From Clostridia bacterium (GTDB lineage Bacteria > Bacillota > Peptococcia > DRI-13 > UBA5745), in assembly GCA_018436095.1 (NCBI GenBank), contig JAHDMJ010000008.1:124001-188000 (forward strand): DNA of 64,000 nt, given 5' to 3'. Made by a program: the position numbers and the translations under genes. The notes beneath the pieces were generated by a model, which ran no database searches, was not told the origin of the DNA, and saw only the letters and a program-made list of their open reading frames with translations. Every line of letters starts with the position of its first letter. Position 1 is the stretch's first letter. Positions 1-64,000 of the stretch are shown here, in pieces.

Positions 1-1
1 G

Positions 2-2194
2 TGCCCTTCCTGCGAGACTTCCCTGGCGGAGGCGGAAATCGAATACGAGGAAAAGAAATCCTTCTCTATTTATGTAAAGTTCCCTTTAAAAGACGGCAAA
101 GGCGTTATCAAAACCCAGGATGTGTTTGCCGTAATCTGGACTACTACCCCCTGGACTTTGCCGGCCAATCTGGCTGTCTGCGTCCATCCCGAACTGACTT
201 ATGTGGTAGTGGAGGCCAGCCAGGAAGAAAAAACAGAAAAATACCTGGTGGCGGAGGCCCTGCTGGAGACCTTTGCCAAGGCCTGCGGCCTGGAAAACTG
301 CCGGGTTTTGGAAAAGGTGGAAGGTAAAGAATTAGAGGGCTTGCTTTGCAGCCATCCTTTTATGGACAGGGATTCCCTTGTGGTGCTGGGAGAGCACGTG
401 AACACCGACGCCGGCACGGGCTGCGTCCATACGGCGCCAGGCCACGGTGTGGATGACTTTGAAACCGGCAAGCGTTACGGACTGGAAGTACTTTGTCCCG
501 TGGATTTCCGGGGCGTCTTTACAAAAGAGGGAGGGCCGGTGGCCGGCCTGTTTATCGACGACGCTAATCCGGTGATCTTAAAGCTTTTAGCAGAAAAGGG
601 CCTGCTTTTAGGCAAAGGCTCTCTGCGCCATCAGTATCCTCATTGCTGGCGCTGCAAAAAGCCGGTGATGTACCGGGCGGCGGAGCAGTGGTTTGTATCT
701 ATCGACGGCTTCCGCCAGAAGGCTTTGGATGCTATCGATCATGAAGTACAGTGGGTGCCCTCCTGGGGACGGGACCGTATCCACAATATGATTGCCGACC
801 GGGGCGACTGGTGTATTTCCCGGCAAAGAACCTGGGGCGTACCCATTCCCATTTTCTATTGCAGCGATTGCGGCGAGGCCATTATCAACCGGGAGACCAT
901 TGACCGGGTGGCTGAGATCTTTGGCCGGGAAGGTTCCAATGCCTGGTGGATTCGGGAAGCTGCAGAGCTTTTGCCCGAGGGCTTCGTTTGTCCTCAGTGC
1001 GGCGGCAGCCGCTTCAAGAAAGAACAGGACATTATGGATGTCTGGTTCGACTCCGGCTCCAGCCATATGGCAGTATTGGATAAACGGCCTGAGCTGGCCT
1101 GGCCGGCAGATATGTATTTGGAAGGCAGCGATCAGCACCGGGGCTGGTTCAACTCTTCCCTTTGCACCGGCGTTGCCGTCCGGGGCCAGGCTCCTTACCG
1201 GACAGTATTAACCCACGGCTTTTTGGTAGACGAGAAGGGCCGCAAGCAATCAAAATCCATGGGCAATACCGTGGATCCTCATAAAGTCATCCAGCAAATG
1301 GGGGCGGATATTCTGCGGCTATGGGTAGCTTCTGTAGATTACCGCAACGATATGGCCAACTCCGACGGCATCATGAAGCAAATTTCAGAGGCCTACCGCA
1401 AGATTCGCAATACCGTCCGCTATCTTTTGGGCAATGTTCATGATTATGATCATGAGAGAGACCGCCAGCCGTACAAAGATCTGTTGGAAATCGACCGCTG
1501 GGCTTTGGATCAGTTGGCCCGGCTGGTGGATCTGGTGACGAGGGCCTTTGATGAATTTGAGTTCCACACGGCTTATCATGCCCTGCACCGTTTTTGCACC
1601 GTGGAAATGAGCGCTTTTTATCTGGATATCATCAAAGACCGGCTTTATTGCCAGAAAGCCGATTCAGCTCAAAGACGCAGCGGTCAGCAGGTGCTTTGGG
1701 AGGTATTGCAAGCGTTGACGGCTATGATCGCTCCTATTCTCACCTTTACGGCAGAGGAAATCTGGCAGTATCTGCCCCAATCCCAAACTATTCCTTTTGC
1801 TCAAATGGCCTTTTGGCCCAGCCGGGAGGAGGAATGGCAGGATGAAGCTCTGAATAAGCGGTGGCAGAAGCTGATTGATGTGCGGGAGCTGGCTTTAAAA
1901 GCCTTGGAAGAAGCCAGGGCCGACAAAAAAATCGGTCATTCCCTGGATGCCAAGGTAGTGCTGAAAGCCGGCAAGGACGCCTATGTCTGGCTCACCGACT
2001 ACGAAAAGCATCTGCCGGACTTGTTCATTGTTTCCCAAACCGAGCTTTTATTGGTGGACGGCGACGGCTTAGCGGTAGAGGTAACGAATGCCGCCGGCGA
2101 AAAATGTCAGCGCTGCTGGATCTATCATGAAGACTTAAATGACGCCGGCACTTGCCCCCGCTGCAGCAAGGTGCTGGATCAAATGGCTGATTAA
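2..2194 (+). CDS. ileS: Isoleucyl-tRNA synthetase, C-terminal part (5' end outside window)
   Basis: Charges tRNA-Ile with isoleucine in the cytoplasm. The reading frame is open from base 2, so the N-terminus with the HIGH motif lies outside the window; about 730 residues remain. Visible are the editing-domain signature WTTTPWTLPAN near the window start, DVWFDSGSSH, and the KMSKS loop in the form KQSKS (about base 1247). An anticodon-binding helical region follows, then a C-terminal zinc finger (two Cys pairs, CQRC and CPRC, about 2107-2160), typical of the bacterial zinc-containing IleS form. The stop is 15 bases before the ATG of the next gene. No T-box can be judged because the 5' end is missing. 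Confidence 0.97.
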   Translation, partial: CPSCETSLAEAEIEYEEKKSFSIYVKFPLKDGKGVIKTQDVFAVIWTTTPWTLPANLAVCVHPELTYVVVEASQEEKTEKYLVAEALLETFAKACGLENCRVLEKVEGKELEGLLCSHPFMDRDSLVVLGEHVNTDAGTGCVHTAPGHGVDDFETGKRYGLEVLCPVDFRGVFTKEGGPVAGLFIDDANPVILKLLAEKGLLLGKGSLRHQYPHCWRCKKPVMYRAAEQWFVSIDGFRQKALDAIDHEVQWVPSWGRDRIHNMIADRGDWCISRQRTWGVPIPIFYCSDCGEAIINRETIDRVAEIFGREGSNAWWIREAAELLPEGFVCPQCGGSRFKKEQDIMDVWFDSGSSHMAVLDKRPELAWPADMYLEGSDQHRGWFNSSLCTGVAVRGQAPYRTVLTHGFLVDEKGRKQSKSMGNTVDPHKVIQQMGADILRLWVASVDYRNDMANSDGIMKQISEAYRKIRNTVRYLLGNVHDYDHERDRQPYKDLLEIDRWALDQLARLVDLVTRAFDEFEFHTAYHALHRFCTVEMSAFYLDIIKDRLYCQKADSAQRRSGQQVLWEVLQALTAMIAPILTFTAEEIWQYLPQSQTIPFAQMAFWPSREEEWQDEALNKRWQKLIDVRELALKALEEARADKKIGHSLDAKVVLKAGKDAYVWLTDYEKHLPDLFIVSQTELLLVDGDGLAVEVTNAAGEKCQRCWIYHEDLNDAGTCPRCSKVLDQMAD

Positions 2195-2209
2195 ACAAGG
2201 AGCTTATTG

Positions 2210-3661
2210 ATGAGAAAAGAAACGGAAGTACTGGTGATCGGCGGCGGCCCTGCCGGCCTTTTGGCAGCCATTGCGGCTGCCCGCATGGGGGCTAAGGTTG
2301 TCTTGCTGGAAAAAAACAAAATGCTGGGCAGAAAGCTGCGCATTACCGGTAAAGGGCGCTGCAATATAACGAATACGGGAGATATTCCCGCCTTTATCAG
2401 CCAATTTGGCGAGCAGGGACCTTTTTTATACAGCGCCTTTTCTCGTTTCTTTCATGAGGATATCTGCCGGCTATTGACGGAAGAAGGCGTAGAGCTAAAA
2501 ACGGAAAGGGGAGGCCGGGTGTTTCCCGCTTCCGATCAGGCGGCGGATGTGGCGGCAGCTTTGGAAAATGCCGCTCAAAAGGCTGGGGTAGAAATTCGTA
2601 AAGGCTGCAAGGTGCAAGGGTTGCTTTTGGAGGAGCTGTCCCAGGGGACGGCTGACGATTTGCCTAGTGATCCGGCGGCGGTTTCCCCGCCGGACCGGAA
2701 GAGCAAAAAGGGTCAAGGCAAGCAAAAGGAAAAGCCTAGCTACCGGGTAAAGGGCGTCAGGCTCTATGACGCCTGGGACGACTTGGAGATTCGGGCTCAA
2801 GCGGTGATTCTGGCCACCGGCGGCAAGTCTTATCCGCTTACCGGTTCCACCGGCGAAGGCTATGGCTGGGCCCAAGGGGCAGGCCATCGGATAGTGGAGC
2901 CCCGGCCGGCCTTAGTGCCGTTGGAATCCTCCACCGGCTGGGTGGCGGCCTTGTCCGGCTTGACCTTGAAAAACGTAAAAGCTTCCTTATGGGCTTCTGA
3001 ATCTGGTCCCGAAGCAGGGGCTGAATGCGGCTCCGAATGCAGTTTTCAGTACAGTTCCCAATGCAGTTCCGATTCGCCGGGGAATCCCCGCTTGCTTGCT
3101 TCTTTTCAGGGAGAAATGCTTTTTGCTCACTTCGGCCTGACGGGGCCGATTATTTTGAGCTTGAGCCGCTATTACCGCCAGGAAATGGCAGGCTCTGCCA
3201 AAGTGTTAATCGATTTAAAGCCGGCCTTGAGCCATGAGGTTTTGGACAAAAGGTTGCAAAGAGATTTTCTGCAATACCAAAAAAAGCAGTTAGTTAATGC
3301 CATGACGGATCTGCTGCCCCGGGCGCTGATTCCTGTAGTGATCGCGGAAGCGGGCCTGGAAGAGACACAGCCCGTGGCGGAACTGACCAAAGAGCAGCGG
3401 CTGGCTTTGGGCAAGGTATTGAAAGCCCTGCCCGTGGCGATTACCGGTACCAGACCGATGGAAGAAGCCATCGTTACTGCCGGCGGCGTGGCCCTGGCGG
3501 AGGTGCAGCCTAAAACTATGGCCTCCAAAAAGGCAGCCGGCTTATATTTGGCCGGGGAAATTCTGGACATCGACGGCTTTACCGGTGGCTACAATTTGCA
3601 GGCCGCCTTTTCTACCGGCTGGGTGGCCGGTGAAAGTGCCGCTTTTTCCCTTGCTCCTTAA
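2210..3661 (+). CDS. BaiN/HI0933-family NAD(P)/FAD-dependent oxidoreductase
   Basis: A 483-residue flavoprotein of the HI0933/YhiN/BaiN family. The substrate of most members is unknown; some reduce bile-acid intermediates. The N-terminal dinucleotide fold shows GGGPAG (about residues 11-16) and the family motif GRKLRITGKGRCNITNT (about 41-57). The C-terminus has the conserved LDIDGFTGGYNLQAAF block. ATG at 2210 is chosen over TTG 2207 because AAGGAG at 2197-2202 is then 7 bases away. Two hydrophilic low-complexity segments look inserted: about residues 146-172 (rich in S, P, K, Q) and about 262-290 (C/S/E-rich with a short internal repeat). Family is secure, function is not. Confidence 0.88.
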   Translation: MRKETEVLVIGGGPAGLLAAIAAARMGAKVVLLEKNKMLGRKLRITGKGRCNITNTGDIPAFISQFGEQGPFLYSAFSRFFHEDICRLLTEEGVELKTERGGRVFPASDQAADVAAALENAAQKAGVEIRKGCKVQGLLLEELSQGTADDLPSDPAAVSPPDRKSKKGQGKQKEKPSYRVKGVRLYDAWDDLEIRAQAVILATGGKSYPLTGSTGEGYGWAQGAGHRIVEPRPALVPLESSTGWVAALSGLTLKNVKASLWASESGPEAGAECGSECSFQYSSQCSSDSPGNPRLLASFQGEMLFAHFGLTGPIILSLSRYYRQEMAGSAKVLIDLKPALSHEVLDKRLQRDFLQYQKKQLVNAMTDLLPRALIPVVIAEAGLEETQPVAELTKEQRLALGKVLKALPVAITGTRPMEEAIVTAGGVALAEVQPKTMASKKAAGLYLAGEILDIDGFTGGYNLQAAFSTGWVAGESAAFSLAP

Positions 3662-3731
3662 GGCTGGGTATGATGAGATTTGGCTGATGGGCTTAGTTTA
3701 TAATGAGATATAGGAAGATGAGTGAGTTGTA

Positions 3732-4754
3732 ATGAAAACAATCAAGGTCTATGTGGATGGGCAGTCCGGTACTACAGGCTTGCAGATTAATGAACGTTTG
3801 GCTGGCCATCCTTTTGTGGAGATTCTGCGGATACCGGAGGAGGATAGGCGCAATGAAGAGCTGCGCCGGCAATTCATCAATAAGGCTGACGTAGTGTTCT
3901 TATGTCTGCCGGATCAAGCTGCCGTTGAAGCTGCGGCTTTGGTCGATCCGGATAACCGGATCACCAGGCTTATTGACGCCAGCACCGCTCACCGTACCCA
4001 TCCCCAGTGGGTCTACGGTCTGCCGGAGCTTTCTCCGGTGGCCAGAACGGCCATTGCCGCTGCTGTCCGGCTGGCCAACCCCGGCTGCCATGCTACTGCG
4101 TTTCTGCTGCCGGTGAGCCCCTTAGTGGCAGCCGGTATTTTGCCGGCGGATTATCCCGTAAGCTGCCATAGCATTACCGGTTATACCGGCGGCGGCAAAG
4201 CCATGATTGCCGAATATGAGGATCCTCAGAGGCAGGAGCGCTATCCCGATTACGATGCGCCCCGGGAGTATGCTTTGGGTCAAGCTCATAAGCATTTGCC
4301 GGAGATGCAGAAATACGCCGGGCTGGCTTTTGCGCCGTCTTTTTCTCCTATTGTAGCCAGCTTCCCCAGAGGCTTGGCGGTATTCACTCATTTGGAAACC
4401 CGGTTGCTGAGGGCTCCTCAAGGAGAAACTCCTCAAAGCGAAGGAACGCAAGGAGAAACACCTCAAAAGAAGGTGAGCCCTCAATTGATCCGGGAGGTTT
4501 TAGCCAAGCATTATCAGGACAGCCAAATGGTGCAGGTGATGCCTTATGAGGGAGCCAGTTGTCAAGGCGCCGGTTATTTGAATGTGAAGGCATGCAACGA
4601 TACGGATCGGGCGGAGATTTTTGTTTTCGGCAATGAAGAAAGGATCACCTTAGCTTGCCGCCTCGATAATTTAGGCAAGGGGGCCGGAGGGGCTGCTATA
4701 CAGAACATGAACATCATGATGGGCTTGCCGGAAGATACAGGCCTTGTGAAGTAG
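3732..4754 (+). CDS. argC: N-acetyl-gamma-glutamyl-phosphate reductase (ArgC, type 2)
   Basis: Third step of arginine biosynthesis: NADPH-dependent reduction of N-acetylglutamyl phosphate to the semialdehyde. The 340-residue protein starts with a nucleotide-binding stretch (VYVDGQSGTTG). It carries the catalytic cysteine in ANPGCHATAF (about residue 120) and the GYTGGGKAMI loop (about residue 153), as in the shorter type 2 ArgC group. A repetitive Q/G/E/T/P-rich insert lies at about residues 226-250 (bases 4405-4480), built from two near-copies of a QGETPQ unit. The ribosome binding site is weak (AGGAAG about 13 bases upstream). No other arg gene is adjacent, so arginine genes are dispersed here. 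Confidence 0.93.
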   Translation: MKTIKVYVDGQSGTTGLQINERLAGHPFVEILRIPEEDRRNEELRRQFINKADVVFLCLPDQAAVEAAALVDPDNRITRLIDASTAHRTHPQWVYGLPELSPVARTAIAAAVRLANPGCHATAFLLPVSPLVAAGILPADYPVSCHSITGYTGGGKAMIAEYEDPQRQERYPDYDAPREYALGQAHKHLPEMQKYAGLAFAPSFSPIVASFPRGLAVFTHLETRLLRAPQGETPQSEGTQGETPQKKVSPQLIREVLAKHYQDSQMVQVMPYEGASCQGAGYLNVKACNDTDRAEIFVFGNEERITLACRLDNLGKGAGGAAIQNMNIMMGLPEDTGLVK

Positions 4755-4798
4755 TAGAGCGCGCGGTGGGGCAGTGATAATCCCTGCTTCGCAGCGGC

Positions 4799-5090
4799 TG
4801 CTCCAAAACTTCAAGTTTGTCATCGTTCGCTGGGGCTGATTGTGCAAAATTGCAAGTTTGTCATCGTTCGCTTGGGCTAACTGCTCAAAACTGCAGGTTT
4901 GTAACCCCTAAATCTCGGTTTCGAAACAAATTTGGCCCGGAAATGGGGTGAAAACCCTATTTTCGGGCCAAATCACATACTACAAACTTGCAATTTTGAG
5001 CAAAACGCTATGAGTTGATGATACAAATCTGCAATTTTGCACAAACGCCGCGCCCCCCTTCTACAAACTTGCATTTCTGAGCAAAAATGG
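4799..5090. repeat. Symmetric array of six dyad repeats around a central hairpin
   Basis: The 475-base gap between argC and birA holds no gene but strong structure. Three forward copies of a unit with core CAAAATTGCAAGTTTG lie at about 4802-4823, 4843-4864 and 4884-4905. Three inverted copies lie at about 4981-5003, 5022-5043 and 5062-5084. Between them, 4930-4972 is a long inverted repeat (19-base arms, two positions that would be G-U in RNA, GAAA loop). The core is itself a near-palindrome (CAAA-N-TTGCAA-N-TTTG). The two left copies also share a GTCATCGTTCGC tail. Related units recur at 18264-18310 and 24967-25316. Confidence 0.8.
4930..4972. repeat. Central long inverted repeat of the array
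   Basis: Arms 4930-4948 and about 4954-4972 (TTTGGCCC... against ...GGGCCAAA) pair over 19 positions with two G-U/A-C differences and a short GAAA loop. No T-run follows on either strand, so it does not look like a Rho-independent terminator for argC. It sits exactly between the forward and inverted repeat copies. Confidence 0.8.
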
Positions 5091-5149
5091 GCTGATGGCC
5101 ATTGAAGAGTAACCTGGTGGAACCATTGTCACCCTAAAAATAAAAATAG

Positions 5150-5178
5150 TTGACAATAGACTGGTTTCTGCTTAAAAT
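5150..5178 (+). promoter_or_regulatory. Sigma-70-type promoter for birA-bioY
   Basis: TTGACA at 5150-5155 and TAAAAT at 5173-5178 are separated by 17 bases, a near-consensus vegetative promoter about 50 bases before the birA start. The TTACAGTGAAATGCATTAAAG stretch after the -10 is AT-rich; I could not identify a BirA operator dyad with confidence. Confidence 0.8.
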
Positions 5179-5229
5179 GTATTACAGTGAAATGCATTAA
5201 AGTAATAAGCTGAAAGGGGGCTCTATGTC

Positions 5230-6291
5230 TTGACGACAAAGCATCTGGTTTTGGCCAGGCTGGAGAGGGAGCGAGGCAGCCTCATATCCGGCAGTGAGCT
5301 GGCCAAAGCTTTAGGAGTAAGCCGCAACGCTGTCTGGAAAGCCATAAAGGAATTGCAGAAGGAAGGCCACCGCATTAATGGCCAGACCAATGGCGGCTAC
5401 CGTTTGCGGGAGGATAATGATATTTTGTCGGCGGCGGGTATAGCGCCTTATCTGCAGGCGGATATTGCCCCAACCAATATTCAAGTCTTTCCAAGCCTCA
5501 ATTCCACCAATGACCTGGCTAAGGAAAAGGCTTTGGCAGGGGCAGCAGCCGGCACGGTAATTCTTGCGGAAGAGCAAACAAAAGGCAAAGGCCGAATGGG
5601 CCGTAGCTATTATTCTCCTGCCGGCGCCGGTATCTATCTCAGCATGATTTTGCGGCCAAAGCTAGCCGGCAGCCAGGCCCTGCTTTTGACTACGGGAGTG
5701 GCGGTGGCTGCTGCCCAAGCTATTGAGGAATTATGGGATTGCCGGGTTAAGATTAAATGGGTTAATGATTTATACGTGGAAGGCAAAAAGGTCGCCGGTA
5801 TTTTGACGGAAGCAGCTACCAATTGGGAGACAGGCATAGTCGATCATGTGGTTTTAGGGGTGGGGATTAACGTCAGATCCAGCCGGGAAGGTTTTCCTAT
5901 GGAGTTGGCCCATAAAGCGGGGGTTCTTTGCCCGGAAGGACCGGCTGCAGCAGATGAAGAAGCTAACCCGGATCAAAAACAGCAGCTAAGAGGAAAGCTG
6001 CTGCGCAATCCTTTAGCTGCAGCATTAATTAATCGTATATGGCAAATGGCCAAGTCATTAGAAGAGCAACCGGGGCCGGCAGCCGCAGAACTGATAAACG
6101 AAGCCCGCCGGCGCTCCTGCGTATTGGGCAAACAAGTGCTGATTGAAGGCTATGAAGGGCTGAATCAGGCTAAGGCGGTGGACATTAATGAATGGGGATT
6201 TTTGATTGTAGAGGATCAGCAGGGCTGCCGCCACATATTAAACACAGGGGAAATCAGTCTGCGTAATCAAGAAGGCCAAAGCTGGCAATAA
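5230..6291 (+). CDS. birA: Bifunctional biotin ligase / biotin operon repressor BirA
   Basis: Activates biotin as biotinyl-AMP and attaches it to carboxylase carrier proteins; the N-terminal winged helix lets it act as a repressor. The HTH is at residues 1-60 (SGSELAKALGVSRNAVWKAI). The ligase domain shows KGKGRMGRSYYSP (about 120-132) and KWVNDLYVEGKKVAGIL. The C-terminal domain is of SH3 type. The start is TTG at 5230, placed 9 bases after AAAGGGGG. An ATG-TCT-TGA mini-frame (5225-5233) overlaps this start. A hydrophilic insert (about residues 235-262) interrupts the catalytic domain. bioY follows 47 bases downstream, so regulator and transporter are co-transcribed. Confidence 0.95.
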   Translation: MTTKHLVLARLERERGSLISGSELAKALGVSRNAVWKAIKELQKEGHRINGQTNGGYRLREDNDILSAAGIAPYLQADIAPTNIQVFPSLNSTNDLAKEKALAGAAAGTVILAEEQTKGKGRMGRSYYSPAGAGIYLSMILRPKLAGSQALLLTTGVAVAAAQAIEELWDCRVKIKWVNDLYVEGKKVAGILTEAATNWETGIVDHVVLGVGINVRSSREGFPMELAHKAGVLCPEGPAAADEEANPDQKQQLRGKLLRNPLAAALINRIWQMAKSLEEQPGPAAAELINEARRRSCVLGKQVLIEGYEGLNQAKAVDINEWGFLIVEDQQGCRHILNTGEISLRNQEGQSWQ

Positions 6292-6338
6292 AAAAGCAGT
6301 AATATAAAATCAGAAGAAGAGAGGTAAGGAAGTTAATT

Positions 6339-6935
6339 ATGAAAAACTCCAATTCAGTATCAATGCCGGCAAAACAGGCGAAATCCTCCTGGACCATCCG
6401 GCAGCTAATTTATTGCGCCCTTTTTTCGGCGTTGACCGCTACGGGGGCTTTTTTCAAAATTCCTATGCCATATTTTGATTATGTGACTTTGCAGACTCTG
6501 GCCGTTTTATTAGCCGGCATGCTTTTGGGCAGCCGGGCTGGGGCCTTGTCTCAAATTGCTTATGTATTACTGGGGCTGGTGGGTGTACCGGTTTTTGCCG
6601 GCGGCGGCGGCTTCGGCTATGTATTAAAACCTACCTTTGGTTATCTCATGGGTTTTTGCCTGGCTGCCTGGCTAATCGGCAAGCTGCTGGAGAAAAGGCC
6701 CCGATTGGAGAGAAAATTTATCCATTACTATCTGACCGGCCTGGCCGGTTTAGGGGCTCTTTACAGCTTAGGAATTCTTTACCGCTGGTTTATTACGAAT
6801 TTTATTATGGAAGTTTCTTTGCCTTTTTGGACCTTGGTTTTATCCTGCCTGACATTGGAAATACCTAAAGATATTCTGATCTGTGCCCTGGCAGCTTGGT
6901 TGGCCGGGCGGCTTCATCAAGTAGTTAAGTCATAA
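6339..6935 (+). CDS. bioY: Biotin transporter BioY (ECF S component)
   Basis: Membrane substrate-binding subunit for biotin uptake, normally working with the shared ECF module EcfA/EcfA'/EcfT, which is not encoded in this window. The 198-residue protein has about six hydrophobic segments. The BioY pattern is seen in the N-terminal half (IPMPYFDYVTLQTLAVLLAG, then GSRAGALSQIAYVLLGLVGVPVFA and a GGGG-rich FGYVLKPTFGYL region). A ribosome binding site (AGGAAG) lies 8-9 bases before the ATG. Its position behind birA fits biotin-dependent control. Confidence 0.95.
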   Translation: MKNSNSVSMPAKQAKSSWTIRQLIYCALFSALTATGAFFKIPMPYFDYVTLQTLAVLLAGMLLGSRAGALSQIAYVLLGLVGVPVFAGGGGFGYVLKPTFGYLMGFCLAAWLIGKLLEKRPRLERKFIHYYLTGLAGLGALYSLGILYRWFITNFIMEVSLPFWTLVLSCLTLEIPKDILICALAAWLAGRLHQVVKS

Positions 6936-6999
6936 AAATTTCCTGGGAAATAATGGATAATATATTCTTCATTGCATAGAATGGATAGGTTGACAAAAT

Positions 7000-7036
7000 A
7001 CCTCCTTAACGTTACAGTTTTTAGGGAGGTGTTTTT
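7000..7036 (+). promoter_or_regulatory. Hairpin enclosing the ribosome binding site of the 7038 gene
   Basis: ACCTCC at 7000-7005 is perfectly complementary to GGAGGT at 7025-7030, the Shine-Dalgarno sequence of the next gene, and is followed by six T. If transcribed, the stem would hide the SD and might also act as a terminator. A TTGACA at 6990-6995 with TACAGT 17 bases further on is an alternative reading in which the hairpin arms are promoter DNA. Confidence 0.4.
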
Positions 7037-7037
7037 T

Positions 7038-7547
7038 ATGAAAAGATTTGCGGCAGGGCTGGTCATGGGCTTAACTATCGGCTTGAGCTTGTCTGTTTCT
7101 CCGATTTTGTTTGCCGGCTCCGATATCAGGTTGATCATTAACGGCAAAGATATTACGCCCTTGATGGACGTGAAGCCACAGAATATCGATGGCAGGATAC
7201 TGGTGCCGGCCCGTTATGTGGCGGAAAATTTAGAGGCTAAGGTGGAATGGGACAGCAGCCGGCAGGAAGTGATCATCACATCGGACGGAAAAGGGCTGCC
7301 GGGCTCATCGGCTCCGGATTATCTGGCTCCCTTGGAGGATAATCCTCATCGATCCTCAGAAGAGCTGGATGAAATCTACCGGGCGGAGCTTGCCGCCTTA
7401 GAGTTAAAAATAACCTATAAAGGCACAGCCTTTGTCATTATTGACCGTTATACCGAGGATATTGTCTACTCCATCAGCGGTGGCAATACGGAAAACCTGG
7501 TGCGGGCTTATCTGAAACAGGAATTACAGCGAAAAGGTCTAATTTAA
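7038..7547 (+). CDS. Secreted copper-amine-oxidase-N-like domain protein
   Basis: A 169-residue exported protein. Residues 1-30 form a signal peptide (MKRF, then a hydrophobic stretch ending in LFAG). Residues 32-82 match the copper amine oxidase N-terminal-like (stalk) domain: short strands with IRLIINGKDITP, ILVPARYVAENLEAKVEW and DSSRQEVIIT. This domain is common in secreted Bacillota proteins and usually unrelated to oxidase activity. The rest (about 105-165) is a small unrecognised domain. ATG 7038 is preferred because GGGAGGT is 8 bases upstream and the signal peptide begins there; upstream in-frame codons would add an unconvincing tail. Confidence 0.8.
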   Translation: MKRFAAGLVMGLTIGLSLSVSPILFAGSDIRLIINGKDITPLMDVKPQNIDGRILVPARYVAENLEAKVEWDSSRQEVIITSDGKGLPGSSAPDYLAPLEDNPHRSSEELDEIYRAELAALELKITYKGTAFVIIDRYTEDIVYSISGGNTENLVRAYLKQELQRKGLI

Positions 7548-7585
7548 CCCATGAATTTTCATCATAATCATATTTTTTTCCAGTG

Positions 7586-7615
7586 TTGACGAAGCCCTAT
7601 AAGGCAGAGTATACT
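7586..7615 (+). promoter_or_regulatory. Promoter for the chemoreceptor gene
   Basis: TTGACG (7586-7591) and TATACT (7610-7615) are 18 bases apart in the 188-base gap before the MCP gene. The remaining leader (7616-7735) is AT-rich with no clear structure. Confidence 0.6.
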
Positions 7616-7735
7616 GAATATAGATTATGCTAAATTAATAATAAACTGTATATGCAAATCTTTTGCGAATATTACCAATACTAAGGCAGTCAGTTCTTTA
7701 CCATGTCAGAATAAGGAAAGGGAGATCTTCAGACA

Positions 7736-9016
7736 ATGTTTAAGAAAATGAAACTGGCGACAAAGCTATCCGTAATTATCGGCGGTACCTTAACTCTGGT
7801 ATTTATTCTCCTGATTTTTGCAACCACTTTTTTGATGGACATGCCTAAGAACCAGGCAGTTCCTTTGCTGGTTGCCCTGTCGGCGGCAGGTTTGGCGGTA
7901 TTGCTCCTGCTGCTTGTATTGGTCTTGCGCCGTGCCCTTCGTCCTTTAAATATGATGATTCAGGCGGCGGAGAGTATTTCGGTGGGCCATTTGGATGTAA
8001 AGCTTGAGGCCAATAGCCAGGATGAAGTAGGGGCGTTATCGTCAGCTTTTCAGAACATGACCGATAATTTGCGGCGAATGGTTACAGACGTCCAATATCT
8101 TCTGGGCGAATTGGCCGAGGGGAATTTTAAAATAAAAAGCCGGGCATCGGATTGTTATGTTGGTGATTTCACAGAGTTTTTGCAGGCCATGCGCCGGCTG
8201 AACCAAAAGATGAACGATACACTATTGCAGATTTTGTTATCCTCGGATCAGGTATCTTCCGGCAGCGACCAGGTATCAAGCGGCGCCCAAACTCTTTCTC
8301 AAGGCGCTGCCAACCAGGCCTCTTCCGTGCAACAACTGGCCGCCAGCATTAATGTGATTTCTGAGCAGGTGACACAGATGGCGGCAAATGCCAGGCAGGC
8401 CAGTGAGAAAGCCAATGCCGTAGGCAAATCGGCTAATGAAAGCAATGAAAAGATGAGCCAGATGCTGGAGGCTATGGCTAATATCCGCCACCAGTCTGAC
8501 GAAATCGGCAAGATCATTAAAACCATTGAAGACATTGCTTTCCAAACGAATATTCTTGCCCTCAATGCCGCGGTGGAGGCAGCCCGGGCCGGCGCAGCCG
8601 GCAAAGGCTTTGCTGTTGTAGCCGATGAAGTCCGCAATCTGGCCAGTAAATCTGCCGAGGCGTCAAAAAATACCGCAGCTTTGATAGCAGGTTCCCTCCA
8701 GGCGGTTGAAAAAGGCACCCGGATTGCCGATGAGACGGCCAAGGCTTTGGAGTCGGCAGTGGCAGGTGTTCAGGAAGCAACGGAAATCATCGATATGATC
8801 TCTATCGCCGCCGATGGCCAGGCAGCTTCCGTTTTTCAGATTTCCCAAGGTATCGAAGAAATTTCCAGTGTCGTGCAAACCAATGCCGCCACTTCCGAAG
8901 AAAGCGCCGCCGCCAGCGAAGAACTGTCGGCTCAGGCCCAGCTTCTCAAAAGCCTGGTTAGCCGTTTCAATCTGCGTACAGACGGTGTGGACCAAACCAG
9001 CGCAACCTATCGTTAG
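7736..9016 (+). CDS. Methyl-accepting chemotaxis protein lacking a sensor domain
   Basis: A 426-residue chemoreceptor. Two membrane segments (about residues 11-33 and 43-65) are joined by only about 10 residues, so there is no extracellular ligand-binding domain. A HAMP domain (about 66-118) is followed by a long coiled coil with the conserved hairpin tip ([21 protein letters not shown], then [15 protein letters not shown], about residues 260-306) that contacts CheA/CheW. A canonical SD (GGGAG) precedes the ATG. No other chemotaxis gene is nearby. It probably senses a membrane or cytoplasmic state, or couples to a partner protein; that is inference. Confidence 0.93.
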
Positions 9017-9044
9017 ACTCAATTAATTATCACGGCCTTATATT

Positions 9045-9077
9045 CAAACGCCTGCAGCATTTCGCCGCAGGCGTTTG
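9045..9077. terminator. Bidirectional terminator between MCP and nitroreductase
   Basis: Perfect 11-base arms CAAACGCCTGC (9045-9055) and GCAGGCGTTTG (9067-9077) lie between convergent genes. The 3' side is T-rich on the plus strand and the region before it is A/T-rich on the minus strand. Confidence 0.75.
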
Positions 9078-9083
9078 ATTTGC

Positions 9084-9599
9084 TTATAGTTCTGTGACCA
9101 TTTCTTCCAGAGGACGGTATTTCTGATGAAAGGGGCTGGGCTTTGCATCATCGGCAGGATAGCCTGCCGGCAATAGGCAAACGGGCTGGATATGATCGGG
9201 GAGGTTAAAAATCTCTTTAGCCTTAGCGGGATCAAAGAGCATCACCCATACGGAACCTAAGCCCAAATCCTTTGCCGCCAGCATCATATGGGTGCAGGCG
9301 ATGGTGGCGTCCATTTCACCGCTGTCATAGCCTTCGACATAAGGGCTTTTCCAGCTCAACGTATTGTCCTTGCAGATCATGAAGACAAGGGGAGCATTAA
9401 AGGTATAGTTGCATATAGACCTGATCTTCTGCAGCGCCTCCGGACTTTTTATCACATATATCTTTTGAGGCTGGCCGTTTTTGGCAGTAGGGGAGACCTG
9501 AGCCGCCTTTAACATTGCTGCGATTTTTTCCTCCTCCACCGCCTTGGCCGCATAAGACCGTACCGAATATCTTTCCCTTGCCAATTCCAAGAAACTCAT
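9084..9599 (-). CDS. Nitroreductase-family FMN protein
   Basis: A 171-residue flavin-dependent nitroreductase-like protein, probably NAD(P)H-dependent; the physiological substrate is unknown. Family features: the N-terminal RYSVRSY motif with basic residues for FMN phosphate, SPTAKNGQPQ (about 37-46), and the late AAKDLGLGSVWV helix plus a hydrophobic P-rich segment. The start at 9599 (MSFLELAR) sits 8 bases after a perfect AGGAGG, whereas the seven extra upstream codons have none. It is paired with the upstream YciI-like gene, about 30 bases away, on the same strand. Confidence 0.88.
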   Translation of the reverse strand: MSFLELARERYSVRSYAAKAVEEEKIAAMLKAAQVSPTAKNGQPQKIYVIKSPEALQKIRSICNYTFNAPLVFMICKDNTLSWKSPYVEGYDSGEMDATIACTHMMLAAKDLGLGSVWVMLFDPAKAKEIFNLPDHIQPVCLLPAGYPADDAKPSPFHQKYRPLEEMVTEL

Positions 9600-9629
9600 T
9601 TGTATATCCTCCTGCGGCATACCTGCTGA

Positions 9630-9929
9630 TTATTTCATACAAAATCCGGGAACTTTGCAGGGTTTAATCTCGATAGTCTCCCAGACCTTTCCTTCTATAT
9701 AAGGCTCCTTGGCCAGCCATTCTTTTTCCATAGCCTCTTTTGAGGGGAAATCCACTACCATCATAGAACCGATCATTTTGTCCTGTTCGTCCACCATAGC
9801 TATGGCATATAGCAGGGTTTTATCCTTGAACATCTTTTCTGCCCCGGCCAGATGCTGATCCCGTACCCGCATTCTCCGCTCTAATGCCTGCGCGTCCTTG
9901 CCGTCATAGCCCAATACTAAAAATTGCAT
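9630..9929 (-). CDS. YciI-family small protein
   Basis: A 99-residue protein with the YCII fold. This family is related to dimeric alpha+beta barrels and its biochemical role is mostly unassigned. Visible hallmarks are the N-terminal beta strand (MQFLVLGYDGKD), an RxxRxxH segment (MRVRDQHLAGAE) with the conserved His, the GSMMVVDFPSKEAMEKEWLAKEPY core and a short C-terminal strand. ATG 9929 is preferred to TTG 9935 because AGAGGTGA then has normal spacing. It is first in a two-gene unit with the nitroreductase, suggesting a redox or detoxification role. Confidence 0.82.
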   Translation of the reverse strand: MQFLVLGYDGKDAQALERRMRVRDQHLAGAEKMFKDKTLLYAIAMVDEQDKMIGSMMVVDFPSKEAMEKEWLAKEPYIEGKVWETIEIKPCKVPGFCMK

Positions 9930-10055
9930 TTTCAATCACCTCTAAATCATTCTTTGAATAAGTATAACGCATTAATGGAAAAATTTCGAGTGCGGTATTG
10001 CTAACCACACAAAATTTCAAGGCTAATGTGCCCGCAAAGGTGCCAAATAAAATAC

Positions 10056-10085
10056 TTGACAAACAAGGCAACTATTTTGTATCAT
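10056..10085 (+). promoter_or_regulatory. Promoter of the GntR-ABC operon
   Basis: TTGACA (10056-10061) and TATCAT (10080-10085) are spaced 18 bases apart. The -10 lies inside the operator dyad that follows, so binding of the regulator would block polymerase. Confidence 0.75.
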
Positions 10086-10115
10086 TGTATTAGTTGGTTA
10101 ATACAATGATACAAA
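10076..10115 (+). promoter_or_regulatory. Perfect operator dyad (GntR/YtrA-type)
   Basis: Arms TTTGTATCATTGTATTA (10076-10092) and its exact reverse complement (10099-10115) are separated by six bases. It overlaps the -10 element and ends 12 bases before the regulator's start codon. This is the expected autoregulatory site of the downstream YtrA-type GntR protein; binding itself is inferred. Confidence 0.85.
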
Positions 10116-10127
10116 GGTGGAGGTAAT

Positions 10128-10493
10128 ATGAATTGGAAACTATCGGAAGACCGGCCAATCTGGCTCCAGCTTGCCGAGCAGTTGACCTTGCGCATCGTAT
10201 CCGGCGAATATGGGCCGGGCACAGCAGTGCCTGCAGTACGGGTGCTGGCGGCAGAAGCCGGGGTCAATCCGAATACCATGCAGCGTGCACTGGCTGAGCT
10301 GGAAGCCCGGAAGCTGGTGGAAACCCGCCGTACGGCGGGGCGTACCGTAACCGAGGATATGACTTTGCTGCGCCGGGTACGGGAGGAGCTTGCTTATAAG
10401 CTAATGGACGAATTTTTGGCGTCCATGAAGGCGCTGGGTTATACCGATGATCAGGCCCAGGCGCTGTTGCAAGAGAAAAAGGAGGAGAATTGA
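10128..10493 (+). CDS. GntR-family regulator, YtrA subfamily
   Basis: A 121-residue repressor made of a winged helix (residues 10-75: PIWLQLAEQLTLRIVSGEYGPG, then VRVLAAEAGVNPNTMQRALAELE) and a short C-terminal helical dimerisation segment, as in the YtrA group that controls ABC transporters. It is preceded by GGAGG. The stop (TGA) overlaps the ATG of the ATP-binding protein gene, so it is co-translated with its presumed target. The perfect dyad at 10076-10115 is the likely operator; the inducer is unknown (cell-envelope antibiotics in some relatives). Confidence 0.92.
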   Translation: MNWKLSEDRPIWLQLAEQLTLRIVSGEYGPGTAVPAVRVLAAEAGVNPNTMQRALAELEARKLVETRRTAGRTVTEDMTLLRRVREELAYKLMDEFLASMKALGYTDDQAQALLQEKKEEN

Positions 10494-11230
10494 TGAATAG
10501 CAATATTATTACTTGTCAAGGGCTGACGAAGCTTTTCGGCTCCAAAGCTGCCCTTGAACATATAGATTTGACCGTGGGAAGAGGCCGCATTGTCGGTCTG
10601 CTGGGTCCTAACGGCTCCGGCAAGACTACCTTCATCAAACTGCTTTGCGGCCTGCTGCAGCCCACATCCGGCTCCCTGCAGGTAGACGGCCAGACGCCGG
10701 GCCCTCATACCAAGTCGGTGATTTCCTACCTGCCTGACCGGATGTATTTTGCTGATTGGATGAAAGTAAATGACATCACGGATTTCTTTGCCGATTTTTA
10801 TGCGGACTTCGACCGGGCAAAAGCTACGGAGATGTTTGGCGTTTTGGGTATCGGCCCTCAAGACCGCATCAAGACCATGTCAAAGGGCACCAAGGAAAAA
10901 GCCCAGCTTGCCTTGATCATGAGTCGCCAGGCCCAGCTTTACTTGCTGGATGAACCCATCGGCGGTGTGGATCCGGCAGCCCGGGATTTTATTCTCAATA
11001 CTATTTTGACCAATTATAGTGAAAACAGTACTGTGCTGCTATCCACCCACCTGATCACCGACATTGAGCGGGTTCTGGATGAGGCCATCTTCCTGCAAAA
11101 CGGCAAAGTCGTCCGCCATGACACGGTGGATAACATTCGGGAAAAAGAGGGCAAATCTGTGGATCAGCTCTTCCGGGAAATTTTTGCTTATGGAAGCTGG
11201 GAGAAGGGGGGAAATACCAATGTTCAGTAA
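10493..11230 (+). CDS. ABC transporter ATP-binding protein
   Basis: A 245-residue ATPase of an ABC-2 type exporter. Walker A GPNGSGKTT is at about residues 38-46 and Walker B is LYLLDEPIGGVDP (about 150-162). The signature is degenerate (MSKGTKEKAQLAL rather than LSGGQ), as in YtrB-like proteins, and the switch histidine is in LLSTHL. Translation starts at ATG 10493, overlapping the regulator stop, with GGAGGAG 5-6 bases upstream. It overlaps the permease gene by 11 bases. Function inferred: export or membrane stress response together with the next gene. Confidence 0.93.
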   Translation: MNSNIITCQGLTKLFGSKAALEHIDLTVGRGRIVGLLGPNGSGKTTFIKLLCGLLQPTSGSLQVDGQTPGPHTKSVISYLPDRMYFADWMKVNDITDFFADFYADFDRAKATEMFGVLGIGPQDRIKTMSKGTKEKAQLALIMSRQAQLYLLDEPIGGVDPAARDFILNTILTNYSENSTVLLSTHLITDIERVLDEAIFLQNGKVVRHDTVDNIREKEGKSVDQLFREIFAYGSWEKGGNTNVQ

Positions 11231-12089
11231 GCTTTGCAAATATGAATTCAGGTCCTTAGTACGCACCCTTGGGCCTGTCTATTTAGCCGTCATTGCTGTG
11301 GCCATCATCAACACGTTTATTGGTCTTGGTTCCATAACCAGCGGAAACCTGAATCAGGCTCTCAGAGGTAATAGCGTTTTCAGCGGCTTGATCAGCATTC
11401 TGCAGGGCGTCTCCGCCTTCGTCTACTTCGGCGTAATGGTGGCTCTGGCTGTACTGACCCTCATCATTATTATTCAACGGTTTTACAAAGGCCTTTTATC
11501 TGATGAGGGCTATCTGATGTTCACCCTGCCCGTAAAGCCCTGGCAGCTTATCGCTGCTAAAGGCTCCGTAGCCTTTGTCATGTCCGTTGCCAGCATGCTG
11601 GTGGCTCTGCTGTCGATTTTAATTTTGGTTTGCGGAGAAGTGGGTCTGGTGACCTTTTTCTCTGAACTTGCCCGGGGCTGGAGCGCTCTGATGGCCGAAT
11701 TGTCCCGCTGGCTGCCTTTATGGCCGCTTTACGTTGTAGAATTCCTGTTGCTGGCCATTGTCAGCGGCCTGGCCAGCCTTTATCAGATTTATTTTGCCAT
11801 GGCTTTAGGCCATCTTTCCGGAAAACACCGTATTATGATGTCTGTGCTGGCCTATGTGGCTGTTTCCACTATACTCAACATTATTTTCGGATTTAGTATG
11901 GTGTTTCTGAGCAATTTCTCCCCAATTCAAAGATTTTTTGATCAGTTGAACTCCTTGCCTTTTATGGAGTGGGGCAACTTGTTCATTCAGCTTATATTCC
12001 TGCTTTCCCTGCTGGTGGGCCTGGCGCAGCTTGTCCTGTTTTTCTTTGGAACTGAGCGGATTCTGTCTAAAAGGCTTAACTTGGAGTAG
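11220..12089 (+). CDS. ABC-2 type membrane permease
   Basis: A 289-residue integral membrane protein with about six hydrophobic helices (for example residues 20-43, 57-88, 110-140, 170-200, 205-235 and 255-280). It is the membrane partner of the ATPase encoded just upstream. The start at 11220 (MFSKLCKYEFRS) is supported by GGGGGG about 8 bases before it and by the 11-base overlap with the ATPase gene. The LxKYEFRSL beginning is typical of such permeases. Substrate unknown. Confidence 0.85.
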   Translation: MFSKLCKYEFRSLVRTLGPVYLAVIAVAIINTFIGLGSITSGNLNQALRGNSVFSGLISILQGVSAFVYFGVMVALAVLTLIIIIQRFYKGLLSDEGYLMFTLPVKPWQLIAAKGSVAFVMSVASMLVALLSILILVCGEVGLVTFFSELARGWSALMAELSRWLPLWPLYVVEFLLLAIVSGLASLYQIYFAMALGHLSGKHRIMMSVLAYVAVSTILNIIFGFSMVFLSNFSPIQRFFDQLNSLPFMEWGNLFIQLIFLLSLLVGLAQLVLFFFGTERILSKRLNLE

Positions 12090-12130
12090 AGCTCTCCCTT
12101 AATCAAAACATACCTCAATATCGCAAAAAA

Positions 12131-12158
12131 CCCGATACTCCTTTGTATCGGGCTTTTT
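12131..12158. terminator. Terminator after the GntR-ABC operon
   Basis: CCCGATAC (12131-12138) pairs with GTATCGGG (12145-12152), followed by CTTTTT. An A-run precedes it, so it can also serve the convergent minus-strand M56 gene. Confidence 0.85.
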
Positions 12159-12177
12159 GCTTTAACCGGGATTTTTA

Positions 12178-14070
12178 CTATTCATCATCCGGCCGCAACA
12201 GAATATCAAAGAAAAACTCCATCTCGTATACCGTTTCCCTTACGGTGGTGAATCGGCCGCTGACGGTATAGTGGGCGCTGTAGGGCGCCAGAGGCAGCGT
12301 ATCATCGGTCAGCTCCTCACTGGAAACGTAGTAGCTTTCCGTGTGATCCCAGTTTTCCACCTTGACTTTATAACCATCCATCGGCTCATACGAAAAGTAG
12401 AACTTCACCTGAGGCGGAATAACGCCGACAACGCCGCCTGCGCTGATATCATTTCGGAATTCATCGACCTCCTGGGCCTGGCCGCCGCTGCTGATCGAGA
12501 GAATCCTCTTGGAAGCGTGCATCAGCTCTTTGCCGCTGATTTCCTCGTTAAAATACATGGTCATCTCCGGCGGCCAAGGGGCCGGGTCGGGATCTGCCGC
12601 ATCAAAATCAAGCAGGGAGTCCACATATGCCCAGTCAATTTCGTCTTCAAGAATATAAGTGATATTGCCAAATTCATCGTAGGGGATATTGGCCCGCAGC
12701 AAACCGCCGCCCAGCTCCAGCCGGGTAAAGCTGACGGCCTCTCCCGCTACAGTTTCGGTATAATCCACATAGATCCGGTGCTGGCTACCTTCCGGGTAAT
12801 TGCCTGCATAAACCTGCTTCACCTGAAGGGCGGCAAGGTAATCGGTGAGGGCAGCTTCTTCCCAGCCGTAGACACTTCGGAAGCCCCGCAGATCCCCAGG
12901 CCAGTTGTATGTTGTAATACTGTCTATAGCAATTCCTTGGGGGGCTTTGTCAAAAACAAGCTCCTTTACGCTGCTGCCGCTGCCTGCCAGAGCGATGCTG
13001 CCGGCGCCCATTAAAAGGGCCAGCATGGCAGCTCCTACAACCACTGCTCCAGGAAAACGTTTGCGGGGCATCATCACATTTTTTAGCCGGTAACGCAGGG
13101 AGTTGGCCGCTGCAGACAGGCAGGTAGTGTAGCCTCTGCCATCCCCGGCGGTTTTCAGCAAAAGCTCAGCGTACTGTTTGCGGGTTGTTTCGTTGCTGCC
13201 TTCCAGTACAGCCTCGTCGCAGCTTAGCTCCAGATCCTCTGCTATCCTGCGCCGGGCCACCCACATCAGGGGATTGAACCAACACATGGCTGTGCAGAAG
13301 CCGAGAAAGGCCTTAACCCGGGTATCGCAACGCTGAATATGCCGAAGCTCATGCCTGAAAATCAGCTCCAGCTCCTTTTTATCATAGCTTTGGGGCGGTA
13401 ATACAAGCCGCATGGTTTGCTCATAGCAGCCAATGGTTACAGGCGTGGCTGTCAGCGGGGATTGCAGTAGGGGAATGTTTTTCTTTATCTCATGCCGCCC
13501 TTGCTCGTAATTCCATTGTGCCAGGATTTCCTCCCGGATAACCGGTTCAGATCCTTGCAGCAAAAAATGGCGGTAGCGCAGATGAGAGATGATCTGCCAC
13601 AGCAGGACGCCGGCAAAGCCGGCGGCCCACAGCCCTATCAGCAGGGAAAGCCATTGCCTGGGCAGAGTAATGGTAATGAGGGGATTCATGCCGGCGCCGC
13701 CCAAAGCCATGGTAAGATACAGCAGATTGGGCAAAAGCCACAGGGCAGCGCAGGCCCGGGCGGAGATAAAACGCCGCAAAAGGGGCAAAAGGCAAAGGAG
13801 GAGGGCAAAATAAAGGCCGATGTACAAAAAGAGTACGGTACAGGCGGCTGCCAGCCTTATTAATGTCTGGGAAGTACCGCTTTTAGCGATTACGGTGACG
13901 ACGAGCATAACCAGAAAAAGGGGCAGCAGCAGCGGCTCCGTCAGATAGGTTTTGCGCCCCGGCTTCAGCCTGTGGAACTTTAAATTTCCTTCATAGCGGC
14001 TTCTGTCATGAAAAGCCCAGCCCACGGCCACGGCAAGGATCAGGCCCAATAGAAAATTGAAGGCATTCAT
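12178..14070 (-). CDS. M56-family (BlaR1/MecR1-like) membrane metallopeptidase
   Basis: A 630-residue sensor-transducer. The N-terminal 360 residues hold about four membrane helices and a cytoplasmic zinc-protease domain with HELRH (about residue 243) and a downstream ELSCDEAVL (the zinc Glu region), as in BlaR1. The C-terminal extracytoplasmic part (about 385-630) shows no penicillin-binding S-x-x-K/S-x-N/K-T-G set that I can find, so it probably senses something other than beta-lactams. The gene overlaps the BlaI-like repressor gene by four bases (ATGA). By analogy, signal activates the protease and leads to repressor cleavage. Confidence 0.88.
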   Translation of the reverse strand: MNAFNFLLGLILAVAVGWAFHDRSRYEGNLKFHRLKPGRKTYLTEPLLLPLFLVMLVVTVIAKSGTSQTLIRLAAACTVLFLYIGLYFALLLCLLPLLRRFISARACAALWLLPNLLYLTMALGGAGMNPLITITLPRQWLSLLIGLWAAGFAGVLLWQIISHLRYRHFLLQGSEPVIREEILAQWNYEQGRHEIKKNIPLLQSPLTATPVTIGCYEQTMRLVLPPQSYDKKELELIFRHELRHIQRCDTRVKAFLGFCTAMCWFNPLMWVARRRIAEDLELSCDEAVLEGSNETTRKQYAELLLKTAGDGRGYTTCLSAAANSLRYRLKNVMMPRKRFPGAVVVGAAMLALLMGAGSIALAGSGSSVKELVFDKAPQGIAIDSITTYNWPGDLRGFRSVYGWEEAALTDYLAALQVKQVYAGNYPEGSQHRIYVDYTETVAGEAVSFTRLELGGGLLRANIPYDEFGNITYILEDEIDWAYVDSLLDFDAADPDPAPWPPEMTMYFNEEISGKELMHASKRILSISSGGQAQEVDEFRNDISAGGVVGVIPPQVKFYFSYEPMDGYKVKVENWDHTESYYVSSEELTDDTLPLAPYSAHYTVSGRFTTVRETVYEMEFFFDILLRPDDE

Positions 14071-14444
14071 AGCTCACCTCGCTCCAGTAGTCGGCGTAGT
14101 TCGTCAATATCGGACTTGCTGAGGCCGCTGTCACAAAGGGCAGCGGCAAAGGTGTAGAGGTCGCCGCCGCAGAGCTTATCAAAAAAACGCTTGCTTTGGG
14201 AAGCAAGATAATCCTGTTTTGAAACAAGGGGGGTATAGCAGTTGCTGCGCCCGCATTTGTCAACGGTCAAAAAACCGCGGTCCGTCAGCCTCGTAAGAAG
14301 CGTCAAAATGGTGGTGACAGCCATAGGCCTTCTCTCACGCAACAGATTTTCAATATCTGCTCTTGAGACGGGCGGCGGGCAGCTCCAAATGGCCTGCATT
14401 ACCTCAAGCTCTGCATCAGGCAGGCGATGTACGATTTGCTCCAT
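14067..14444 (-). CDS. BlaI/MecI-family transcriptional repressor
   Basis: A 125-residue winged-helix repressor (LPDAELEVMQAIWSCPPPVSR, then AVTTILTLLTRLTDRGFLTVDK) with a C-terminal dimerisation helix that is the usual cleavage region. The start at 14444 (MEQIVHRL) follows GAGGAGG by 6-7 bases; longer in-frame starts lack an SD. Its gene is translationally coupled to the M56 peptidase. A perfect dyad at 14458-14493 containing TACAAATGTA and TACATTTGTA fits a BlaI-type operator for autoregulation. No beta-lactamase or PBP gene is adjacent, so further targets must be elsewhere. Confidence 0.93.
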   Translation of the reverse strand: MEQIVHRLPDAELEVMQAIWSCPPPVSRADIENLLRERRPMAVTTILTLLTRLTDRGFLTVDKCGRSNCYTPLVSKQDYLASQSKRFFDKLCGGDLYTFAAALCDSGLSKSDIDELRRLLERGEL

Positions 14445-14457
14445 TGCAAATCCTCCT

Positions 14458-14493
14458 CTACAAATGTAGTATACATTAATACTACATTTGTAG
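14458..14493 (-). promoter_or_regulatory. BlaI-type operator dyad
   Basis: CTACAAATGTAGTAT (14458-14472) and its exact reverse complement (14479-14493) flank a six-base spacer. Each arm contains a TACAnnTGTA half-motif as expected for BlaI/MecI repressors. It starts 14 bases upstream of the repressor start codon. Confidence 0.85.
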
Positions 14494-14529
14494 AATTGAA
14501 ATGTCAAGGGGCAGATCAGCCGTAATCTT

Positions 14530-16776
14530 CTATTCCGATCCTGCCTTAAGGGCTTCGCTCATAGGGATTTTTATAAGTTTCCGCCCGCTTAGCCCCTTGG
14601 TTGCCTGGTACACGGTAACAATCAAAGCGAAACTGAGAATTACGTATGCCGGGTTTAGCATTATAGGCAGCACCATATTGATCATTTCCCCCAGATAACC
14701 GTAAAGCGCACTTGCAGAAGCAAGCATCAGCGGAATACTCAGCATAAAGCCAAGCAGCACCACCCAGGCGGAGCCGTTGAGAATCAGGGACCGCACCTCC
14801 TTGCCCCGGTAGCCGAAGACTTTAAGCAGAGAGATGGTAGCCCGGCTTTCCTCGATCATCAAAGAGGTAACAAGGTAGATAATAATCGCTCCCATCAGGG
14901 CGGCAATTAAGGCCATAAAAATTACCATTAAGGTCATGGGGGCTGCCAGATCCTCCATAGTATTGTTTAGATTCTGCAAATCCTTAACGCCGGCAAGCTC
15001 CCAGTCCTCGTAAGGAAGCTTCCCCATACTGAACACGCCGGTATAGCTTCCTGCCGGCTGCCCGGTCAACTTGTTGAAGTCTTCCAGGGGCATGTAGATA
15101 AACTGACCGGAATAGGTCTGGACAATTCCGTCCACAACCAGCTCATAAGACCGGCCATCCAGTTTGCTGACAAAGGCAATTCGTTGGCCCTCCCGCAGCT
15201 TCAGCCGGTCAGCCAGCAGGTAAGTGATGTTTACCTGGTTTTTGGGCAGAAGATTGCCGCCAGCATCCCGCAAAAAGATGCCATCAGCATTAGAAGCGAT
15301 GCCGGTGAGGTAAAACTCAGCATTTTCTTTACTCTCCGGGTAGCAGCGAAGGGCATTGAAGGGGGTAGCTCCATTAGGCACTTGGCCCTGGCGCGTTTCT
15401 TTGAAGGAATACTCCCAAGCGTAATCGTAGGTACCGTCAACGCCGCTCTGAAAAACTACATTCATGGAATGATTGATCGTAAAACCAAACATCATCATGA
15501 CCGATGCGGCGGTTACGCCAAACAGCAAAAATAGCAGCCGGGGAATGCTGCGCAGTTGTTCACGCAGACGGAATTTGGTGCCGAAAGAAAACCGCTCCAA
15601 CCGAAGCCCGCGCTCCAGAAAGTTGATCTTCGTTTTCCCTCTATCGCCTTTCATCAGTTCTCCGGCGGTTTTACGCAATTCCCGCCGGATGACAAGAAAA
15701 GCGGCCAACCCTAAAAAGGCTGACGGCATAAGGATACCGGCCAAAACATCGGCGGCAGACACAGCAAGCTTTTCATAGGGGATGATGTAATAACTGTTTG
15801 CCATATACTTTACGGTGGGATAGATTGTGGGCAGTCCCATCAGCACCCCCGTCAGTCCGCCGGCGGCGGCCAGCAACAAAGGGAGAGTAAGATAGTGAAG
15901 GGTCAGTTCCCGGCGGCGGTAGCCCTGGGCATACAGGGCGCCGATAATTACGCTGTCTGCCTTTACCGTTCGCCAGATCACAATGCCCACAATCAGACAG
16001 CACAGGAGGAACAGGGCTACCGGAAGAGGAACCGCTATGGTTTTTGCTCCGGTGATGGTAGCCCAGGGCATTCGGATTCGTTTGTTGTTTCCGGCGTCAG
16101 TCCAATCGGAAAGCCCCACACCTTGCTTTTCCAGGGCTGCCCGCAAACCGATGACCTGCCCGCCCAGGTTATCCCTGGCGGCAAAGCGGACGGAATAAAC
16201 CGTTACCGCTTCCGGATGACTATCCATATCCGCTGGGGAGACCAGACCAATGCCAAAGCCACTGGGAGGCAGAATATCGTTGATGTATTTGAGGGGGTAG
16301 ATATAGTGGGGCAAGGCCAGGGTACCGACGATGCGAAAGCTTTGATGACCTGTGTCAATTCTGTCGCCGATTTTAAATCCGTGGGTGGAGGCGAAGAAGG
16401 GGTCAATCAAAATATCACCCGGTTGCTGCAGCCCGCTGCCGGATGTGACGGCCGGCAGGTTGACAGTTTGCTGCGGCGTGAGCAACCGCAGCTCTCCTTT
16501 GTCTGAAAGGGGAATATCGGCATACCGGTAAGGTTCAATGGCCGCGCCGGTTTCCTGTTTCAGGGCCGCCAGTCCCTCCAGAGGCTGGTCAACGGAAAAG
16601 GAGAGGTCTTCCTGCAAATTGTGGAGAGCAAAACGGTTTACCAGCAACCCGTAATTGTCAGCGAAACCTTTGGCTGCCACAAGAGTGAAACTACCCAGGA
16701 AAATAAGGATGAAGATGCCGATATAACGCCCTTTGTTTTCACTTAATATACGCCAAATCCGTTTTTGCAGCGCCAT
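14530..16776 (-). CDS. FtsX-like ABC transporter permease
   Basis: A 748-residue permease of the MacB/FtsX superfamily. One helix at residues 15-40 is followed by an extracytoplasmic domain, then a first FtsX block of three helices (about 250-370). A second extracytoplasmic domain follows (about 420-600), then the C-terminal FtsX block with three helices (about 605-735). This duplicated layout suits lipoprotein or peptide export or membrane-stress devices. The ATG at 16776 shares its A with the TAA stop of the ATPase gene (TAATG). It is the last gene of a TetR-ATPase-permease operon. Confidence 0.88.
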   Translation of the reverse strand: MALQKRIWRILSENKGRYIGIFILIFLGSFTLVAAKGFADNYGLLVNRFALHNLQEDLSFSVDQPLEGLAALKQETGAAIEPYRYADIPLSDKGELRLLTPQQTVNLPAVTSGSGLQQPGDILIDPFFASTHGFKIGDRIDTGHQSFRIVGTLALPHYIYPLKYINDILPPSGFGIGLVSPADMDSHPEAVTVYSVRFAARDNLGGQVIGLRAALEKQGVGLSDWTDAGNNKRIRMPWATITGAKTIAVPLPVALFLLCCLIVGIVIWRTVKADSVIIGALYAQGYRRRELTLHYLTLPLLLAAAGGLTGVLMGLPTIYPTVKYMANSYYIIPYEKLAVSAADVLAGILMPSAFLGLAAFLVIRRELRKTAGELMKGDRGKTKINFLERGLRLERFSFGTKFRLREQLRSIPRLLFLLFGVTAASVMMMFGFTINHSMNVVFQSGVDGTYDYAWEYSFKETRQGQVPNGATPFNALRCYPESKENAEFYLTGIASNADGIFLRDAGGNLLPKNQVNITYLLADRLKLREGQRIAFVSKLDGRSYELVVDGIVQTYSGQFIYMPLEDFNKLTGQPAGSYTGVFSMGKLPYEDWELAGVKDLQNLNNTMEDLAAPMTLMVIFMALIAALMGAIIIYLVTSLMIEESRATISLLKVFGYRGKEVRSLILNGSAWVVLLGFMLSIPLMLASASALYGYLGEMINMVLPIMLNPAYVILSFALIVTVYQATKGLSGRKLIKIPMSEALKAGSE

Positions 16777-17471
16777 TACCACTCAATCCTTTCCGCCGGA
16801 ACAAGCTGGGAATTGCGGTACGCTTCCGCCACTTTGCCGTCTCTTAGCTTATAAACGGCCTGCGCCATGCCGGCAATGGCGCTGTTGTGGGTAATCATCA
16901 GGATGCTGGTACCGTACTCGGTGTTGACCTTCTGAAGAAGGGCCAGCACATCCCGTGAAGTGACATAATCCAGGGCGCCGGTAGGTTCGTCGCAGAGGAG
17001 CAGGGCCGGGTTTTTGACAATGGCCCGGGCAATGGAAACCCGTTGCTGTTCTCCGCCGGATAGCTCCCGGGGGAAACGGCGTTTCTTGTCGGCCAGTCCT
17101 ACCGCCGACAGCACATCGTCAACAGGAAGGGGGGCTTTGCTGATGTTGGATACCACCTCAATGTTTTCGGCCACGGTGAGATTAGGTATAAGGTTGTAAA
17201 ACTGAAAGATAAAGCCAATCCGTTCCCGCCGGTATTCGGTAAGCTGATCATCGGTCAGTGCTGTTACGTTGATTCCATCCACCAGGACTTCGCCGCCGTC
17301 TGCCCGGTCCACACCGCCAATGATGTTCATCAGCGTGGATTTTCCCGAGCCCGAGGGACCGAGAATCACTCCGATAGAGCCCTGTTCCAGCTCCATGTTT
17401 ATTCCGTCCAGCACCGGAGTGGTAATCCCGCCATAATAGCTTTTGGTAAGATTCGATACGGTTAAAAACAT
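16776..17471 (-). CDS. MacB/LolD-type ABC transporter ATP-binding protein
   Basis: A 231-residue ATPase. Walker [10 protein letters not shown] (about residues 37-45), Q-loop ([13 protein letters not shown]), signature [15 protein letters not shown] (about 137-151), Walker [14 protein letters not shown] and H-loop MITHNSA are all intact, as in the LolD/MacB class that partners FtsX-type permeases. GAGGT lies 7 bases before the ATG. It begins two bases after the TetR gene stop and overlaps the permease start, indicating one operon. Confidence 0.95.
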
Positions 17472-17473
17472 GC

Positions 17474-18151
17474 TCAGACCTCGTTTCCATCTTTGTATAG
17501 CACCTTGCGCAACAAATCCAGATATTCCCGCAGATCCCCTTTGATTTTATCAATCTGCCTGTTCCAGTCCTCTTGTCTCCAGTCATACTGGGCAATCCGG
17601 TGGTTGTAGCCGTGGATCGTCCAGATAATCATATCCGACGCTTTTTTAACGTCGATATCCTCCCGGAAAGCGCCATGGTCCATCTGCCGCCGGGCCCTTT
17701 CAAAAAGCCGGTCCAAAGGGTTGGCAAATTGGCTTGCTTCTTCCGGAAATTCCTCCCGCAGAGTCAAGACGCCATAACCCATAAAGCGAAGGAGCAGAGA
17801 CATGGTGGTGAGTAAATCAACGGCAATCATGGAGATATCCCATATTGTTTCAATAAAGTCCTTGTTTGGAGCCACAGCCTTGGCATATTCCGTGCTGACT
17901 ATGTCGATGGCATACTGCAGCAGGAAGAAAAAGAGTCCTTTCTTAGAGCCAAAATAGTGAAAGAGCAGTCCTTTGGAAATGCCTGCTTGTTCCACAATGA
18001 CATCCGTATTGGCCTTACTATAACCCTTAAGAAATTCTTCCATGGCGGCGCTCAGGACACGCACACGTTTATCCGGGTCCATGGTCATAATTTTGTGCTC
18101 CTGAACCGGAGGGCTGAAGGCAACCTTTTTTTCTATTACGAGAAAATTCAT
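17474..18151 (-). CDS. TetR-family regulator of the ABC operon
   Basis: A 225-residue repressor. An extra 20 or so N-terminal residues precede the HTH domain (about 27-75, with TDVIVEQAGISKGLLFHYFGSKKGLF). The C-terminal helical domain (80-220) would bind an unknown ligand. The start at 18151 is preceded by AAAGGAG at good spacing. Two matching palindromes immediately upstream (18168-18185 and 18208-18225) are probable operators, so the gene and the ABC genes it precedes are likely autoregulated. Confidence 0.92.
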   Translation of the reverse strand: MNFLVIEKKVAFSPPVQEHKIMTMDPDKRVRVLSAAMEEFLKGYSKANTDVIVEQAGISKGLLFHYFGSKKGLFFFLLQYAIDIVSTEYAKAVAPNKDFIETIWDISMIAVDLLTTMSLLLRFMGYGVLTLREEFPEEASQFANPLDRLFERARRQMDHGAFREDIDVKKASDMIIWTIHGYNHRIAQYDWRQEDWNRQIDKIKGDLREYLDLLRKVLYKDGNEV

Positions 18152-18167
18152 ATAAGCAACTCCTTTT

Positions 18168-18225
18168 ATTGACTCGTTAGTCAATCGCAATTTAAATTGT
18201 AACACTAATTGACTTGTTAGTCAAT
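18168..18225 (-). promoter_or_regulatory. Two TetR operators
   Basis: ATTGACTCGTTAGTCAAT (18168-18185) and ATTGACTTGTTAGTCAAT (18208-18225) are near-identical palindromes with 7-base arms and a four-base centre, spaced 40 bases centre to centre, directly upstream of the TetR start. Spacing of about four helical turns would place both dimers on one DNA face. Confidence 0.9.
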
Positions 18226-18263
18226 CAGAAGGGGATTGCTGAATGCTGCTTGAGGGCATAAAA

Positions 18264-18310
18264 ATGACAAACCTTAATTTCAAGCCACTCCTTGAAAATA
18301 GGTTTGTCAT
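18264..18310. repeat. Inverted repeat related to the 4.8-kb array
   Basis: ATGACAAACCT...TTTCAAG (18264-18284) is nearly complementary to CTTGAAAATAGGTTTGTCAT (18291-18310) around a six-base loop. Its GTTTGTCATCGTT edge is shared with the two left copies of the 4799-5090 array, so it appears to be a dispersed family member in the gap between the TetR gene and the 18346 gene. Confidence 0.65.
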
Positions 18311-18345
18311 CGTTAGTTTTGTCGTTAGCATGCTTATGTTTGCCG

Positions 18346-18747
18346 TTAAATGCTGTCGTCAAGCTTGGCAAGAAGGAGGGGGCTTTCGGAGCCGGCGGAG
18401 TTTTGAGCGTCCGGCAGACTTTGGGAGAGAGGGGACTTCTCGTCCTCGGAGAGCTGGTCGTACTTACGGGGTTTTTCCTTGTGCCTGCGCAGTGAAATTG
18501 ATCTGGCGTAAAGCTCCATGTCGTGTTCCATCAGATATTTGTGATCCTTCCGGGGAACCTGGTCGCCGTTGACAATTCGTCTGGCAATCTCCCGGCAGAT
18601 AGCCAGGATTTTTGCACCATCTTGCTGGGCCTTAGCGTTTTCCCCGGCCTGTTTAATCCTTGCCTGCTCATGTTTCATCTGGTCGGCAGCCTTATGCAAT
18701 TTTTCCTGGGGGCTTGTCCGGTGAGAATTTCCACGTTCAATACGCAT
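18346..18747 (-). CDS. Hypothetical charged helical protein
   Basis: A 133-residue hydrophilic protein, not recognised. Residues about 10-45 are strongly helical and K/E/Q/A-rich (possible coiled coil). A compact motif follows: AICREIARRIVNGDQVPRKDHKYLMEHDMELYARSI. The tail is low in complexity. The start at 18747 follows GGAGG by 7-8 bases, and the gene sits one base after the GNAT gene stop, so it is probably its operon partner. No membrane segment or known catalytic motif is visible. Confidence 0.6.
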   Translation of the reverse strand: MRIERGNSHRTSPQEKLHKAADQMKHEQARIKQAGENAKAQQDGAKILAICREIARRIVNGDQVPRKDHKYLMEHDMELYARSISLRRHKEKPRKYDQLSEDEKSPLSQSLPDAQNSAGSESPLLLAKLDDSI

Positions 18748-18748
18748 C

Positions 18749-19231
18749 TTACTTTCCTCCATAAACAATAGGCACAGCTTTTTCCATAATAAAATTGTTT
18801 AATAGGACGCCTTTTCTTATTACCGTATTTTCCCGTAAAATCTGATATCCCTGCTTCTCAAAAAAGGGTCTAGCGGTAATTGACGCGTGAGTGGTAAAGT
18901 TGAAAATATTTTGTTTGAGGGCGGCAAGCTCCAGTGCCTTTACAATAGCCGAAGCAATACCCCTTCCTTGATAGTCTTTATGGACAAACAACCGGTCCAG
19001 ATAACCGCTGTCATCCATATCCCCAAAACCTGCAATTATGCCATTTATTTCGGCAATTAGGGTGTTATGTTTTAAAAAGGAATTGTCCCAGGCGGATAAA
19101 TCCACACTGCCCGTTGCCCAGGCATCAAGTTGAGCTTGGGTGTAGTCCTTTGCGTTTATTGCGTGTATGGTATCATAAAATAATTGTGCTAAAACAGGGC
19201 AGTCGGAGGATTGATATTTTCTTAGGAGCAT
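18749..19231 (-). CDS. GNAT-family N-acetyltransferase
   Basis: A 160-residue acetyl-CoA-dependent acyltransferase. The GNAT motif A is clear: YLDRLFVHKDYQGRGIASAIVKALE (about residues 79-103, with Q/RxxGxG/A for the pyrophosphate of CoA). The N-terminal LRKYQSSDCPVLAQLFYDTI and the C-terminal ARPFFEKQGYQ strand are typical. AAGGGGGAAGA precedes the ATG. Acceptor unknown; such proteins acetylate small amines, antibiotics or protein N-termini. Confidence 0.9.
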   Translation of the reverse strand: MLLRKYQSSDCPVLAQLFYDTIHAINAKDYTQAQLDAWATGSVDLSAWDNSFLKHNTLIAEINGIIAGFGDMDDSGYLDRLFVHKDYQGRGIASAIVKALELAALKQNIFNFTTHASITARPFFEKQGYQILRENTVIRKGVLLNNFIMEKAVPIVYGGK

Positions 19232-19495
19232 AAATCTTCCCCCTTTTATTAGTATTCTGTGGAGTCAATTTTTCCCTATCAATATAATACCAGGTTTCTG
19301 CATAGAAAAAAAGTATAGAGCCGCCTTGGCCCGGCCGGCTCTCGACGAGGAAGAAGAGATTTGTGTGGTAGAGGTTCAGTTTTGAGGTGAAAGAAGGGCT
19401 GGACAGAGGCTGCTGCTTCCACTTGTTTCCTCAGATTTTCTGTAGTAAAATAAAGCGTCTGTCAAGAAGAATTTTTATTAAATGGTGAGAAATCT
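19232..19495. other. Intergenic region, no gene seen
   Basis: This divergent gap between the GNAT and MBOAT genes is AT-rich near both starts. It contains a GC-rich inverted stretch (GAGCCG...CGGCTC, about 19318-19343). I see no convincing promoter pair, RNA motif or member of the dispersed repeat family. Confidence 0.4.
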
Positions 19496-20911
19496 ATGGT
19501 TTTTTCTAGTATGAACTTTCTGTTCTTTTTTCTTCCTGCACTATTGGTCATGTATTACCTGATCCCCCAAAGGCTGCGGGGGGGCCGCAATTTTGTGCTC
19601 CTCGCCTTTTCATTTTTTTTCTATGGCTGCGGCGGGCCAAGGTTTCTGATCCTGATTCTGGCTTCGATAGGGATAAACTATATCTGCGGCCTGTTTGTAT
19701 CACAGAAATATCCCCTTAAAACACGAAAGCTTGCTGTGGCTGCGGCGGCAATATTGGGCATTGGCCTTCTGGGCTGGTTTAAATACTCCGGCTTTCTGGT
19801 GGAAAGCATAAACGGCTTCGGGGCAAACCTGCCTGTTCCGCAGGTAATATTGCCAATCGGCATTTCTTTTTATACATTTCAGGGGCTGAGCTATGTGCTG
19901 GACACCTATCGGGGCGATACACAGCCACAGAAAAATATCCTCAAGGTGGCGCTGTACATACTGCTGTTTCCGCAGCTGATAGCGGGGCCTATTGTGCGCT
20001 ATGTGACCATTGAGGCTGAGATCGATACCAGGCAGGAGACATTGCGGGAGTTTTCAGATGGTGCTGTACGCTTTCTGTTTGGCTTTGCCAAAAAAATGCT
20101 TCTTGCTAATGCTTTAGGAGAGATTGCGGACAAGCTTTTTAATCAGCCGCCCGATACCCTGTCCCTTCTGACCGCCTGGGTAGGTGCTCTTGCCTATACC
20201 GGCCAGATATACTTTGATTTTTCCGCCTATTCCGACATGGCCCTCGGATTAGGCAAAATGTTCGGCTTCCACTTTCTCGAGAATTTCAACTATCCCTATG
20301 TTTCGAAATCCGTCACGGAATTTTGGCGGCGTTGGCATATCTCGCTGTCTACCTGGTTTCGCGACTATTTATACATTCCCCTGGGGGGCAACCGGGTAAG
20401 CAAAGGAAAACATATGCGCAATATTCTGATCGTCTGGCTCTTAACCGGACTGTGGCATGGGGCAGCCTGGAATTTTGTGGCCTGGGGCATGTGGTTTGGC
20501 ATTCTGCTGCTGGGTGAGAAATACGTCTGGGGCAGACAGCTGGAGAGGGCTCCGGAGATATTGAGGCATTTTTATACGATGCTGCTGGTGATCATAAGCT
20601 GGGTGATGTTTCGCTCCGAGACCTTCACCTATACTTTAGGATACCTGGGCGCCATGTTCGGCTTATCCGGCAGGCTTTATGACGGGCAGGGCGTCTACTA
20701 TATATTGGAGTACTGGCCGGAGCTGATTTTCACTGTAATTGCCGCCATGCCGTTGAAACACCTGGCGGCGCAGTTTCTCGAAGGCCGGGACGGCCCGGCA
20801 GTCACCTTATATGTCTGGGGGCCGAAGGTCCTGGCTCTTGGTTTGCTGGCATTCTCCTACATGAAGCTTGTCACAGGTTCGTTCAATCCCTTTATCTATT
20901 TCCGGTTTTAA
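19496..20911 (+). CDS. MBOAT-family O-acyltransferase (AlgI-like)
   Basis: A 471-residue polytopic membrane protein (about ten helices) of the family that hands acetyl groups across the membrane to extracytoplasmic polysaccharides (AlgI, PatA, DltB relatives). Diagnostic stretches are FWRRWHISLSTWFRDYLYIPLGG (about residues 275-298) and the catalytic-histidine segment LLTGLWHGAAWNFVAWG (about 315-331). It is followed 14 bases later by an AlgJ/DltD-like partner gene, the usual arrangement. The SD is weak (GGTGAG); ATG 19511 is a possible alternative start. The acetylated polymer cannot be told from this window. Confidence 0.93.
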   Translation: MVFSSMNFLFFFLPALLVMYYLIPQRLRGGRNFVLLAFSFFFYGCGGPRFLILILASIGINYICGLFVSQKYPLKTRKLAVAAAAILGIGLLGWFKYSGFLVESINGFGANLPVPQVILPIGISFYTFQGLSYVLDTYRGDTQPQKNILKVALYILLFPQLIAGPIVRYVTIEAEIDTRQETLREFSDGAVRFLFGFAKKMLLANALGEIADKLFNQPPDTLSLLTAWVGALAYTGQIYFDFSAYSDMALGLGKMFGFHFLENFNYPYVSKSVTEFWRRWHISLSTWFRDYLYIPLGGNRVSKGKHMRNILIVWLLTGLWHGAAWNFVAWGMWFGILLLGEKYVWGRQLERAPEILRHFYTMLLVIISWVMFRSETFTYTLGYLGAMFGLSGRLYDGQGVYYILEYWPELIFTVIAAMPLKHLAAQFLEGRDGPAVTLYVWGPKVLALGLLAFSYMKLVTGSFNPFIYFRF

Positions 20912-20925
20912 AGGAAGGGTCATTT

Positions 20926-22122
20926 ATGAAGTCAAAAAGCTTTGCGGATATTGTATTTGTGTCGGTATTTATGGCCTTTATCCTTATGGTTGCGGCGGTA
21001 ACTTTTTTCAAGCCGAAGCACCCCTCATCCTACTATGAAAACAGAATGCTGGCCCAGCGGCCTGCCCTTGATATGCACGCCCTGGCCGACGACAACTATT
21101 TTGACGGTTGGGAGAAGTATTTCAGCGATCACGCCGCCGGCCGGGAAACCCTTGTCAGGCTCTACACAAAGATAAACCTCAATCTCCTTCACCGCCCTGT
21201 TGTCAACGACGTGGTGGTATCAGAGGGCATGTATCTCAGATACAACGAATATGAGACAGTGGATACTGAAAAGATAGGGGGGCAGGCCAAAGCCATGGCA
21301 AGGGAGATTGCCGCATTAAAGGATGTGGTCGCCTCCTATGGCGGAGTCTTTTATTACGTTGCCCTGCCGGGCCAGTATACCTATTTTGCAGAGAAGCATC
21401 CCTGGTTTTTAAACAACCGGGAGGAATATACGAAAGCGGAACTGGAGGCCTTCCGATCCGAGTTTTCAGCTGCCGGCATACCTCTTATCGATATGGGGGA
21501 AATATTTGCCGCCATGGGCAATCCCGCCGGGTTCTATTCGGCGTCAGATTATCACTATACCTTTTCCGGCGCTTATGAGACCTACCGCAATATCATAGGC
21601 AGAATAAACGGGGACGGGGCCTATACCTTGCCGCTGCTGGAGGAAGAGGATTTTACGTTTATTACGCTGCCTAACCCCTACATGGGCTCGCGCATGCGCA
21701 AGCTGATGAACGTTCCGGGCATAACCGAGAGGACGGCAATTGCTGTGCTGAATGAACCCATACCCTTTACAAGAACGGATAATGGCAGCCAGCGGGGAAA
21801 TCCCTCCGTCTATTCCCTGCCGAACAACCAGTGGGAGGAGGTAAGCTACGGGATATACATGGGGGGCGATATGGCGGAGACCGTTATCGATACGGGCCGG
21901 GAGCTGCCCGGTGTTCTGATCTACGGTGATAGCTTTACCAACCCCGTGGAGTGCTTTATGTACACCTCCTGCGGCGTAATGCGCAGCATCGATCTGCGCC
22001 ACTACCGGGATATGCCGCTATCGGAGTACGTTGAACAATACCGGCCGGATATTGTCATCTGTATCCGTGATTATGAAGCCTTGCTTGCCCTTGACGGCAA
22101 CGGCAAAGTGATGGCTGACTGA
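20926..22122 (+). CDS. DHHW/AlgJ-like O-acetylation partner protein
   Basis: A 398-residue membrane-anchored exported protein: one helix at residues 8-28, the rest extracytoplasmic. It resembles AlgJ/AlgX/DHHW proteins, SGNH-like enzymes that complete acetyl transfer. Supporting motifs are DYHYTFSGA (about residues 206-214, the D-x-H pair) and IYGDSFTNP (about 327-335, with the serine nucleophile in GDS). AAGGAAGGGTC precedes the start. With the MBOAT protein it probably O-acetylates a cell-surface polysaccharide. Confidence 0.85.
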   Translation: MKSKSFADIVFVSVFMAFILMVAAVTFFKPKHPSSYYENRMLAQRPALDMHALADDNYFDGWEKYFSDHAAGRETLVRLYTKINLNLLHRPVVNDVVVSEGMYLRYNEYETVDTEKIGGQAKAMAREIAALKDVVASYGGVFYYVALPGQYTYFAEKHPWFLNNREEYTKAELEAFRSEFSAAGIPLIDMGEIFAAMGNPAGFYSASDYHYTFSGAYETYRNIIGRINGDGAYTLPLLEEEDFTFITLPNPYMGSRMRKLMNVPGITERTAIAVLNEPIPFTRTDNGSQRGNPSVYSLPNNQWEEVSYGIYMGGDMAETVIDTGRELPGVLIYGDSFTNPVECFMYTSCGVMRSIDLRHYRDMPLSEYVEQYRPDIVICIRDYEALLALDGNGKVMAD

Positions 22123-22135
22123 TTCTCCCTCTACA

Positions 22136-22178
22136 GTAAAAAGACCGTGAGCAGCGATGAGCTGCTACGGTCTTTTTT
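22136..22178. terminator. Bidirectional terminator
   Basis: AAAAAGACCGTGAGCAGC pairs with GCTGCTACGGTCTTTTTT (one bulge) around a GATGA loop, between the convergent acetylation and alcohol dehydrogenase genes. It has A- and T-runs on the two sides. Confidence 0.85.
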
Positions 22179-22230
22179 CAAGCATCCGGAAGGTACTCTT
22201 ATTCAGCCTTTTATAAAGCGTGCCTTTTCC

Positions 22231-23313
22231 CTAGCGGCTTTTCTCATATTTCCGGTTATATTCCTCCAGCTCCAGGATCCCTTCTATTATCAGAGTATCG
22301 GTTACCTCATAGGGATAGACGCGGACATCGATTCCCGCAAGGGCTTTGTCGGCAACCTGCTGCAGGTCGTTGACCGTGGCATGGAGATCCGCAAGCTTTG
22401 TGGGCAGGCCAATGGCTTTGCTGAACTGGAAAACAGCGTTAAGTTCGTCATACTGCTTATCGATGGTAAGCAGTACCAAGATGCCGTAGGATACCACTTC
22501 CCCGTGAAGATGATGGAACTCTTCGGTGCTGGGTAACACAGTAAAGCCGTTATAAACTGCATGGGCAAGGCCGGTGGTGTAGTCTACCTGCACAAAGTTG
22601 GAGACCATGCCGGTGGAAATAATAATGCCTAAAACAGTTTCGGTCAATTCGGGAGTAACCAGGTTTTTACCGCAATCGGCAAGGGCCTTTTCCCCGAAAA
22701 TTTTCAACGGTTCTGCGCACATGGTGCTTAAAGCAATACCCATACCGTCGATATGGCAGGGAATGTGTCCCCGGGAGGAGATGGTGCATTCATAGTGTTT
22801 TGCCATGGTATCGCCAATACCGGCCCACAGGTATTTGACGGGCGCTTCGGCAATCACTTGAGTATTGATGAACACATGATTGGGGGGAATCTTCGAAAAA
22901 GAGTATTCCCGCAGGCTGCCGTCCGGGTGGTAGAGGATACCCAGGCTGGTATAGGCTGCACAGGTGGAGGCAATGGTAGGAAAGGTGAAGAAGGGCTTAC
23001 CCATACGCTGGGCCAGAACCTTCCCGGTGTCGATAGCCTTGCCGCCGCCCACGGCAAAAATCATGTCAGCAGTCGCAGCTTCAGGCATGAGCATCTCGAT
23101 GTTTTCCAGGGAAGCCTCGCCTCCATGCCACAGGCATTGGATAATCTCCACCGGACTGCTCTCGGTCGCAGAAAAAATTTTATCCCGGGCGGCAGCCAGA
23201 GCCTGCTTGCCGCCGATCATCAGCGCACGGGTTCCGTAGCTGGCACACACATGAGGGATGTCGTTATAGGCATCGGCGCCAATGGTATAGCCGGGTATCA
23301 TAGTTCTTTCCAT
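22231..23313 (-). CDS. Iron-containing alcohol dehydrogenase (glycerol dehydrogenase-like)
   Basis: A 360-residue NAD-dependent dehydrogenase of the GldA-like branch. GGGKAIDTGK (about residues 90-99) binds the cofactor. Metal ligands fit an Asp in GIGDTMAKHYE (about 170), a His in GLAHAVYNG (about 254) and a His in FHHLHGEVVSYG (about 268-280). The start at 23313 follows GGAGGAG; the extra upstream codons lack an SD. It begins 13 bases after the permease stop, so it belongs to the T-box controlled transcript. Substrate unknown, a small polyol or alcohol being likely. Confidence 0.88.
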   Translation of the reverse strand: MERTMIPGYTIGADAYNDIPHVCASYGTRALMIGGKQALAAARDKIFSATESSPVEIIQCLWHGGEASLENIEMLMPEAATADMIFAVGGGKAIDTGKVLAQRMGKPFFTFPTIASTCAAYTSLGILYHPDGSLREYSFSKIPPNHVFINTQVIAEAPVKYLWAGIGDTMAKHYECTISSRGHIPCHIDGMGIALSTMCAEPLKIFGEKALADCGKNLVTPELTETVLGIIISTGMVSNFVQVDYTTGLAHAVYNGFTVLPSTEEFHHLHGEVVSYGILVLLTIDKQYDELNAVFQFSKAIGLPTKLADLHATVNDLQQVADKALAGIDVRVYPYEVTDTLIIEGILELEEYNRKYEKSR

Positions 23314-23326
23314 TATTTTACTCCTC

Positions 23327-24505
23327 CTAACCTCGGTATTCCGGGTGTTTTGCAAGAAATTTGCGGTTTTTATAGGCTCCGATAGTCAGCATGGGGACGA
23401 TGACCACCGCAATCCCCAGATAGCCGCAGTAGCCGTATCCGTACTTAATGATGTTGGTTAGCCCTGCGAAGGAAATTCCCATTGAAACGATAATGATTGA
23501 GGAAGCGATTATGGCGTTCTTTATCGTAGGATTTTTGATATTCCGGAAGGTTGTGATGTTTTCGAACTTAGCTACAAAGCCGAAGGTGGTAGTGACGCCG
23601 GTAGAAATCAGGCAAAGCAGGAGGCAAGCGGAGTAGGCCGCCGTAAGCCAGGGAATACCGATTTCGCGGCAGGCGGTGAGAGTGGGGATAATGCTGCCTC
23701 CTTCCACCGAGGTGTAGTGACTCTGCCAGGACAAAAGCATAAAGACGGACAGAGCCAAAGCGGCGGCGTTCATGACAAAGGAAATATTCATGGCTTTGTT
23801 GCAGCTTTTTTTATCTTGAAGGGGGCTGCCGCAGGCAAGCATAGTGGGTAGCGTAACGCACTGGAAACCGGCATAGATAAAAGCATTGAGAACAGCTTTG
23901 GGGAGCATGGCAAAACCGTTGCTCTGGAAGCTTGCTGCCATAATAGCGGAGACGCTTTCACCCTTACTGATGCCGATGGCGTAGATGCTAATGGCGGTAA
24001 CCAAAATAGCCATTCCCATGTAGGAGGAGGCTACCCGTACCAGGTTAGCGCCAAAGATGGTGAGGGCCAACACCATGACGCCCACCATTACCACGCTGAT
24101 AGCGTAGGGGATACTAAAGTAGACGTTGAGCGCCGAGGCTGCTCCCGAGATGGCGGCAGCAATGGCCATAACCACCATGATGTAGAAAAATATCTCAAAG
24201 AGCCATTCTATCTTTTTAACAGGACTAAAGATGGTCTCAAAAAGCTCTTTATAAGATTTTAGATTTCGGGAGTTGTAAAGGAATATGGCCTCCCGCATGG
24301 TTAGTACCATCAAAAGGACTGCTAAAACGGCGGAAAAGGGACCCAGCCATTCAAGACCCACATAGTAGGTGTTGGCCTGGTTGCCGGTAGCGAAGCCGCC
24401 TCCGGCGTGGGCCGAGAACAGAACCGAGCCCACGGAAAAGGCGAGGAAGAAAGAAGCCTTTTGCGGCTTTGTTGCAAGAGTTATTGAGGATGCTGCTGTT
24501 TTCAT
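23327..24505 (-). CDS. YkvI-type APC-superfamily permease
   Basis: A 392-residue transporter with about ten to eleven membrane helices. The first helix carries the broken-helix motif SAHAGGGFATGNQ (about residues 27-39), as in YkvI and related amino-acid or ion coupled carriers. The start at 24505 follows GGGAGGT with 6-base spacing; the track upstream of it is the leader RNA. A T-box leader read as leucine-specific precedes it, suggesting a role in supplying leucine or a precursor; the substrate is inferred only from regulation. Confidence 0.85.
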   Translation of the reverse strand: MKTAASSITLATKPQKASFFLAFSVGSVLFSAHAGGGFATGNQANTYYVGLEWLGPFSAVLAVLLMVLTMREAIFLYNSRNLKSYKELFETIFSPVKKIEWLFEIFFYIMVVMAIAAAISGAASALNVYFSIPYAISVVMVGVMVLALTIFGANLVRVASSYMGMAILVTAISIYAIGISKGESVSAIMAASFQSNGFAMLPKAVLNAFIYAGFQCVTLPTMLACGSPLQDKKSCNKAMNISFVMNAAALALSVFMLLSWQSHYTSVEGGSIIPTLTACREIGIPWLTAAYSACLLLCLISTGVTTTFGFVAKFENITTFRNIKNPTIKNAIIASSIIIVSMGISFAGLTNIIKYGYGYCGYLGIAVVIVPMLTIGAYKNRKFLAKHPEYRG

Positions 24506-24544
24506 GTTTGACCTCCCAATTACTTGTCCAAAGGGGCGAAAATA

Positions 24545-24816
24545 AAAAATCCTTTCGTCCCTTTGCAATGTCTGCAAAGAGACGAAAGGATATGACTCCT
24601 TACGCGGTACCACTCTTCTTCATTCTCTACGAATGCACTTTACGAGATGCTATCACATCTCTGCCATTATAACGGAGGCAACCGTCTGCACCTACTAAGC
24701 CCGGTTCGGCACAGCCACTCAGTGGCCAGTTCGGCAGCTTATACACTTATTGCCTCGCACCAAACGGCAACTCTCTGTAAGGACAATGCTGCTTACTACT
24801 CCACGTCTTCATGTTT
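24545..24816 (-). ncRNA. T-box leader, specifier read as Leu (CUG)
   Basis: On the minus strand the leader holds the T-box sequence AGAGTGGTACCGCG (about 24603-24616), followed by a terminator (24550-24590, CCTTTCGTC... arms) and a T-run. Upstream is a stem I with AGAGAG and the GGTGCGA apical loop. The specifier loop lies between GTGG/CCAC and GCAGC/GCTGC stems, with 5' strand AGTAGTAA and 3' strand CGAACTGG. Reading GAA-NNN-purine gives CTG, a Leu codon. The T-box bulge TGGT fits a tRNA with discriminator A, as in tRNA-Leu, and argues against Trp. Uncharged tRNA should prevent termination. Confidence 0.85.
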
Positions 24817-24822
24817 GAAGAC

Positions 24823-24851
24823 ATTCTAGCAAAAGCCGGATGAGAAGTCAA
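24823..24851 (-). promoter_or_regulatory. Promoter of the T-box transcript
   Basis: On the minus strand TTGACT (24851-24846) and TAGAAT (24828-24823) are spaced exactly 17 bases apart, placing the transcript start at about 24816, just before the T-box stem I. Confidence 0.8.
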
Positions 24852-24882
24852 TAGAAAGGTTTAGTTTATTTGCGAGGTATTA

Positions 24883-25435
24883 CCTGAGTTCCCGCAAAAT
24901 TAAACCATACACCGAGAAAAGCCGCCAATGACCAGATTTGTCTTGTCAAGCTTGACTCGGAATTCGCTTTTGTCCGGTCTGCAGGTTTTGTCCCCTCTGT
25001 AGGTTTTACCCTCTCTGTGCAAAAATGCATGTTTGTATCCAGTAAGGGCGCCAGTTGAGCAAAAGTGCAAGTTTGTAGACACCTCTTAGAGTTATGGCGG
25101 CGCAAAAAACAAGTAGAAACGTATACCTTGACTGTATCTAGTGCCCTGGCGGAAATGAATTCACTACCAAACTGCAAAAAATGCTTAAGCTTCCTAATAC
25201 CATCTTTGCGCTATATTGCGCTATATATAGTGTTTCGTTGTAAGAAAGAACATTATTGCATGGAATTTGCTACTACCATAGAGAAACGGCCCACTTTAAA
25301 CCTGCAATTTTGTCTGCCGGCCCCTTACGCCAAGGTAGTGTGTATTATACTATACAGCTTTTGGGATAAGGATTTGATTAACCCTTATTTATTAAGGGGC
25401 TAGGATTTTATGGTGTAATTTTGCGGGAACTCAGG
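24883..25435. mobile_element. 553-bp MITE-like element with 27-bp terminal inverted repeats
   Basis: The left end (24883-24909, beginning CCTGAGTTCCCGCAAAATTA) and right end (25409-25435) are inverted copies differing at one of 27 positions. The interior has no convincing protein gene; the open frames on both strands have no family features or good SD. AGGTATTA occurs just outside the left end and again five bases outside the right end, a possible but imperfect target duplication. Inside lie at least three copies of the dispersed dyad repeat (25017-25037, 25055-25078, 25297-25316). It is inserted between a T-box promoter and a tRNA gene. Confidence 0.75.
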
Positions 25436-25470
25436 TTGGAAGGTATTACTTTATATGTTTTTGCATAAAT

Positions 25471-25505
25471 AAATATAGCTTCTCTTTAACAGAGAAGCTA
25501 TATTT
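25471..25505 (-). terminator. Terminator after tRNA-Ala
   Basis: Perfect 15-base arms AAATATAGCTTCTCT (25471-25485) and the complement (25491-25505) lie immediately 3' of the tRNA on the minus strand, with AT-rich flanks. Confidence 0.75.
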
Positions 25506-25507
25506 TA

Positions 25508-25580
<73 letters not shown>

Positions 25581-25656
25581 TTGCAGCAAGGAAAGAAAGC
25601 TTTCCTGCTTGACTTTTTTATTATAACAAAAATATGGGTTTTGTAAAGATAACCTC

Positions 25657-26910
25657 CTAAAATAAAGTTTGCAGATTTCCCGCCTCATCAAAGGACAATT
25701 CAAAGGGGCCACTTATTTTTTCGATATTTGTCTTGTCTTTTATGACATCAAAGACCTGCTCCGATACGGCCATATATTCCAGGGAGCTTGTATTTTTGAT
25801 GTAAATAGCTCTGAGGGCTTCCGTTTTTTCGATGCCTGTAGCGGTGAAAGAAACCTCGATGGCTTTAAGGTCATTGGGCGCCACGCAAGGAATTTTTGCC
25901 TGGAGAAGGCAGGTGGAAGTCATACCGGTAATAGAGGTGGCCTCGATATCAATTTTAGCAAAGGCCCTTTTGGTAATGATATCGACTACCCCCAGGCCCA
26001 TGGCGTTGCCGTGGGATACCTCGGTGAAATCCAGTACGGCTATGGTCTTGATCTTCGGCGCTGCAGGCTCGGCCTGGCCCGGAATCATGATTCTGCCTAC
26101 AACCTTCGTGTCAACGCAGGTACCGGAAATATTTTTGCCGGCTTCCTGTATAATCAGGGTATCAAGATCAGCTACAGGCAATTTGATGGAGCTGTCTTTT
26201 ACTTTTTCCAATAGAGCAATTTCTGTTTCCACGAACTTTTCGGGCAGTACCGCATGAATACCGTTTGTTTCCTGCTTCCAATTTTCCGTTATGGCTATGC
26301 CAAATATAACGGGGAGTTTTTCTAACATCAGGGCTGCCGCTTCACGGATGGCGGGCCCGTAGCCCAGCCTTAAAGCGTTGGCATGGATATGTGTAGCTCC
26401 CTGATGATTTCCTATACCGATAGCCAGTAATTTGCAAAGGCCGCTTTCGGTGGTATCCTCAAAATCCGTATGGCACTTAATGCGATTGATGAGGATCATT
26501 TGATCAAAAGCCAGGGCAGTTTTAGCGCCGTAAACCTCCATGCCGTTTTTCGCTGTTCCGTACAATACGCTTTCCGTTGTCCAGCTGATCTCCGCCCCCA
26601 TGCTTTCTCCAGTTATGCCGAGGGAATGGAGGATTTCTTCTTGCCCGGAAGACGTACTGGCGCCATGGCTTCCCATAGCGGCAAAAATAATGGGGCGGCC
26701 CTGGTGCTCCTTCACCAGATCAACCACCGTTTTTACAATAGTCTCAAGATTGCTGATACCCCGGCTGCCTACGGCAATACCCACAGTTTTCCCCTTTAAG
26801 CTGCCCAATTTATATTCCATTTCCCGCACTGCTTTGATGACGGCTTCCGGTATATCGGCGATTTTATCTGCATGATAATTTTGCTTAATCATGACGAATC
26901 TGGGAAACAT
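25657..26910 (-). CDS. DUF2088 / lactate racemase (LarA)-like protein
   Basis: A 417-residue protein whose N-terminal half matches the LarA/DUF2088 fold: GKTVGIAVGSRGISN (about residues 40-54), the AAMGSHGASTSSGQ stretch (about 77-90) and NRIKCHTDFEDTTESGLCKLL (about 140-160). LarA itself uses a nickel-pincer cofactor to invert hydroxyacids. Proteins of this length and pattern are related but mostly uncharacterised. The start has only a weak SD (GGTG). It is the last gene after two UxaA-type dehydratase subunits, so it probably acts on the same hydroxyacid or sugar acid. Gap to the preceding gene is 53 bases. Confidence 0.8.
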   Translation of the reverse strand: MFPRFVMIKQNYHADKIADIPEAVIKAVREMEYKLGSLKGKTVGIAVGSRGISNLETIVKTVVDLVKEHQGRPIIFAAMGSHGASTSSGQEEILHSLGITGESMGAEISWTTESVLYGTAKNGMEVYGAKTALAFDQMILINRIKCHTDFEDTTESGLCKLLAIGIGNHQGATHIHANALRLGYGPAIREAAALMLEKLPVIFGIAITENWKQETNGIHAVLPEKFVETEIALLEKVKDSSIKLPVADLDTLIIQEAGKNISGTCVDTKVVGRIMIPGQAEPAAPKIKTIAVLDFTEVSHGNAMGLGVVDIITKRAFAKIDIEATSITGMTSTCLLQAKIPCVAPNDLKAIEVSFTATGIEKTEALRAIYIKNTSSLEYMAVSEQVFDVIKDKTNIEKISGPFELSFDEAGNLQTLF

Positions 26911-26963
26911 TACGCACCGGCTTTCTATCAATAGCTTTTGTCAATGCCTCTATGTCAATATCT

Positions 26964-28124
26964 CTATGTCAATATTGGCGAAACTCTATATAAGGAAAAC
27001 TCTCTATGCCCTAATTTTTCGGCCGCCGTCAACTCGCCCTCTGCCACGGCAAGGACTTGATTAAAAATCGCCTCGCCGCCTGCTGCTATAGAAGTATCGC
27101 CTTCCACAATATCCGATAAATCAATATCAAAATTCTCCCTCATTAGCTGAGCTATCTTGGAATTGGCCGTTACTTTTATCACCGGTGCGGCTGCAAAGCC
27201 CATAGGGGTACCCCTGCCTGTGGTGAAGATGATAATTTGGGACCCCGCTGCGCTTAGTCCCAGGGAGCAAGCCATATCGTTGCCGGGGGTATCAACGAAG
27301 CTGACGCCGCTTTTCGTAGCCGTATCGCCAAACTCCAAAGCTGCTACAATCAGGGCCCGGCCTATTTTGCAGACGCCGCCTAAAGATTTTTCTTCGATAG
27401 TGGAAAGGCCGCCCTCAATATTGCCGGGAGAAGGCTGAGTCCCCCTTAAATCCACTTTCATATCAATGGCGGTATCTTCAACCTTTTTGATCTTGCCCAC
27501 AATAAAATCATAGATTTCTTCACTGGTGCAGTGCTCTTTAATGATATCTTCCGCTCCCATCAGCTCTGTTGTCTCGCCAAAAACTACCTTGCCGCCCAGG
27601 GCGGTAAGCTTTTCGGTAAATACGCCTACCGCCGGGTTTGAGGCGATTCCCGAAGTGAAATCAGAGCCGCCGCATTCCACACCGACGGTTAAATTAGCAA
27701 TATCGGTCTCAACTTTTTGCTGGCTCTCAAGCTGAACCGCAAATTTTCGGCAAATTTCTCTGCCGATTCCCACAGTTTTTTCTGTGCCGCCAACCTCCTG
27801 CATAACCAGCAATTCCGTATTTGGCTGTTGGGATTTTATCGCTTCATACAAATCATGGGGAAGTATTTCTTCACAGCCTAAGCCAACGACAAGAACGGCG
27901 CCGTTGTTTGGATGGATACCCATTTTTGCTAAACATTTGCTGGAAAGCTCTTTATCGTAGCCTAGCTGGTCGCAGCCGTAAGGATGAGTATAGGCATCGG
28001 CTATCTCTACGGCAGAAGCGATAAGCTGAGCTACATGACTCACACAGGCTACTGTGGGTATCACCGCAATGCGGTTTCTCACCCCGTAGCTGCCGTTTTC
28101 ACGCCGGTACATTTTAATGTTCAT
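26964..28124 (-). CDS. UxaA-family (altronate/galactarate dehydratase-like) large subunit
   Basis: A 386-residue protein matching the C-terminal catalytic part of altronate and galactarate dehydratases, which remove water from sugar acids with an iron centre. Family landmarks: RENGSYGVRNRIAVIPTVACVSH at the N-terminus, GLGCEEILP, VGVECGGSDFTSGIASNPAVG (about 150-170), and the late FVDTPGNDMACSLGLSAAGSQIIIFTTGRGTPMG (about 275-308). The gene overlaps the SAF-domain small subunit by four bases. Substrate unknown. Confidence 0.9.
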   Translation of the reverse strand: MNIKMYRRENGSYGVRNRIAVIPTVACVSHVAQLIASAVEIADAYTHPYGCDQLGYDKELSSKCLAKMGIHPNNGAVLVVGLGCEEILPHDLYEAIKSQQPNTELLVMQEVGGTEKTVGIGREICRKFAVQLESQQKVETDIANLTVGVECGGSDFTSGIASNPAVGVFTEKLTALGGKVVFGETTELMGAEDIIKEHCTSEEIYDFIVGKIKKVEDTAIDMKVDLRGTQPSPGNIEGGLSTIEEKSLGGVCKIGRALIVAALEFGDTATKSGVSFVDTPGNDMACSLGLSAAGSQIIIFTTGRGTPMGFAAAPVIKVTANSKIAQLMRENFDIDLSDIVEGDTSIAAGGEAIFNQVLAVAEGELTAAEKLGHREFSLYRVSPILT

Positions 28125-28414
28125 CGCAAATCACCTCTGCCGCGGCGGCTGGCCAGATTATGAATATGAACAAGCTGGCCGGCGCTAATCCCTTGCGTAG
28201 CCGTCCCAATAGTATGATTATATTTGATGATTTCATCGTCAGCCTGAAGATTCTTAATCGCAATTTTATGGCCTCTGTTTATATCATTCAAAGCTCTGAT
28301 CATGCAAACAGCCGCCTTGTTTGCATCCTTTATTTCCACATCGTCGCCTATAGTCACATCCTCAAGAACAGTGGCCGTATTATCCTTTTCTGAAAGGAGC
28401 AGAGCTTTTTTCAC
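28121..28414 (-). CDS. UxaA-family small subunit (SAF domain)
   Basis: A 97-residue SAF-domain protein corresponding to the N-terminal domain of altronate dehydratase, here a separate subunit. The pattern is seen in VCMIRALNDINRGHKIAIKNLQADDEIIKYNHTIGTATQGISAGQLVHIHNL (residues 35-86), with the conserved HKIA and YG/NxxIG positions and the terminal HxHN. AAAGGATGATTC lies before the ATG. It starts the three-gene operon; a terminator of the preceding gene lies just upstream. Confidence 0.9.
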   Translation of the reverse strand: MKKALLLSEKDNTATVLEDVTIGDDVEIKDANKAAVCMIRALNDINRGHKIAIKNLQADDEIIKYNHTIGTATQGISAGQLVHIHNLASRRGRGDLR

Positions 28415-28469
28415 GGAGAATCATCCTTTCTGTTGAATCTCTAATTAGAACGGTGTAATTATTATTATA

Positions 28470-28506
28470 ACAAAAGCGGGCTTTTGTTTTCAAGCCCGCT
28501 TTTGTC
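28470..28506 (-). terminator. Terminator after the 28541 gene
   Basis: ACAAAAGCGGGCTT and CAAGCCCGCTTTTGT pair around a T-rich loop between the small gene and the UxaA operon. On the minus strand the stem is followed by TTATAATAAT. Confidence 0.75.
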
Positions 28507-28540
28507 TGGGTACCTTTGCCGGATATGCTTTTTTACAGCC

Positions 28541-28726
28541 TTACACTTTCTCTTTGCCTCCCGGCAGATTGATAGGATAGAGGTCTTCATAAGATTCAGC
28601 TTCGCTGTCGGACGTTACTAACGAAGGGATCAGCCCGGTACAATCCATAGCGGAAGTGGTAACTTTCGTTTCAAAAATGGCTCCTTGATTAACGGCGCCA
28701 TTTTTTTTGCGCAGAGTTTTGTCCAT
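28541..28726 (-). CDS. Small protein with MDCTGL motif
   Basis: A 61-residue hydrophilic protein: a basic N-terminus (MDKTLRKKNGAVNQG), a central ETKVTTSAMDCTGLIPS stretch and an acidic end with SEAESYEDLYPI. The ATG at 28726 follows AAAGGA by 9 bases, and the gene has its own terminator, which supports it being real. From memory, similar short proteins with a VTTSAMDCTGLI-like core occur across Clostridia, but I cannot name a family or function. No signal peptide or membrane segment. Confidence 0.55.
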   Translation of the reverse strand: MDKTLRKKNGAVNQGAIFETKVTTSAMDCTGLIPSLVTSDSEAESYEDLYPINLPGGKEKV

Positions 28727-28884
28727 AGTCAATCATCCTTTCCCGTATGTTCTTCCGGTTTAGTTTGTGCCGGCAGAGAAATCCTATTCAGTCATTGCGT
28801 TGAATACTGCGGCTGTGGGACAACTTCAAAATAAGGATCTGCCGGATTTTTGATGAACATGCCTTGAATATTAAAGTCTGTCTG

Positions 28885-28913
28885 TTGACAGATACTTTTA
28901 TTTTTATTAAAAT
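28885..28913 (+). promoter_or_regulatory. Promoter of the thiW transcript
   Basis: TTGACA (28885-28890) and TAAAAT (28908-28913), 17 bases apart, start the transcript at about 28920, directly at the TPP aptamer. Confidence 0.85.
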
Positions 28914-28920
28914 CATTATG

Positions 28921-29010
28921 AAACAGGGGAGCTTGTAAAGCAGGCTGAGAGGAAGTGGTTAAACTTCGACCCTTTTACCTGATGCGGATAATGCCGCCGT
29001 AGGAAGCTAT
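28921..29010 (+). ncRNA. TPP riboswitch (THI element)
   Basis: The aptamer shows the conserved blocks in order: CAGGGGAGC, GCTGAGAGG, GACCCTTTTACCTGATGCGGATAATGCCGCCGTAGGAAGC (given here as landmarks at 28943-29008). It binds thiamine pyrophosphate and normally turns off thiamine genes. A possible terminator (GGAGGCG...CGGCTCC then TGTTTTTT, about 29024-29056) follows. It controls thiW, a thiamine-precursor transporter. Confidence 0.95.
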
Positions 29011-29059
29011 AGATTGATTCTTGCGGAGGCGTCACAGCAGGCGGCTCCTGTTTTTTGCC

Positions 29060-29339
29060 TTTTTTATCGAAAACTCCAAAAGGAGTGATGGCTCCTTTGA
29101 TGAAAGGAAGTGTTGACGGCACTGGCAGAAAGCCTGCGACGGGCAGAGGGGGAGCTCCCTGTGCTTTGTATAACAGCGATGGGAAGCCGTGTTCCGGCGT
29201 GAGAGGAGACCAATAAGTCTCGACCGACCTTTCAGCGAATCTTGATTCGCATGGGGCATTTTACCCGCCCCATCTGTTTACAGGGAAGCGACGCTGTTAT
29301 TGCCGTTTTCTCTGCACTACTTTAAAGGAGTTTAAGAAG
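29060..29339 (+). other. Long structured leader between TPP aptamer and thiW
   Basis: About 280 bases with no gene follow the probable TPP terminator. Hairpins visible by eye: AAAGGAG/CTCCTTT (about 29079-29098), GCGAATC/GATTCGC (about 29234-29251) and ATGGGGC/GCCCCAT (29251-29273). A long-range pairing joins ATAACAGCG (about 29169-29178) and CGCTGTTAT (about 29292-29300) and encloses most of it. I could not match it to a known riboswitch class. Confidence 0.5.
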
Positions 29340-29861
29340 ATGAAAGAAAACAACATCCGGAAATTATCGGTTGCAGGGGTCCTTTGCGCCCTTGCAGTTG
29401 TAGGCAGTTTGTTCTCTGTGCCCGTATTCGGCAGCAAATGCGCGCCTGTGCAGCACATGGTCAATGTCTTGTGCGCAGTGTTTCTCGGCCCCGCTTATGC
29501 CCTGGGGGCGGCTTTTGCCGCCAGCCTGATCCGCAATCTTATGGGGATCGGCAGCCTGATGGCTTTTCCGGGCAGTATGATCGGCGCTCTCTTATCCGGT
29601 ATTCTTTACCGGAGAACAAAAAAACTTTCCCTTGCTTTGCTTGGAGAGGTATTTGGCACAGCCATTCTCGGCGGTTTATGCGCTTATCCCATAGCAATCC
29701 TCCTGATGGGGAAAAGCGCCGCCGGGCTTGCTTTTTACGCCTATATTGTGCCTTTCTTGATATCTACGGCGGCGGGCTCCGCCTTGTCGGGCCTACTGCT
29801 TTATTCACTGCAAAAAACAGGAACCCTGAAAAAGCTTGATCGGAACTTGGAAAACCTTTGA
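29340..29861 (+). CDS. thiW: ThiW-family ECF S component (thiamine precursor uptake)
   Basis: A 173-residue membrane protein with five to six helices, predicted to bind a thiazole-type thiamine precursor for an ECF transporter. The ThiW pattern is visible in the first half (KLSVAGVLCALAVVGSLFSVPV, then KCAPVQHMVNVLCAVFLGPAYA and an FAASLIRNLMGIGSLMAFPGSMIG block). AAAGGAG lies 9 bases before the ATG. Control by the upstream TPP riboswitch supports the assignment; the shared ECF energising module is not in this window. Confidence 0.9.
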   Translation: MKENNIRKLSVAGVLCALAVVGSLFSVPVFGSKCAPVQHMVNVLCAVFLGPAYALGAAFAASLIRNLMGIGSLMAFPGSMIGALLSGILYRRTKKLSLALLGEVFGTAILGGLCAYPIAILLMGKSAAGLAFYAYIVPFLISTAAGSALSGLLLYSLQKTGTLKKLDRNLENL

Positions 29862-29862
29862 T

Positions 29863-29891
29863 TTGACAGAAAGGCTTTTTCATGATAAAAA
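29863..29891 (+). promoter_or_regulatory. Promoter of the ABC-F transcript
   Basis: TTGACA (29863-29868) and TAAAAA (29886-29891) with a 17-base spacer and an extended TG at 29883-29884, right after the thiW stop. The start would be at about 29898, giving a leader of about 255 bases. Confidence 0.75.
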
Positions 29892-29922
29892 GATTATAGA
29901 TAAACAGATTGGAGTTGGGAAG

Positions 29923-29943
29923 ATGCGTCAGCTTTCTTGCTAA
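29923..29943 (+). CDS. Leader peptide MRQLSC of the ABC-F attenuator
   Basis: A six-codon frame ATG CGT CAG CTT TCT TGC TAA lies about 25 bases after the predicted transcript start and is preceded by GGAG/GGGA at SD distance. Its codons (CTTTCTTGCT, 29932-29941) are complementary to AGCAGGAAAG at 30009-30018, so ribosome position on the peptide can change the folding of the leader. This layout is typical of antibiotic-responsive attenuators of resistance genes; expression is inferred. Confidence 0.6.
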   Translation: MRQLSC

Positions 29944-30091
29944 AGGTTATACCGGGCATAGCGATAGTAATCATTCAGGCGAAACACGCCCTATTTTTGC
30001 TGTGCCTAAGCAGGAAAGTTACAACGTCCCCATTTCTCTGATTTAGAATTTGCCGATTGCCGCTAAGAGCGGGGATTGGCGGCGCTATTTC

Positions 30092-30125
30092 GCTGCAGGG
30101 TGTAACTACCCTGCAGCTTATTTTA
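30092..30125 (+). terminator. Attenuator terminator before the ABC-F gene
   Basis: GCTGCAGGGT (30092-30101) and ACCCTGCAGC (30108-30117) form a perfect 10-base stem followed by TTATTTTATTT. It ends about 30 bases before the ABC-F start, inside the same leader, so it must be read through for expression. Confidence 0.8.
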
Positions 30126-30154
30126 TTTGCATTGATTGTTTTGGAGGTGTTTAT

Positions 30155-31654
30155 ATGTCGATGATTCAGGTGGCAGGCCTAACTTTTGGCTATGACGGCA
30201 GCGCCGATACAGTATTTGAGAATGTTTCTTTTGAGCTTGATACGGATTGGAAGCTGGGGTTTGTAGGACGAAACGGCAGAGGCAAAACCACATTTCTGCA
30301 CCTTTTAATGAAAAAATACGAATACAGGGGCCGGATTTCGGCAGCCGTAGATTTTGATTATTTCCCTTTTCCTATGCCGGAGCCCCATCGCCTCACTGCG
30401 GAGATCATAGAAGGGGTCTGTCCGGAAGCCGCTCCTTGGCAAATCCAGCGGGAATTGTCTTTGCTGCAAATGGACGAGGAGGCTTTAGACCGGCCCTTTG
30501 CCACGTTAAGCAATGGCGAGCGAACAAAAGTTCTGCTTGCTGCCTTGTTCCTGAGGGAAAACCATTTTCTGCTCATTGATGAGCCGACTAATCACTTGGA
30601 TATGCTGGGCCGCACCGTGGTCAGCCAATACTTAGCCGCCAAGAAAGGCTTCATTCTGGTATCCCACGACAGAGCTTTCCTGGATGGCTGCGTCGATCAT
30701 ATTTTATCCATCAATAAAAAAGATATTTCAGTTCGTAAGGGCGACTTTACTACCTGGCAGGAGAATATGGCCCGCCAGGAGGCTTTCGAGCTGGCGGAAA
30801 ACCAACGGCTGGAAAAGGAAGTCAAACGGCTGGGCAAAGCGGCCAAACAGACGGAGGCTTGGTCGGATCAAGTGGAAAAGACGAAGTTCGGTCAACGGTT
30901 GTCGGGCAGTAAGCCGGATAAAGGCTATATCGGTCATAAGGCCGCTAAGATGATGAAGCGCTCCAAAGTAACGGAAGAACGGCAGCAGCGGGCTCTGGAG
31001 GAGAAATCAGCTTTGCTGAAAAATGTGGAGCAGTCTGATCCGTTATTTATCCGGCCTTTAAGCTATCACAAGCAAAGACTGCTGGAGGTAAGGGATTTAA
31101 CTCTTTTTTATGGTGAGAAGCAGGTTTGCGGTCCTCTGCAGTTTGCCATAGAAGAAGGAGACCGTTTGTTTTTGCAGGGGCAAAACGGCAGCGGCAAATC
31201 CAGTATATTAAAACTGCTGGCCGGAGTAAAAGAAGGTTTGCCGGATTACGAAGGAAAAATAGATATGGGCAGCCGTTTGGCGGTTTCCTATGTGCCCCAG
31301 GATACCGCCTTTTTGCAAGGAAATTTGAGAGAATTTGCCGAAAAGGAAGGCTTAGACGAAAGCCTGTTCAAAACCTTGCTGCACAAACTGGATTTCAGCC
31401 GGCGGCAGTTTGATAAGGATATGGCGGATTTCAGCGCCGGGCAGAAAAAGAAGGTACTGCTGGCTAAAAGCATGAGCCAATCGGCTCATCTGTATATTTG
31501 GGATGAACCCTTAAATTACGTGGATGTCATCTCCCGGATGCAAATCGAGAAGCTGCTGCTGGAATATAAACCTACGATGATTTTGGTGGAGCATGATCTG
31601 GCTTTTTGCCGGCAAATAGCTACAAAAATTTTAAAGATAGGAGTCCCGTTATAG
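30155..31654 (+). CDS. Lsa-type ABC-F ribosomal protection protein
   Basis: A 499-residue protein with two ABC ATPase domains and no membrane segments. Domain 1 has Walker A GRNGRGKTT (about residues 40-48), signature LSNGERTKV and Walker B FLLIDEPTNHLD. The linker (about 190-300) is the long charged antibiotic-resistance-type interdomain arm. Domain 2 has GQNGSGKSS, FSAGQKKKVLLAKS and LYIWDEPLNYVD. The spacing and the SQSAxLYIWDEPLNY stretch closely resemble Lsa/Vml-type proteins that displace lincosamides, streptogramin A and pleuromutilins from the ribosome. ATG 30155 follows GGAGGTG; the longer frame upstream is leader RNA. Regulated by the attenuator described at 29923-30125. Confidence 0.9.
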   Translation: MSMIQVAGLTFGYDGSADTVFENVSFELDTDWKLGFVGRNGRGKTTFLHLLMKKYEYRGRISAAVDFDYFPFPMPEPHRLTAEIIEGVCPEAAPWQIQRELSLLQMDEEALDRPFATLSNGERTKVLLAALFLRENHFLLIDEPTNHLDMLGRTVVSQYLAAKKGFILVSHDRAFLDGCVDHILSINKKDISVRKGDFTTWQENMARQEAFELAENQRLEKEVKRLGKAAKQTEAWSDQVEKTKFGQRLSGSKPDKGYIGHKAAKMMKRSKVTEERQQRALEEKSALLKNVEQSDPLFIRPLSYHKQRLLEVRDLTLFYGEKQVCGPLQFAIEEGDRLFLQGQNGSGKSSILKLLAGVKEGLPDYEGKIDMGSRLAVSYVPQDTAFLQGNLREFAEKEGLDESLFKTLLHKLDFSRRQFDKDMADFSAGQKKKVLLAKSMSQSAHLYIWDEPLNYVDVISRMQIEKLLLEYKPTMILVEHDLAFCRQIATKILKIGVPL

Positions 31655-31678
31655 GAAAATTATGTTACAATAAACGAT

Positions 31679-33064
31679 ATGGAACTTTTTAAACATAAAA
31701 ACAATCTATTTGTTAAAAGCCGCCGGTTATTGTTGGTATATATGCTGGTTTGCTTTCTTAGCGGCGCCGGCGCCGCTTTTGCAGAGTCTGGTTTCCCAGT
31801 GTCCGCTTCCGCAGAATCTGTAGAAAGGCCGGAGACGGCAAAAGCGGCAGTGATGACGGAGGTTTTAACCGTAAGTTCTTCCGGCGGCCAAAAAACCGCC
31901 TGTCTTCTTGACGGCAAAACCTCCACTAAGCTATCCTTGCCGGCAGAGACTATTCTGGATATTACAGTGACTCAGGACCAGGTGATCAGCGGCCTTTATT
32001 TGATCTGGGACCGGCCGCCGGGGCAGTGGGCATTAAGCTGGGGCGGCGAAGATGAAGAAATATGGGGCAATCAGGGTTATCTTCATGAGTATGTTTCCTT
32101 TAAAGAGGGCATAAATTCATTACGTATCCGTTTGATGGAAAGCAGCGCTTTACTGTGTGAGATTTATGCTTTCGGCCCCGGCCTGTTGCCGGAATGGGTG
32201 CAGATATGGCAGCCTCCTCATAAGAGAGCCGATTTGCTGCTGCTGCCCACTCATGCCGATGACGAACATTTGTTCTTTGGCGGTACTATGCCTTATTATG
32301 TCGGTGAATTGGGCTTAAAAGTACAGGTTGCTTATTTGACCAACCACTGGGGGGAACCCTATCGGCCCCACGAGCTGCTCAACGGCTTATGGATTGTGGG
32401 TATAGAACATTATCCGATCATCGGCCCCTATACGGATTATCCCTCCAGAAGCCTGGATCATGCCCGCAGTCTCTATGATGCAGAGGAAATGGTGGATTAC
32501 CAGATTGGCTTACTCCGCCGGTTTCGGCCTTTGGTAGTAATCGGCCACGATATTGGCGGAGAGTACGGCCATGGCGTTCACATGCTTAATACGGATACTT
32601 TGCGCCTGGCTCTGGAGGCCAGCGGCGATCCCGAGGCGGCGGCCGAATCCGCCGGGCTTTATGGCCTTTGGGATGTGCCTAAGACCTATTTGCATCTCTA
32701 TCCGGAAAATCAACTCCAAATGGATTGGGACCGGCCTTTGTCCCGTTTCGGCGGCGCCACGGCCTTTGAAATGGCGCAAAAAGGCTTTGCCTGTCATTTT
32801 TCTCAGCAAAAATGGTATTCGGTCAGAAAAACCGGTGTTCACGATTGCCGCAGTTTTGGGCTTTACCGCAGCCACCGGGGCCCGGATCTTAACGGCGGCG
32901 ATTTTATGGAAGGCCTGGCCCCTTATCCTGTGGCGAGATTCCCTTATGAAGATTTAAAACTGCCCCGGTTTGATTTGAAACGCTATGGGTCCGCGGGGAT
33001 AGGCAATTATTTTAGCCTGGGAAGTTTACGGGAAGAAGCGGCCCGTCGCTTTGCATCCGTTTAA
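31679..33064 (+). CDS. Secreted PIG-L/LmbE-family deacetylase
   Basis: A 461-residue exported protein. Residues 1-37 form a signal peptide (basic start, hydrophobic core, AFA). About 60-175 is a beta-rich region, then comes a PIG-L domain with the zinc motif PTHADDE (about residues 188-194, in place of PHPDDE) and the second ligand region HDIGGEYGHGVH (about 290-301). Such enzymes remove N-acetyl groups from sugars. It is first in a row of five plus-strand genes that look devoted to cell-surface glycans. No strong SD precedes the ATG. Confidence 0.85.
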   Translation: MELFKHKNNLFVKSRRLLLVYMLVCFLSGAGAAFAESGFPVSASAESVERPETAKAAVMTEVLTVSSSGGQKTACLLDGKTSTKLSLPAETILDITVTQDQVISGLYLIWDRPPGQWALSWGGEDEEIWGNQGYLHEYVSFKEGINSLRIRLMESSALLCEIYAFGPGLLPEWVQIWQPPHKRADLLLLPTHADDEHLFFGGTMPYYVGELGLKVQVAYLTNHWGEPYRPHELLNGLWIVGIEHYPIIGPYTDYPSRSLDHARSLYDAEEMVDYQIGLLRRFRPLVVIGHDIGGEYGHGVHMLNTDTLRLALEASGDPEAAAESAGLYGLWDVPKTYLHLYPENQLQMDWDRPLSRFGGATAFEMAQKGFACHFSQQKWYSVRKTGVHDCRSFGLYRSHRGPDLNGGDFMEGLAPYPVARFPYEDLKLPRFDLKRYGSAGIGNYFSLGSLREEAARRFASV

Positions 33065-33095
33065 GCAAAGCATTTAGAGTGGAGGCAAACACCTA

Positions 33096-34148
33096 ATGGA
33101 AGAAATCGCAATAATACTGCCGTCTTTGAACCCCGACGAAAAGCTGCTGCGGGTCGTCGATAAATTAGTCAAAGCCGGTTTTCAAGATATTATTATTATT
33201 AATGACGGCAGCGATGAAGAACACCTGGAACCTTTTCGGCAACTGGCCTTTTGGCCCGGTTGCCGGGTATTGAGGCACGAACATAACAAAGGCAAGGGAC
33301 GGGCATTAAAAACCGGCTTTGCTTATGTATTGGAGCATTGCCCCCATGTTCGGGGAGTAGTGACGGTAGACGGTGATGATCAGCATCAGATTCAGGATAT
33401 TATAGCCTGCGGCCAGGCCCTGCTTCAGCATCCCGACAGCCTGATTCTGGGTGTCCGGGATTTCAGCAGTCCCCAGGTGCCTTGGCGCAACCGCTGGGGC
33501 AACAATATTACAACCTTTGTTTTTAAAGCCCTTTGCGGCATTAAAATATCCGACACCCAGACGGGCTTGCGGGCCCTTTCCCGCCGGCATCTGGCCGAGT
33601 TTTGCCAGGTGGAGGGGGAGCGTTTCGAGTATGAAACAAAAGTGCTGCTGGAAGCCAGAGCAAGATGCATCCCTTTTTTTGAAGTGCCTATAGCTACCGT
33701 CTATATTGGCAAAAACGCCTCTTCCCATTTTCGTGTATTGAAGGATTCCCTCAAGATTTACGGCGTTATTTTTCGTTTTATGCTAAGCTCCTTAGCTGCT
33801 TCATTGGTAGATCTGGGTATCTTTACCCTGTTAAACACTACATTGGATGATGAGCTCTGGATGGGCCACCGGCTTTTGGTGGCTACTGTTACCGCCAGAG
33901 TGATTTCGTCATTATTTAATTATATTTGCAATCATAAGGCCGTATTTTGCAGCAAAGAATCCCATAAGAAAACTCTGGTGCGCTATGTGTTGCTGTGCTG
34001 TTTTCAGATGACGGCCTCTTATCTGATGGTTTTGGGTTTATCGATCCTGTTGCCCGGCGGTCCTATATACGATACGTTATTTAAATTGGTTGCCGATATT
34101 TTATTGTTTCTGCTGAGCTTTCGCGTGCAGCAGAAATGGATATTCTAG
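33096..34148 (+). CDS. GT2 glycosyltransferase fused to GtrA membrane domain
   Basis: A 350-residue protein. The N-terminal GT-A domain (residues 1-215) has LPSLNPDEKLL, INDGSDEE and the metal-binding DGDDQHQ (about 93-99), as in dolichyl/undecaprenyl-phosphate sugar synthases. The C-terminal GtrA domain (about 228-350) has four helices and probably flips or holds the lipid-linked sugar. The combination is a known two-in-one arrangement. A good SD (AGTGGAGG) precedes the ATG. Its end overlaps an ATG in the next gene's frame. Confidence 0.93.
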   Translation: MEEIAIILPSLNPDEKLLRVVDKLVKAGFQDIIIINDGSDEEHLEPFRQLAFWPGCRVLRHEHNKGKGRALKTGFAYVLEHCPHVRGVVTVDGDDQHQIQDIIACGQALLQHPDSLILGVRDFSSPQVPWRNRWGNNITTFVFKALCGIKISDTQTGLRALSRRHLAEFCQVEGERFEYETKVLLEARARCIPFFEVPIATVYIGKNASSHFRVLKDSLKIYGVIFRFMLSSLAASLVDLGIFTLLNTTLDDELWMGHRLLVATVTARVISSLFNYICNHKAVFCSKESHKKTLVRYVLLCCFQMTASYLMVLGLSILLPGGPIYDTLFKLVADILLFLLSFRVQQKWIF

Positions 34149-34159
34149 GGGGTGATCCT

Positions 34160-35179
34160 GTGACCTTGTCACGGTTGGAGATTGCTGCGGCGCGAAAGCC
34201 CCTGAGCAGCAAAATATGGTATCGTCTTTTGGTTGTTTTTATAACCGTAATTCTGTTGATTCTCACTGCTTTTTTTGGAGCTCTGACTATTGTTAACTAT
34301 GGCCCTTCACCGGCAGCCCGGGATTTATTTGTGGTATCGGTAATGGAAACCAGCGCCGCTAAATTTCTGGCCCGCATCTACTTTTCTGAGACGGAGGTGC
34401 AGGAAATTTTGGAGGCCAACAGGGTTATGGACCTGGAAGGGGTCAGCGACGGCAGCTTAATCCATGGGCCGGCGGCGGCAGAGGTTGAAGCGGAAGACAT
34501 TATTATCGAAGACATTGTGGGGGATACGTTTAAGGCTAAAATGATGATTGTTCGGGACCCCTCCCGGGTTATGGTGGGAGTAGCTCACGATAGCTTTGTC
34601 CAGGGCGTCCGCGGCAAGACTGTGGCCGATATTATCCGGCGCTATGAAGGTACGGCCGGCGTTAACGCCGGCGGCTTCCTGGATGAGCAGGGCAAGGGGG
34701 ACGGCAGCATTCCTGTGGGGATTGTAATCAGTGAAGGCAAATTGAAGTGGGGCAGCCAAAGCACTGCTTATGAAGTAATTGGAATCGACGATGAGCATAA
34801 ATTGGTGATTGGTAAAATGACCGGCAAAGAAGCTTTAGACCGGGGTATACGGGATGCGGTGAGTTTTGGGCCTATGCTGATCATCAATGGCGAGGCCCTT
34901 GAAGTAAAGGGAGCCGGCGGCGGTTTGAATCCCAGGACGGCCATCGGCCAAAGGGCTGACGGCGCTATGCTGCTTTTAACCATTGACGGCAGGCAAGTCA
35001 ATAGTTTAGGAGGCAGTATGAGCGACGTCATTGATTTGATGATTGAGTATGAGGCAGTTAACGCAGCCAATTTGGATGGCGGCTCCTCCACCGTAATGAT
35101 TTACGAAGGAGAGCTGATCAATGTTTGCGGCTCCTTGTATGGGCCCCGGGCTATGCCCACTGCCATCGTCGTAAAATAA
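34160..35179 (+). CDS. Membrane-anchored phosphodiester glycosidase (NAGPA-like)
   Basis: A 339-residue protein with one N-terminal membrane helix (about residues 18-42) and an extracytoplasmic NAGPA domain, the family of the mammalian uncovering enzyme and of bacterial exopolysaccharide proteins. Visible blocks: GTAGVNAGGFLDEQG (about 172-186), NPRTAIGQRADGAMLLLTIDGRQ (about 260-282) and the final NLDGGSSTVMIYEGELIN. GTG 34160 is chosen because AGGGGGTGAT precedes it; ATG 34136 in the same frame lacks an SD. Likely trims phosphodiester-linked sugars on the surface. Confidence 0.87.
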   Translation: MTLSRLEIAAARKPLSSKIWYRLLVVFITVILLILTAFFGALTIVNYGPSPAARDLFVVSVMETSAAKFLARIYFSETEVQEILEANRVMDLEGVSDGSLIHGPAAAEVEAEDIIIEDIVGDTFKAKMMIVRDPSRVMVGVAHDSFVQGVRGKTVADIIRRYEGTAGVNAGGFLDEQGKGDGSIPVGIVISEGKLKWGSQSTAYEVIGIDDEHKLVIGKMTGKEALDRGIRDAVSFGPMLIINGEALEVKGAGGGLNPRTAIGQRADGAMLLLTIDGRQVNSLGGSMSDVIDLMIEYEAVNAANLDGGSSTVMIYEGELINVCGSLYGPRAMPTAIVVK

Positions 35180-35206
35180 GGGCTGTTGCCCTACAGGGGG
35201 GACATT

Positions 35207-36697
35207 GTGGACCAGGAGAGGAAGGGCTGCCCGGAGCAGGAGCGGTTAAAGGCCGAAAAAGAAGCTTTACGCAAAGAAGCAAGGAAAAAGCTGAAGGCCT
35301 TAAAGGCGGCGGCAGCAGAGCTGGCGGCGCTGCAGACGGCTTTAAATAAAGCGGCCGCTGAAGCCGCGGCTGCTGCGGGAGCAGGGATAGTTGCTGAAGC
35401 AGGGGCCGGTACCGGGGATAATGCCGCTGCAAATGCCGGGACAGTTGCTGAAGCTGAGGCGGCTGCTGACGCTGAATCAGGCGCTGATGCCGCTGGCCAG
35501 CCGGATACCGCTGCCATTGCAGATTCAGGAACCGGTGCAACCGTAGCAACCGCAGCAACAGGCAAAGAGGAGTCCCCGCAGTTTATACCCAGAGGAGCCA
35601 GACCCTCATTATTCCCTTCATCCAAAAAGGGAGGGCCGGACTTTTGGCAGATTTACGGTTTGATCCTGGGGCTGCTGCTGGTGGCGGTTGGCGGCGGCTT
35701 GGGTTATTTATGGCGGAATTTAACGGCTTACGAAGCAAGTATGCCGGATTATGTGCTGTCCCAATATTCCAGCCCGGCCATTCAGGGGGGACTGCCCAAA
35801 TTATTTGCCCATGAAGCCGCATTGCCTGGCAAATATGAAAGCAGCCAGGTTAAGGATAAGTTTATCCGCAGTTTACTGAGCCAAGGGGAGCTGGAGTATA
35901 GACGTTCCGCCTCCCAGTCGAAAGAAGGAAAAGAACTGTATTTATTCAAAGCAGGCCAGGAGACTTTGGCCGCTCTTACTTTGGAAAAAGTACACCAGGG
36001 TCCTTTCGGCTATTGGCAGGCCGCTGATGTCGAATTGCGGCTGCCTGTTTACGGGGCGTTGAGGCTTTATGTGCCCGAGGGGGCTCAGGTCACCGTCAAT
36101 GGCAACCCCTTGGACGAAGGTGACCGGATAAACCAGGGTCTGCCCTATGAAGAGCTGCAAGCTTTGCCCCAGGATTTAATAGAGATGCCGAAACAAAGCG
36201 AATATTTACTGACCGGCTTGTATAATCAGCCGGTTATTGAGGCTATGGGACCTTACGGCAATGAGCTGGCCGTAAAATGGCAGGAAACCGAGGAGGGAAA
36301 AGCGGCAGCAATCATTCCTTTAGCTCCCCCTGAGGATTTGCCGGCCATCGAAGAAATGATTCTGGCCGATATCCGTATTTATTCAAACTATACTTCCAGG
36401 GACGCCGCCTTTAGCTCACTGGCCAGGCGGCTGATCCGCAACGCCAAAATCTATAAAGAAATGCAGACGCTGGAGACTAGTTATTATACCGATCATACAG
36501 GCTTTTCCTTCAGCGATGAAAAGGTTCATTATGTACGCTTATACTCCCCTGACTGTCTGGCTGCCCATACCAATTACACCTATACTATTATCCGGGCAAA
36601 GGGCAAAACCCATCCTCTCGATACGGCCCTGACCTTTTATTATCTCAGGGTCAACGGCCAGTGGATGATTGCCGATATTGCTCAACAGAAGGAATAA
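35207..36697 (+). CDS. Single-span membrane protein with Ala-rich cytoplasmic tail
   Basis: A 496-residue protein, not recognised. Residues 1-45 are a highly charged K/E/L/R helix (possible coiled coil). About 46-125 is Ala/Gly-rich low-complexity sequence. One membrane helix follows (about 148-168), then about 325 residues outside the cell. The C-terminal 110 residues look like a small NTF2-like fold (ending YYLRVNGQWMIADI), which is inference. The start is GTG 35207, because AGGGGGG is 6 bases upstream. It lies 27 bases after the glycosidase gene in an apparent operon, so an envelope role is likely. Confidence 0.7.
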   Translation: MDQERKGCPEQERLKAEKEALRKEARKKLKALKAAAAELAALQTALNKAAAEAAAAAGAGIVAEAGAGTGDNAAANAGTVAEAEAAADAESGADAAGQPDTAAIADSGTGATVATAATGKEESPQFIPRGARPSLFPSSKKGGPDFWQIYGLILGLLLVAVGGGLGYLWRNLTAYEASMPDYVLSQYSSPAIQGGLPKLFAHEAALPGKYESSQVKDKFIRSLLSQGELEYRRSASQSKEGKELYLFKAGQETLAALTLEKVHQGPFGYWQAADVELRLPVYGALRLYVPEGAQVTVNGNPLDEGDRINQGLPYEELQALPQDLIEMPKQSEYLLTGLYNQPVIEAMGPYGNELAVKWQETEEGKAAAIIPLAPPEDLPAIEEMILADIRIYSNYTSRDAAFSSLARRLIRNAKIYKEMQTLETSYYTDHTGFSFSDEKVHYVRLYSPDCLAAHTNYTYTIIRAKGKTHPLDTALTFYYLRVNGQWMIADIAQQKE

Positions 36698-36723
36698 TGA
36701 TATAATCCTCGCTAGATATAGAA

Positions 36724-36749
36724 AAGAAGCAGGAGTGTTTCTTTTTTGA
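36724..36749 (+). terminator. Possible weak terminator
   Basis: AAGAAGC (36724-36730) can pair with GTTTCTT around AGGAGT, followed by a run of T, between the 35207 and 36806 genes. Only seven pairs with one G-U; may only reduce readthrough. Confidence 0.4.
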
Positions 36750-36805
36750 TAATGCATTCATAATACATTGCCGTTAAAATGAGATTAACGGTGAAAGGAG
36801 AAAAT

Positions 36806-37939
36806 ATGGACAGTTTTCAGGAAAAGGCCGGCGGAGAGTGGCATCGCAGGCCGCCAAGCCACGGCAAGAAATATAAAGGCGAGGGCAAAGAGGGAGAAGA
36901 AGCCCAGGAAGAAGGCAGCGGCAAAAAAAGAAACAGGCAATTTCGCCGCAACAATGATGACAAAGCCAAAGATAATCAGAAAAATAGCGGCAGCCAAGAA
37001 GCCGATAAGCCCGTCACGTTTAATGCCCATGCCCTGGATTTAGATCCCGGCATTGTCATACCCGAGCGTCCCAGCATTGATTTGACCTATACTGATTTTA
37101 CCCGGGAGTCTTATGAGATGGGAGCCGGCCGGCCTTTTGTGCCCAAAAAGAAAAAAATTGTACCCTTTGAATTGTCTGAAACGCCTAAAATGCAAGCGGA
37201 TTATTGGGAGGGACGGGCCCCCGGCCGCCGTAAGCTGTTGAACGCTATGGAAAACGGGGCGGAAACCAAGGCTAATGGGGAAGGACAGCAGACCCAGGAA
37301 AAAAAGCAGCCGGAATACAAAAAAGAAAACCCGGAAAAAAACGGGGATAAAAAGGATAAGCAGCAGCAAAAGCAGCAAAAAGACAGGCCCTGGTCCGGTT
37401 CTCAGAATCAGGAAGCAAAGGACCGGGACCGCAAGCGGCAGGAGCCGAAGCAGCAAAAGAGCGGCCAGCAAGACGGCAGGCAGGAAAGCCGCCAGGATGG
37501 CCGCCAGGAAAACAAAAGGCCGGAAAATAAACAAAACGGCGGCGGGCGGGGACCGGAAGCTCAGCCTAAAAAAGGCGGGCCGGCAAAAGAAGCACCCAAA
37601 AGTACTTCGAAAGGTACTTCTTTGGAAGCGCCCAAGAACGCACAAAAAAGCACTGCCAAAGAAACGCTTGCTGAGCCTGCTAAACGCACTTCCAAAGAAG
37701 TGCCTACTGAGCCCGCCAAACATACTTCAAAAGAAGTGCTTGCTGAGCCTGTTAAACGCACTTCTTTGGAAGAAGCGAAAGCTGCTCCAAAAGAGAAAAA
37801 GGGAGGCTTCTTCTCCCGCAACAAAAACCGGCAAAATAATAATGCTGCCGGCAAGCAAGAAACCAGGAATAAAGGCGAAGACCAGTCTCAGGAGCCGGCC
37901 AGTCAATCACTGATCCGGCCTTATTGGCTGAAAAAATAA
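36806..37939 (+). CDS. Intrinsically disordered, highly charged protein
   Basis: A 377-residue protein made almost entirely of K, E, Q, N, G, R and P, not recognised. One more ordered segment (about residues 70-145) contains VIPERPSIDLTYTDFTRE, AGRPFVPKKKKIVPFEL and DYWEGRAPGRRKLLNAM. Residues about 150-270 are Q/K/N-rich. About 270-330 holds imperfect tandem repeats of an EPAKRTSKEV-like unit. The end is the hydrophobic LIRPYWLKK. ATG 36806 follows AAAGGAG by 5 bases; a small hairpin (CCGTTAA/TTAACGG, 36771-36791) precedes it. It could be a scaffold or RNA/polyanion binder; no function can be assigned. Confidence 0.7.
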   Translation: MDSFQEKAGGEWHRRPPSHGKKYKGEGKEGEEAQEEGSGKKRNRQFRRNNDDKAKDNQKNSGSQEADKPVTFNAHALDLDPGIVIPERPSIDLTYTDFTRESYEMGAGRPFVPKKKKIVPFELSETPKMQADYWEGRAPGRRKLLNAMENGAETKANGEGQQTQEKKQPEYKKENPEKNGDKKDKQQQKQQKDRPWSGSQNQEAKDRDRKRQEPKQQKSGQQDGRQESRQDGRQENKRPENKQNGGGRGPEAQPKKGGPAKEAPKSTSKGTSLEAPKNAQKSTAKETLAEPAKRTSKEVPTEPAKHTSKEVLAEPVKRTSLEEAKAAPKEKKGGFFSRNKNRQNNNAAGKQETRNKGEDQSQEPASQSLIRPYWLKK

Positions 37940-38002
37940 CCTATACAAAGAAAAGAAGCGCATAGAAAGCGCAAAGGAAGCCCCATAAGGAGAAATGCTG
38001 CC

Positions 38003-39400
38003 ATGGCCTCACAGTCAATCGATATATTGGATCAGAGCCGTCCGCCGGCAAAAACCATATGGCTGCTGGCCTGGCCTACGGTCATGGAGCAGCTTTTGCA
38101 GACCATGACGGGCTATGTGGATACCGCGATGGTAGGCTCTCTGGGAGCCGGAGCTACGGCGGCGGTGGCTATCAACACCTCTTTGACCTGGCTGATCAAC
38201 GGTTTGATGAATGCCGCTACCCTTGGGTTTAGTATTCAGGTAGCCCGCCACGTGGGCAACGGCAACCTGGAGCTTTCCCGGCGTATTGTCCGGCAGGGGA
38301 TGTTGGTCCTGTTAGCCGGCGGTTTAGGCTTAACGCTGATCTTTCAGCTTTTAGCCGGCAGTCTGCCGGTAATTTTAGGTGCGGAACCAGAAGTAGTCCC
38401 TCATGCCGTTAATTATTTGCGGATACTCTCTTCCGTTCATTTATTTAATCTTTCCATGGTGATGTGCGGCGGCTTTTTGCGCAGCGCCGGCGATACCCGC
38501 ACACCCTTGCAAATCAATATATTGGCCAATCTGGCCAATGTATGCGGCAATTATTTTTTGATCTTTTCGCCCAGAAACGTCCGTATATTGGGGAAAGAGT
38601 TTTACGTATGGGGGGCCGGCCTGGGCGTAGAGGGGGCTGCCGCAGCTACGGCTTTTTCCATATTCCTGGCGGGATGTTTGCTTTTTTGGGTTTTGTTCCA
38701 AAAAAAAGGCGTTCTGGGTTTGAGTATACGGGGAGATTACCGGAAGGACAATGCCATACTTAAAACTGCTTTTGATTTAGGCCTGCCTGTGGCCTTGGAG
38801 CGGATCAGCAATTCCTCGGGGCAGCTAGTCTTAACCCGTTTAGTAGCCGGCTTAGGCACTGTGCCTTTGGCAACCTATTATCTTTGCAACACCCTGGAAT
38901 CCATTTCTTATTTGCCGGGCTTTGGCTTTGCCATAGCTGCCACTACCTTGGTAGGGCAGTCTCTGGGCGCGGGAGAAAAGGAACTGGCCAAAACCTACGG
39001 TCAAAAATGCATTACCTATTGTACGATCATGATGGCTATAGCGGGCTTTAGCTTATTCCTGTTTGCCAAACCGCTGATCAGCCTGTTTACTCCCGATGTT
39101 CAAGTTATTGCTTTGGGGATCATCGGGTTAAGGATCATGGCCTTTGCTCAGCCCTTTTCCGGTTTGGGCATTGTGATCAGCGGCATACTGCGGGCCGGCG
39201 GCGATACGAAGAGCCCTTTCCTGATCATGCTTTCCGGTATGTGGCTGGTGCGGATGACTTTGGTAACTATTTTAAGCTATCCTTTAGGTCTTGGCATTTA
39301 TGGCGCTTGGATAGCGATGATTGCGGACATTATCTATAGAGGCCTGATCAGTTATCGGCTTTACCGCAAAGAACAATGGCTCTACTTATGGAATATTTAA
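38003..39400 (+). CDS. MATE-family multidrug/organic cation exporter
   Basis: A 465-residue transporter with 12 hydrophobic helices in two homologous halves, as in NorM/DinF-type proteins that expel drugs or metabolites in exchange for Na+ or H+. Recognisable segments include WLLAWPTVMEQLLQTMTGYVDTAMVG (residues 16-41) and the second-half GFAIAATTLVGQSLGAGE (about 312-330). GGAG precedes the ATG by about 10 bases. A strong terminator follows. Substrate unknown. Confidence 0.93.
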   Translation: MASQSIDILDQSRPPAKTIWLLAWPTVMEQLLQTMTGYVDTAMVGSLGAGATAAVAINTSLTWLINGLMNAATLGFSIQVARHVGNGNLELSRRIVRQGMLVLLAGGLGLTLIFQLLAGSLPVILGAEPEVVPHAVNYLRILSSVHLFNLSMVMCGGFLRSAGDTRTPLQINILANLANVCGNYFLIFSPRNVRILGKEFYVWGAGLGVEGAAAATAFSIFLAGCLLFWVLFQKKGVLGLSIRGDYRKDNAILKTAFDLGLPVALERISNSSGQLVLTRLVAGLGTVPLATYYLCNTLESISYLPGFGFAIAATTLVGQSLGAGEKELAKTYGQKCITYCTIMMAIAGFSLFLFAKPLISLFTPDVQVIALGIIGLRIMAFAQPFSGLGIVISGILRAGGDTKSPFLIMLSGMWLVRMTLVTILSYPLGLGIYGAWIAMIADIIYRGLISYRLYRKEQWLYLWNI

Positions 39401-39405
39401 TCGGC

Positions 39406-39436
39406 AAAAAGGGGGCTTCGGAAGCCCCCTTTTTTG
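39406..39436 (+). terminator. Terminator after the MATE gene
   Basis: AAAAAGGGGGCTT pairs with AAGCCCCCTTTTT around CGG, with a T-run: a textbook Rho-independent terminator. Confidence 0.92.
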
Positions 39437-39514
39437 TTAATGAAATTGTAAGAAAAAGGCGTCTAGGTTTTTAACTTTTTTTTTGTATGCTGTGATAAAG
39501 AAAGGAGCAGTGTC

Positions 39515-40213
39515 ATGAATATCCTGATTTGTGATGACGATAAAGAAATCGTGGAGGCTATTGAGATTTATTTAAAAAGTGAGGGCTATGAAACTTATAA
39601 AGCCTATGACGGCATTGAAGCTCTTCAGGTTTTGGAAGATCAGGAAATCCATCTGATTCTCATGGATATCATGATGCCCAGAATGAACGGCATGGTGGCT
39701 ACCATGAAAATCCGGGAGATGAGAAACATTCCGATCATCATGCTCTCCGCCAAATCCGAGGATTACGATAAGATCACGGGTCTTAACGCCGGCGCCGATG
39801 ATTATATAACGAAACCCTTTAATCCCTTAGAATTGGTAGCCAGGGTAAAATCCCAATTGCGGCGTTATACGGATTTGGGCAGTTTAAAAAAGGAAGAAGA
39901 AACCCATGGCAAGATTTATCGTACCGGTAATCTTGTGGTGGATGACGAGCAAAAAACAGTGTTGCTGGATGGCGAGCAAGTGGTGGTAACTCCCATCGAG
40001 TACGGAATTTTACGGTTCCTGACGGAAAACGCCGGCCGGGTTTTCTCTATGGATCAGATTTATGAAGCGGTGTGGCAGGAGCCGGCCTACAATCCGGGGA
40101 ATACGGTTTCCGTGCATATCCGGCGGATCCGGGAAAAAATCGAAATTAATCCGAAAGAACCTAGATATTTGAAGGTGGTGTGGGGCATTGGCTACAAAAT
40201 GGAAAAATGTTAA
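39515..40213 (+). CDS. OmpR-family response regulator
   Basis: A 232-residue two-component regulator. The receiver domain (1-115) has the acidic pair DDD (about 7-9), phosphoacceptor Asp in ILMDIMMP (about 52), SAK and KPF. The C-terminal winged helix (about 130-230) includes TPIEYGILRFLTENAGRVFSMDQIYE and a final VVWGIGYKME. AAAGGAG precedes the ATG. The 3' end overlaps the start of the sensor kinase gene by 26 bases, so the pair is co-translated. VanR-like in sequence style; targets unknown. Confidence 0.95.
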   Translation: MNILICDDDKEIVEAIEIYLKSEGYETYKAYDGIEALQVLEDQEIHLILMDIMMPRMNGMVATMKIREMRNIPIIMLSAKSEDYDKITGLNAGADDYITKPFNPLELVARVKSQLRRYTDLGSLKKEEETHGKIYRTGNLVVDDEQKTVLLDGEQVVVTPIEYGILRFLTENAGRVFSMDQIYEAVWQEPAYNPGNTVSVHIRRIREKIEINPKEPRYLKVVWGIGYKMEKC

Positions 40214-42911
40214 GAAAGCTAAGGGCCTTTATTATTTATCTTGTATATTTCTGGTACTGCTGTTTGTTGCAGGCTTAACCTTTGCTTTACTAAACCTTTA
40301 CTCGCTGAATCATTATTCCAATAGCTGGCTGGAAAGCCTGCAGGTGAAAAACTACGAAGATACCACCGAGTTTCAGGATTCGGTTCGCGATACGGTTGAT
40401 AATGTGCTGCGGATAATCAGTTATCCTTTAGGCGAGGAGGGCATTGCCGAGGGCCTTTATTTGGATCAGGATATCATGGGCCATCGCCAATCCAACTTAT
40501 ACTACGAATTTGTCAACGGTTGGTTAGGCAGGGAAGGCATAGACTATGTCAGTCTGAATATGAACAACGACGGCGGAATCGGTATCGTTTTTGCCGACGG
40601 CGCTGCCTGGGAAAGGCTGCAAAGATATTTTGAAGCCAATACAGCCAACAGTGAAGAGAGCATCAATGCCAATACGGAGTCCTATATTACGGCTGACCCC
40701 GTTGCCAGTGAAGATGTGTCCGCGGGAGTTGCCCAAGGAGATTCGACGGATCGGGGGAGCGCCAGCGCCTATACCGACATAGCCGAACCCTATTGGCTCA
40801 GCGACAAGCAGCTCCAGGTTTTGCAGGTGGAGTTTGAAAAAGCTTATGGCCAGGAAATCAAGGCCATCCGGGAGCAAATGATCCATGAAAGCCTCCGGGA
40901 TTACCGGCGGATCAAGCAGGAATTGGAAAATGAAGGCGTCCGTTATCTGGCACACAATGGCGAAGGCGTAATCACCAATATGACCGAGGCTCAAACTCCT
41001 TCCGGCCGTCTGGCCAATATGGCTTCAATCAATGAAAGCATCAGACAGTCCCGGGTTTGGCTGATTTATGATCAGGAAATGCTTTCCCGGCAGCCTGCCG
41101 CTCCGGAGCGCCTTTCTTATTACGATATGATCCTGCTTAGCCAGATCAATGAAACCCAGGGCAAGCCCGGTTTTTCCCTCTACGTTTCCCTGGGGGATGA
41201 GGCGGTAGGGGCAAAAGTTGCCGCTTATGAAGAACTCCGCTATTACAACAAAAAAGTTTTGCCTGCCTTTGCTTTTATTCTTCTGCTGTTCCTTCTGCTG
41301 CTCGTTTATGTAACGGTAAACTGCGGCAAGGACGATGAAGAAAAGGCCAGGCGGCGGTGGTTTGACCGCTTATGGACGGAAATGCATTTGTTTTTATTGG
41401 GCTTGGCTCTGGGCGGCGGCTTCGTTTATTTGCAGCTATTGGAATACGGTATTCATGACCGCAATAGCTTCGGCTTTTATTTGCCGGGGTTAGAGTTATC
41501 GGTCAGCGTGGAGTTTTTCGTCGCTATTTTGGCGGGATTGGTCAGTTGCTCCATAGGCCTGGCTTCCTATTTGGCTTTAATCAAAAAAATGAAGACAGGA
41601 CAGTTATGGTCAACTTCCTGTCTGGGCCTGGTTTCATACAAATTACTGGATCTGGGCCGCTCTATTTTTCACGGGGGCTCCATGGAGCGTAAAGCCGTAT
41701 TGACCATCGGCGTCGTGTCTTTAATTTCCGGCGTCAGCCTTTTCCTGTTGCCCTTGACCATGCTGGTCTTTATGATTTTAGCGGCAGCCTGGGGTAGAAA
41801 ATTTGAGGTGGTTAAATCCGGTATCCGAAGGGTGAAGGAAGGGGAACTGACCTATAAAATTCCGCTGAAGCCTAAGGATGAGCTGGGCCGTTTATCCGCC
41901 GATGTTAATGACATTGCCGCCGGCTTGGATACGGCGGTGCAAAACCGGCTGAAAAACGAACGGATGCGGACGGAGCTGATCTCCAATGTTTCTCATGACT
42001 TAAAGACGCCTCTGACCTCTATCGTTACCTATGTGGACCTCTTAAAGAAAGAGGGGTTAAGCTCTCCCAACGGCCAGCATTATCTTGATATCATCGACCA
42101 GAAGAGCCAAAGGCTGCAAAAGCTGACGGTGGATCTTTTTGAAGCGGCTAAGGCCAGCAGCGGCGCCATCCAGGTGGAAATAGGCAAAGTGGAAATGAAG
42201 TCCCTGGTCAATCAGGGACTGGGGGAAATGGAAGGGGCTATTTTGGAGTCGGGCCTTGATATCATCATCAATGCCGCTGATGAAAAATACTACGTGGAAG
42301 CCGACGGCAGGCTGATGTGGCGGGTTATTGAAAACCTGCTGACCAATGTGCTGAAATATGCCCAGGAAAATACCCGGGTGTATATCGACTTGAAAAAAAC
42401 CAGAACTCAAGCCATTATGGTGATGAAGAACATTTCCAAAAACCAGCTTAATATATCGCCGGATGAATTGATGGAGCGGTTTAAACGAGGCGATGAGGCC
42501 CGTTCTACCGAAGGCAGCGGCTTAGGCTTAGCCATTGCCCGGGATCTGGTACAATTGCAGAAAGGCATCTTTGATATCTCGGTAGACGGGGATTTATTTA
42601 AATCCACCATAATCCTGAAGCTGTACCCCGAAGAAGGGGGTCAGCTCTCTCCGGCCATCACTGCCGGGGTTATCGAAGGGGAAGCCGTGGCGGAACCTGC
42701 GGAACGGGAAGACGAAGCTAAAGGTAAAGGGGCCGAAAACAAAGGCGCCGAAGACAAAGAGGCCAGAAAAGCCGAGGGCTTGGCTAAGGCAGGTTTTTTC
42801 GGTTGGGGCAAGCGAAAAGGCACCGCCGGGGAATTTAAAGCCCAAATGGCCAAGGAAGTTAACAATGCCAATAAAGAGGGAGAGGGCCCGGAGGAAGAAA
42901 AAGAAATATAA
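40188..42911 (+). CDS. Large sensor histidine kinase
   Basis: A 907-residue membrane kinase, partner of the upstream regulator. One helix at about 14-36, an unusually large extracytoplasmic region (about 37-355), several further helices (about 360-380, 398-416, 436-465, 505-530), a HAMP-like linker, and a HisKA box SNVSHDLKTPLTSIV (about 600-614, phospho-His). The ATPase core has the G-box GSGLGLAIARDL (about 778). The last 80 residues are a K/E/A-rich disordered tail. The start is TTG 40188 inside the regulator gene, after AAGGTGG; no ATG with an SD exists nearby. Signal unknown, probably envelope-related. Confidence 0.9.
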   Translation: MATKWKNVKKAKGLYYLSCIFLVLLFVAGLTFALLNLYSLNHYSNSWLESLQVKNYEDTTEFQDSVRDTVDNVLRIISYPLGEEGIAEGLYLDQDIMGHRQSNLYYEFVNGWLGREGIDYVSLNMNNDGGIGIVFADGAAWERLQRYFEANTANSEESINANTESYITADPVASEDVSAGVAQGDSTDRGSASAYTDIAEPYWLSDKQLQVLQVEFEKAYGQEIKAIREQMIHESLRDYRRIKQELENEGVRYLAHNGEGVITNMTEAQTPSGRLANMASINESIRQSRVWLIYDQEMLSRQPAAPERLSYYDMILLSQINETQGKPGFSLYVSLGDEAVGAKVAAYEELRYYNKKVLPAFAFILLLFLLLLVYVTVNCGKDDEEKARRRWFDRLWTEMHLFLLGLALGGGFVYLQLLEYGIHDRNSFGFYLPGLELSVSVEFFVAILAGLVSCSIGLASYLALIKKMKTGQLWSTSCLGLVSYKLLDLGRSIFHGGSMERKAVLTIGVVSLISGVSLFLLPLTMLVFMILAAAWGRKFEVVKSGIRRVKEGELTYKIPLKPKDELGRLSADVNDIAAGLDTAVQNRLKNERMRTELISNVSHDLKTPLTSIVTYVDLLKKEGLSSPNGQHYLDIIDQKSQRLQKLTVDLFEAAKASSGAIQVEIGKVEMKSLVNQGLGEMEGAILESGLDIIINAADEKYYVEADGRLMWRVIENLLTNVLKYAQENTRVYIDLKKTRTQAIMVMKNISKNQLNISPDELMERFKRGDEARSTEGSGLGLAIARDLVQLQKGIFDISVDGDLFKSTIILKLYPEEGGQLSPAITAGVIEGEAVAEPAEREDEAKGKGAENKGAEDKEARKAEGLAKAGFFGWGKRKGTAGEFKAQMAKEVNNANKEGEGPEEEKEI

Positions 42912-42952
42912 CGAGGCAATTGACGTCCCCACTTTAACGGCGGCGGGTACAA

Positions 42953-43735
42953 TCAGCGGTTATGAAACTCCGGCTTACGCTTAGCTAAAAAAGCTTCCAT
43001 ACCGCTGATGCGGTCTTCCGTTCCGAATAAAGCACCGAAGATTTCGGCGTCATATTGCAGGGCCGGCCGCAGGCCCATATTCAGGCCTTCATTGATCGCT
43101 TGTTTAGCCAGGCGGATGGCTACAGGACCATTGGCCATGATTTTTTCCGCTAGAGCCTTGCATCGGGGCATTAATTCCTCTAAGGTCACTACTTCCTGTA
43201 CCAGGCCCATTTCGTAGGCCCGCTCCGCGGAGATGTGTTCGGCGGTGTAGATGTAATACTTGGCGTTGCCGGGATTGATCAGCCGGGGCAGGCGCTGGGC
43301 GCCGCCGAAGCCGGGGAAAATGCCCAAGGCTGTCTCCGGCTGGCCCACTTTGGCTCCGGCCGCTATGATGCGGATGTCACAGGCCAGGGCTACTTCCAGT
43401 CCACCTCCCAAAGCGTAGCCATTGATGGCGCAGATTACCGGTTTCGGCAAATTCTCCAGGCGGTTTAGCTGCTCCTGAGCAAATATTCCAAATTCCCGGC
43501 CTTCTCCGGGGGTATATTGCCTCATCTCGGCGATATCCGCTCCTGCCACAAAGGCCTTGCCATGGCCGGTGACGATCACCGCCAGGGTTTCTTTATCGGC
43601 GTAGAGGTCGTCCAGGATCTCTTTCAGCTCTTCAAATACGGTGCGGTTCAGAGCATTCAATACCTTAGGACGGTTAAAGACAATATAAGCAATACCTCTT
43701 TCCTTGCTGTAAAGAATATTTTCATATTCTGTCAT
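42953..43735 (-). CDS. Enoyl-CoA hydratase/isomerase (crotonase) family protein
   Basis: A 260-residue crotonase-fold enzyme acting on an acyl-CoA. The oxyanion-hole segments are AFVAGADIAEMRQY (about 61-74) and INGYALGGGLEVALACDIR (about 105-123). The region with the acid/base residues is GQPETALGIFPGFGGAQRLPRL (about 131-152). Its length fits short-chain enoyl-CoA hydratase (crotonyl-CoA hydratase) most closely. An AGGAGG precedes the ATG. It is the last gene of the minus-strand catabolic operon, separated from the dehydrogenase by 63 bases. Confidence 0.9.
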   Translation of the reverse strand: MTEYENILYSKERGIAYIVFNRPKVLNALNRTVFEELKEILDDLYADKETLAVIVTGHGKAFVAGADIAEMRQYTPGEGREFGIFAQEQLNRLENLPKPVICAINGYALGGGLEVALACDIRIIAAGAKVGQPETALGIFPGFGGAQRLPRLINPGNAKYYIYTAEHISAERAYEMGLVQEVVTLEELMPRCKALAEKIMANGPVAIRLAKQAINEGLNMGLRPALQYDAEIFGALFGTEDRISGMEAFLAKRKPEFHNR

Positions 43736-43798
43736 CCATATCCTCCTTTCATTGGCTTCTATGCTATCCTATGGAACCTATACTATCATATCTTTTCC

Positions 43799-44911
43799 TC
43801 AAGGAATCAGCAATGCCTTGATCACTTCTTTGCGCTCCATCATCTGCAGGGCTTTATGAGCTTCAGTTAAAGGCAGCCGGTGGGAAATCATTTTATCCAG
43901 CAAAGGCTTATGGCGGCGGTAAACCTCCAGGGCCTGCCAGGTGTTTTTGCCGTCGCCTACCCAGACCCCTTGGATACGGGCATTTTTCCGTACTATATCC
44001 CGGAACCAGTTAACGGGGACCTCTCCCGTATCCACAGCGATGCCGGCCGAAACATATGTACCTCCCGGAGCTAAGTAACCGACACCTTCCCGGACTGCCT
44101 CGGGGGTACCTGCCATTTCATATACCACATCAGCTCCCTGCCCGCCGGTGATTTCTCTAATCAAATCCAGTCTTTCAGCTTCTTGCGTTTGGCAGCGGTT
44201 GATTACGTGAGTAGCGCCGGCCTCCCGGCAGAGGGCCAGGCGTTCCGGGGTGCCTCCTACTACGATGATGGTTTTGGCGCCGGCTTCCCGGGCAAATAAT
44301 ACGCCATAGATGCCCAAAGGACCCGGTCCTTGGATCACCACCTGCTGGCCCGACTCCGGCTTTACCTGCTCAAAGGCGCAGGCTGTAGTGGTGCCGGCGC
44401 AGCAAAGGGAAGCATAAGGGGCGTAATCCTTCCGGGCTCCAGCCTTTTCCCGGGACTCAACACGGATAATTTCCGTCTCCGGAGTCAGCAAAACATGGGA
44501 GGCATAGGCGCCGTTTAAAAAAGGATAATCATTAATTGATTTGGAAAATCCATAGGTCCAGCGGCTGGGGCAAAGATAAAACTGCCGCTTAACCAGACAA
44601 GTGTAGCAGGATTTGCAGCTGACTCCCCGGTTCCAGACCACCACATCCCCTTCGCAAAGGGCATGGCCCATAATGTCATACTTTTCTTCGCCGCCCAGTG
44701 CTTCAATTATGCCGATTCCCTCATGGCCCAGGATCATGGGCAGCCGGGACCGTTTGTCCTCTCCTTTCCATACATGGACGTCGGAGCCGCAGATACCGCA
44801 GGCTATGACTTTGATCAGCACTTCTTTATTTTTCGGCTGAGGTTTGGGGAACTCCTGGTAATCCAGGGGACCACCGAATTGCTTAAGCACCATTGCATAT
44901 GCCTTTTCCAA
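43799..44911 (-). CDS. Zinc-dependent medium-chain alcohol dehydrogenase
   Basis: A 370-residue NAD(P)-dependent MDR enzyme. Catalytic-zinc ligands fit C and H in ACGICGSDVHVWKG (about 38-51) and GHEGIGIIE (about 62-70). The structural zinc loop has cysteines in RGVSCKSCYTCLVKRQFYLC (about 95-114). The Rossmann motif is GPGPLGIYGVLFAREAGA (about 197-214). It is the second such enzyme in this operon, so two oxidation steps on a polyol or hydroxyacid are likely. It follows the IlvD/Edd gene by 20 bases. Confidence 0.9.
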   Translation of the reverse strand: MEKAYAMVLKQFGGPLDYQEFPKPQPKNKEVLIKVIACGICGSDVHVWKGEDKRSRLPMILGHEGIGIIEALGGEEKYDIMGHALCEGDVVVWNRGVSCKSCYTCLVKRQFYLCPSRWTYGFSKSINDYPFLNGAYASHVLLTPETEIIRVESREKAGARKDYAPYASLCCAGTTTACAFEQVKPESGQQVVIQGPGPLGIYGVLFAREAGAKTIIVVGGTPERLALCREAGATHVINRCQTQEAERLDLIREITGGQGADVVYEMAGTPEAVREGVGYLAPGGTYVSAGIAVDTGEVPVNWFRDIVRKNARIQGVWVGDGKNTWQALEVYRRHKPLLDKMISHRLPLTEAHKALQMMERKEVIKALLIP

Positions 44912-44931
44912 AGAAATCCCTCCGATCTTGG

Positions 44932-46602
44932 TTACAGTCTAGCGCCGGTATCAGCCTGGCCGGCGATCCGGGCGTAAATATGCAAAATACCTTTTTCCTT
45001 CCGGGGGGGACAGGGAGCAGGCTGACGCTGGTCAAAACCGGCTGCACTGTTTTGAAGCAAGCCGGCCTTAGTATCAATAATGATCTCATCACCGTCTTGT
45101 ACCCGAGCTAAAGGGCCGCCCAGGGCAGCTTCCGGACTAATCTGGCAGACGCCTACACCCCGGGCAAAGCCGGAAAAGCGGCCGTCGGTAATCACGGCCA
45201 CATCTGTTTCCAGGCCGGCTCCCACTATGGCGCCGGCTACCCCAAAACAATCGGGCATACCCGGGCCGCCTCGCGGCCCCATAAAGCGTAATACCACCAC
45301 ATCGCCTTTTTTGATTCCGCCGGCGGCGATCATGGCCATGGCCTGGTTTTGGGAATCGAAAACTTTAGCTTTGCCTTTAAACGTGTTTTTGCTGTGAGCA
45401 AACATGCGAACCAGGGCGCTTTTGGCCATATTGCCCTTTAGCACCACAATACCGCCTTGCTCCATCACCGGATTTTCCCGGCAGCGGAGGATAGAGGAGC
45501 GGCTGCGCTCATAGGCGGCTTTGCCGGCTTCGGCAATTTCGGCTGCCGAGTGGCCGGAGACGCCTACACAGCGGACATCCAGTTGGTCCATTATGGCCCC
45601 CATCACTGCCGGCATACCGCCGGCCCGTTCCAAATAGGGCAGGTAATACTTGCCTACAGGCTTGATATCCGCAATACAGGGGGTTTTGGCGCTGATGGAG
45701 GCAATGGCCTCCAGATTTATGGTTTTTTCATAGCCCAAATCGTGGCTGAGGGCCAGCATATGGAGAATAGAATTGGAAGCGGCGCCGATGGACATGGCTG
45801 CGGTAAGCATATTGTGCATGGAAGCCGGAGTGACGATATCCGTAAAGGTTTTGCCTTCTTCAATCAGCCGGACAATAGCATAGCCGGCTTGCTTCGCCAA
45901 ACGGCGCTGCTCCCCGGAGCCTGCCGGTTTGGTGGCGGACCCGGGAAGAGCGACGCCCAGTACCTCAGCCAAACATTGCATAGTATTGGCCGTGCCCATA
46001 ATGGGACAAGCGCCGCAGCCGGGTATTACCTGATCCTCCCAAAGCCTTACTTCCTTCTCAGACATGTTGTGGATTTTTCCGCTGAATACTTTCTCGTCCA
46101 AATCCGCCAGAGAAGCCTCACTGCCGTCGATGGAGCCGGCAGCCATGACGCCTCCGGGCACGATTACCGCCGGTATATTGAGGCGGGCTGCGCCCAGGAG
46201 AGCGCCGGGGATGGTCTTATCGCAGGTGGTGACGATCACCAAGGCATCAAAAAGCTGGGTGGCTACGATGGTTTCAATATCCAGCGCTATCAACTCCCGG
46301 GCAGGCAGGTCGTAGCGGATGCCCTCCAAACCCAGCACCTGGGTGGCGCACTGAGAGATGGTGGAGAATTCCATAGGCGTGGCTCCTGCCTGCCAGACGC
46401 CGTCTTTGACGCTGCGGACCAGGGCCTGCAAATGCATATGGCCGGGGCAGACTTCGCTGAAAGTGTTGACAATTGCCACTAAAGGCCGGCTGAGGTCCTC
46501 ATCGGTGAAGCCCATGCCTTTATAAACGGCCCGGCGGTGGGCTGCGGTTTTGCCCGTATAAAACTGCTTGGTATAGTATTGCTTCGCAAACTTTTCCCTC
46601 AT
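44932..46602 (-). CDS. IlvD/Edd-family dehydratase
   Basis: A 556-residue iron-sulfur dehydratase of the dihydroxyacid/sugar-acid class. Cluster cysteines are in VTTCDKTIPGALLG (about 125-138) and GCGACPIMGTANTMQCLAE (about 196-214). The family end blocks GPRGGPGMPDCFGVAG and ITDGRFSGFARGVGVCQISPEAA are present. Its neighbours (two alcohol dehydrogenases, cupin) and absence of other ilv genes favour a catabolic sugar- or hydroxy-acid dehydratase over branched-chain amino acid synthesis; this is inference. Confidence 0.9.
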   Translation of the reverse strand: MREKFAKQYYTKQFYTGKTAAHRRAVYKGMGFTDEDLSRPLVAIVNTFSEVCPGHMHLQALVRSVKDGVWQAGATPMEFSTISQCATQVLGLEGIRYDLPARELIALDIETIVATQLFDALVIVTTCDKTIPGALLGAARLNIPAVIVPGGVMAAGSIDGSEASLADLDEKVFSGKIHNMSEKEVRLWEDQVIPGCGACPIMGTANTMQCLAEVLGVALPGSATKPAGSGEQRRLAKQAGYAIVRLIEEGKTFTDIVTPASMHNMLTAAMSIGAASNSILHMLALSHDLGYEKTINLEAIASISAKTPCIADIKPVGKYYLPYLERAGGMPAVMGAIMDQLDVRCVGVSGHSAAEIAEAGKAAYERSRSSILRCRENPVMEQGGIVVLKGNMAKSALVRMFAHSKNTFKGKAKVFDSQNQAMAMIAAGGIKKGDVVVLRFMGPRGGPGMPDCFGVAGAIVGAGLETDVAVITDGRFSGFARGVGVCQISPEAALGGPLARVQDGDEIIIDTKAGLLQNSAAGFDQRQPAPCPPRKEKGILHIYARIAGQADTGARL

Positions 46603-46643
46603 AAATCCTCCCGTCTATGGAGCCGGATCATTCCTAAGATAGA

Positions 46644-47699
46644 TCATTCGTAGGATAAAACGATTTTCATGCTGCCGGTCAAGGGGTCGGCGGCCAGGGC
46701 AAAGGCCTTGGCGATATCCCGGCTGGCAAATTCATGGGTGATATAAGCCTGCAAATTCAATTTTCCGGCGGTCAACAGAGCGATAGCCCGCTGAAAATCA
46801 AAGCAGTATCCTTGAGAACCCCATAAAGTAATTTCTTTTTGCAAAATGCGGGCATAAGGATATTGGGAAAAAGGCCGGGTGCTGATGCCCATTTGCAGGA
46901 TGCCGCCCATTTTGGCCGCCATATTCAAGGCATAAACAGCGCATTCTTCACTGCCGGTACATTCGATAACTACGTCACAGCCTAAGCCGCCGGTGGCGGC
47001 AAGGACAGTTTCCACAGCATCCTTTTTCGTAGTATCAACGCCTTCGGCCTCAGTCACCAGTGCGGTGCCGGCTTCCAGTTTTTTGCCGTTGCGGTCCATG
47101 AGCCAGATCTTGCTTGCCCCCTCCAGCTGGCAGATATGGGCGGCTAAAGTGCCGATGGGCCCCGCGCCGATTACCGCTACGGATTTGGCCAAAAGGTTGC
47201 CGGCCTTTCTTACGCCGTGGATAGCTACGGCCAGAGGCTCAATCAGGGCAGCCGCCTTTTCCCCCACGGCTTCCGGCACCTTGTGGGCCCAGCGGTCGTC
47301 CACAAGGAAATAATCGGCAAAGCCGGCCTGGCCCCGGCGGTATTGATAGGAGATGTCGTTGCACATATGGTAATCGCCCTTTTGGCAATAGCTGCAGTTG
47401 CCGCAGACTAAAACAGGCTCCGGCGCCACCAGGTCGCCAAGAGCAAAGCCCCGGACAGAGCTGCCTATTTCCACCACCCGGCCGGATAATTCGTGGCCGA
47501 TGGTACAGGGAGCTTTCACAAAAGGATGGATGTCATGATACAAATGGAGGTCGCTGCCGCAAACTGCGGAGTAACAGGTTTTTAATAGAATTTCATGGGG
47601 GCCGGGCGGGGCCAGGTCAAATTCCTGAAAGCTGACCTGGCCGGCTTTTTCCACCACCGCCATTTTTCGTTTCTCAGGCCTGCCGGGCTGCTGCTTCAT
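46644..47699 (-). CDS. Zinc-dependent alcohol dehydrogenase (sorbitol/threonine dehydrogenase-like)
   Basis: A 351-residue MDR enzyme. CYSAVCGSDLHLYH (about 42-55) and GHELSGRVVE (about 67-76) supply the catalytic zinc. Four cysteines in VCGNCSYCQKGDYHMC (about 99-114) form the structural zinc site. GAGPIGTLAAHICQLEGA (about 178-195) binds NAD(P). AGGAGG precedes the ATG by 9 bases. It starts five bases after the cupin gene. Probably oxidises a secondary hydroxyl of the operon's substrate. Confidence 0.9.
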   Translation of the reverse strand: MKQQPGRPEKRKMAVVEKAGQVSFQEFDLAPPGPHEILLKTCYSAVCGSDLHLYHDIHPFVKAPCTIGHELSGRVVEIGSSVRGFALGDLVAPEPVLVCGNCSYCQKGDYHMCNDISYQYRRGQAGFADYFLVDDRWAHKVPEAVGEKAAALIEPLAVAIHGVRKAGNLLAKSVAVIGAGPIGTLAAHICQLEGASKIWLMDRNGKKLEAGTALVTEAEGVDTTKKDAVETVLAATGGLGCDVVIECTGSEECAVYALNMAAKMGGILQMGISTRPFSQYPYARILQKEITLWGSQGYCFDFQRAIALLTAGKLNLQAYITHEFASRDIAKAFALAADPLTGSMKIVLSYE

Positions 47700-47703
47700 C
47701 GCT

Positions 47704-48051
47704 TCAAGCCTCCTTTTTTACCGGCAGCAAGGCATAAAATACATCAATGCCTTCCGCCGATAAGCCCTCAATAGTAGCATGAACGTCGCCGGATTTGGCG
47801 TGCATCATATCTCCCGGCTCTACAATATGCTCTTCACCGTTAAAGCTGACTTTCCCCTTGCCCCGCAATACGATATAGACTTCGTCATGATTATCGTGGA
47901 TGTGCAGGGCGCCGGCCTGACCGCTTGCCCAGTTGGCAATGCCCACGTCTGCCGGGCCCTTTTCCAGGGCATATTGTTTCAGTAAATATTTAATTTTCAA
48001 CTTCTCTGACGCTTGTTCCCAGGATAATTCTTCGCCTTTGACAATAGGCAT
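47704..48051 (-). CDS. Cupin-domain protein
   Basis: A 115-residue single-domain cupin. Motif 1 with metal ligands is LHIHDNHDEVYIVLRGKGKV (about residues 49-68) and motif 2 is HIVEPGDMMHAKSGDVHATI (about 74-93). Such proteins act as isomerases, epimerases or small dioxygenases. Position between a PreA-like reductase and a sugar-alcohol-type dehydrogenase suggests a role in processing the same intermediate. Confidence 0.88.
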   Translation of the reverse strand: MPIVKGEELSWEQASEKLKIKYLLKQYALEKGPADVGIANWASGQAGALHIHDNHDEVYIVLRGKGKVSFNGEEHIVEPGDMMHAKSGDVHATIEGLSAEGIDVFYALLPVKKEA

Positions 48052-48076
48052 GGAAAAGCTCCTTCCGTTTATTCGT

Positions 48077-49228
48077 TTATTTATGTACCATATGGATAGC
48101 TCCCTTGGGACAGAAGAAGGGACATAAGCCGCAGCCGTCGCACTTTTCGTTGATCAAGGCTTTTTTGCCGGTAAAATCGATGCCGTCATAGATACAGATG
48201 TCGGTACAGCGTTTGCAGCCTATACAGGCCGGCTCCTTCACTTTGGCAATCAAAGTCTTTTCCCGGTCTACCTGGGTCAGATCCTTAATCTTAGGTACGA
48301 TATTGCCCCGGAAGTCCTCAATGGTAGCATAACCATGCTTATCCATATACCGGGCCAGGCCCTGATTAAGCTGTTCAATTACTCCATAGCCGTAGGTATA
48401 GACGAGAAAGCAGACCTGAACGGTGGTGGCGCCGCAGAGGATGTATTTCACAATATCCTGCCATTCCACTACGCCGCCGCAGCCGCTGACCGGAATATGC
48501 AGATGGGGATACATGCTGGAAATCCAGCGCAGGGCATAGTGGATGGACCAGGGCCCGCCGTGGCCGCCATAACCGCCGTGGAGGATGGGTGTTTGGCTGT
48601 CAATATCCAGGTCAAGGCCCAGGCAACGGCTGAAGGCTACCACGCCGCAGGAGCCGCTTTCCTCCATGACCTTGGCAGTGATCAGGGGATTTTCCAACTG
48701 GGGCGTCATTTTGCTGAAAACCGGTATAGATACGGCCTGGCGGACCTCCGGCATTGCCTGCTTTACCATCTCGTTGATCTGACCCAGCCGGCCCATCACA
48801 TAATCGCTATGGGGACAGGATAAGTTCATTTCTATGGCGTCGGCTCCGGCTTGCTCCACCTTTTTGGCCCATTCCCGCCAGTGATCGATGGTGCTGCAGC
48901 CGATGCTGGCGATGATTTTTATGGCAAAATCCTGTTTGCAGCGGCGGATTTCTTCACAATAGTTGTCAATGGAAAACTCATATCCTTGTTCATAAGATAA
49001 ATTGGTAGTGGAAGCATAGTCCTTGCCGCCCCGGTGGATAATGGTGAAGCGGGGAGTAGGGCTGTGGGCCATCAGGGGCTCCTGGAATTTTGTCTTGAGC
49101 ACCACGGCGCCGGCTCCGTATTGATCGGCTTTTTTGATGTTTTCGTAAGCCTTCGTAATGCCGGAGGAGCCTAAAATGATGGGAGAACGTAGAGCCAGGG
49201 AGCCGTAATTGGTTTGTAATGCTTTCAT
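48077..49228 (-). CDS. PreA-like flavin oxidoreductase with C-terminal ferredoxin domain
   Basis: A 383-residue protein: a TIM-barrel of the dihydroorotate/dihydropyrimidine dehydrogenase type (residues 1-310; landmarks PIILGSSGITKAYENIKKADQYGAGAVVLKT at the start, EMNLSCPH about 133-140, SGCGGVVEW about 247-255). Two 4Fe-4S clusters follow (CIGCKRCTDICIYDG and CDGCGLCPFFCPKGA, about 332-378). It resembles the PreA subunit of dihydropyrimidine dehydrogenase, but no PreT gene is adjacent. It would reduce an activated C=C or its analogue in the operon's pathway. Confidence 0.87.
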   Translation of the reverse strand: MKALQTNYGSLALRSPIILGSSGITKAYENIKKADQYGAGAVVLKTKFQEPLMAHSPTPRFTIIHRGGKDYASTTNLSYEQGYEFSIDNYCEEIRRCKQDFAIKIIASIGCSTIDHWREWAKKVEQAGADAIEMNLSCPHSDYVMGRLGQINEMVKQAMPEVRQAVSIPVFSKMTPQLENPLITAKVMEESGSCGVVAFSRCLGLDLDIDSQTPILHGGYGGHGGPWSIHYALRWISSMYPHLHIPVSGCGGVVEWQDIVKYILCGATTVQVCFLVYTYGYGVIEQLNQGLARYMDKHGYATIEDFRGNIVPKIKDLTQVDREKTLIAKVKEPACIGCKRCTDICIYDGIDFTGKKALINEKCDGCGLCPFFCPKGAIHMVHK

Positions 49229-49245
49229 TTCCCGACCGTCCTTTT

Positions 49246-50502
49246 TTATCTTATTTTATTTAAGATTTTTATTGCGATAGCTACCAGTTCTTCTTCTTCC
49301 AAAAGGGTCCGCCGGATAATGCACTCGTCTTTTACCGCGGCCAAAATTTTCTCCTGCTCTTCGGGAGTGGCTTCAATCTTGTTTTTCTCCAGATAATACT
49401 CAATAGTCAGCCGGCCGCTTAAGGAGCCGATGAGGAAATCCTTTTCCGTTCTGCCTACCACATGGGGTAAATAAGGGTAGGCAATAGGCTTAAAGCCCAC
49501 ATTCCGCAAGGCATTGGTATAATGGCTGACCACGCCGGATTCAATGGCAAAACAGTTTTTGCCGAATATTGTCTTATTCACGTTGGGATAAATCTGAGTA
49601 ATATCGCTGACTACCTGGGAGGTTGCCGCCAGCTTCTCTAACCGGACATTGGTGCGCCCCCCCATCAGAATGCCGAAGGTAGTGGCCACTTCTTCCGTGG
49701 CCAGATTGCCGGTGCGTTCTCCTAATGCGTTCATGGCGGTATGGATAATGGTGGCGCCGTTTTCCACGGCGGCTAAAGCGGTGGCCATGCCCATGCCGAA
49801 ATCGTTGTGGACGTGAAACTCGATGATCACATCGGGGAACCATTGCCGGAATTGCTTAACGGCATAACCGATGGCTTTGGGCGTGGCTACGGCAAAGGTA
49901 TCCACGATGGTGATGGCGGAAGCTCCGGCGTCAATAGCTGCTTGATAAGCTTTTCGGCTGTATTCCAGTGGTGTGCGGGAGAAATCCCAGCCCATATAGT
50001 TCACCCAAAGACCGGATTTCTTGGCGGCAAGCACATTGTCGTAAATCCGTTGGCAAAGCTGTTCCTGATCCAGATTATAAGCATATTTGCAGAGATAAGG
50101 GTTGACGGTGTGTTCGATAATGATGTGCTCAACGCCGCATTCCACGCTTAGGCGGACGTCGTCGGGATGGGCCCGGGCAAAGGCCACAATTTTAGATTGC
50201 AGGTTCAATTTGACCACTTCTTTAATGGCCTCCCGCAGTTCCCGGGAGATGATAGGCATGCCGATTTCAATCCGGTCTACCCCCAGCTCATCCAGCTGCC
50301 GGGCAATACGTATCCGTTCAGCTTTGCTGTAATAGACTTTCGGTGTCTGCTCGCCATCCCGCAAGGTGCAGTCGTGAATCAGTACCTTCTCCGGATAAGG
50401 GGCCAGGTTTTCCTCCAGAAAATTCAGGGGGGAAACCCAGTATTTTTCGTTATCAAAGTAGGGCTGTCCTTTGAGGGGGTAGAAATCGAATTCATTAAAC
50501 AA
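49246..50502 (-). CDS. DRE-TIM metallolyase (HMGL/isopropylmalate synthase-like)
   Basis: A 418-residue enzyme of the HMG-CoA lyase/homocitrate synthase superfamily, which makes or breaks C-C bonds next to a carboxylate with a divalent metal. The signature LIHDCTLRDGEQTP is at about residues 42-55 and the metal-binding HVHNDFGMG at about 228-236. The C-terminal 130 residues do not clearly match the LeuA regulatory domain, so it may be a lyase or aldolase. GGAGG precedes the ATG. Reaction unknown. Confidence 0.85.
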   Translation of the reverse strand: MFNEFDFYPLKGQPYFDNEKYWVSPLNFLEENLAPYPEKVLIHDCTLRDGEQTPKVYYSKAERIRIARQLDELGVDRIEIGMPIISRELREAIKEVVKLNLQSKIVAFARAHPDDVRLSVECGVEHIIIEHTVNPYLCKYAYNLDQEQLCQRIYDNVLAAKKSGLWVNYMGWDFSRTPLEYSRKAYQAAIDAGASAITIVDTFAVATPKAIGYAVKQFRQWFPDVIIEFHVHNDFGMGMATALAAVENGATIIHTAMNALGERTGNLATEEVATTFGILMGGRTNVRLEKLAATSQVVSDITQIYPNVNKTIFGKNCFAIESGVVSHYTNALRNVGFKPIAYPYLPHVVGRTEKDFLIGSLSGRLTIEYYLEKNKIEATPEEQEKILAAVKDECIIRRTLLEEEELVAIAIKILNKIR

Positions 50503-50528
50503 ATGAAAAACCTCCTTTTAATATTTCG

Positions 50529-50561
50529 CGGCAAGGTAAGGAGGGCCTCCCTACCTTGCCG
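50529..50561 (-). repeat. Intercistronic hairpin in the sigma-54 operon
   Basis: CGGCAAGGTAAGGAGG (50529-50544) and CCTCCCTACCTTGCCG (50546-50561) are inverted copies with one mismatch, placed between the transporter and HMGL-like genes. No T-run follows on the minus strand, so mRNA stabilisation or processing is more likely than termination. Confidence 0.7.
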
Positions 50562-50593
50562 CCGCCGACTATTAAAATTTTTTATTGATAATT

Positions 50594-51859
50594 TTATTTG
50601 AATATGTTGACCCAGTAATTTCCCGTAGCCAAAAGAGAGAGCAGCACGGCGATGATTACGGTGATATTCATAGCCTTGCCTGCCTTCAACTCGCCCATGA
50701 CCGAAGATTTATTGGCAATATACAGAAGCAGGATGGTGACAATGGGGAAGAAGGTCAGGTTAAAGCCGGAGCCATAGGTGCTGAGAGAAAAAGCGTTCCA
50801 GCCGATCAAGGGAGCGGAAAGCCCGAAAAGCGTAACCACCAGCCCGGAAATCTTGAATTTTTGAGAGGTCATATCCGCCTCCCAGCCGAAGGCGTCGGTG
50901 ATCACATAACCGGATACCAGACACTGGGAAACCATGGTGGACAGTACGGAGCCCAACAGGCCGATAGACAGCAGTATGGTGGAGAACTTGCCGGCAAAGG
51001 GCTCAAAGGTAGCGGCCATGGTGCCGGCGCCGGTAATCACCGTACCCGTTCCAAAGAGCACCGCTGTAACAGCAATCATTACCACCAGCTGAACGATGAC
51101 CAGCATAAAATTGGTGTAGGTCAGCTCAAAAACACTGAGATTTTTCCGTTCCGGACCCCACTTGTTTTGTACGGAGGCGTAGGCGGCCAGAGAGGGAACA
51201 TTGATGGCGATGGCTGCACCCATCAAGCCGGAGAGTAAAACCAGCTCCTGGGAGGTACCTTGGATGGAAGGAATGAAGCCTCTTAATGCGTCAGCCCAGT
51301 TAATGGGAACAACAAAAAGGATCAGCGTAAAGGAAGCCAGCAATATCCAGACCAGCCACTGGCAGACATTGGTGATGATCTTAATGCTGCGTTCTCCTTT
51401 GGCCGGATTTAGCACAATGGACAAAACAAAAATGAAGCCGATTATCGTACCCAGTTTCGGTGTGACGCCAAATAAGGTATTCATGATATTACCTACGATG
51501 GCGTATTGGATGGCGTGAAAAACGGTATTGACAATGAAGATAGAGATAGCGGTGACCCAGCCTGCCCAGGGGCCAATGTATTCCCGGGCCATAGAGATGG
51601 GGCCTTTGCCTGTTTTTAAGGCTGTACGGACAAAAAGGACGCAGACGATCCAAATGACGAAGACCTCAGGTAAAATGGCCCAGAGATAGGCATAGCCTGT
51701 TTGGGACGCTACCTGCCCCGCATTAGCCACCGTAGCGCCGCCGATATTGAGGGCGATGGCCAGCCAGGCAGGACCCATCAATTTGGCGTAGGCCTTCCAA
51801 CGGGATAAACCGGTTTTAGCTTCAGCCTCTAATAAAGCTGTGTTAGCTGCATTGCTCAT
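50594..51859 (-). CDS. Nramp-like transporter lacking the usual metal motifs
   Basis: A 421-residue membrane protein with about 11 helices. The layout resembles the Nramp family: GPAWLAIALNIGGATVANAGQ in helix 1 (about 29-49), the SQTGYAYLWAIL segment, and the terminal NKSSVMGELKAGKAMN. The DPGN metal motif of helix 1 is absent (NIGGAT-like), and the MPH motif of helix 6 is replaced by INVPS. It therefore probably does not carry Mn2+/Fe2+. Its place in a catabolic operon suggests an organic substrate. A purine/cytosine-type permease is an alternative reading. Confidence 0.7.
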   Translation of the reverse strand: MSNAANTALLEAEAKTGLSRWKAYAKLMGPAWLAIALNIGGATVANAGQVASQTGYAYLWAILPEVFVIWIVCVLFVRTALKTGKGPISMAREYIGPWAGWVTAISIFIVNTVFHAIQYAIVGNIMNTLFGVTPKLGTIIGFIFVLSIVLNPAKGERSIKIITNVCQWLVWILLASFTLILFVVPINWADALRGFIPSIQGTSQELVLLSGLMGAAIAINVPSLAAYASVQNKWGPERKNLSVFELTYTNFMLVIVQLVVMIAVTAVLFGTGTVITGAGTMAATFEPFAGKFSTILLSIGLLGSVLSTMVSQCLVSGYVITDAFGWEADMTSQKFKISGLVVTLFGLSAPLIGWNAFSLSTYGSGFNLTFFPIVTILLLYIANKSSVMGELKAGKAMNITVIIAVLLSLLATGNYWVNIFK

Positions 51860-51916
51860 GTTTTTCCCCCTTAATTATAATAATGGGTATTGTTTTCTTG
51901 AGACAACCGCCGGAAT

Positions 51917-52600
51917 TCACAGGGAGATGGCAAATACCCGGGCTGTAGACGCTTCTAAACCTTTTAATTTAATCGCGCCTACCGCCAGCAAAAATTCTTT
52001 TCCGAAACCCTTCTGAAACATCTCCTCAATATTGCAAAGATACTCCAGAATGTAAATTTCATTGCTGAGGAGAATGTTGTGTACGGGAAAAGCAGCGTCA
52101 CCGGGTTTATCGGTCTGAAAATCAATGCCGACCAGTTTGATCTTCTTATCCACCATCCATTGGCCGGCATCGGCGGCCAAATAAGGCGATACTTGAAAAT
52201 AATCATCTTTTCCCCAGTTTGCGTCGGTATAGCCGGTGGTGATAATCAGCCGTTTTCCCGCCAGGACAATGCCTGAGGAGGCTTCTTCCAGATCGGCGGC
52301 GGTGATAGGCTCCAGGTTTTGTTTCCCCGGCAGGTGTATCCAAACACAATCGCCCACTAAGGCGTCTATGGGAACATTGTCAATGGTTTTTTTGCCGTCG
52401 AAATAATTGTAATGCAGGGGAGCGTCCAGATGAGTGCCTCCATGGTTGAATAACAGCGCTTTACTGGCGTGGCGGTGGGAGCCGCTGGGATCGGTATCCG
52501 GCGTTAAAACCGCTTCAAATTTTGGTTTAGGATACCAGTCCACGGGAAAACAGGGCATACCTTCATAGATGGTAAGTGTCAGATCAACAACCTGCAACAA
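51917..52600 (-). CDS. Cyclase-family (kynurenine formamidase-like) hydrolase
   Basis: A 227-residue metal-dependent hydrolase of the HGGTHLDAPLH family (motif at about residues 53-63; further ligand region in VGIDFQTDKPGD). Relatives open lactam, lactone or formamide bonds (kynurenine formamidase, isatin hydrolase). It is the first gene of the minus-strand operon and lies 39 bases downstream of the sigma-54 promoter elements. GGAGG lies just before the start. Substrate unknown, but likely the first cytoplasmic hydrolysis step of the pathway. Confidence 0.87.
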   Translation of the reverse strand: MLQVVDLTLTIYEGMPCFPVDWYPKPKFEAVLTPDTDPSGSHRHASKALLFNHGGTHLDAPLHYNYFDGKKTIDNVPIDALVGDCVWIHLPGKQNLEPITAADLEEASSGIVLAGKRLIITTGYTDANWGKDDYFQVSPYLAADAGQWMVDKKIKLVGIDFQTDKPGDAAFPVHNILLSNEIYILEYLCNIEEMFQKGFGKEFLLAVGAIKLKGLEASTARVFAISL

Positions 52601-52638
52601 AATCGCCTCCTTAAAAAATATTTTCGCAATCTCTTAAT

Positions 52639-52654
52639 TGCAAAGCCCATGCCA
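52639..52654 (-). promoter_or_regulatory. Sigma-54 (-24/-12) promoter
   Basis: On the minus strand TGGCAT-N5-TTGCA, with GG and GC exactly ten bases apart, closely matches the RpoN consensus TGGCAC-N5-TTGCW. It points at the cyclase gene (start 52600), opposite a divergent sigma-54 activator gene. The rest of the 270-base gap is AT-rich and contains CAACATGCGTTG (52779-52790), a small dyad that could be an upstream activator site. Confidence 0.8.
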
Positions 52655-52872
52655 TGAGAGACATGAAATTCTTTGGGGAGGCTAAAAAGCTTGATGATAT
52701 CTATGATTTTTTATTCAATAAGCCATTTTTGCAGATGTGAAAGAGAGCGCAAGCTAAAAGAATTTCTGTTGGTTTTTTCAACATGCGTTGTTTTTTTAGA
52801 CACTTCTTGCTATACTGAATAAAGAAATATTTCTGTATATTCTTTCCCTTTTGAATAACAGGAGGCAATGTG

Positions 52873-54216
52873 ATGGATTTTCGCAGCTTTGATATGCTTA
52901 CTATTGGAATCCTGGCAGTTGATACTAAGGGGAAAATCATCTATTTGAACGACGCCTATGCGGCTTTTTTGGAAAGGACAAAGGAAGAGATCTTGGGCCA
53001 GCATATCCGTAAGATCCTGCCCCATACCCATCTGGATCATGTTTGCCAAAGCGGCATAGCGGAAATCGGTGTCTGGCAAAAGACTGAAAAAGGTCATCTT
53101 TTTGGTAACCGCCTGCCTATTTATGAAGAAGGCGTCTTAAAAGGGGCTTTGGCGGAGTTGGTAATTGAAAGCCACGAAGCCCTGGACGATTTGCGGACAA
53201 AGCTTATTGAGCGGGAATCCCAAATCAAATATCTTACCGATCAATTGAAAACCAGCTCCGCTATCGGAACGGTAAGATTCATTTATCGTTCCTCCATTAT
53301 GGATAAGATATATAGGAACATTCGGAAAGTAGCCCCCTTATTTGACACGGTTTTGATCTCCGGCGAAACAGGTACCGGTAAAGAAGTGGCGGCGGATTTG
53401 CTTTGGCGGCTAAGCAACCGGGCCGACAGCCCCTTTATCAAAATCAACTGCGCTTCTTTGCCTTTAGATTTAATGGAGTCGGAGCTTTTTGGTTATGAGA
53501 AGGGAGCTTTTACCGGTGCAAGTCCCAACGGCAAACCGGGAAAATTTGAATTGGCCGACGGTGGCGTATTGTTTTTGGATGAGATTACTTCCATGCCTCT
53601 TCCCATGCAGGCGAAGCTGCTGCGGGTGCTGCAGGATAAAGAAGTGGAGCGATTGGGCGCCATTAAAAAGAAAAAGGTTGATGTGAAAATCATTGCGGCC
53701 ACCAATGATCATATACCGGATATGATCAAAAAGCAAAAATTCCGGGAGGACTTATATTACCGGTTGAATGTGGTAAATGTGCATCTGCCTCCATTGCGAG
53801 AGCGTAAAGAAGATATTCTCCTTTTAGCTGAATATTTTCTGAAAGAATATGGCCGGCGATTTAATAAGCCTGTGCTTTCCCTTACTCCCGCTGTGGCCGG
53901 AATCCTGGAAAACTATGGCTGGCCGGGAAATGTAAGAGAGCTGAAAAATATGATGGAGCGGTTTGTCATCATGTGCGACGGTACGGATATCACCTATAGC
54001 GATTTAGCGGAATACACCACCTTTTTAGCTGCTGCGGCAGAAGATACGGTTGGGTTGAAGCATGTAGTGACCCATACGGAGAAAAACGTAATTTTGGATG
54101 CTTTGGAGCGGGCCGGCGGCAACAAGGCAAAGGCCGCTAAATTATTGGGAATCAACCGTTCTACTTTATACAGCAAGCTGGCAAAACTGGAGGCTGCCGA
54201 TGAGGAATTGGCTTGA
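52873..54216 (+). CDS. PAS-domain sigma-54-dependent transcriptional activator
   Basis: A 447-residue bacterial enhancer-binding protein. PAS domain at about 1-115 (FDMLTIGILAVDTKGKIIYLNDAYAAFL), short coiled linker, then AAA+ domain with Walker A GETGTGKE (about 161-168) and an intact GAFTGA loop (EKGAFTGAS, needed to contact sigma-54). Walker B is GGVLFLDEI, and the arginine-rich region follows. A C-terminal Fis-type HTH (NKAKAAKLLGINRSTLYSKLAKL) ends the protein. AGGAGG lies 7 bases before ATG 52873. It is divergent from the sigma-54 promoter at 52639-52654 and probably activates that operon; the PAS ligand is unknown. Confidence 0.95.
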   Translation: MDFRSFDMLTIGILAVDTKGKIIYLNDAYAAFLERTKEEILGQHIRKILPHTHLDHVCQSGIAEIGVWQKTEKGHLFGNRLPIYEEGVLKGALAELVIESHEALDDLRTKLIERESQIKYLTDQLKTSSAIGTVRFIYRSSIMDKIYRNIRKVAPLFDTVLISGETGTGKEVAADLLWRLSNRADSPFIKINCASLPLDLMESELFGYEKGAFTGASPNGKPGKFELADGGVLFLDEITSMPLPMQAKLLRVLQDKEVERLGAIKKKKVDVKIIAATNDHIPDMIKKQKFREDLYYRLNVVNVHLPPLRERKEDILLLAEYFLKEYGRRFNKPVLSLTPAVAGILENYGWPGNVRELKNMMERFVIMCDGTDITYSDLAEYTTFLAAAAEDTVGLKHVVTHTEKNVILDALERAGGNKAKAAKLLGINRSTLYSKLAKLEAADEELA

Positions 54217-54241
54217 CACAGAGCCTGTAAAAGGATATGCT
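54213..54241 (+). promoter_or_regulatory. Promoter of the guaD transcript
   Basis: TTGACA (54213-54218, overlapping the activator stop codon) and TATGCT (54236-54241) are 17 bases apart, giving a start near 54248, about 20 bases before the riboswitch aptamer. Confidence 0.65.
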
Positions 54242-54267
54242 AAACATAGAAATTGAATAGCTTTTTT

Positions 54268-54338
54268 CTGACTTGTATATGTCCGTAATATGGGCGGACG
54301 TTTCTACAGACTGCCAAAAACAGTTGTCTATAAGTCGC
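54268..54338 (+). ncRNA. Purine riboswitch aptamer, guanine type (C74)
   Basis: A complete three-way junction: P1 54270-54276 with 54330-54336. P2 is GTCCG/CGGAC with loop AATATGG. J2/3 is GTTTCTAC (54300-54307). P3 is 54308-54313 with 54321-54326, and loop CCAAAAA. The GG and CC of the two loops allow the conserved kissing contact. The specificity base is C (54328), predicting guanine or hypoxanthine. Unusual points: position 73 is U instead of A, and the junction-side P3 pair is A against G. It lies upstream of guanine deaminase. Confidence 0.88.
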
Positions 54339-54390
54339 TGAGCTGCCGGCAAGCAGCAGGCGGCCAGGGCTTGTTTTTGGCAGTTTTTTT
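54308..54390 (+). terminator. Riboswitch-controlled terminator using the aptamer P3 arm
   Basis: ACTGCCAAAAACA (54310-54322, the P3 5' strand plus loop L3) is perfectly complementary over 13 bases to TGTTTTTGGCAGT (54372-54384), which is followed by seven T in total. Formation of this stem destroys P3 and the loop contact, so aptamer and terminator exclude each other. The enclosed part contains a small GCTGC/GCAGC hairpin. Confidence 0.8.
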
Positions 54391-54411
54391 AACAAAGAAA
54401 GGGGGAAAGTT

Positions 54412-55710
54412 ATGGGAAAGGATTTTGTATTAAAGGGGAATATTTGTTACAGCAAAAGCGCAAAAGAACTGGCTTTGGTAGCCGATGGCTACCTGGTTTG
54501 CGAAGAAGGCTTATGCACCGGTGTTTTTCAGCAGTTGCCTCAGCAATATCAACATTTGCCTTTGGAAGATTGTACGGGCAAGATGATCCTGCCGGGGCTG
54601 GTGGATATTCATGTTCATGCTCCTCAGTATGCTTTTCGCTGCTTAGGCATGGATATGGAGCTGATTGAATGGCTGTCCCATTATGCTTTCCCCGAAGAAG
54701 CCAAATACAAAGACTTAGCTTATGCGGAGAAAGCCTACGGCAGTTTTGTGGAAGACCTGCGGCAGGGACCTAATACCAGGGCGGCCGTCTTCGCCACCTG
54801 CCATGTGCCGGCCAGTTTGCTGCTGATGGATATGCTGGAAGCTTCCGGCCTGGTAACCTTAGTAGGCAAAGTCAATATGGACCGCAACAGCCATCCGCAG
54901 CTGCAGGAGTCCGGCCCGGAGGCCTCAGCCCGGGATACTGAAGCTTGGGTCAGCCTGATTTTAACAGAGAAGGCCTATCATAATACGGCGCCTATCCTGA
55001 CGCCCCGCTTCATCCCTTCCTGCAGTGACGGGCTGATGGTCAAATTAAAGGAAATCCAACAAAAATACGGCTTGCCTGTTCAATCTCATTTATCGGAAAA
55101 CAAGGGTGAGATTGCCTGGGTACGGGAGCTTTGTCCCGATGCGGCCAACTATAGCGCAGCCTATGATTATTTTGGTCTTTTCGGCGGCTCGGACACACCT
55201 ACCATTATGGCCCATTGCGTCTGGATGGAAGAAGAGGAGCTGGCTCTTATGGCAGAGCGGCAGGTCTTTGTGGCCCATTGTCCCCAATCCAATATGAACC
55301 TGGCCTCCGGTATTGCTCCTATCCGCCGTTTCCTGGACAGGGGTATTCCGGTGGGCTTAGGCAGCGATGTGGCCGGAGGCTGTCATACCTCTATCTTCCG
55401 GGCCATGAGCGACGCCATTCAGGTATCAAAGCTTTATTGGCGGCTGCTGGATCAAAATGAGGCGCCTCTGGCTATCGAGGAAGCGTTTTATCTGGGCACC
55501 ATGGGGGGCGGCGCCTTTTTCGGCAAAGTCGGTTCTTTCCTGCCTTCTTATGAATTCGATGCTTTAGTTATCGATGACAGTAAGCTGGAGGCTCCTTATG
55601 ATTTGAGTTTAAATGAACGTTTGGCCAGAATTATCTATGACCCGGACAGATGTATTTTGGAACGAAAATTTGTTCGGGGCAGGGATGTTTTGCACAAGGC
55701 AGCTTTATGA
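54412..55710 (+). CDS. guaD: Guanine deaminase
   Basis: Converts guanine to xanthine and ammonia. A 432-residue amidohydrolase with the zinc motif DIHVHAPQ (about residues 65-72), the family-typical GMDMELIEWLSHYAFPEEAKY (about 79-99), PRFIPSCSD, QSHLSENKGEIAWV (about 224-237), the MAHCVWM histidine and VGLGSDVAGG with the catalytic Asp. GGGGGAAAG precedes the ATG. It starts the purine operon, 37 bases before the Moco subunit, so its product xanthine feeds the next enzyme. Controlled by the riboswitch at 54268-54390. Confidence 0.93.
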   Translation: MGKDFVLKGNICYSKSAKELALVADGYLVCEEGLCTGVFQQLPQQYQHLPLEDCTGKMILPGLVDIHVHAPQYAFRCLGMDMELIEWLSHYAFPEEAKYKDLAYAEKAYGSFVEDLRQGPNTRAAVFATCHVPASLLLMDMLEASGLVTLVGKVNMDRNSHPQLQESGPEASARDTEAWVSLILTEKAYHNTAPILTPRFIPSCSDGLMVKLKEIQQKYGLPVQSHLSENKGEIAWVRELCPDAANYSAAYDYFGLFGGSDTPTIMAHCVWMEEEELALMAERQVFVAHCPQSNMNLASGIAPIRRFLDRGIPVGLGSDVAGGCHTSIFRAMSDAIQVSKLYWRLLDQNEAPLAIEEAFYLGTMGGGAFFGKVGSFLPSYEFDALVIDDSKLEAPYDLSLNERLARIIYDPDRCILERKFVRGRDVLHKAAL

Positions 55711-55747
55711 TAAAATAGGGACATACTGTTAAAGGGGGGCGGATAAT

Positions 55748-58039
55748 ATGACAGTAGGAGAAAGAAAAATCAGGGTGGACGCTTTTGCCAAGGTTACCGG
55801 CCAGGCAAAATATACGGAGGATCTTTTGCCGGTAAATCATTTGACGGCTATGCTTTTGCGCAGTACTGTGGCAAACGGCCTCGTTACTAAAATGGACGTT
55901 TCCAAAGCCCGGCAAGTGAAGGGGGTAGTGCGTATCGTCACCTGCTTTGAGGTGCCGGACATTACCTTTCCCACAGCCGGCCATCCTTGGTCCACAGATC
56001 CCGGCCATCAGGATGTGGCGGACCGGAGGCTGCTCAATCGCCGGGTTCGCTATTACGGCGATGAGATTGCAGCGGTAATAGCGGAAGATGAATTGGCCTG
56101 CAAAGAAGCTTTAAGCCTCATCAACGTGGAATATGAAGAATATCATCCATTGCTGACACCCGCCCAGGCCATGGCGCCCGGGGCGGCGGCTATTCAGGAG
56201 GACTTTCCCGGCAATGTGCTGAAAGCAACTTCCTACAGCTTCGGCGCTTTCGATTGGGCAAACCCCGGTGAAGGCATCAAGATTATTGAAGGAGATTACC
56301 ACACTCAGGCCGTTCAGCATTGCCATATCGAAAAACCGGTGAGCTACGCCTACATGGACAATGAACGGATCGTCGTCGTCAGCTCCACTCAGATTCCTCA
56401 TATCGTCCGCCGGGTCATCGGCCAGGCCTTAGGCATCGGCTGGGGCAAGATCAGGGTAATCAAGCCTTACATCGGCGGCGGCTTCGGCAATAAGCAGGAG
56501 GTGCTCTATGAGCCCCTCAATGCCTATCTCACCACTTTAGTGGGCGGCCGTGCCGTGCTCTTGGCTATTTCCAGGGAAGAGACGTTTTACGCCACCAGAA
56601 TCCGCCACAGCATTGATTTTCATATCAAAACCGCCGTTGATCAAAAGGGCCGGTTTTTAGCCCGGCAGGTAGAGGCCATATCAAACCAGGGAGGCTATGC
56701 TTCCCATGGCCACGCCATTGTGGCCAATGCCGTCAACGGTTTTCGCCATCTCTATCAGTCGGAAAAGCTGGTGGAGGGCAAGGCCTATACCGTCTACACC
56801 AATCTGCCCAGCGCCGGCGCCATGCGGGGTTATGGCATACCCCAGATCAGCTTTGCTATGGAATCTCACATAGAAGATATTGCCGCCGGGCTGGGTATGG
56901 ACCCCCTGACTTTGCGGCGGCAAAACGCTATGCAGGCCGGTTACGTGGATCCCGGCACCGGCATTACCTGCCACAGCTCCGGCCTGGATGAATGCATGGA
57001 AAAAGGGCGGCAGCTTATTGACTGGGACAGCAAGCGCCAGGCTTACAGCCGGCAGACCGGCAATGTACGCCGGGGAGTGGGTATGGCCATTTTCTCTTAT
57101 AAGACAGGGGTTTATCCCATATCCCTGGAAACTTCCAGCTGCCGGATGATTCTCAACCAGGACGGTACCGCCCAGCTCCATATGGGAGCCACAGAAATCG
57201 GCCAGGGAGCGGATACAGTCTTAACCCAGATGGCGGCAGAAGCGGCAGGCTTGCGTTTTGAGAATGTACATGTTGTTTCTTTCCAGGATACGGATGTGGC
57301 TCCTTTTGATACCGGCGCCTATGCTTCCCGCCAGACTTATGTAAGCGGCAAAGCCGTCGTCAAAACGGCTAAACTTTTCAAGGCCAGGATTCTGGAATAC
57401 TGTGCCGATTTGCTGCAAAGGGACAAGGAGGATCTGGATCTTAAGGATTCGCAAATACTGGACCGCCAGACGGGGGAGGTGCTTTCCGAATTGGGGCCAT
57501 TGGCTCTGGAAGCCTTTTACAGCCTGGACAAATCCCTCCATATTACAGCGGAAAGCACCAATCACTGCAAGGAAAATACATATTCCTTCGGCGCCTGTTT
57601 TGCCGAGGTAGAAGTAGATATTGCTTTGGGCAAGGTCAAAGTTTTGGAACTGCTGGATGTCCATGACAGCGGACGGCTAATCAACCCTCAGCTTGCCGAA
57701 GCTCAGGTCCACGGCGGCATGAGCATGGGTTTGGGCTATGCCTTCAGCGAACAGCTCCTTTATGATGCTAAAGGCCGCATGCTGAACGGCAACTTTTTGG
57801 ATTATAAAATCGGCACCAGTATGGATACGCCGGAGCTGCAAGTGGACTTTGTGGAGACCGATGATCCTACAGGCCCCTTTGGCAACAAGTCCTTGGGTGA
57901 GCCGCCTACGATTCCTCAATCCGGCGCTTTGCGCAATGCTATTTACCATGCTACCGGCGTAGCCCTCAACAGCTTGCCGATGTCCCCCCAGCGGCTCATT
58001 GAAGAATTTGCTGTCGCCGGGCTTTTGGGAAAGGAGTGA
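55748..58039 (+). CDS. xdhA: Xanthine dehydrogenase, molybdenum-binding subunit
   Basis: Large subunit of a molybdenum hydroxylase, 763 residues, close to the length of E. coli XdhA. Landmarks: GERKIRVDAFAKVTGQAKYTEDL at the start, IGGGFGNKQEV (about 241-251), NLPSAGAMRGYGIPQ (about 352-366), GATEIGQGADTVLTQMAAE (about 479-497), AYASRQTYVSGKAVV and the catalytic-Glu segment KSLGEPPTIPQSG (about 715-727). It hydroxylates xanthine to urate (or hypoxanthine to xanthine) with electrons passed to the FAD/2Fe-2S subunit encoded next. AAAGGGGGG precedes the ATG. Confidence 0.88.
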   Translation: MTVGERKIRVDAFAKVTGQAKYTEDLLPVNHLTAMLLRSTVANGLVTKMDVSKARQVKGVVRIVTCFEVPDITFPTAGHPWSTDPGHQDVADRRLLNRRVRYYGDEIAAVIAEDELACKEALSLINVEYEEYHPLLTPAQAMAPGAAAIQEDFPGNVLKATSYSFGAFDWANPGEGIKIIEGDYHTQAVQHCHIEKPVSYAYMDNERIVVVSSTQIPHIVRRVIGQALGIGWGKIRVIKPYIGGGFGNKQEVLYEPLNAYLTTLVGGRAVLLAISREETFYATRIRHSIDFHIKTAVDQKGRFLARQVEAISNQGGYASHGHAIVANAVNGFRHLYQSEKLVEGKAYTVYTNLPSAGAMRGYGIPQISFAMESHIEDIAAGLGMDPLTLRRQNAMQAGYVDPGTGITCHSSGLDECMEKGRQLIDWDSKRQAYSRQTGNVRRGVGMAIFSYKTGVYPISLETSSCRMILNQDGTAQLHMGATEIGQGADTVLTQMAAEAAGLRFENVHVVSFQDTDVAPFDTGAYASRQTYVSGKAVVKTAKLFKARILEYCADLLQRDKEDLDLKDSQILDRQTGEVLSELGPLALEAFYSLDKSLHITAESTNHCKENTYSFGACFAEVEVDIALGKVKVLELLDVHDSGRLINPQLAEAQVHGGMSMGLGYAFSEQLLYDAKGRMLNGNFLDYKIGTSMDTPELQVDFVETDDPTGPFGNKSLGEPPTIPQSGALRNAIYHATGVALNSLPMSPQRLIEEFAVAGLLGKE

Positions 58040-58045
58040 GAAGAT

Positions 58046-59533
58046 ATGTTTGCCATTAATAGTTATGTTCAAGCAAAGACCCTGACGGAAGCTTTGCAGT
58101 ATAAGCAAGCAAATCCCAAAGCCCGCTGGATTGCCGGCGGCAGCGACCTGCTGATTCAGATCAGGGAGGGCAAGCTGGCGGTTGCCGATCTTATTGCTAT
58201 CCGGGATATTCCGGAGCTTACGGGCATTACCTTGGATGGGGCGGAGAATATCCATATCGGACCTTTATCAACTTTTGGCCAGATAGCTGCCGACCCGGTC
58301 ATCCAAAGCAGAATTCCCCTGCTGGGCCGGGCGGTGGATCAGGCCGGCGGCCCCCAACTGCGAAACGTAGGCACCATCGGCGGCAATATTTGCAATGGGG
58401 CTACCAGCGCCGACAGCGCTGCCAGCCTTTTTGTGCTGGAGGCCGTGCTGGTTTTAACCCGGCTGGATGAAGCCGGCCGTTTGGTCAATGAAGAAAAGGC
58501 CATCGGCGGCTTTTATCAGGGCCCCGGCCGGGTGGATATAGCTCCTGATCAAATGCTGACGGATATTTATATCCCCAAAGAGAAATACCAGAACTTTTTT
58601 GGCCATTATACGAAATACTCCATGCGCAACGCCATGGATATCGCCACTTTAGGCTGCGCCGTTTACAGCCGCTTTAGCGATGACTTGTCAAGAATTGAAG
58701 AGGTGCGCCTGGCTTACGGCGTAGCCGGCCCCACACCCTGCCGCTGCCCCCAGGCCGAAAAAGCCTTGATTGGGATGGAGCCGGGGGAAGAAGCCTTCCG
58801 TAAATTAGGCAGCCTGGCTTTAGAAGAAATTAATCCCCGGGATTCCTGGCGGGCTTCCCGCTCTTTCCGGCTGCAGTTGGCCGAAGAGCTGGCTTACCGC
58901 AGCGGCCTGGCTTGCTTTGAAGAAGCCCGGCTGGCCAAGGGGGCTGCCGGCGGGCAAGGCTCTGCCAGGGCGGAGACTGCCTTGAAAGAAAGTGCCGGCT
59001 TGAAAGAGGGGGCCGCTCCGGCGCAAGAAGCGGAGAAGGCCCCGGCAGGTTTCGGCGATCAGCGCCGCTGGTTTATGAGCTGTACCGTTAACGGCAGGCC
59101 TGTGGAAGTGGCCATCGATAACCGGGAATCCCTGGCGGACATGCTGCGCAATCATCTGGGGCTGACCAGCGTCAAGAAGGGCTGTGATGTGGGAGAATGC
59201 GGCGCTTGCACTGTTTTGGTGGATGGCAAATCCATCGATTCCTGCATTTATCTGGCCCGCTGGGCCGAAGGCAAGCATATTTTGACCACCGAAGGCCTGC
59301 GGGGTGCGGAAAACGAATTATCCATCGTCCAGCAAGCGTTTATTGATGAAGCAGCCGTACAATGCGGCTTTTGCACGCCGGGCCTGATCATGACGGCCAC
59401 GGAGATCGTCGACAGCGGCCGCCGCTATAGCCGGGAGGAATTACGGCGGTTGATTTCCGGCCATCTTTGCCGCTGCACCGGCTACCAAAACATCTTAAAT
59501 GCGGTGGAAAAGGTGGCAGGCATAGAGAAGTGA
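58046..59533 (+). CDS. Fused FAD and 2Fe-2S subunit of xanthine dehydrogenase
   Basis: A 495-residue fusion. Residues 1-290 match the CoxM-type FAD subunit (AGGSDLLIQIREG, then GGPQLRNVGTIGGNICNGATSADS). About 300-340 is an Ala/Gly/Glu-rich linker. Residues 343-495 match the small subunit with a plant-type 2Fe-2S site (GCDVGECGACTVLVDG) and a second site (CGFCTPG and CRCTG). It thus combines the roles of E. coli XdhB and XdhC in the order FAD then Fe-S, the reverse of the order in animal xanthine dehydrogenase. Its stop overlaps the SDR start by four bases (GTGA). Confidence 0.9.
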   Translation: MFAINSYVQAKTLTEALQYKQANPKARWIAGGSDLLIQIREGKLAVADLIAIRDIPELTGITLDGAENIHIGPLSTFGQIAADPVIQSRIPLLGRAVDQAGGPQLRNVGTIGGNICNGATSADSAASLFVLEAVLVLTRLDEAGRLVNEEKAIGGFYQGPGRVDIAPDQMLTDIYIPKEKYQNFFGHYTKYSMRNAMDIATLGCAVYSRFSDDLSRIEEVRLAYGVAGPTPCRCPQAEKALIGMEPGEEAFRKLGSLALEEINPRDSWRASRSFRLQLAEELAYRSGLACFEEARLAKGAAGGQGSARAETALKESAGLKEGAAPAQEAEKAPAGFGDQRRWFMSCTVNGRPVEVAIDNRESLADMLRNHLGLTSVKKGCDVGECGACTVLVDGKSIDSCIYLARWAEGKHILTTEGLRGAENELSIVQQAFIDEAAVQCGFCTPGLIMTATEIVDSGRRYSREELRRLISGHLCRCTGYQNILNAVEKVAGIEK

Positions 59534-60264
59534 AAAAAACCGTTCTCATTACCGGCGCTTCCGGCGGCATCGGCCAGGCTCTGGTCCGCTGCTTTGGAGC
59601 AGCCGGCTACCAAATCGCCATACATTACCACAAAAACCGCCGGGGAGCAGAAGCTGCCCGGCAAGCCGCTGGGGCAGCAGGAGCCGTTGCTCAGTGTTAT
59701 GGGGCGGATATTCGCCATAGCCGGGAGGTGGAGGCTATGGTGGCCAAAGCAGAGGCGGAGCTGGGGGAAATTACCCATTTAATTAACAATGCCGGCTTTG
59801 GCCAGCAAAAGCTCTTTACCGAGATCAGCGACAGCGAATGGGAAGATATGTTTGCCGTCCACGTTCACGGCGCCTTTTACTGCAGCAGGGAAGTGCTGCC
59901 TGCCATGATCCGCCGGCAAAAAGGCTCCATCATTAATATTTCCTCCATTTGGGGCCAAACCGGCGCCTCCTGTGAAGTTCATTACTCCGCCGCCAAAGCG
60001 GCTCTTGAAGGTATGACTAAAGCCCTGGCCAAAGAGCTGGGGCCTTCGGGTATCCGGGTTAATGCCTTGGCTCCCGGCGTAATCGACACGCCAATGAATG
60101 GCTGCTTCGATAAAGAAGTGATGGCCCAGTTAGCGGAATCCACCGCCCTGGGCCGTTTAGGCCTGCCGGAGGAAGTGGCCCGGCTGGCATTATTCTTATC
60201 CGGAGAGGAAGCCTCCTACATTACCGGCCAGATTTTTGGTATTAATGGCGGCTTTGTGATTTAG
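59530..60264 (+). CDS. Short-chain dehydrogenase/reductase (FabG-like)
   Basis: A 244-residue SDR. Cofactor motif TGASGGIGQ (about 8-16), NNAGFGQ (about 86-92), catalytic Ser in INISSIWG (about 137-144) and YSAAKAALEG (about 152-161). The GTG at 59530 overlaps the previous stop and fits the usual SDR N-terminus; upstream codons are the Fe-S domain in another frame. Most like 3-oxoacyl-ACP reductase, but its place in a purine operon suggests another keto substrate or simple hitch-hiking. Confidence 0.87.
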   Translation: MKKTVLITGASGGIGQALVRCFGAAGYQIAIHYHKNRRGAEAARQAAGAAGAVAQCYGADIRHSREVEAMVAKAEAELGEITHLINNAGFGQQKLFTEISDSEWEDMFAVHVHGAFYCSREVLPAMIRRQKGSIINISSIWGQTGASCEVHYSAAKAALEGMTKALAKELGPSGIRVNALAPGVIDTPMNGCFDKEVMAQLAESTALGRLGLPEEVARLALFLSGEEASYITGQIFGINGGFVI

Positions 60265-60338
60265 CCATTGAAAAGCAGGACAAACTATCATAAAATAAAA
60301 TATTATAGATTGCCGGCTGCCGGCGGAGGAGAATGAGT

Positions 60339-60914
60339 ATGGAACTATTGAAGAATAGGATTCGCGAGGAGGGCCGTGTGAAAGCCGGCAACATTCTTAA
60401 GGTGGACAGCTTTCTCAACCATCAGATGGATATCAGCCTTTTTAACGAGATGGGCAAGGAATTCAGCCGGCTTTATGCCGGTGAAGGCGTAAACAAAATC
60501 TTGACTTTAGAGGCTTCCGGCATCGGCTTGGCTGTCATCACCGCTCAGCATTTCGGCAATTGTCCTGTAATCTTTGCCAAAAAGACGAAATCAAAAAATC
60601 TTGACGGCGATCTCTACCTGGCCCAGGTTACTTCCTTTACCAGAGGCAATACCTTTGATATCCAGGTAGCCAAAAAGTACCTTGACGCCGGGGACAGAGT
60701 GCTGATCATTGACGACTTTCTGGCCACCGGCGCCGCTCTTTTAGGTATGGTAGATATTGTTGCCCAATCCGGAGCTCATCTGGTGGGGTGCGGTATCGTC
60801 ATTGAGAAAGGGTTTCAAGAAGGCGGCTCCCTGCTGAGGGAGCAAGGGGTCCGGGTGGAATCCCTGGCTATCATTAAAGCCTTCGAAGGCGACCAGGTTA
60901 TTTTTGCCGAATAG
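60339..60914 (+). CDS. xpt: Xanthine phosphoribosyltransferase
   Basis: Converts xanthine and PRPP to XMP, a salvage step in the cytoplasm. The 191-residue protein shows the Xpt start MELLKNRIREEGRVKAGNILKVDSFLNHQ (quoted in part), LTLEASGIGLAVITA (about 60-74) and the PRPP loop VLIIDDFLATGAALLGM (about 123-139). ATG 60339 has GGAGGA at 8 bases, whereas ATG 60333 is too close. Unlike many xpt genes it has no purine or xanthine aptamer directly upstream; it may share the guaD transcript (74-base gap after the SDR gene). Confidence 0.95.
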   Translation: MELLKNRIREEGRVKAGNILKVDSFLNHQMDISLFNEMGKEFSRLYAGEGVNKILTLEASGIGLAVITAQHFGNCPVIFAKKTKSKNLDGDLYLAQVTSFTRGNTFDIQVAKKYLDAGDRVLIIDDFLATGAALLGMVDIVAQSGAHLVGCGIVIEKGFQEGGSLLREQGVRVESLAIIKAFEGDQVIFAE

Positions 60915-60986
60915 CGATGAAAATAAGCGGAAGGCCTTCCAATTTGTATACTGACGCACATCTAAAAATAAGCAAGGAGGATGATC

Positions 60987-62492
60987 ATGGCTTACATTTT
61001 TCCCGAACCTTCCCGTACCTTTGGCGAGTATTTGCTGATTCCCGGCTTTTCTTCCAAGGAGTGTATTCCCGCCAATGTCAGTCTAAAAACTCCTTTGGCC
61101 AAATATAAAAAAGGCCAAAAGCCAGAAATCCTTTTGAATGTCCCTTTAGTTTCGGCCATCATGCAATCGGTTTCCGATGATAAGATGGCTATTGCTTTAG
61201 CTAAAGAAGGGGGCGTATCCTTTATTTTCTGCTCCCAATCCATTGAAAGCCAGACACAAATGGTGGCCAGGGTCAAAAGCTATAAAGCCGGCTTTGTACC
61301 CAGTGATTCCAATATTACACCGGAGAGCACTTTGGAAGAAGTGCTCAAATTGAAAGCCCGAACCGGCCATTCCACTATGCCTGTTACCACAGACGGCACC
61401 CCCAACGGCCGGCTGGTAGGCTTGGTGACCAGCCGGGATTACCGGCCCAGCCGGATGGCTCCCCAGACCAAAGTAAAAACCTTCATGACCAGTTTTGAGG
61501 ATTTGATTTGGGCTCCGGACACCACAACCCTCAGCGAGGCCAACGACATTATTTGGGAACATAAGCTGAATGCTCTGCCTTTGGTGGACAAAGAGCAAAG
61601 GTTAAAATACATCGTGTTCCGTAAAGATTACGACAGCCACAAGGAACATGCCAATGAGCTTTTAGACAGCCAAAAACGTTATCTGGTGGGGGCAGGCATC
61701 AATACCAGAGATTATCAGGAACGGATCCCCGCCCTGGTGGAAGCCGGCGCCAACGTGTTGTGTATAGATTCCTCCGAAGGCCATAGCCAGTGGCAGGGGG
61801 ATACCTTGGCCTGGGCACGGGATAATTACGGCGACAGCGTCAAAATCGGTGCCGGCAATGTGGTGGACCGGGAAGGCTTCCTTTATCTTGTGAAAGCCGG
61901 CGCTGATTTTATTAAAGTAGGTATTGGCGGCGGTTCTATCTGCATCACCCGGGAGCAAAAGGGCATCGGCCGGGGGCAGGCTACGGCTTTAATCGAGGTA
62001 GCTAAAGCCCGGCAGGAGTATTATGAGGAAACCGGTATTTATGTGCCGATTTGTTCCGACGGCGGCATCGTCCATGATTACCACATGACCCTGGCTTTGG
62101 CTATGGGAGCGGATTTCCTGATGCTGGGCCGTTACTTTGCCCGCTTTGACGAAAGCCCCACCAATAAAGTGCTGGTAGGCGGCAATTATATGAAAGAGTA
62201 TTGGGGCGAAGGCTCCAACCGGGCCAGAAACTGGCAGCGCTATGATATGGGCGGCGAAGATAAGCTGTCCTTTGAAGAAGGGGTAGACTCCTACGTGCCT
62301 TACGCCGGCCGTCTTAAAGACAACGTCAGCGTATCGTTAAACAAAGTGAAATCCACCATGTGCAATTGCGGCGTTTTGACCATCCCTGATTTGCAGGAAA
62401 ATGCCCGCCTCACTTTGGTTTCCTCCACCAGCATCGTGGAAGGCAGCCATCACGATGTGGTACTGAAAGAAAGCAAGCAATCCAATTTTTAG
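60987..62492 (+). CDS. guaB: IMP dehydrogenase, Tritrichomonas-like form
   Basis: Oxidises IMP to XMP with NAD+, the committed step to guanine nucleotides. A 501-residue protein with a (beta/alpha)8 barrel interrupted by a CBS pair (about 95-220). The catalytic cysteine loop is [20 protein letters not shown] (about 313-332). The flap carries the Arg-Tyr pair in WQRYDMGGE, followed by [10 protein letters not shown]. The N-terminal YLLIPGFSS and the end (STMCNCG) are strikingly like the protozoan T. foetus enzyme as I remember it. ATG 60987 has AAGGAGG 6 bases upstream. It follows xpt by 72 bases. Confidence 0.93.
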
Positions 62493-62531
62493 CCGAAGGG
62501 GGCTTGTATTCCGCCCTGAATCAGTGTAAAA

Positions 62532-62552
62532 TATAATTGATAATAATTATTA
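62532..62552 (+). promoter_or_regulatory. Possible PerR/Fur-type operator before dfx
   Basis: TATAAT (62532-62537) is followed by TAATAATTATTA (62541-62552), a perfect AT-rich palindrome within a longer TGATAAT-like stretch resembling PerR/Fur boxes. No good -35 was found at standard spacing. Confidence 0.4.
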
Positions 62553-62600
62553 ATTACTAATTATTACTAGTAAGAGGACAGAAAAGGGGGTTTTTTTGTT

Positions 62601-62984
62601 ATGGTTAAACAGCAGAACTTTTTCATTTGCGAAATTTGCGGCAATCTGGTGGGAATGATTGATAATACCGGTATTCCTATGGTATGCTGCGGTAAGCACA
62701 TGACGGAGCTGAAAGCCAATACTACCGATGCCTCTCAGGAAAAACACGTTCCTGTAGTTGAGGTAGACGGCGACAAAGTCAAGGTTAAAGTCGGCTCCGC
62801 TCCTCATCCTATGACTGAGCAGCATTTGATTACCTGGATTTATTTACAGACGGAAAAAGGCGGCCAAAGAAAGAACCTGAAAGCCGGCGACGAGCCGGAA
62901 GCCCTTTTCTCTGTTATCGAAGACAAGGCTGTGGCAGCTTTTGCTTACTGCAACCTGCATAGTCTATGGAAGACAGATATCTAA
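62601..62984 (+). CDS. dfx: Desulfoferrodoxin (superoxide reductase)
   Basis: Reduces superoxide to hydrogen peroxide in anaerobes. The 127-residue two-domain protein has a rubredoxin-like centre I (CEIC at about 10-13 and CC at about 29-30). Centre II carries the expected ligands: EKHVPVV (about 47-53), HPMTEQHLITWI (about 70-81) and the final CNLHSLW with Cys and His. GGGGG precedes the ATG at relaxed distance. A terminator follows, so it is a single-gene unit; its presence supports an anaerobic lifestyle. Confidence 0.95.
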   Translation: MVKQQNFFICEICGNLVGMIDNTGIPMVCCGKHMTELKANTTDASQEKHVPVVEVDGDKVKVKVGSAPHPMTEQHLITWIYLQTEKGGQRKNLKAGDEPEALFSVIEDKAVAAFAYCNLHSLWKTDI

Positions 62985-63016
62985 ATCCCAGCAATTGAAA
63001 AAAGTATTTTAATAAA

Positions 63017-63060
63017 AAGACGGATAGGCCGCGGACTGCGGTGACTATCCGTTCTTTTTT
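63017..63060 (+). terminator. Terminator after dfx
   Basis: AGACGGATAG pairs with CTATCCGTTCT around GCCGCGGACTGCGGTGA (which can form its own CCGC/GCGG stem), followed by a long T-run. Confidence 0.85.
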
Positions 63061-63101
63061 TGTGGTATACTTTTCTTAAAGGCAGGGAAGGAGGGGCTTG
63101 G

Positions 63102-64000
63102 GTGTCTCAATGGATGAAGCTGGACAATATCGGCATAGTCTATCCGGCGGTAGCCGGGGAAAACAATTCTGCCGTCTACCGGTTTTCTTTAATCTTTACC
63201 GAAAGGCTGGAAGCCGGTTTTTTGCAGCAGGCCCTGGATATAAGCCTGCCCCGTTATCCCATGCTGCAGCAAAAGCTGCGAAAAGGCCTGTTTTGGCGCT
63301 ATCTGGAAAAGGATGAACGCCGTTTTCTGGTGGAAAAAGACCAATACTATCCTTGCCGTTCCATGACCAAAGGGCCGGAAGCCGAGCCCTTAGTCAGAGT
63401 TCTTTACTATGAGCGGCGCCTGTCGGTGGAGATTTTTCATGGTCTTACCGACGGTACGGGGGCCGTGGAATTTATGAAAACTTTAGCTTTTGTTTATTTG
63501 CAATTGAAGGGCTATGCAGTGGAGGCAGAGGATTTGGTACGTCTGCCCCAGGAAGCTTTTTCTCAAGAGGAAGGGGAAGACAGCTTTCACCGTTATTATG
63601 CAGAGCTGGTTGAAGAAAAAAAGGAAGAACCCCTTGAAGACGTTATAGAGAGAAATCGCAAGGCCTACCAGATAGAAGGAGAATATTTTGAGCCTTACGG
63701 CAATCAAGTGGTCCATGGTATAATCTCCGTAGCCGCCCTGAAGGAAATTGCCGCCCGCCAAGGGGCCAGCATCAACGAATATCTTTTGGCTCTGGTTATT
63801 TACATGATTTATAAGCGCAGCGCCCTGGAACCGGGAGATAAGCGGCCTATCCGGGTTTCTGTACCGGTTAATTTGCGCCAGTTTTTTCCCAGCCGCACCC
63901 TGCGCAATTTTTTTGCCGTCACTTACATTGACATTCCCTGCAATCGGGAGCAAAGCCTGGAAAGAATTGTCGAGGAAGTTAAAGCCCAAATGCAGGTCAA
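63102..64000 (+). CDS. Condensation-domain-like acyltransferase, N-terminal part (runs off window)
   Basis: The frame is open from GTG 63102 to the end of the window (299 codons) and is preceded by GGAGGGG. The protein begins VSQWMKLDNIGIVYPAVAGE and contains LRKGLFWRYLE and the catalytic-type HxxxDG motif in IFHGLTDGTGA (about residues 113-123). This is the pattern of the alcohol acetyltransferase/condensation-like family found in many Clostridia. Such proteins transfer acyl groups to alcohols or amines; the substrate here is unknown. The C-terminus is outside the window. Confidence 0.8.
   Translation, partial: MSQWMKLDNIGIVYPAVAGENNSAVYRFSLIFTERLEAGFLQQALDISLPRYPMLQQKLRKGLFWRYLEKDERRFLVEKDQYYPCRSMTKGPEAEPLVRVLYYERRLSVEIFHGLTDGTGAVEFMKTLAFVYLQLKGYAVEAEDLVRLPQEAFSQEEGEDSFHRYYAELVEEKKEEPLEDVIERNRKAYQIEGEYFEPYGNQVVHGIISVAALKEIAARQGASINEYLLALVIYMIYKRSALEPGDKRPIRVSVPVNLRQFFPSRTLRNFFAVTYIDIPCNREQSLERIVEEVKAQMQV

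Follow-up and report, generated by a model that had tools for sequence, protein, structure and literature searches.

The window analysed here, a stretch of 64,000 nucleotides of Clostridia bacterium DNA, probably contains a guanine-sensing transcriptional ON switch in front of guaD-xdhA-xdhBC, as judged from sequence and predicted folding. In this leader a guanine aptamer shares one of its strands with a transcription terminator, and the same arrangement recurs, with other letters, upstream of purine-degradation genes in related genomes.

A guanine-type aptamer upstream of guaD

A cmscan search placed a purine-riboswitch aptamer (RF00167) at 54253-54350 (+) with 52.3 bits, the gathering score being 37 (E 5e-6, computed over the whole window). 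Neither the window nor the host genome has a further purine match. Two other RNA elements of the window also score above their Rfam gathering scores, namely a T-box leader at 24575-24818 (-) and a TPP riboswitch at 28915-29022 (+). The initial annotation, made from the letters alone, had reported a full purine aptamer with C at the specificity position before guaD; the match bears this out, with C74 at 54328. The aptamer consists of the following parts:

54269..54337, +: guanine-class purine aptamer with P1/P2/P3 junction, U22, U51, C74 and U73 (sequence and RF00167 match)
54269-54277/54329-54337, +: P1 (sequence and folding)
54281-54286/54294-54299, +: P2 (sequence and folding)
L2, +: AATATGG (sequence)
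J2-3, +: GTTTCTAC (sequence)
54309-54313/54321-54325, +: P3 (sequence and folding)
54314-54320, +: L3, CCAAAAA (sequence)
54327..54328, +: J3-1 with U73 (54327) and C74 (54328), the latter the presumed ligand-pairing base (RF00167 match and comparison of relatives)

Guanine switches contact their ligand through U22, U51 and C74 (PMC9295807). All three are kept in the window, together with a J2-3 of standard length, and these are features of guanine-I membership. The A (or G) that guanine-I aptamers commonly have at position 73 is replaced by U. Several relatives likewise carry U or C there, A or G being commoner. Since position 73 is not a named contact and is variable in relatives, U73 was not treated as disqualifying; its reading as the sign of a new ligand class was rejected because the position varies among many guanine-type aptamers. 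Other memberships were discarded as well: guanine-II because its single-nucleotide J2-3 insertion is absent, xanthine-II because U51G and the J2-3 and J3-1 insertions are absent, and the adenine riboswitches because position 74 is C and not U. P3 is short, with five pairs of which one is G-U.

Genes downstream of the leader

The leader is followed by a string of genes on the same strand:

54412..55710, +: guaD, guanine-deaminase-like amidohydrolase (best match TIGR02967, 326 bits, cut-off 375; PF01979)
55748..58039, +: xdhA, xanthine dehydrogenase (XDH) molybdenum subunit (NF043082, 1198 bits, cut-off 780)
58046..59533, +: xdhB-xdhC fusion, FAD and 2Fe-2S subunits (NF043083, 370 bits, cut-off 310; NF043084, 250 bits, cut-off 217)
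59527..60264, +: short-chain dehydrogenase, part of the gene string (profile searches)
60333..60914, +: xpt, xanthine phosphoribosyltransferase, co-transcription uncertain (profile searches)
60981..62492, +: guaB, IMP dehydrogenase of PRK07107 type (948 bits, cut-off 585)

The gene calls of the guanine deaminase/xanthine dehydrogenase operon thus hold as first annotated, with two amendments: the guaD product scores below the equivalog threshold curated for guanine deaminase, and the string also includes xpt and guaB. Because of these last two genes, the predicted breakdown may partly be salvage from guanine to xanthine. Control of xpt and guaB by the guanine switch is uncertain, as a promoter-like site lies directly before xpt. 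The gene order of the window recurs in a same-genus relative (L047, whose locus ends within guaB) and in L048. On the upstream side, the operon is adjoined by a gene for a PrdR-like sigma-54-dependent regulator (52870-54216), which is 95% identical in the same-genus relative.

This gene content bears on the identity of the ligand. The same ON design could respond naturally to xanthine, hypoxanthine, 8-oxoguanine or a nucleoside instead of guanine, which we regard as unlikely, yet as the most serious of the alternatives. The operon includes xdh and xpt, whose substrates include xanthine and hypoxanthine, and U73 is atypical. Moreover, ligand changes are known among variants of the scaffold, xanthine-II switches being found before allantoinase and XDH genes (PMC9295807), and the guanine switches of C. 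difficile do not all respond alike to guanine, guanosine and xanthine (PMC11477304). Against this stand the retained contacts, a J2-3 that is normal in length and sequence, the lack of both the xanthine-II insertions and U51G, and a guanine-deaminase-like first gene, both in the window and in 13 relatives. Guanine remains the preferred ligand.

Predicted competition of aptamer and terminator for one strand

The remaining parts of the leader are:

54213..54241, +: candidate sigma-70 promoter, TTGACA-17-TATGCT (10/12 consensus matches; 0.6 expected by chance)
54309..54322, +: shared strand, P3 5' strand, L3 and first two nucleotides of the P3 3' strand, doubling as terminator 5' arm (sequence and folding)
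54335..54369, +: inner hairpin region inside the terminator loop, P4-like (folding)
54370..54391, +: terminator 3' arm (54372-54385) and T-run (sequence and folding)
54398..54409, +: ribosome-binding region AAAGGGGGAAAG, outside both switching helices (sequence)

The candidate promoter would put the transcription start at about 54248. Segments 54310-54322 (ACTGCCAAAAACA) and 54372-54384 (TGTTTTTGGCAGT), the latter followed by T's, are exact reverse complements. The 13-base match described at the outset is thus exact, although it is not confined to the P3 5' strand and L3 and also takes in two bases at the beginning of the P3 3' strand. Further pairs on either side extend the terminator stem; the corresponding stem of the same-genus relative is a perfect 16 bp. 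The complementarity score between P3/L3 and the terminator arm is 33.5 in the window, against a mean of 14.1 and a 99th percentile of 22 when the P3/L3 segments of other riboswitches were placed on the window terminator. As in platforms of the pbuE type, the terminator is built from aptamer P3/P1 strands and followed by a T-run.

Folding of the leader gave the terminator as the minimum free energy structure (-54.3 kcal/mol, z -4.5, with 0 shuffles as stable). At full length, this OFF fold compares with -40.6 kcal/mol for the aptamer-enforced ON fold, a gap of about 14 kcal/mol; these values are secondary-structure energies only, without loop-loop contacts, ligand or kinetics. In a series of growing transcripts with 3' ends at 54340-54360, pairing was 0.86-0.93 for P1, 0.99 for P2 and about 0.60 for P3, the last value being computed without tertiary contacts or ligand. 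Once the 3' end reached 54384, pairing of P1 and P3 was 0.00 and that of the terminator stem 0.90. The exclusive pairing from which the ON logic had originally been argued is thereby reproduced: aptamer and terminator folds are mutually exclusive.

The predicted mechanism can be described as follows. RNA polymerase would make the aptamer first, so that the P1/P2/P3 junction folds. Binding of guanine, possibly also of hypoxanthine or xanthine, would hold P1 and P3, the P3/L3 strand would be unavailable as terminator 5' arm, and transcription would run into guaD-xdhA-xdhBC. Without ligand, the new 3' arm would invade P3 and P1 and form the long terminator stem, and transcription would stop at the T-run. 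As guanine would open transcription, a surplus of guanine would induce the steps that turn it into xanthine and further products. The identity of the ligand, the kinetic competition, the direction of the response in the cell and the extent of the operon are what we infer here.

An OFF switch, in which the ligand promotes termination as in most guanine switches, would agree with the commonly lowered expression in described cases (PMC9295807, PMC11477304). Folding of the leader gave no separate antiterminator. The single terminator of the leader recruits aptamer strands for its 5' arm and thereby competes with the ligand-bound fold, which argues against an OFF switch. Leaders of guaB/guaA and of most pur and most xpt genes also look unlike that of the window, their hairpins following the aptamer. 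We consider an OFF switch the least probable of the alternatives, with hardly any chance of being correct, and the ON switch is retained.

Aptamers upstream of other guanine deaminase genes

To place the leader among its relatives, a model built from 43 purine aptamers was run over the 80 loci whose guanine deaminase is closest to that of the window. A purine aptamer was found directly upstream of guaD in 13 of them (L047, L050, L051, L052, L055, L060, L085, L087, L094, L096, L110, L117 and L121). Hosts include Faecalimonas umbilicata (L051), Clostridium sp., Cuneatibacter sp. (L117), Eubacterium aggregans (L094) and E. barkeri; L047 is the same-genus relative and comes from one genome with L039. 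In about 65 of the 80 loci no aptamer was detected, and as these include L048, with the same operon as the window, the association of aptamer and operon is not universal.

A search for the P3-terminator overlap before other guaD genes had been suggested as a check on the initial annotation, and its outcome was favorable. In the window plus the 13 relatives, the P3 5' strand and L3 overlap the arm before the T-run strongly in 10/14. In L085, L087 and L121 (3/14) the P3 3' and P1 3' strands pair with the terminator instead, and in L051 (1/14) the assignment is ambiguous.

Some loci of this set are worth describing separately. L050 and L110 belong to bins labelled Planctomycetaceae, their guaD being about 60% identical to that of the window with a purine aptamer upstream; either mis-binning or transfer may account for this. 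E. aggregans (L094:4275-4347, 5811-5883) and E. barkeri (L096, same coordinates) carry two successive guanine-type aptamers with ON-like overlap, one before an 8-oxoguanine-deaminase-like gene and the other before guaD.

Covariation was described on 20 distinct leaders with strong P3/L3-terminator overlap. Seven positions around L3 (-5 to +1) are paired in 18-20 of the 20 leaders, proportions that are inflated because the leaders were picked for high complementarity. The exchanges observed include G-C/A-T at -4, T-A/C-G at -3 and A-T/T-A/G-C at -2. Selection by score affects neither the existence of these compensatory exchanges nor the comparison of gene classes given below. As the relatives carry the same layout with different letters, the ON prediction appears solid.

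The same observations bear on the proposal that the leader is a ligand-insensitive attenuator, i.e. a decayed aptamer with a constitutive terminator, control being exerted by the upstream sigma-54 regulator or another promoter. It would fit the score of 52 bits, low for the purine family (many relatives reach 75-95 bits), as well as U73 and the PrdR-like regulator gene immediately upstream. On the other hand, the binding core is intact in the window, and core and overlap are retained in the same-genus species as well as in distant relatives whose stem sequences differ, as expected from selection on both states. We judge such decay very improbable, if marginally less so than an OFF switch, and continue with a functional ON switch.

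Comparison across gene classes

We then compared 170 aptamers from the guaD loci and about 200 genomes related to the host, grouped by first downstream gene. Representative gene assignments were checked with NCBIfam, whereby the 'guaD-like' genes of L030 and L205 turned out to be 5'-deoxyadenosine-deaminase-like and the gene behind the aptamer at 4275 of L094 (L094b) 8-oxoguanine-deaminase-like. The score was the best ungapped pairing of P3/L3 with the arm before the T-run, for which no global fold is needed; as controls, P3/L3 segments of other leaders were tried on the same arms. In the genomes examined, guanine-type aptamers lie before about 14 genes for guanine deaminase and about 20 for xanthine dehydrogenase.

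Scores of at least 20 were obtained for 21/41 aptamers before purine-deaminase/XDH genes, a count that misses ON designs using the P3 3'/P1 3' strand (L085, L087, L121) and so understates the ON forms, vs 2/129 before the others, i.e. uptake, synthesis, salvage and unassigned genes (Fisher 1e-13; 5e-12 once duplicates were conservatively removed, the truly independent number being smaller than counted since the loci are related by descent). On the degradation side, this score was reached by deaminase-type amidohydrolases in 13/18 cases, the XDH FAD subunit in 5/8, the XDH molybdenum subunit in 3/12 and adenine deaminase in 0/3; C74 is present in 40 of the 41 aptamers. Among the others it was reached by xpt in 0/13, pur genes in 0/28, guaB/guaA in 0/9, BMP lipoproteins in 0/19, PRT-like genes in 0/2, NCS2 permeases in 1/39 and other genes in 1/19.

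Individual leaders departed from these patterns. The sole exception among the 39 permease leaders is L128:51-152, an NCS2 permease leader with an ON-type P3-terminator overlap. An odd association occurs at L042:1515-1594 (homologous loci L041 and L043), where a guanine-type aptamer with strong P3-terminator-arm pairing precedes an [FeFe]-hydrogenase-like gene. Adenine-type (U74) aptamers with ON-like terminators lie before an adenine deaminase in L192 and before an apparent MFS transporter in L193 and L236. In four loci (L035, L036, L040, L044) P3/J3-1 is altered (GTGGCAACC...TTGCCTACGCTATG in L036); the gene that follows is PRT-like or a permease, and the four possibly form a variant subgroup.

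P3/L3-terminator pairing therefore recurs with compensatory changes before degradation genes and is rare before others, which agrees with the ON reading first given to the window. Altogether, the predicted ON logic of the leader is strongly supported by comparison. In a broader sense, standard guanine aptamers with pbuE-type terminators probably represent a widespread, previously undescribed guanine ON group inducing guanine deaminase, XDH and related deaminases across many Bacillota. One aptamer class would then repress synthesis and uptake and activate breakdown, with the sign set by the gene that it precedes.

Relation to known riboswitches

The closest mechanistic parallel is the pbuE (ydhL) adenine riboswitch of Bacillus subtilis, a transcriptional ON switch as predicted for the window. 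In both, formation of the terminator disrupts P1 and P3 and leads to the more stable fold, in the case of pbuE the most stable state; both have a P4-like hairpin in the terminator loop, and in both the aptamer forms first and the terminator after the 3' arm (PMC7707468). Ligand binding in pbuE acts within the time window of transcription (PMC7707468). The two differ in that pbuE has U74, binds adenine and precedes an efflux pump, whereas the window has C74 and precedes a deaminase/XDH operon.

In the case of guanine-I (xpt-pbuX type, RF00167), aptamer architecture and the contacts U22, U51 and C74 are shared. Guanine-I commonly represses synthesis, salvage and uptake, whereas activation of degradation genes is predicted for the window, which also has U73. 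Guanine-II of Paenibacillus is likewise a C74 guanine aptamer predicted to be ON, but differs in its core by a J2-3 insertion among other changes and precedes phosphoribosyltransferase genes, while J2-3 of the window is standard (PMC9295807). Xanthine-II resembles the window in its ON architecture before purine-degradation genes including XDH (PMC9295807) and differs in the aptamer changes described above. Xanthine-I (NMT1) has purine-oxidation genes in common with the window, its fold being unrelated and its control translational OFF.

The ON direction had been called unusual for a guanine switch. This is fair insofar as guanine riboswitches commonly turn down genes for synthesis, salvage or uptake (PMC9295807) and all four of those in C. 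difficile are OFF (PMC11477304). It is too strong insofar as guanine-II is predicted ON (PMC9295807) and the ON form recurs here. Xanthine-II and 2'-dG-III switches are also predicted ON ahead of degradation genes (PMC9295807), and according to a 2020 paper no class predominantly regulating enzymes of purine-base degradation was known before the xanthine-I riboswitch. The literature searched contained no report of a guanine riboswitch with guanine deaminase or xanthine dehydrogenase, an earlier mention elsewhere being possible. Within that literature the parts, a guanine aptamer and a pbuE-type platform, are known, and their joining to degradation genes is apparently new.

Guanine switches are the textbook OFF example. 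If the present reading is true, a recurring guanine ON form would mean that it is the expression platform which fixes the sign of regulation, and that this sign tracks gene function. It would also provide a natural guanine-induced switch, for use in synthetic biology and for comparison with pbuE. At the RNA level, it would explain the response to a surplus of guanine in anaerobes, among them Faecalimonas umbilicata, Eubacterium barkeri and E. aggregans.
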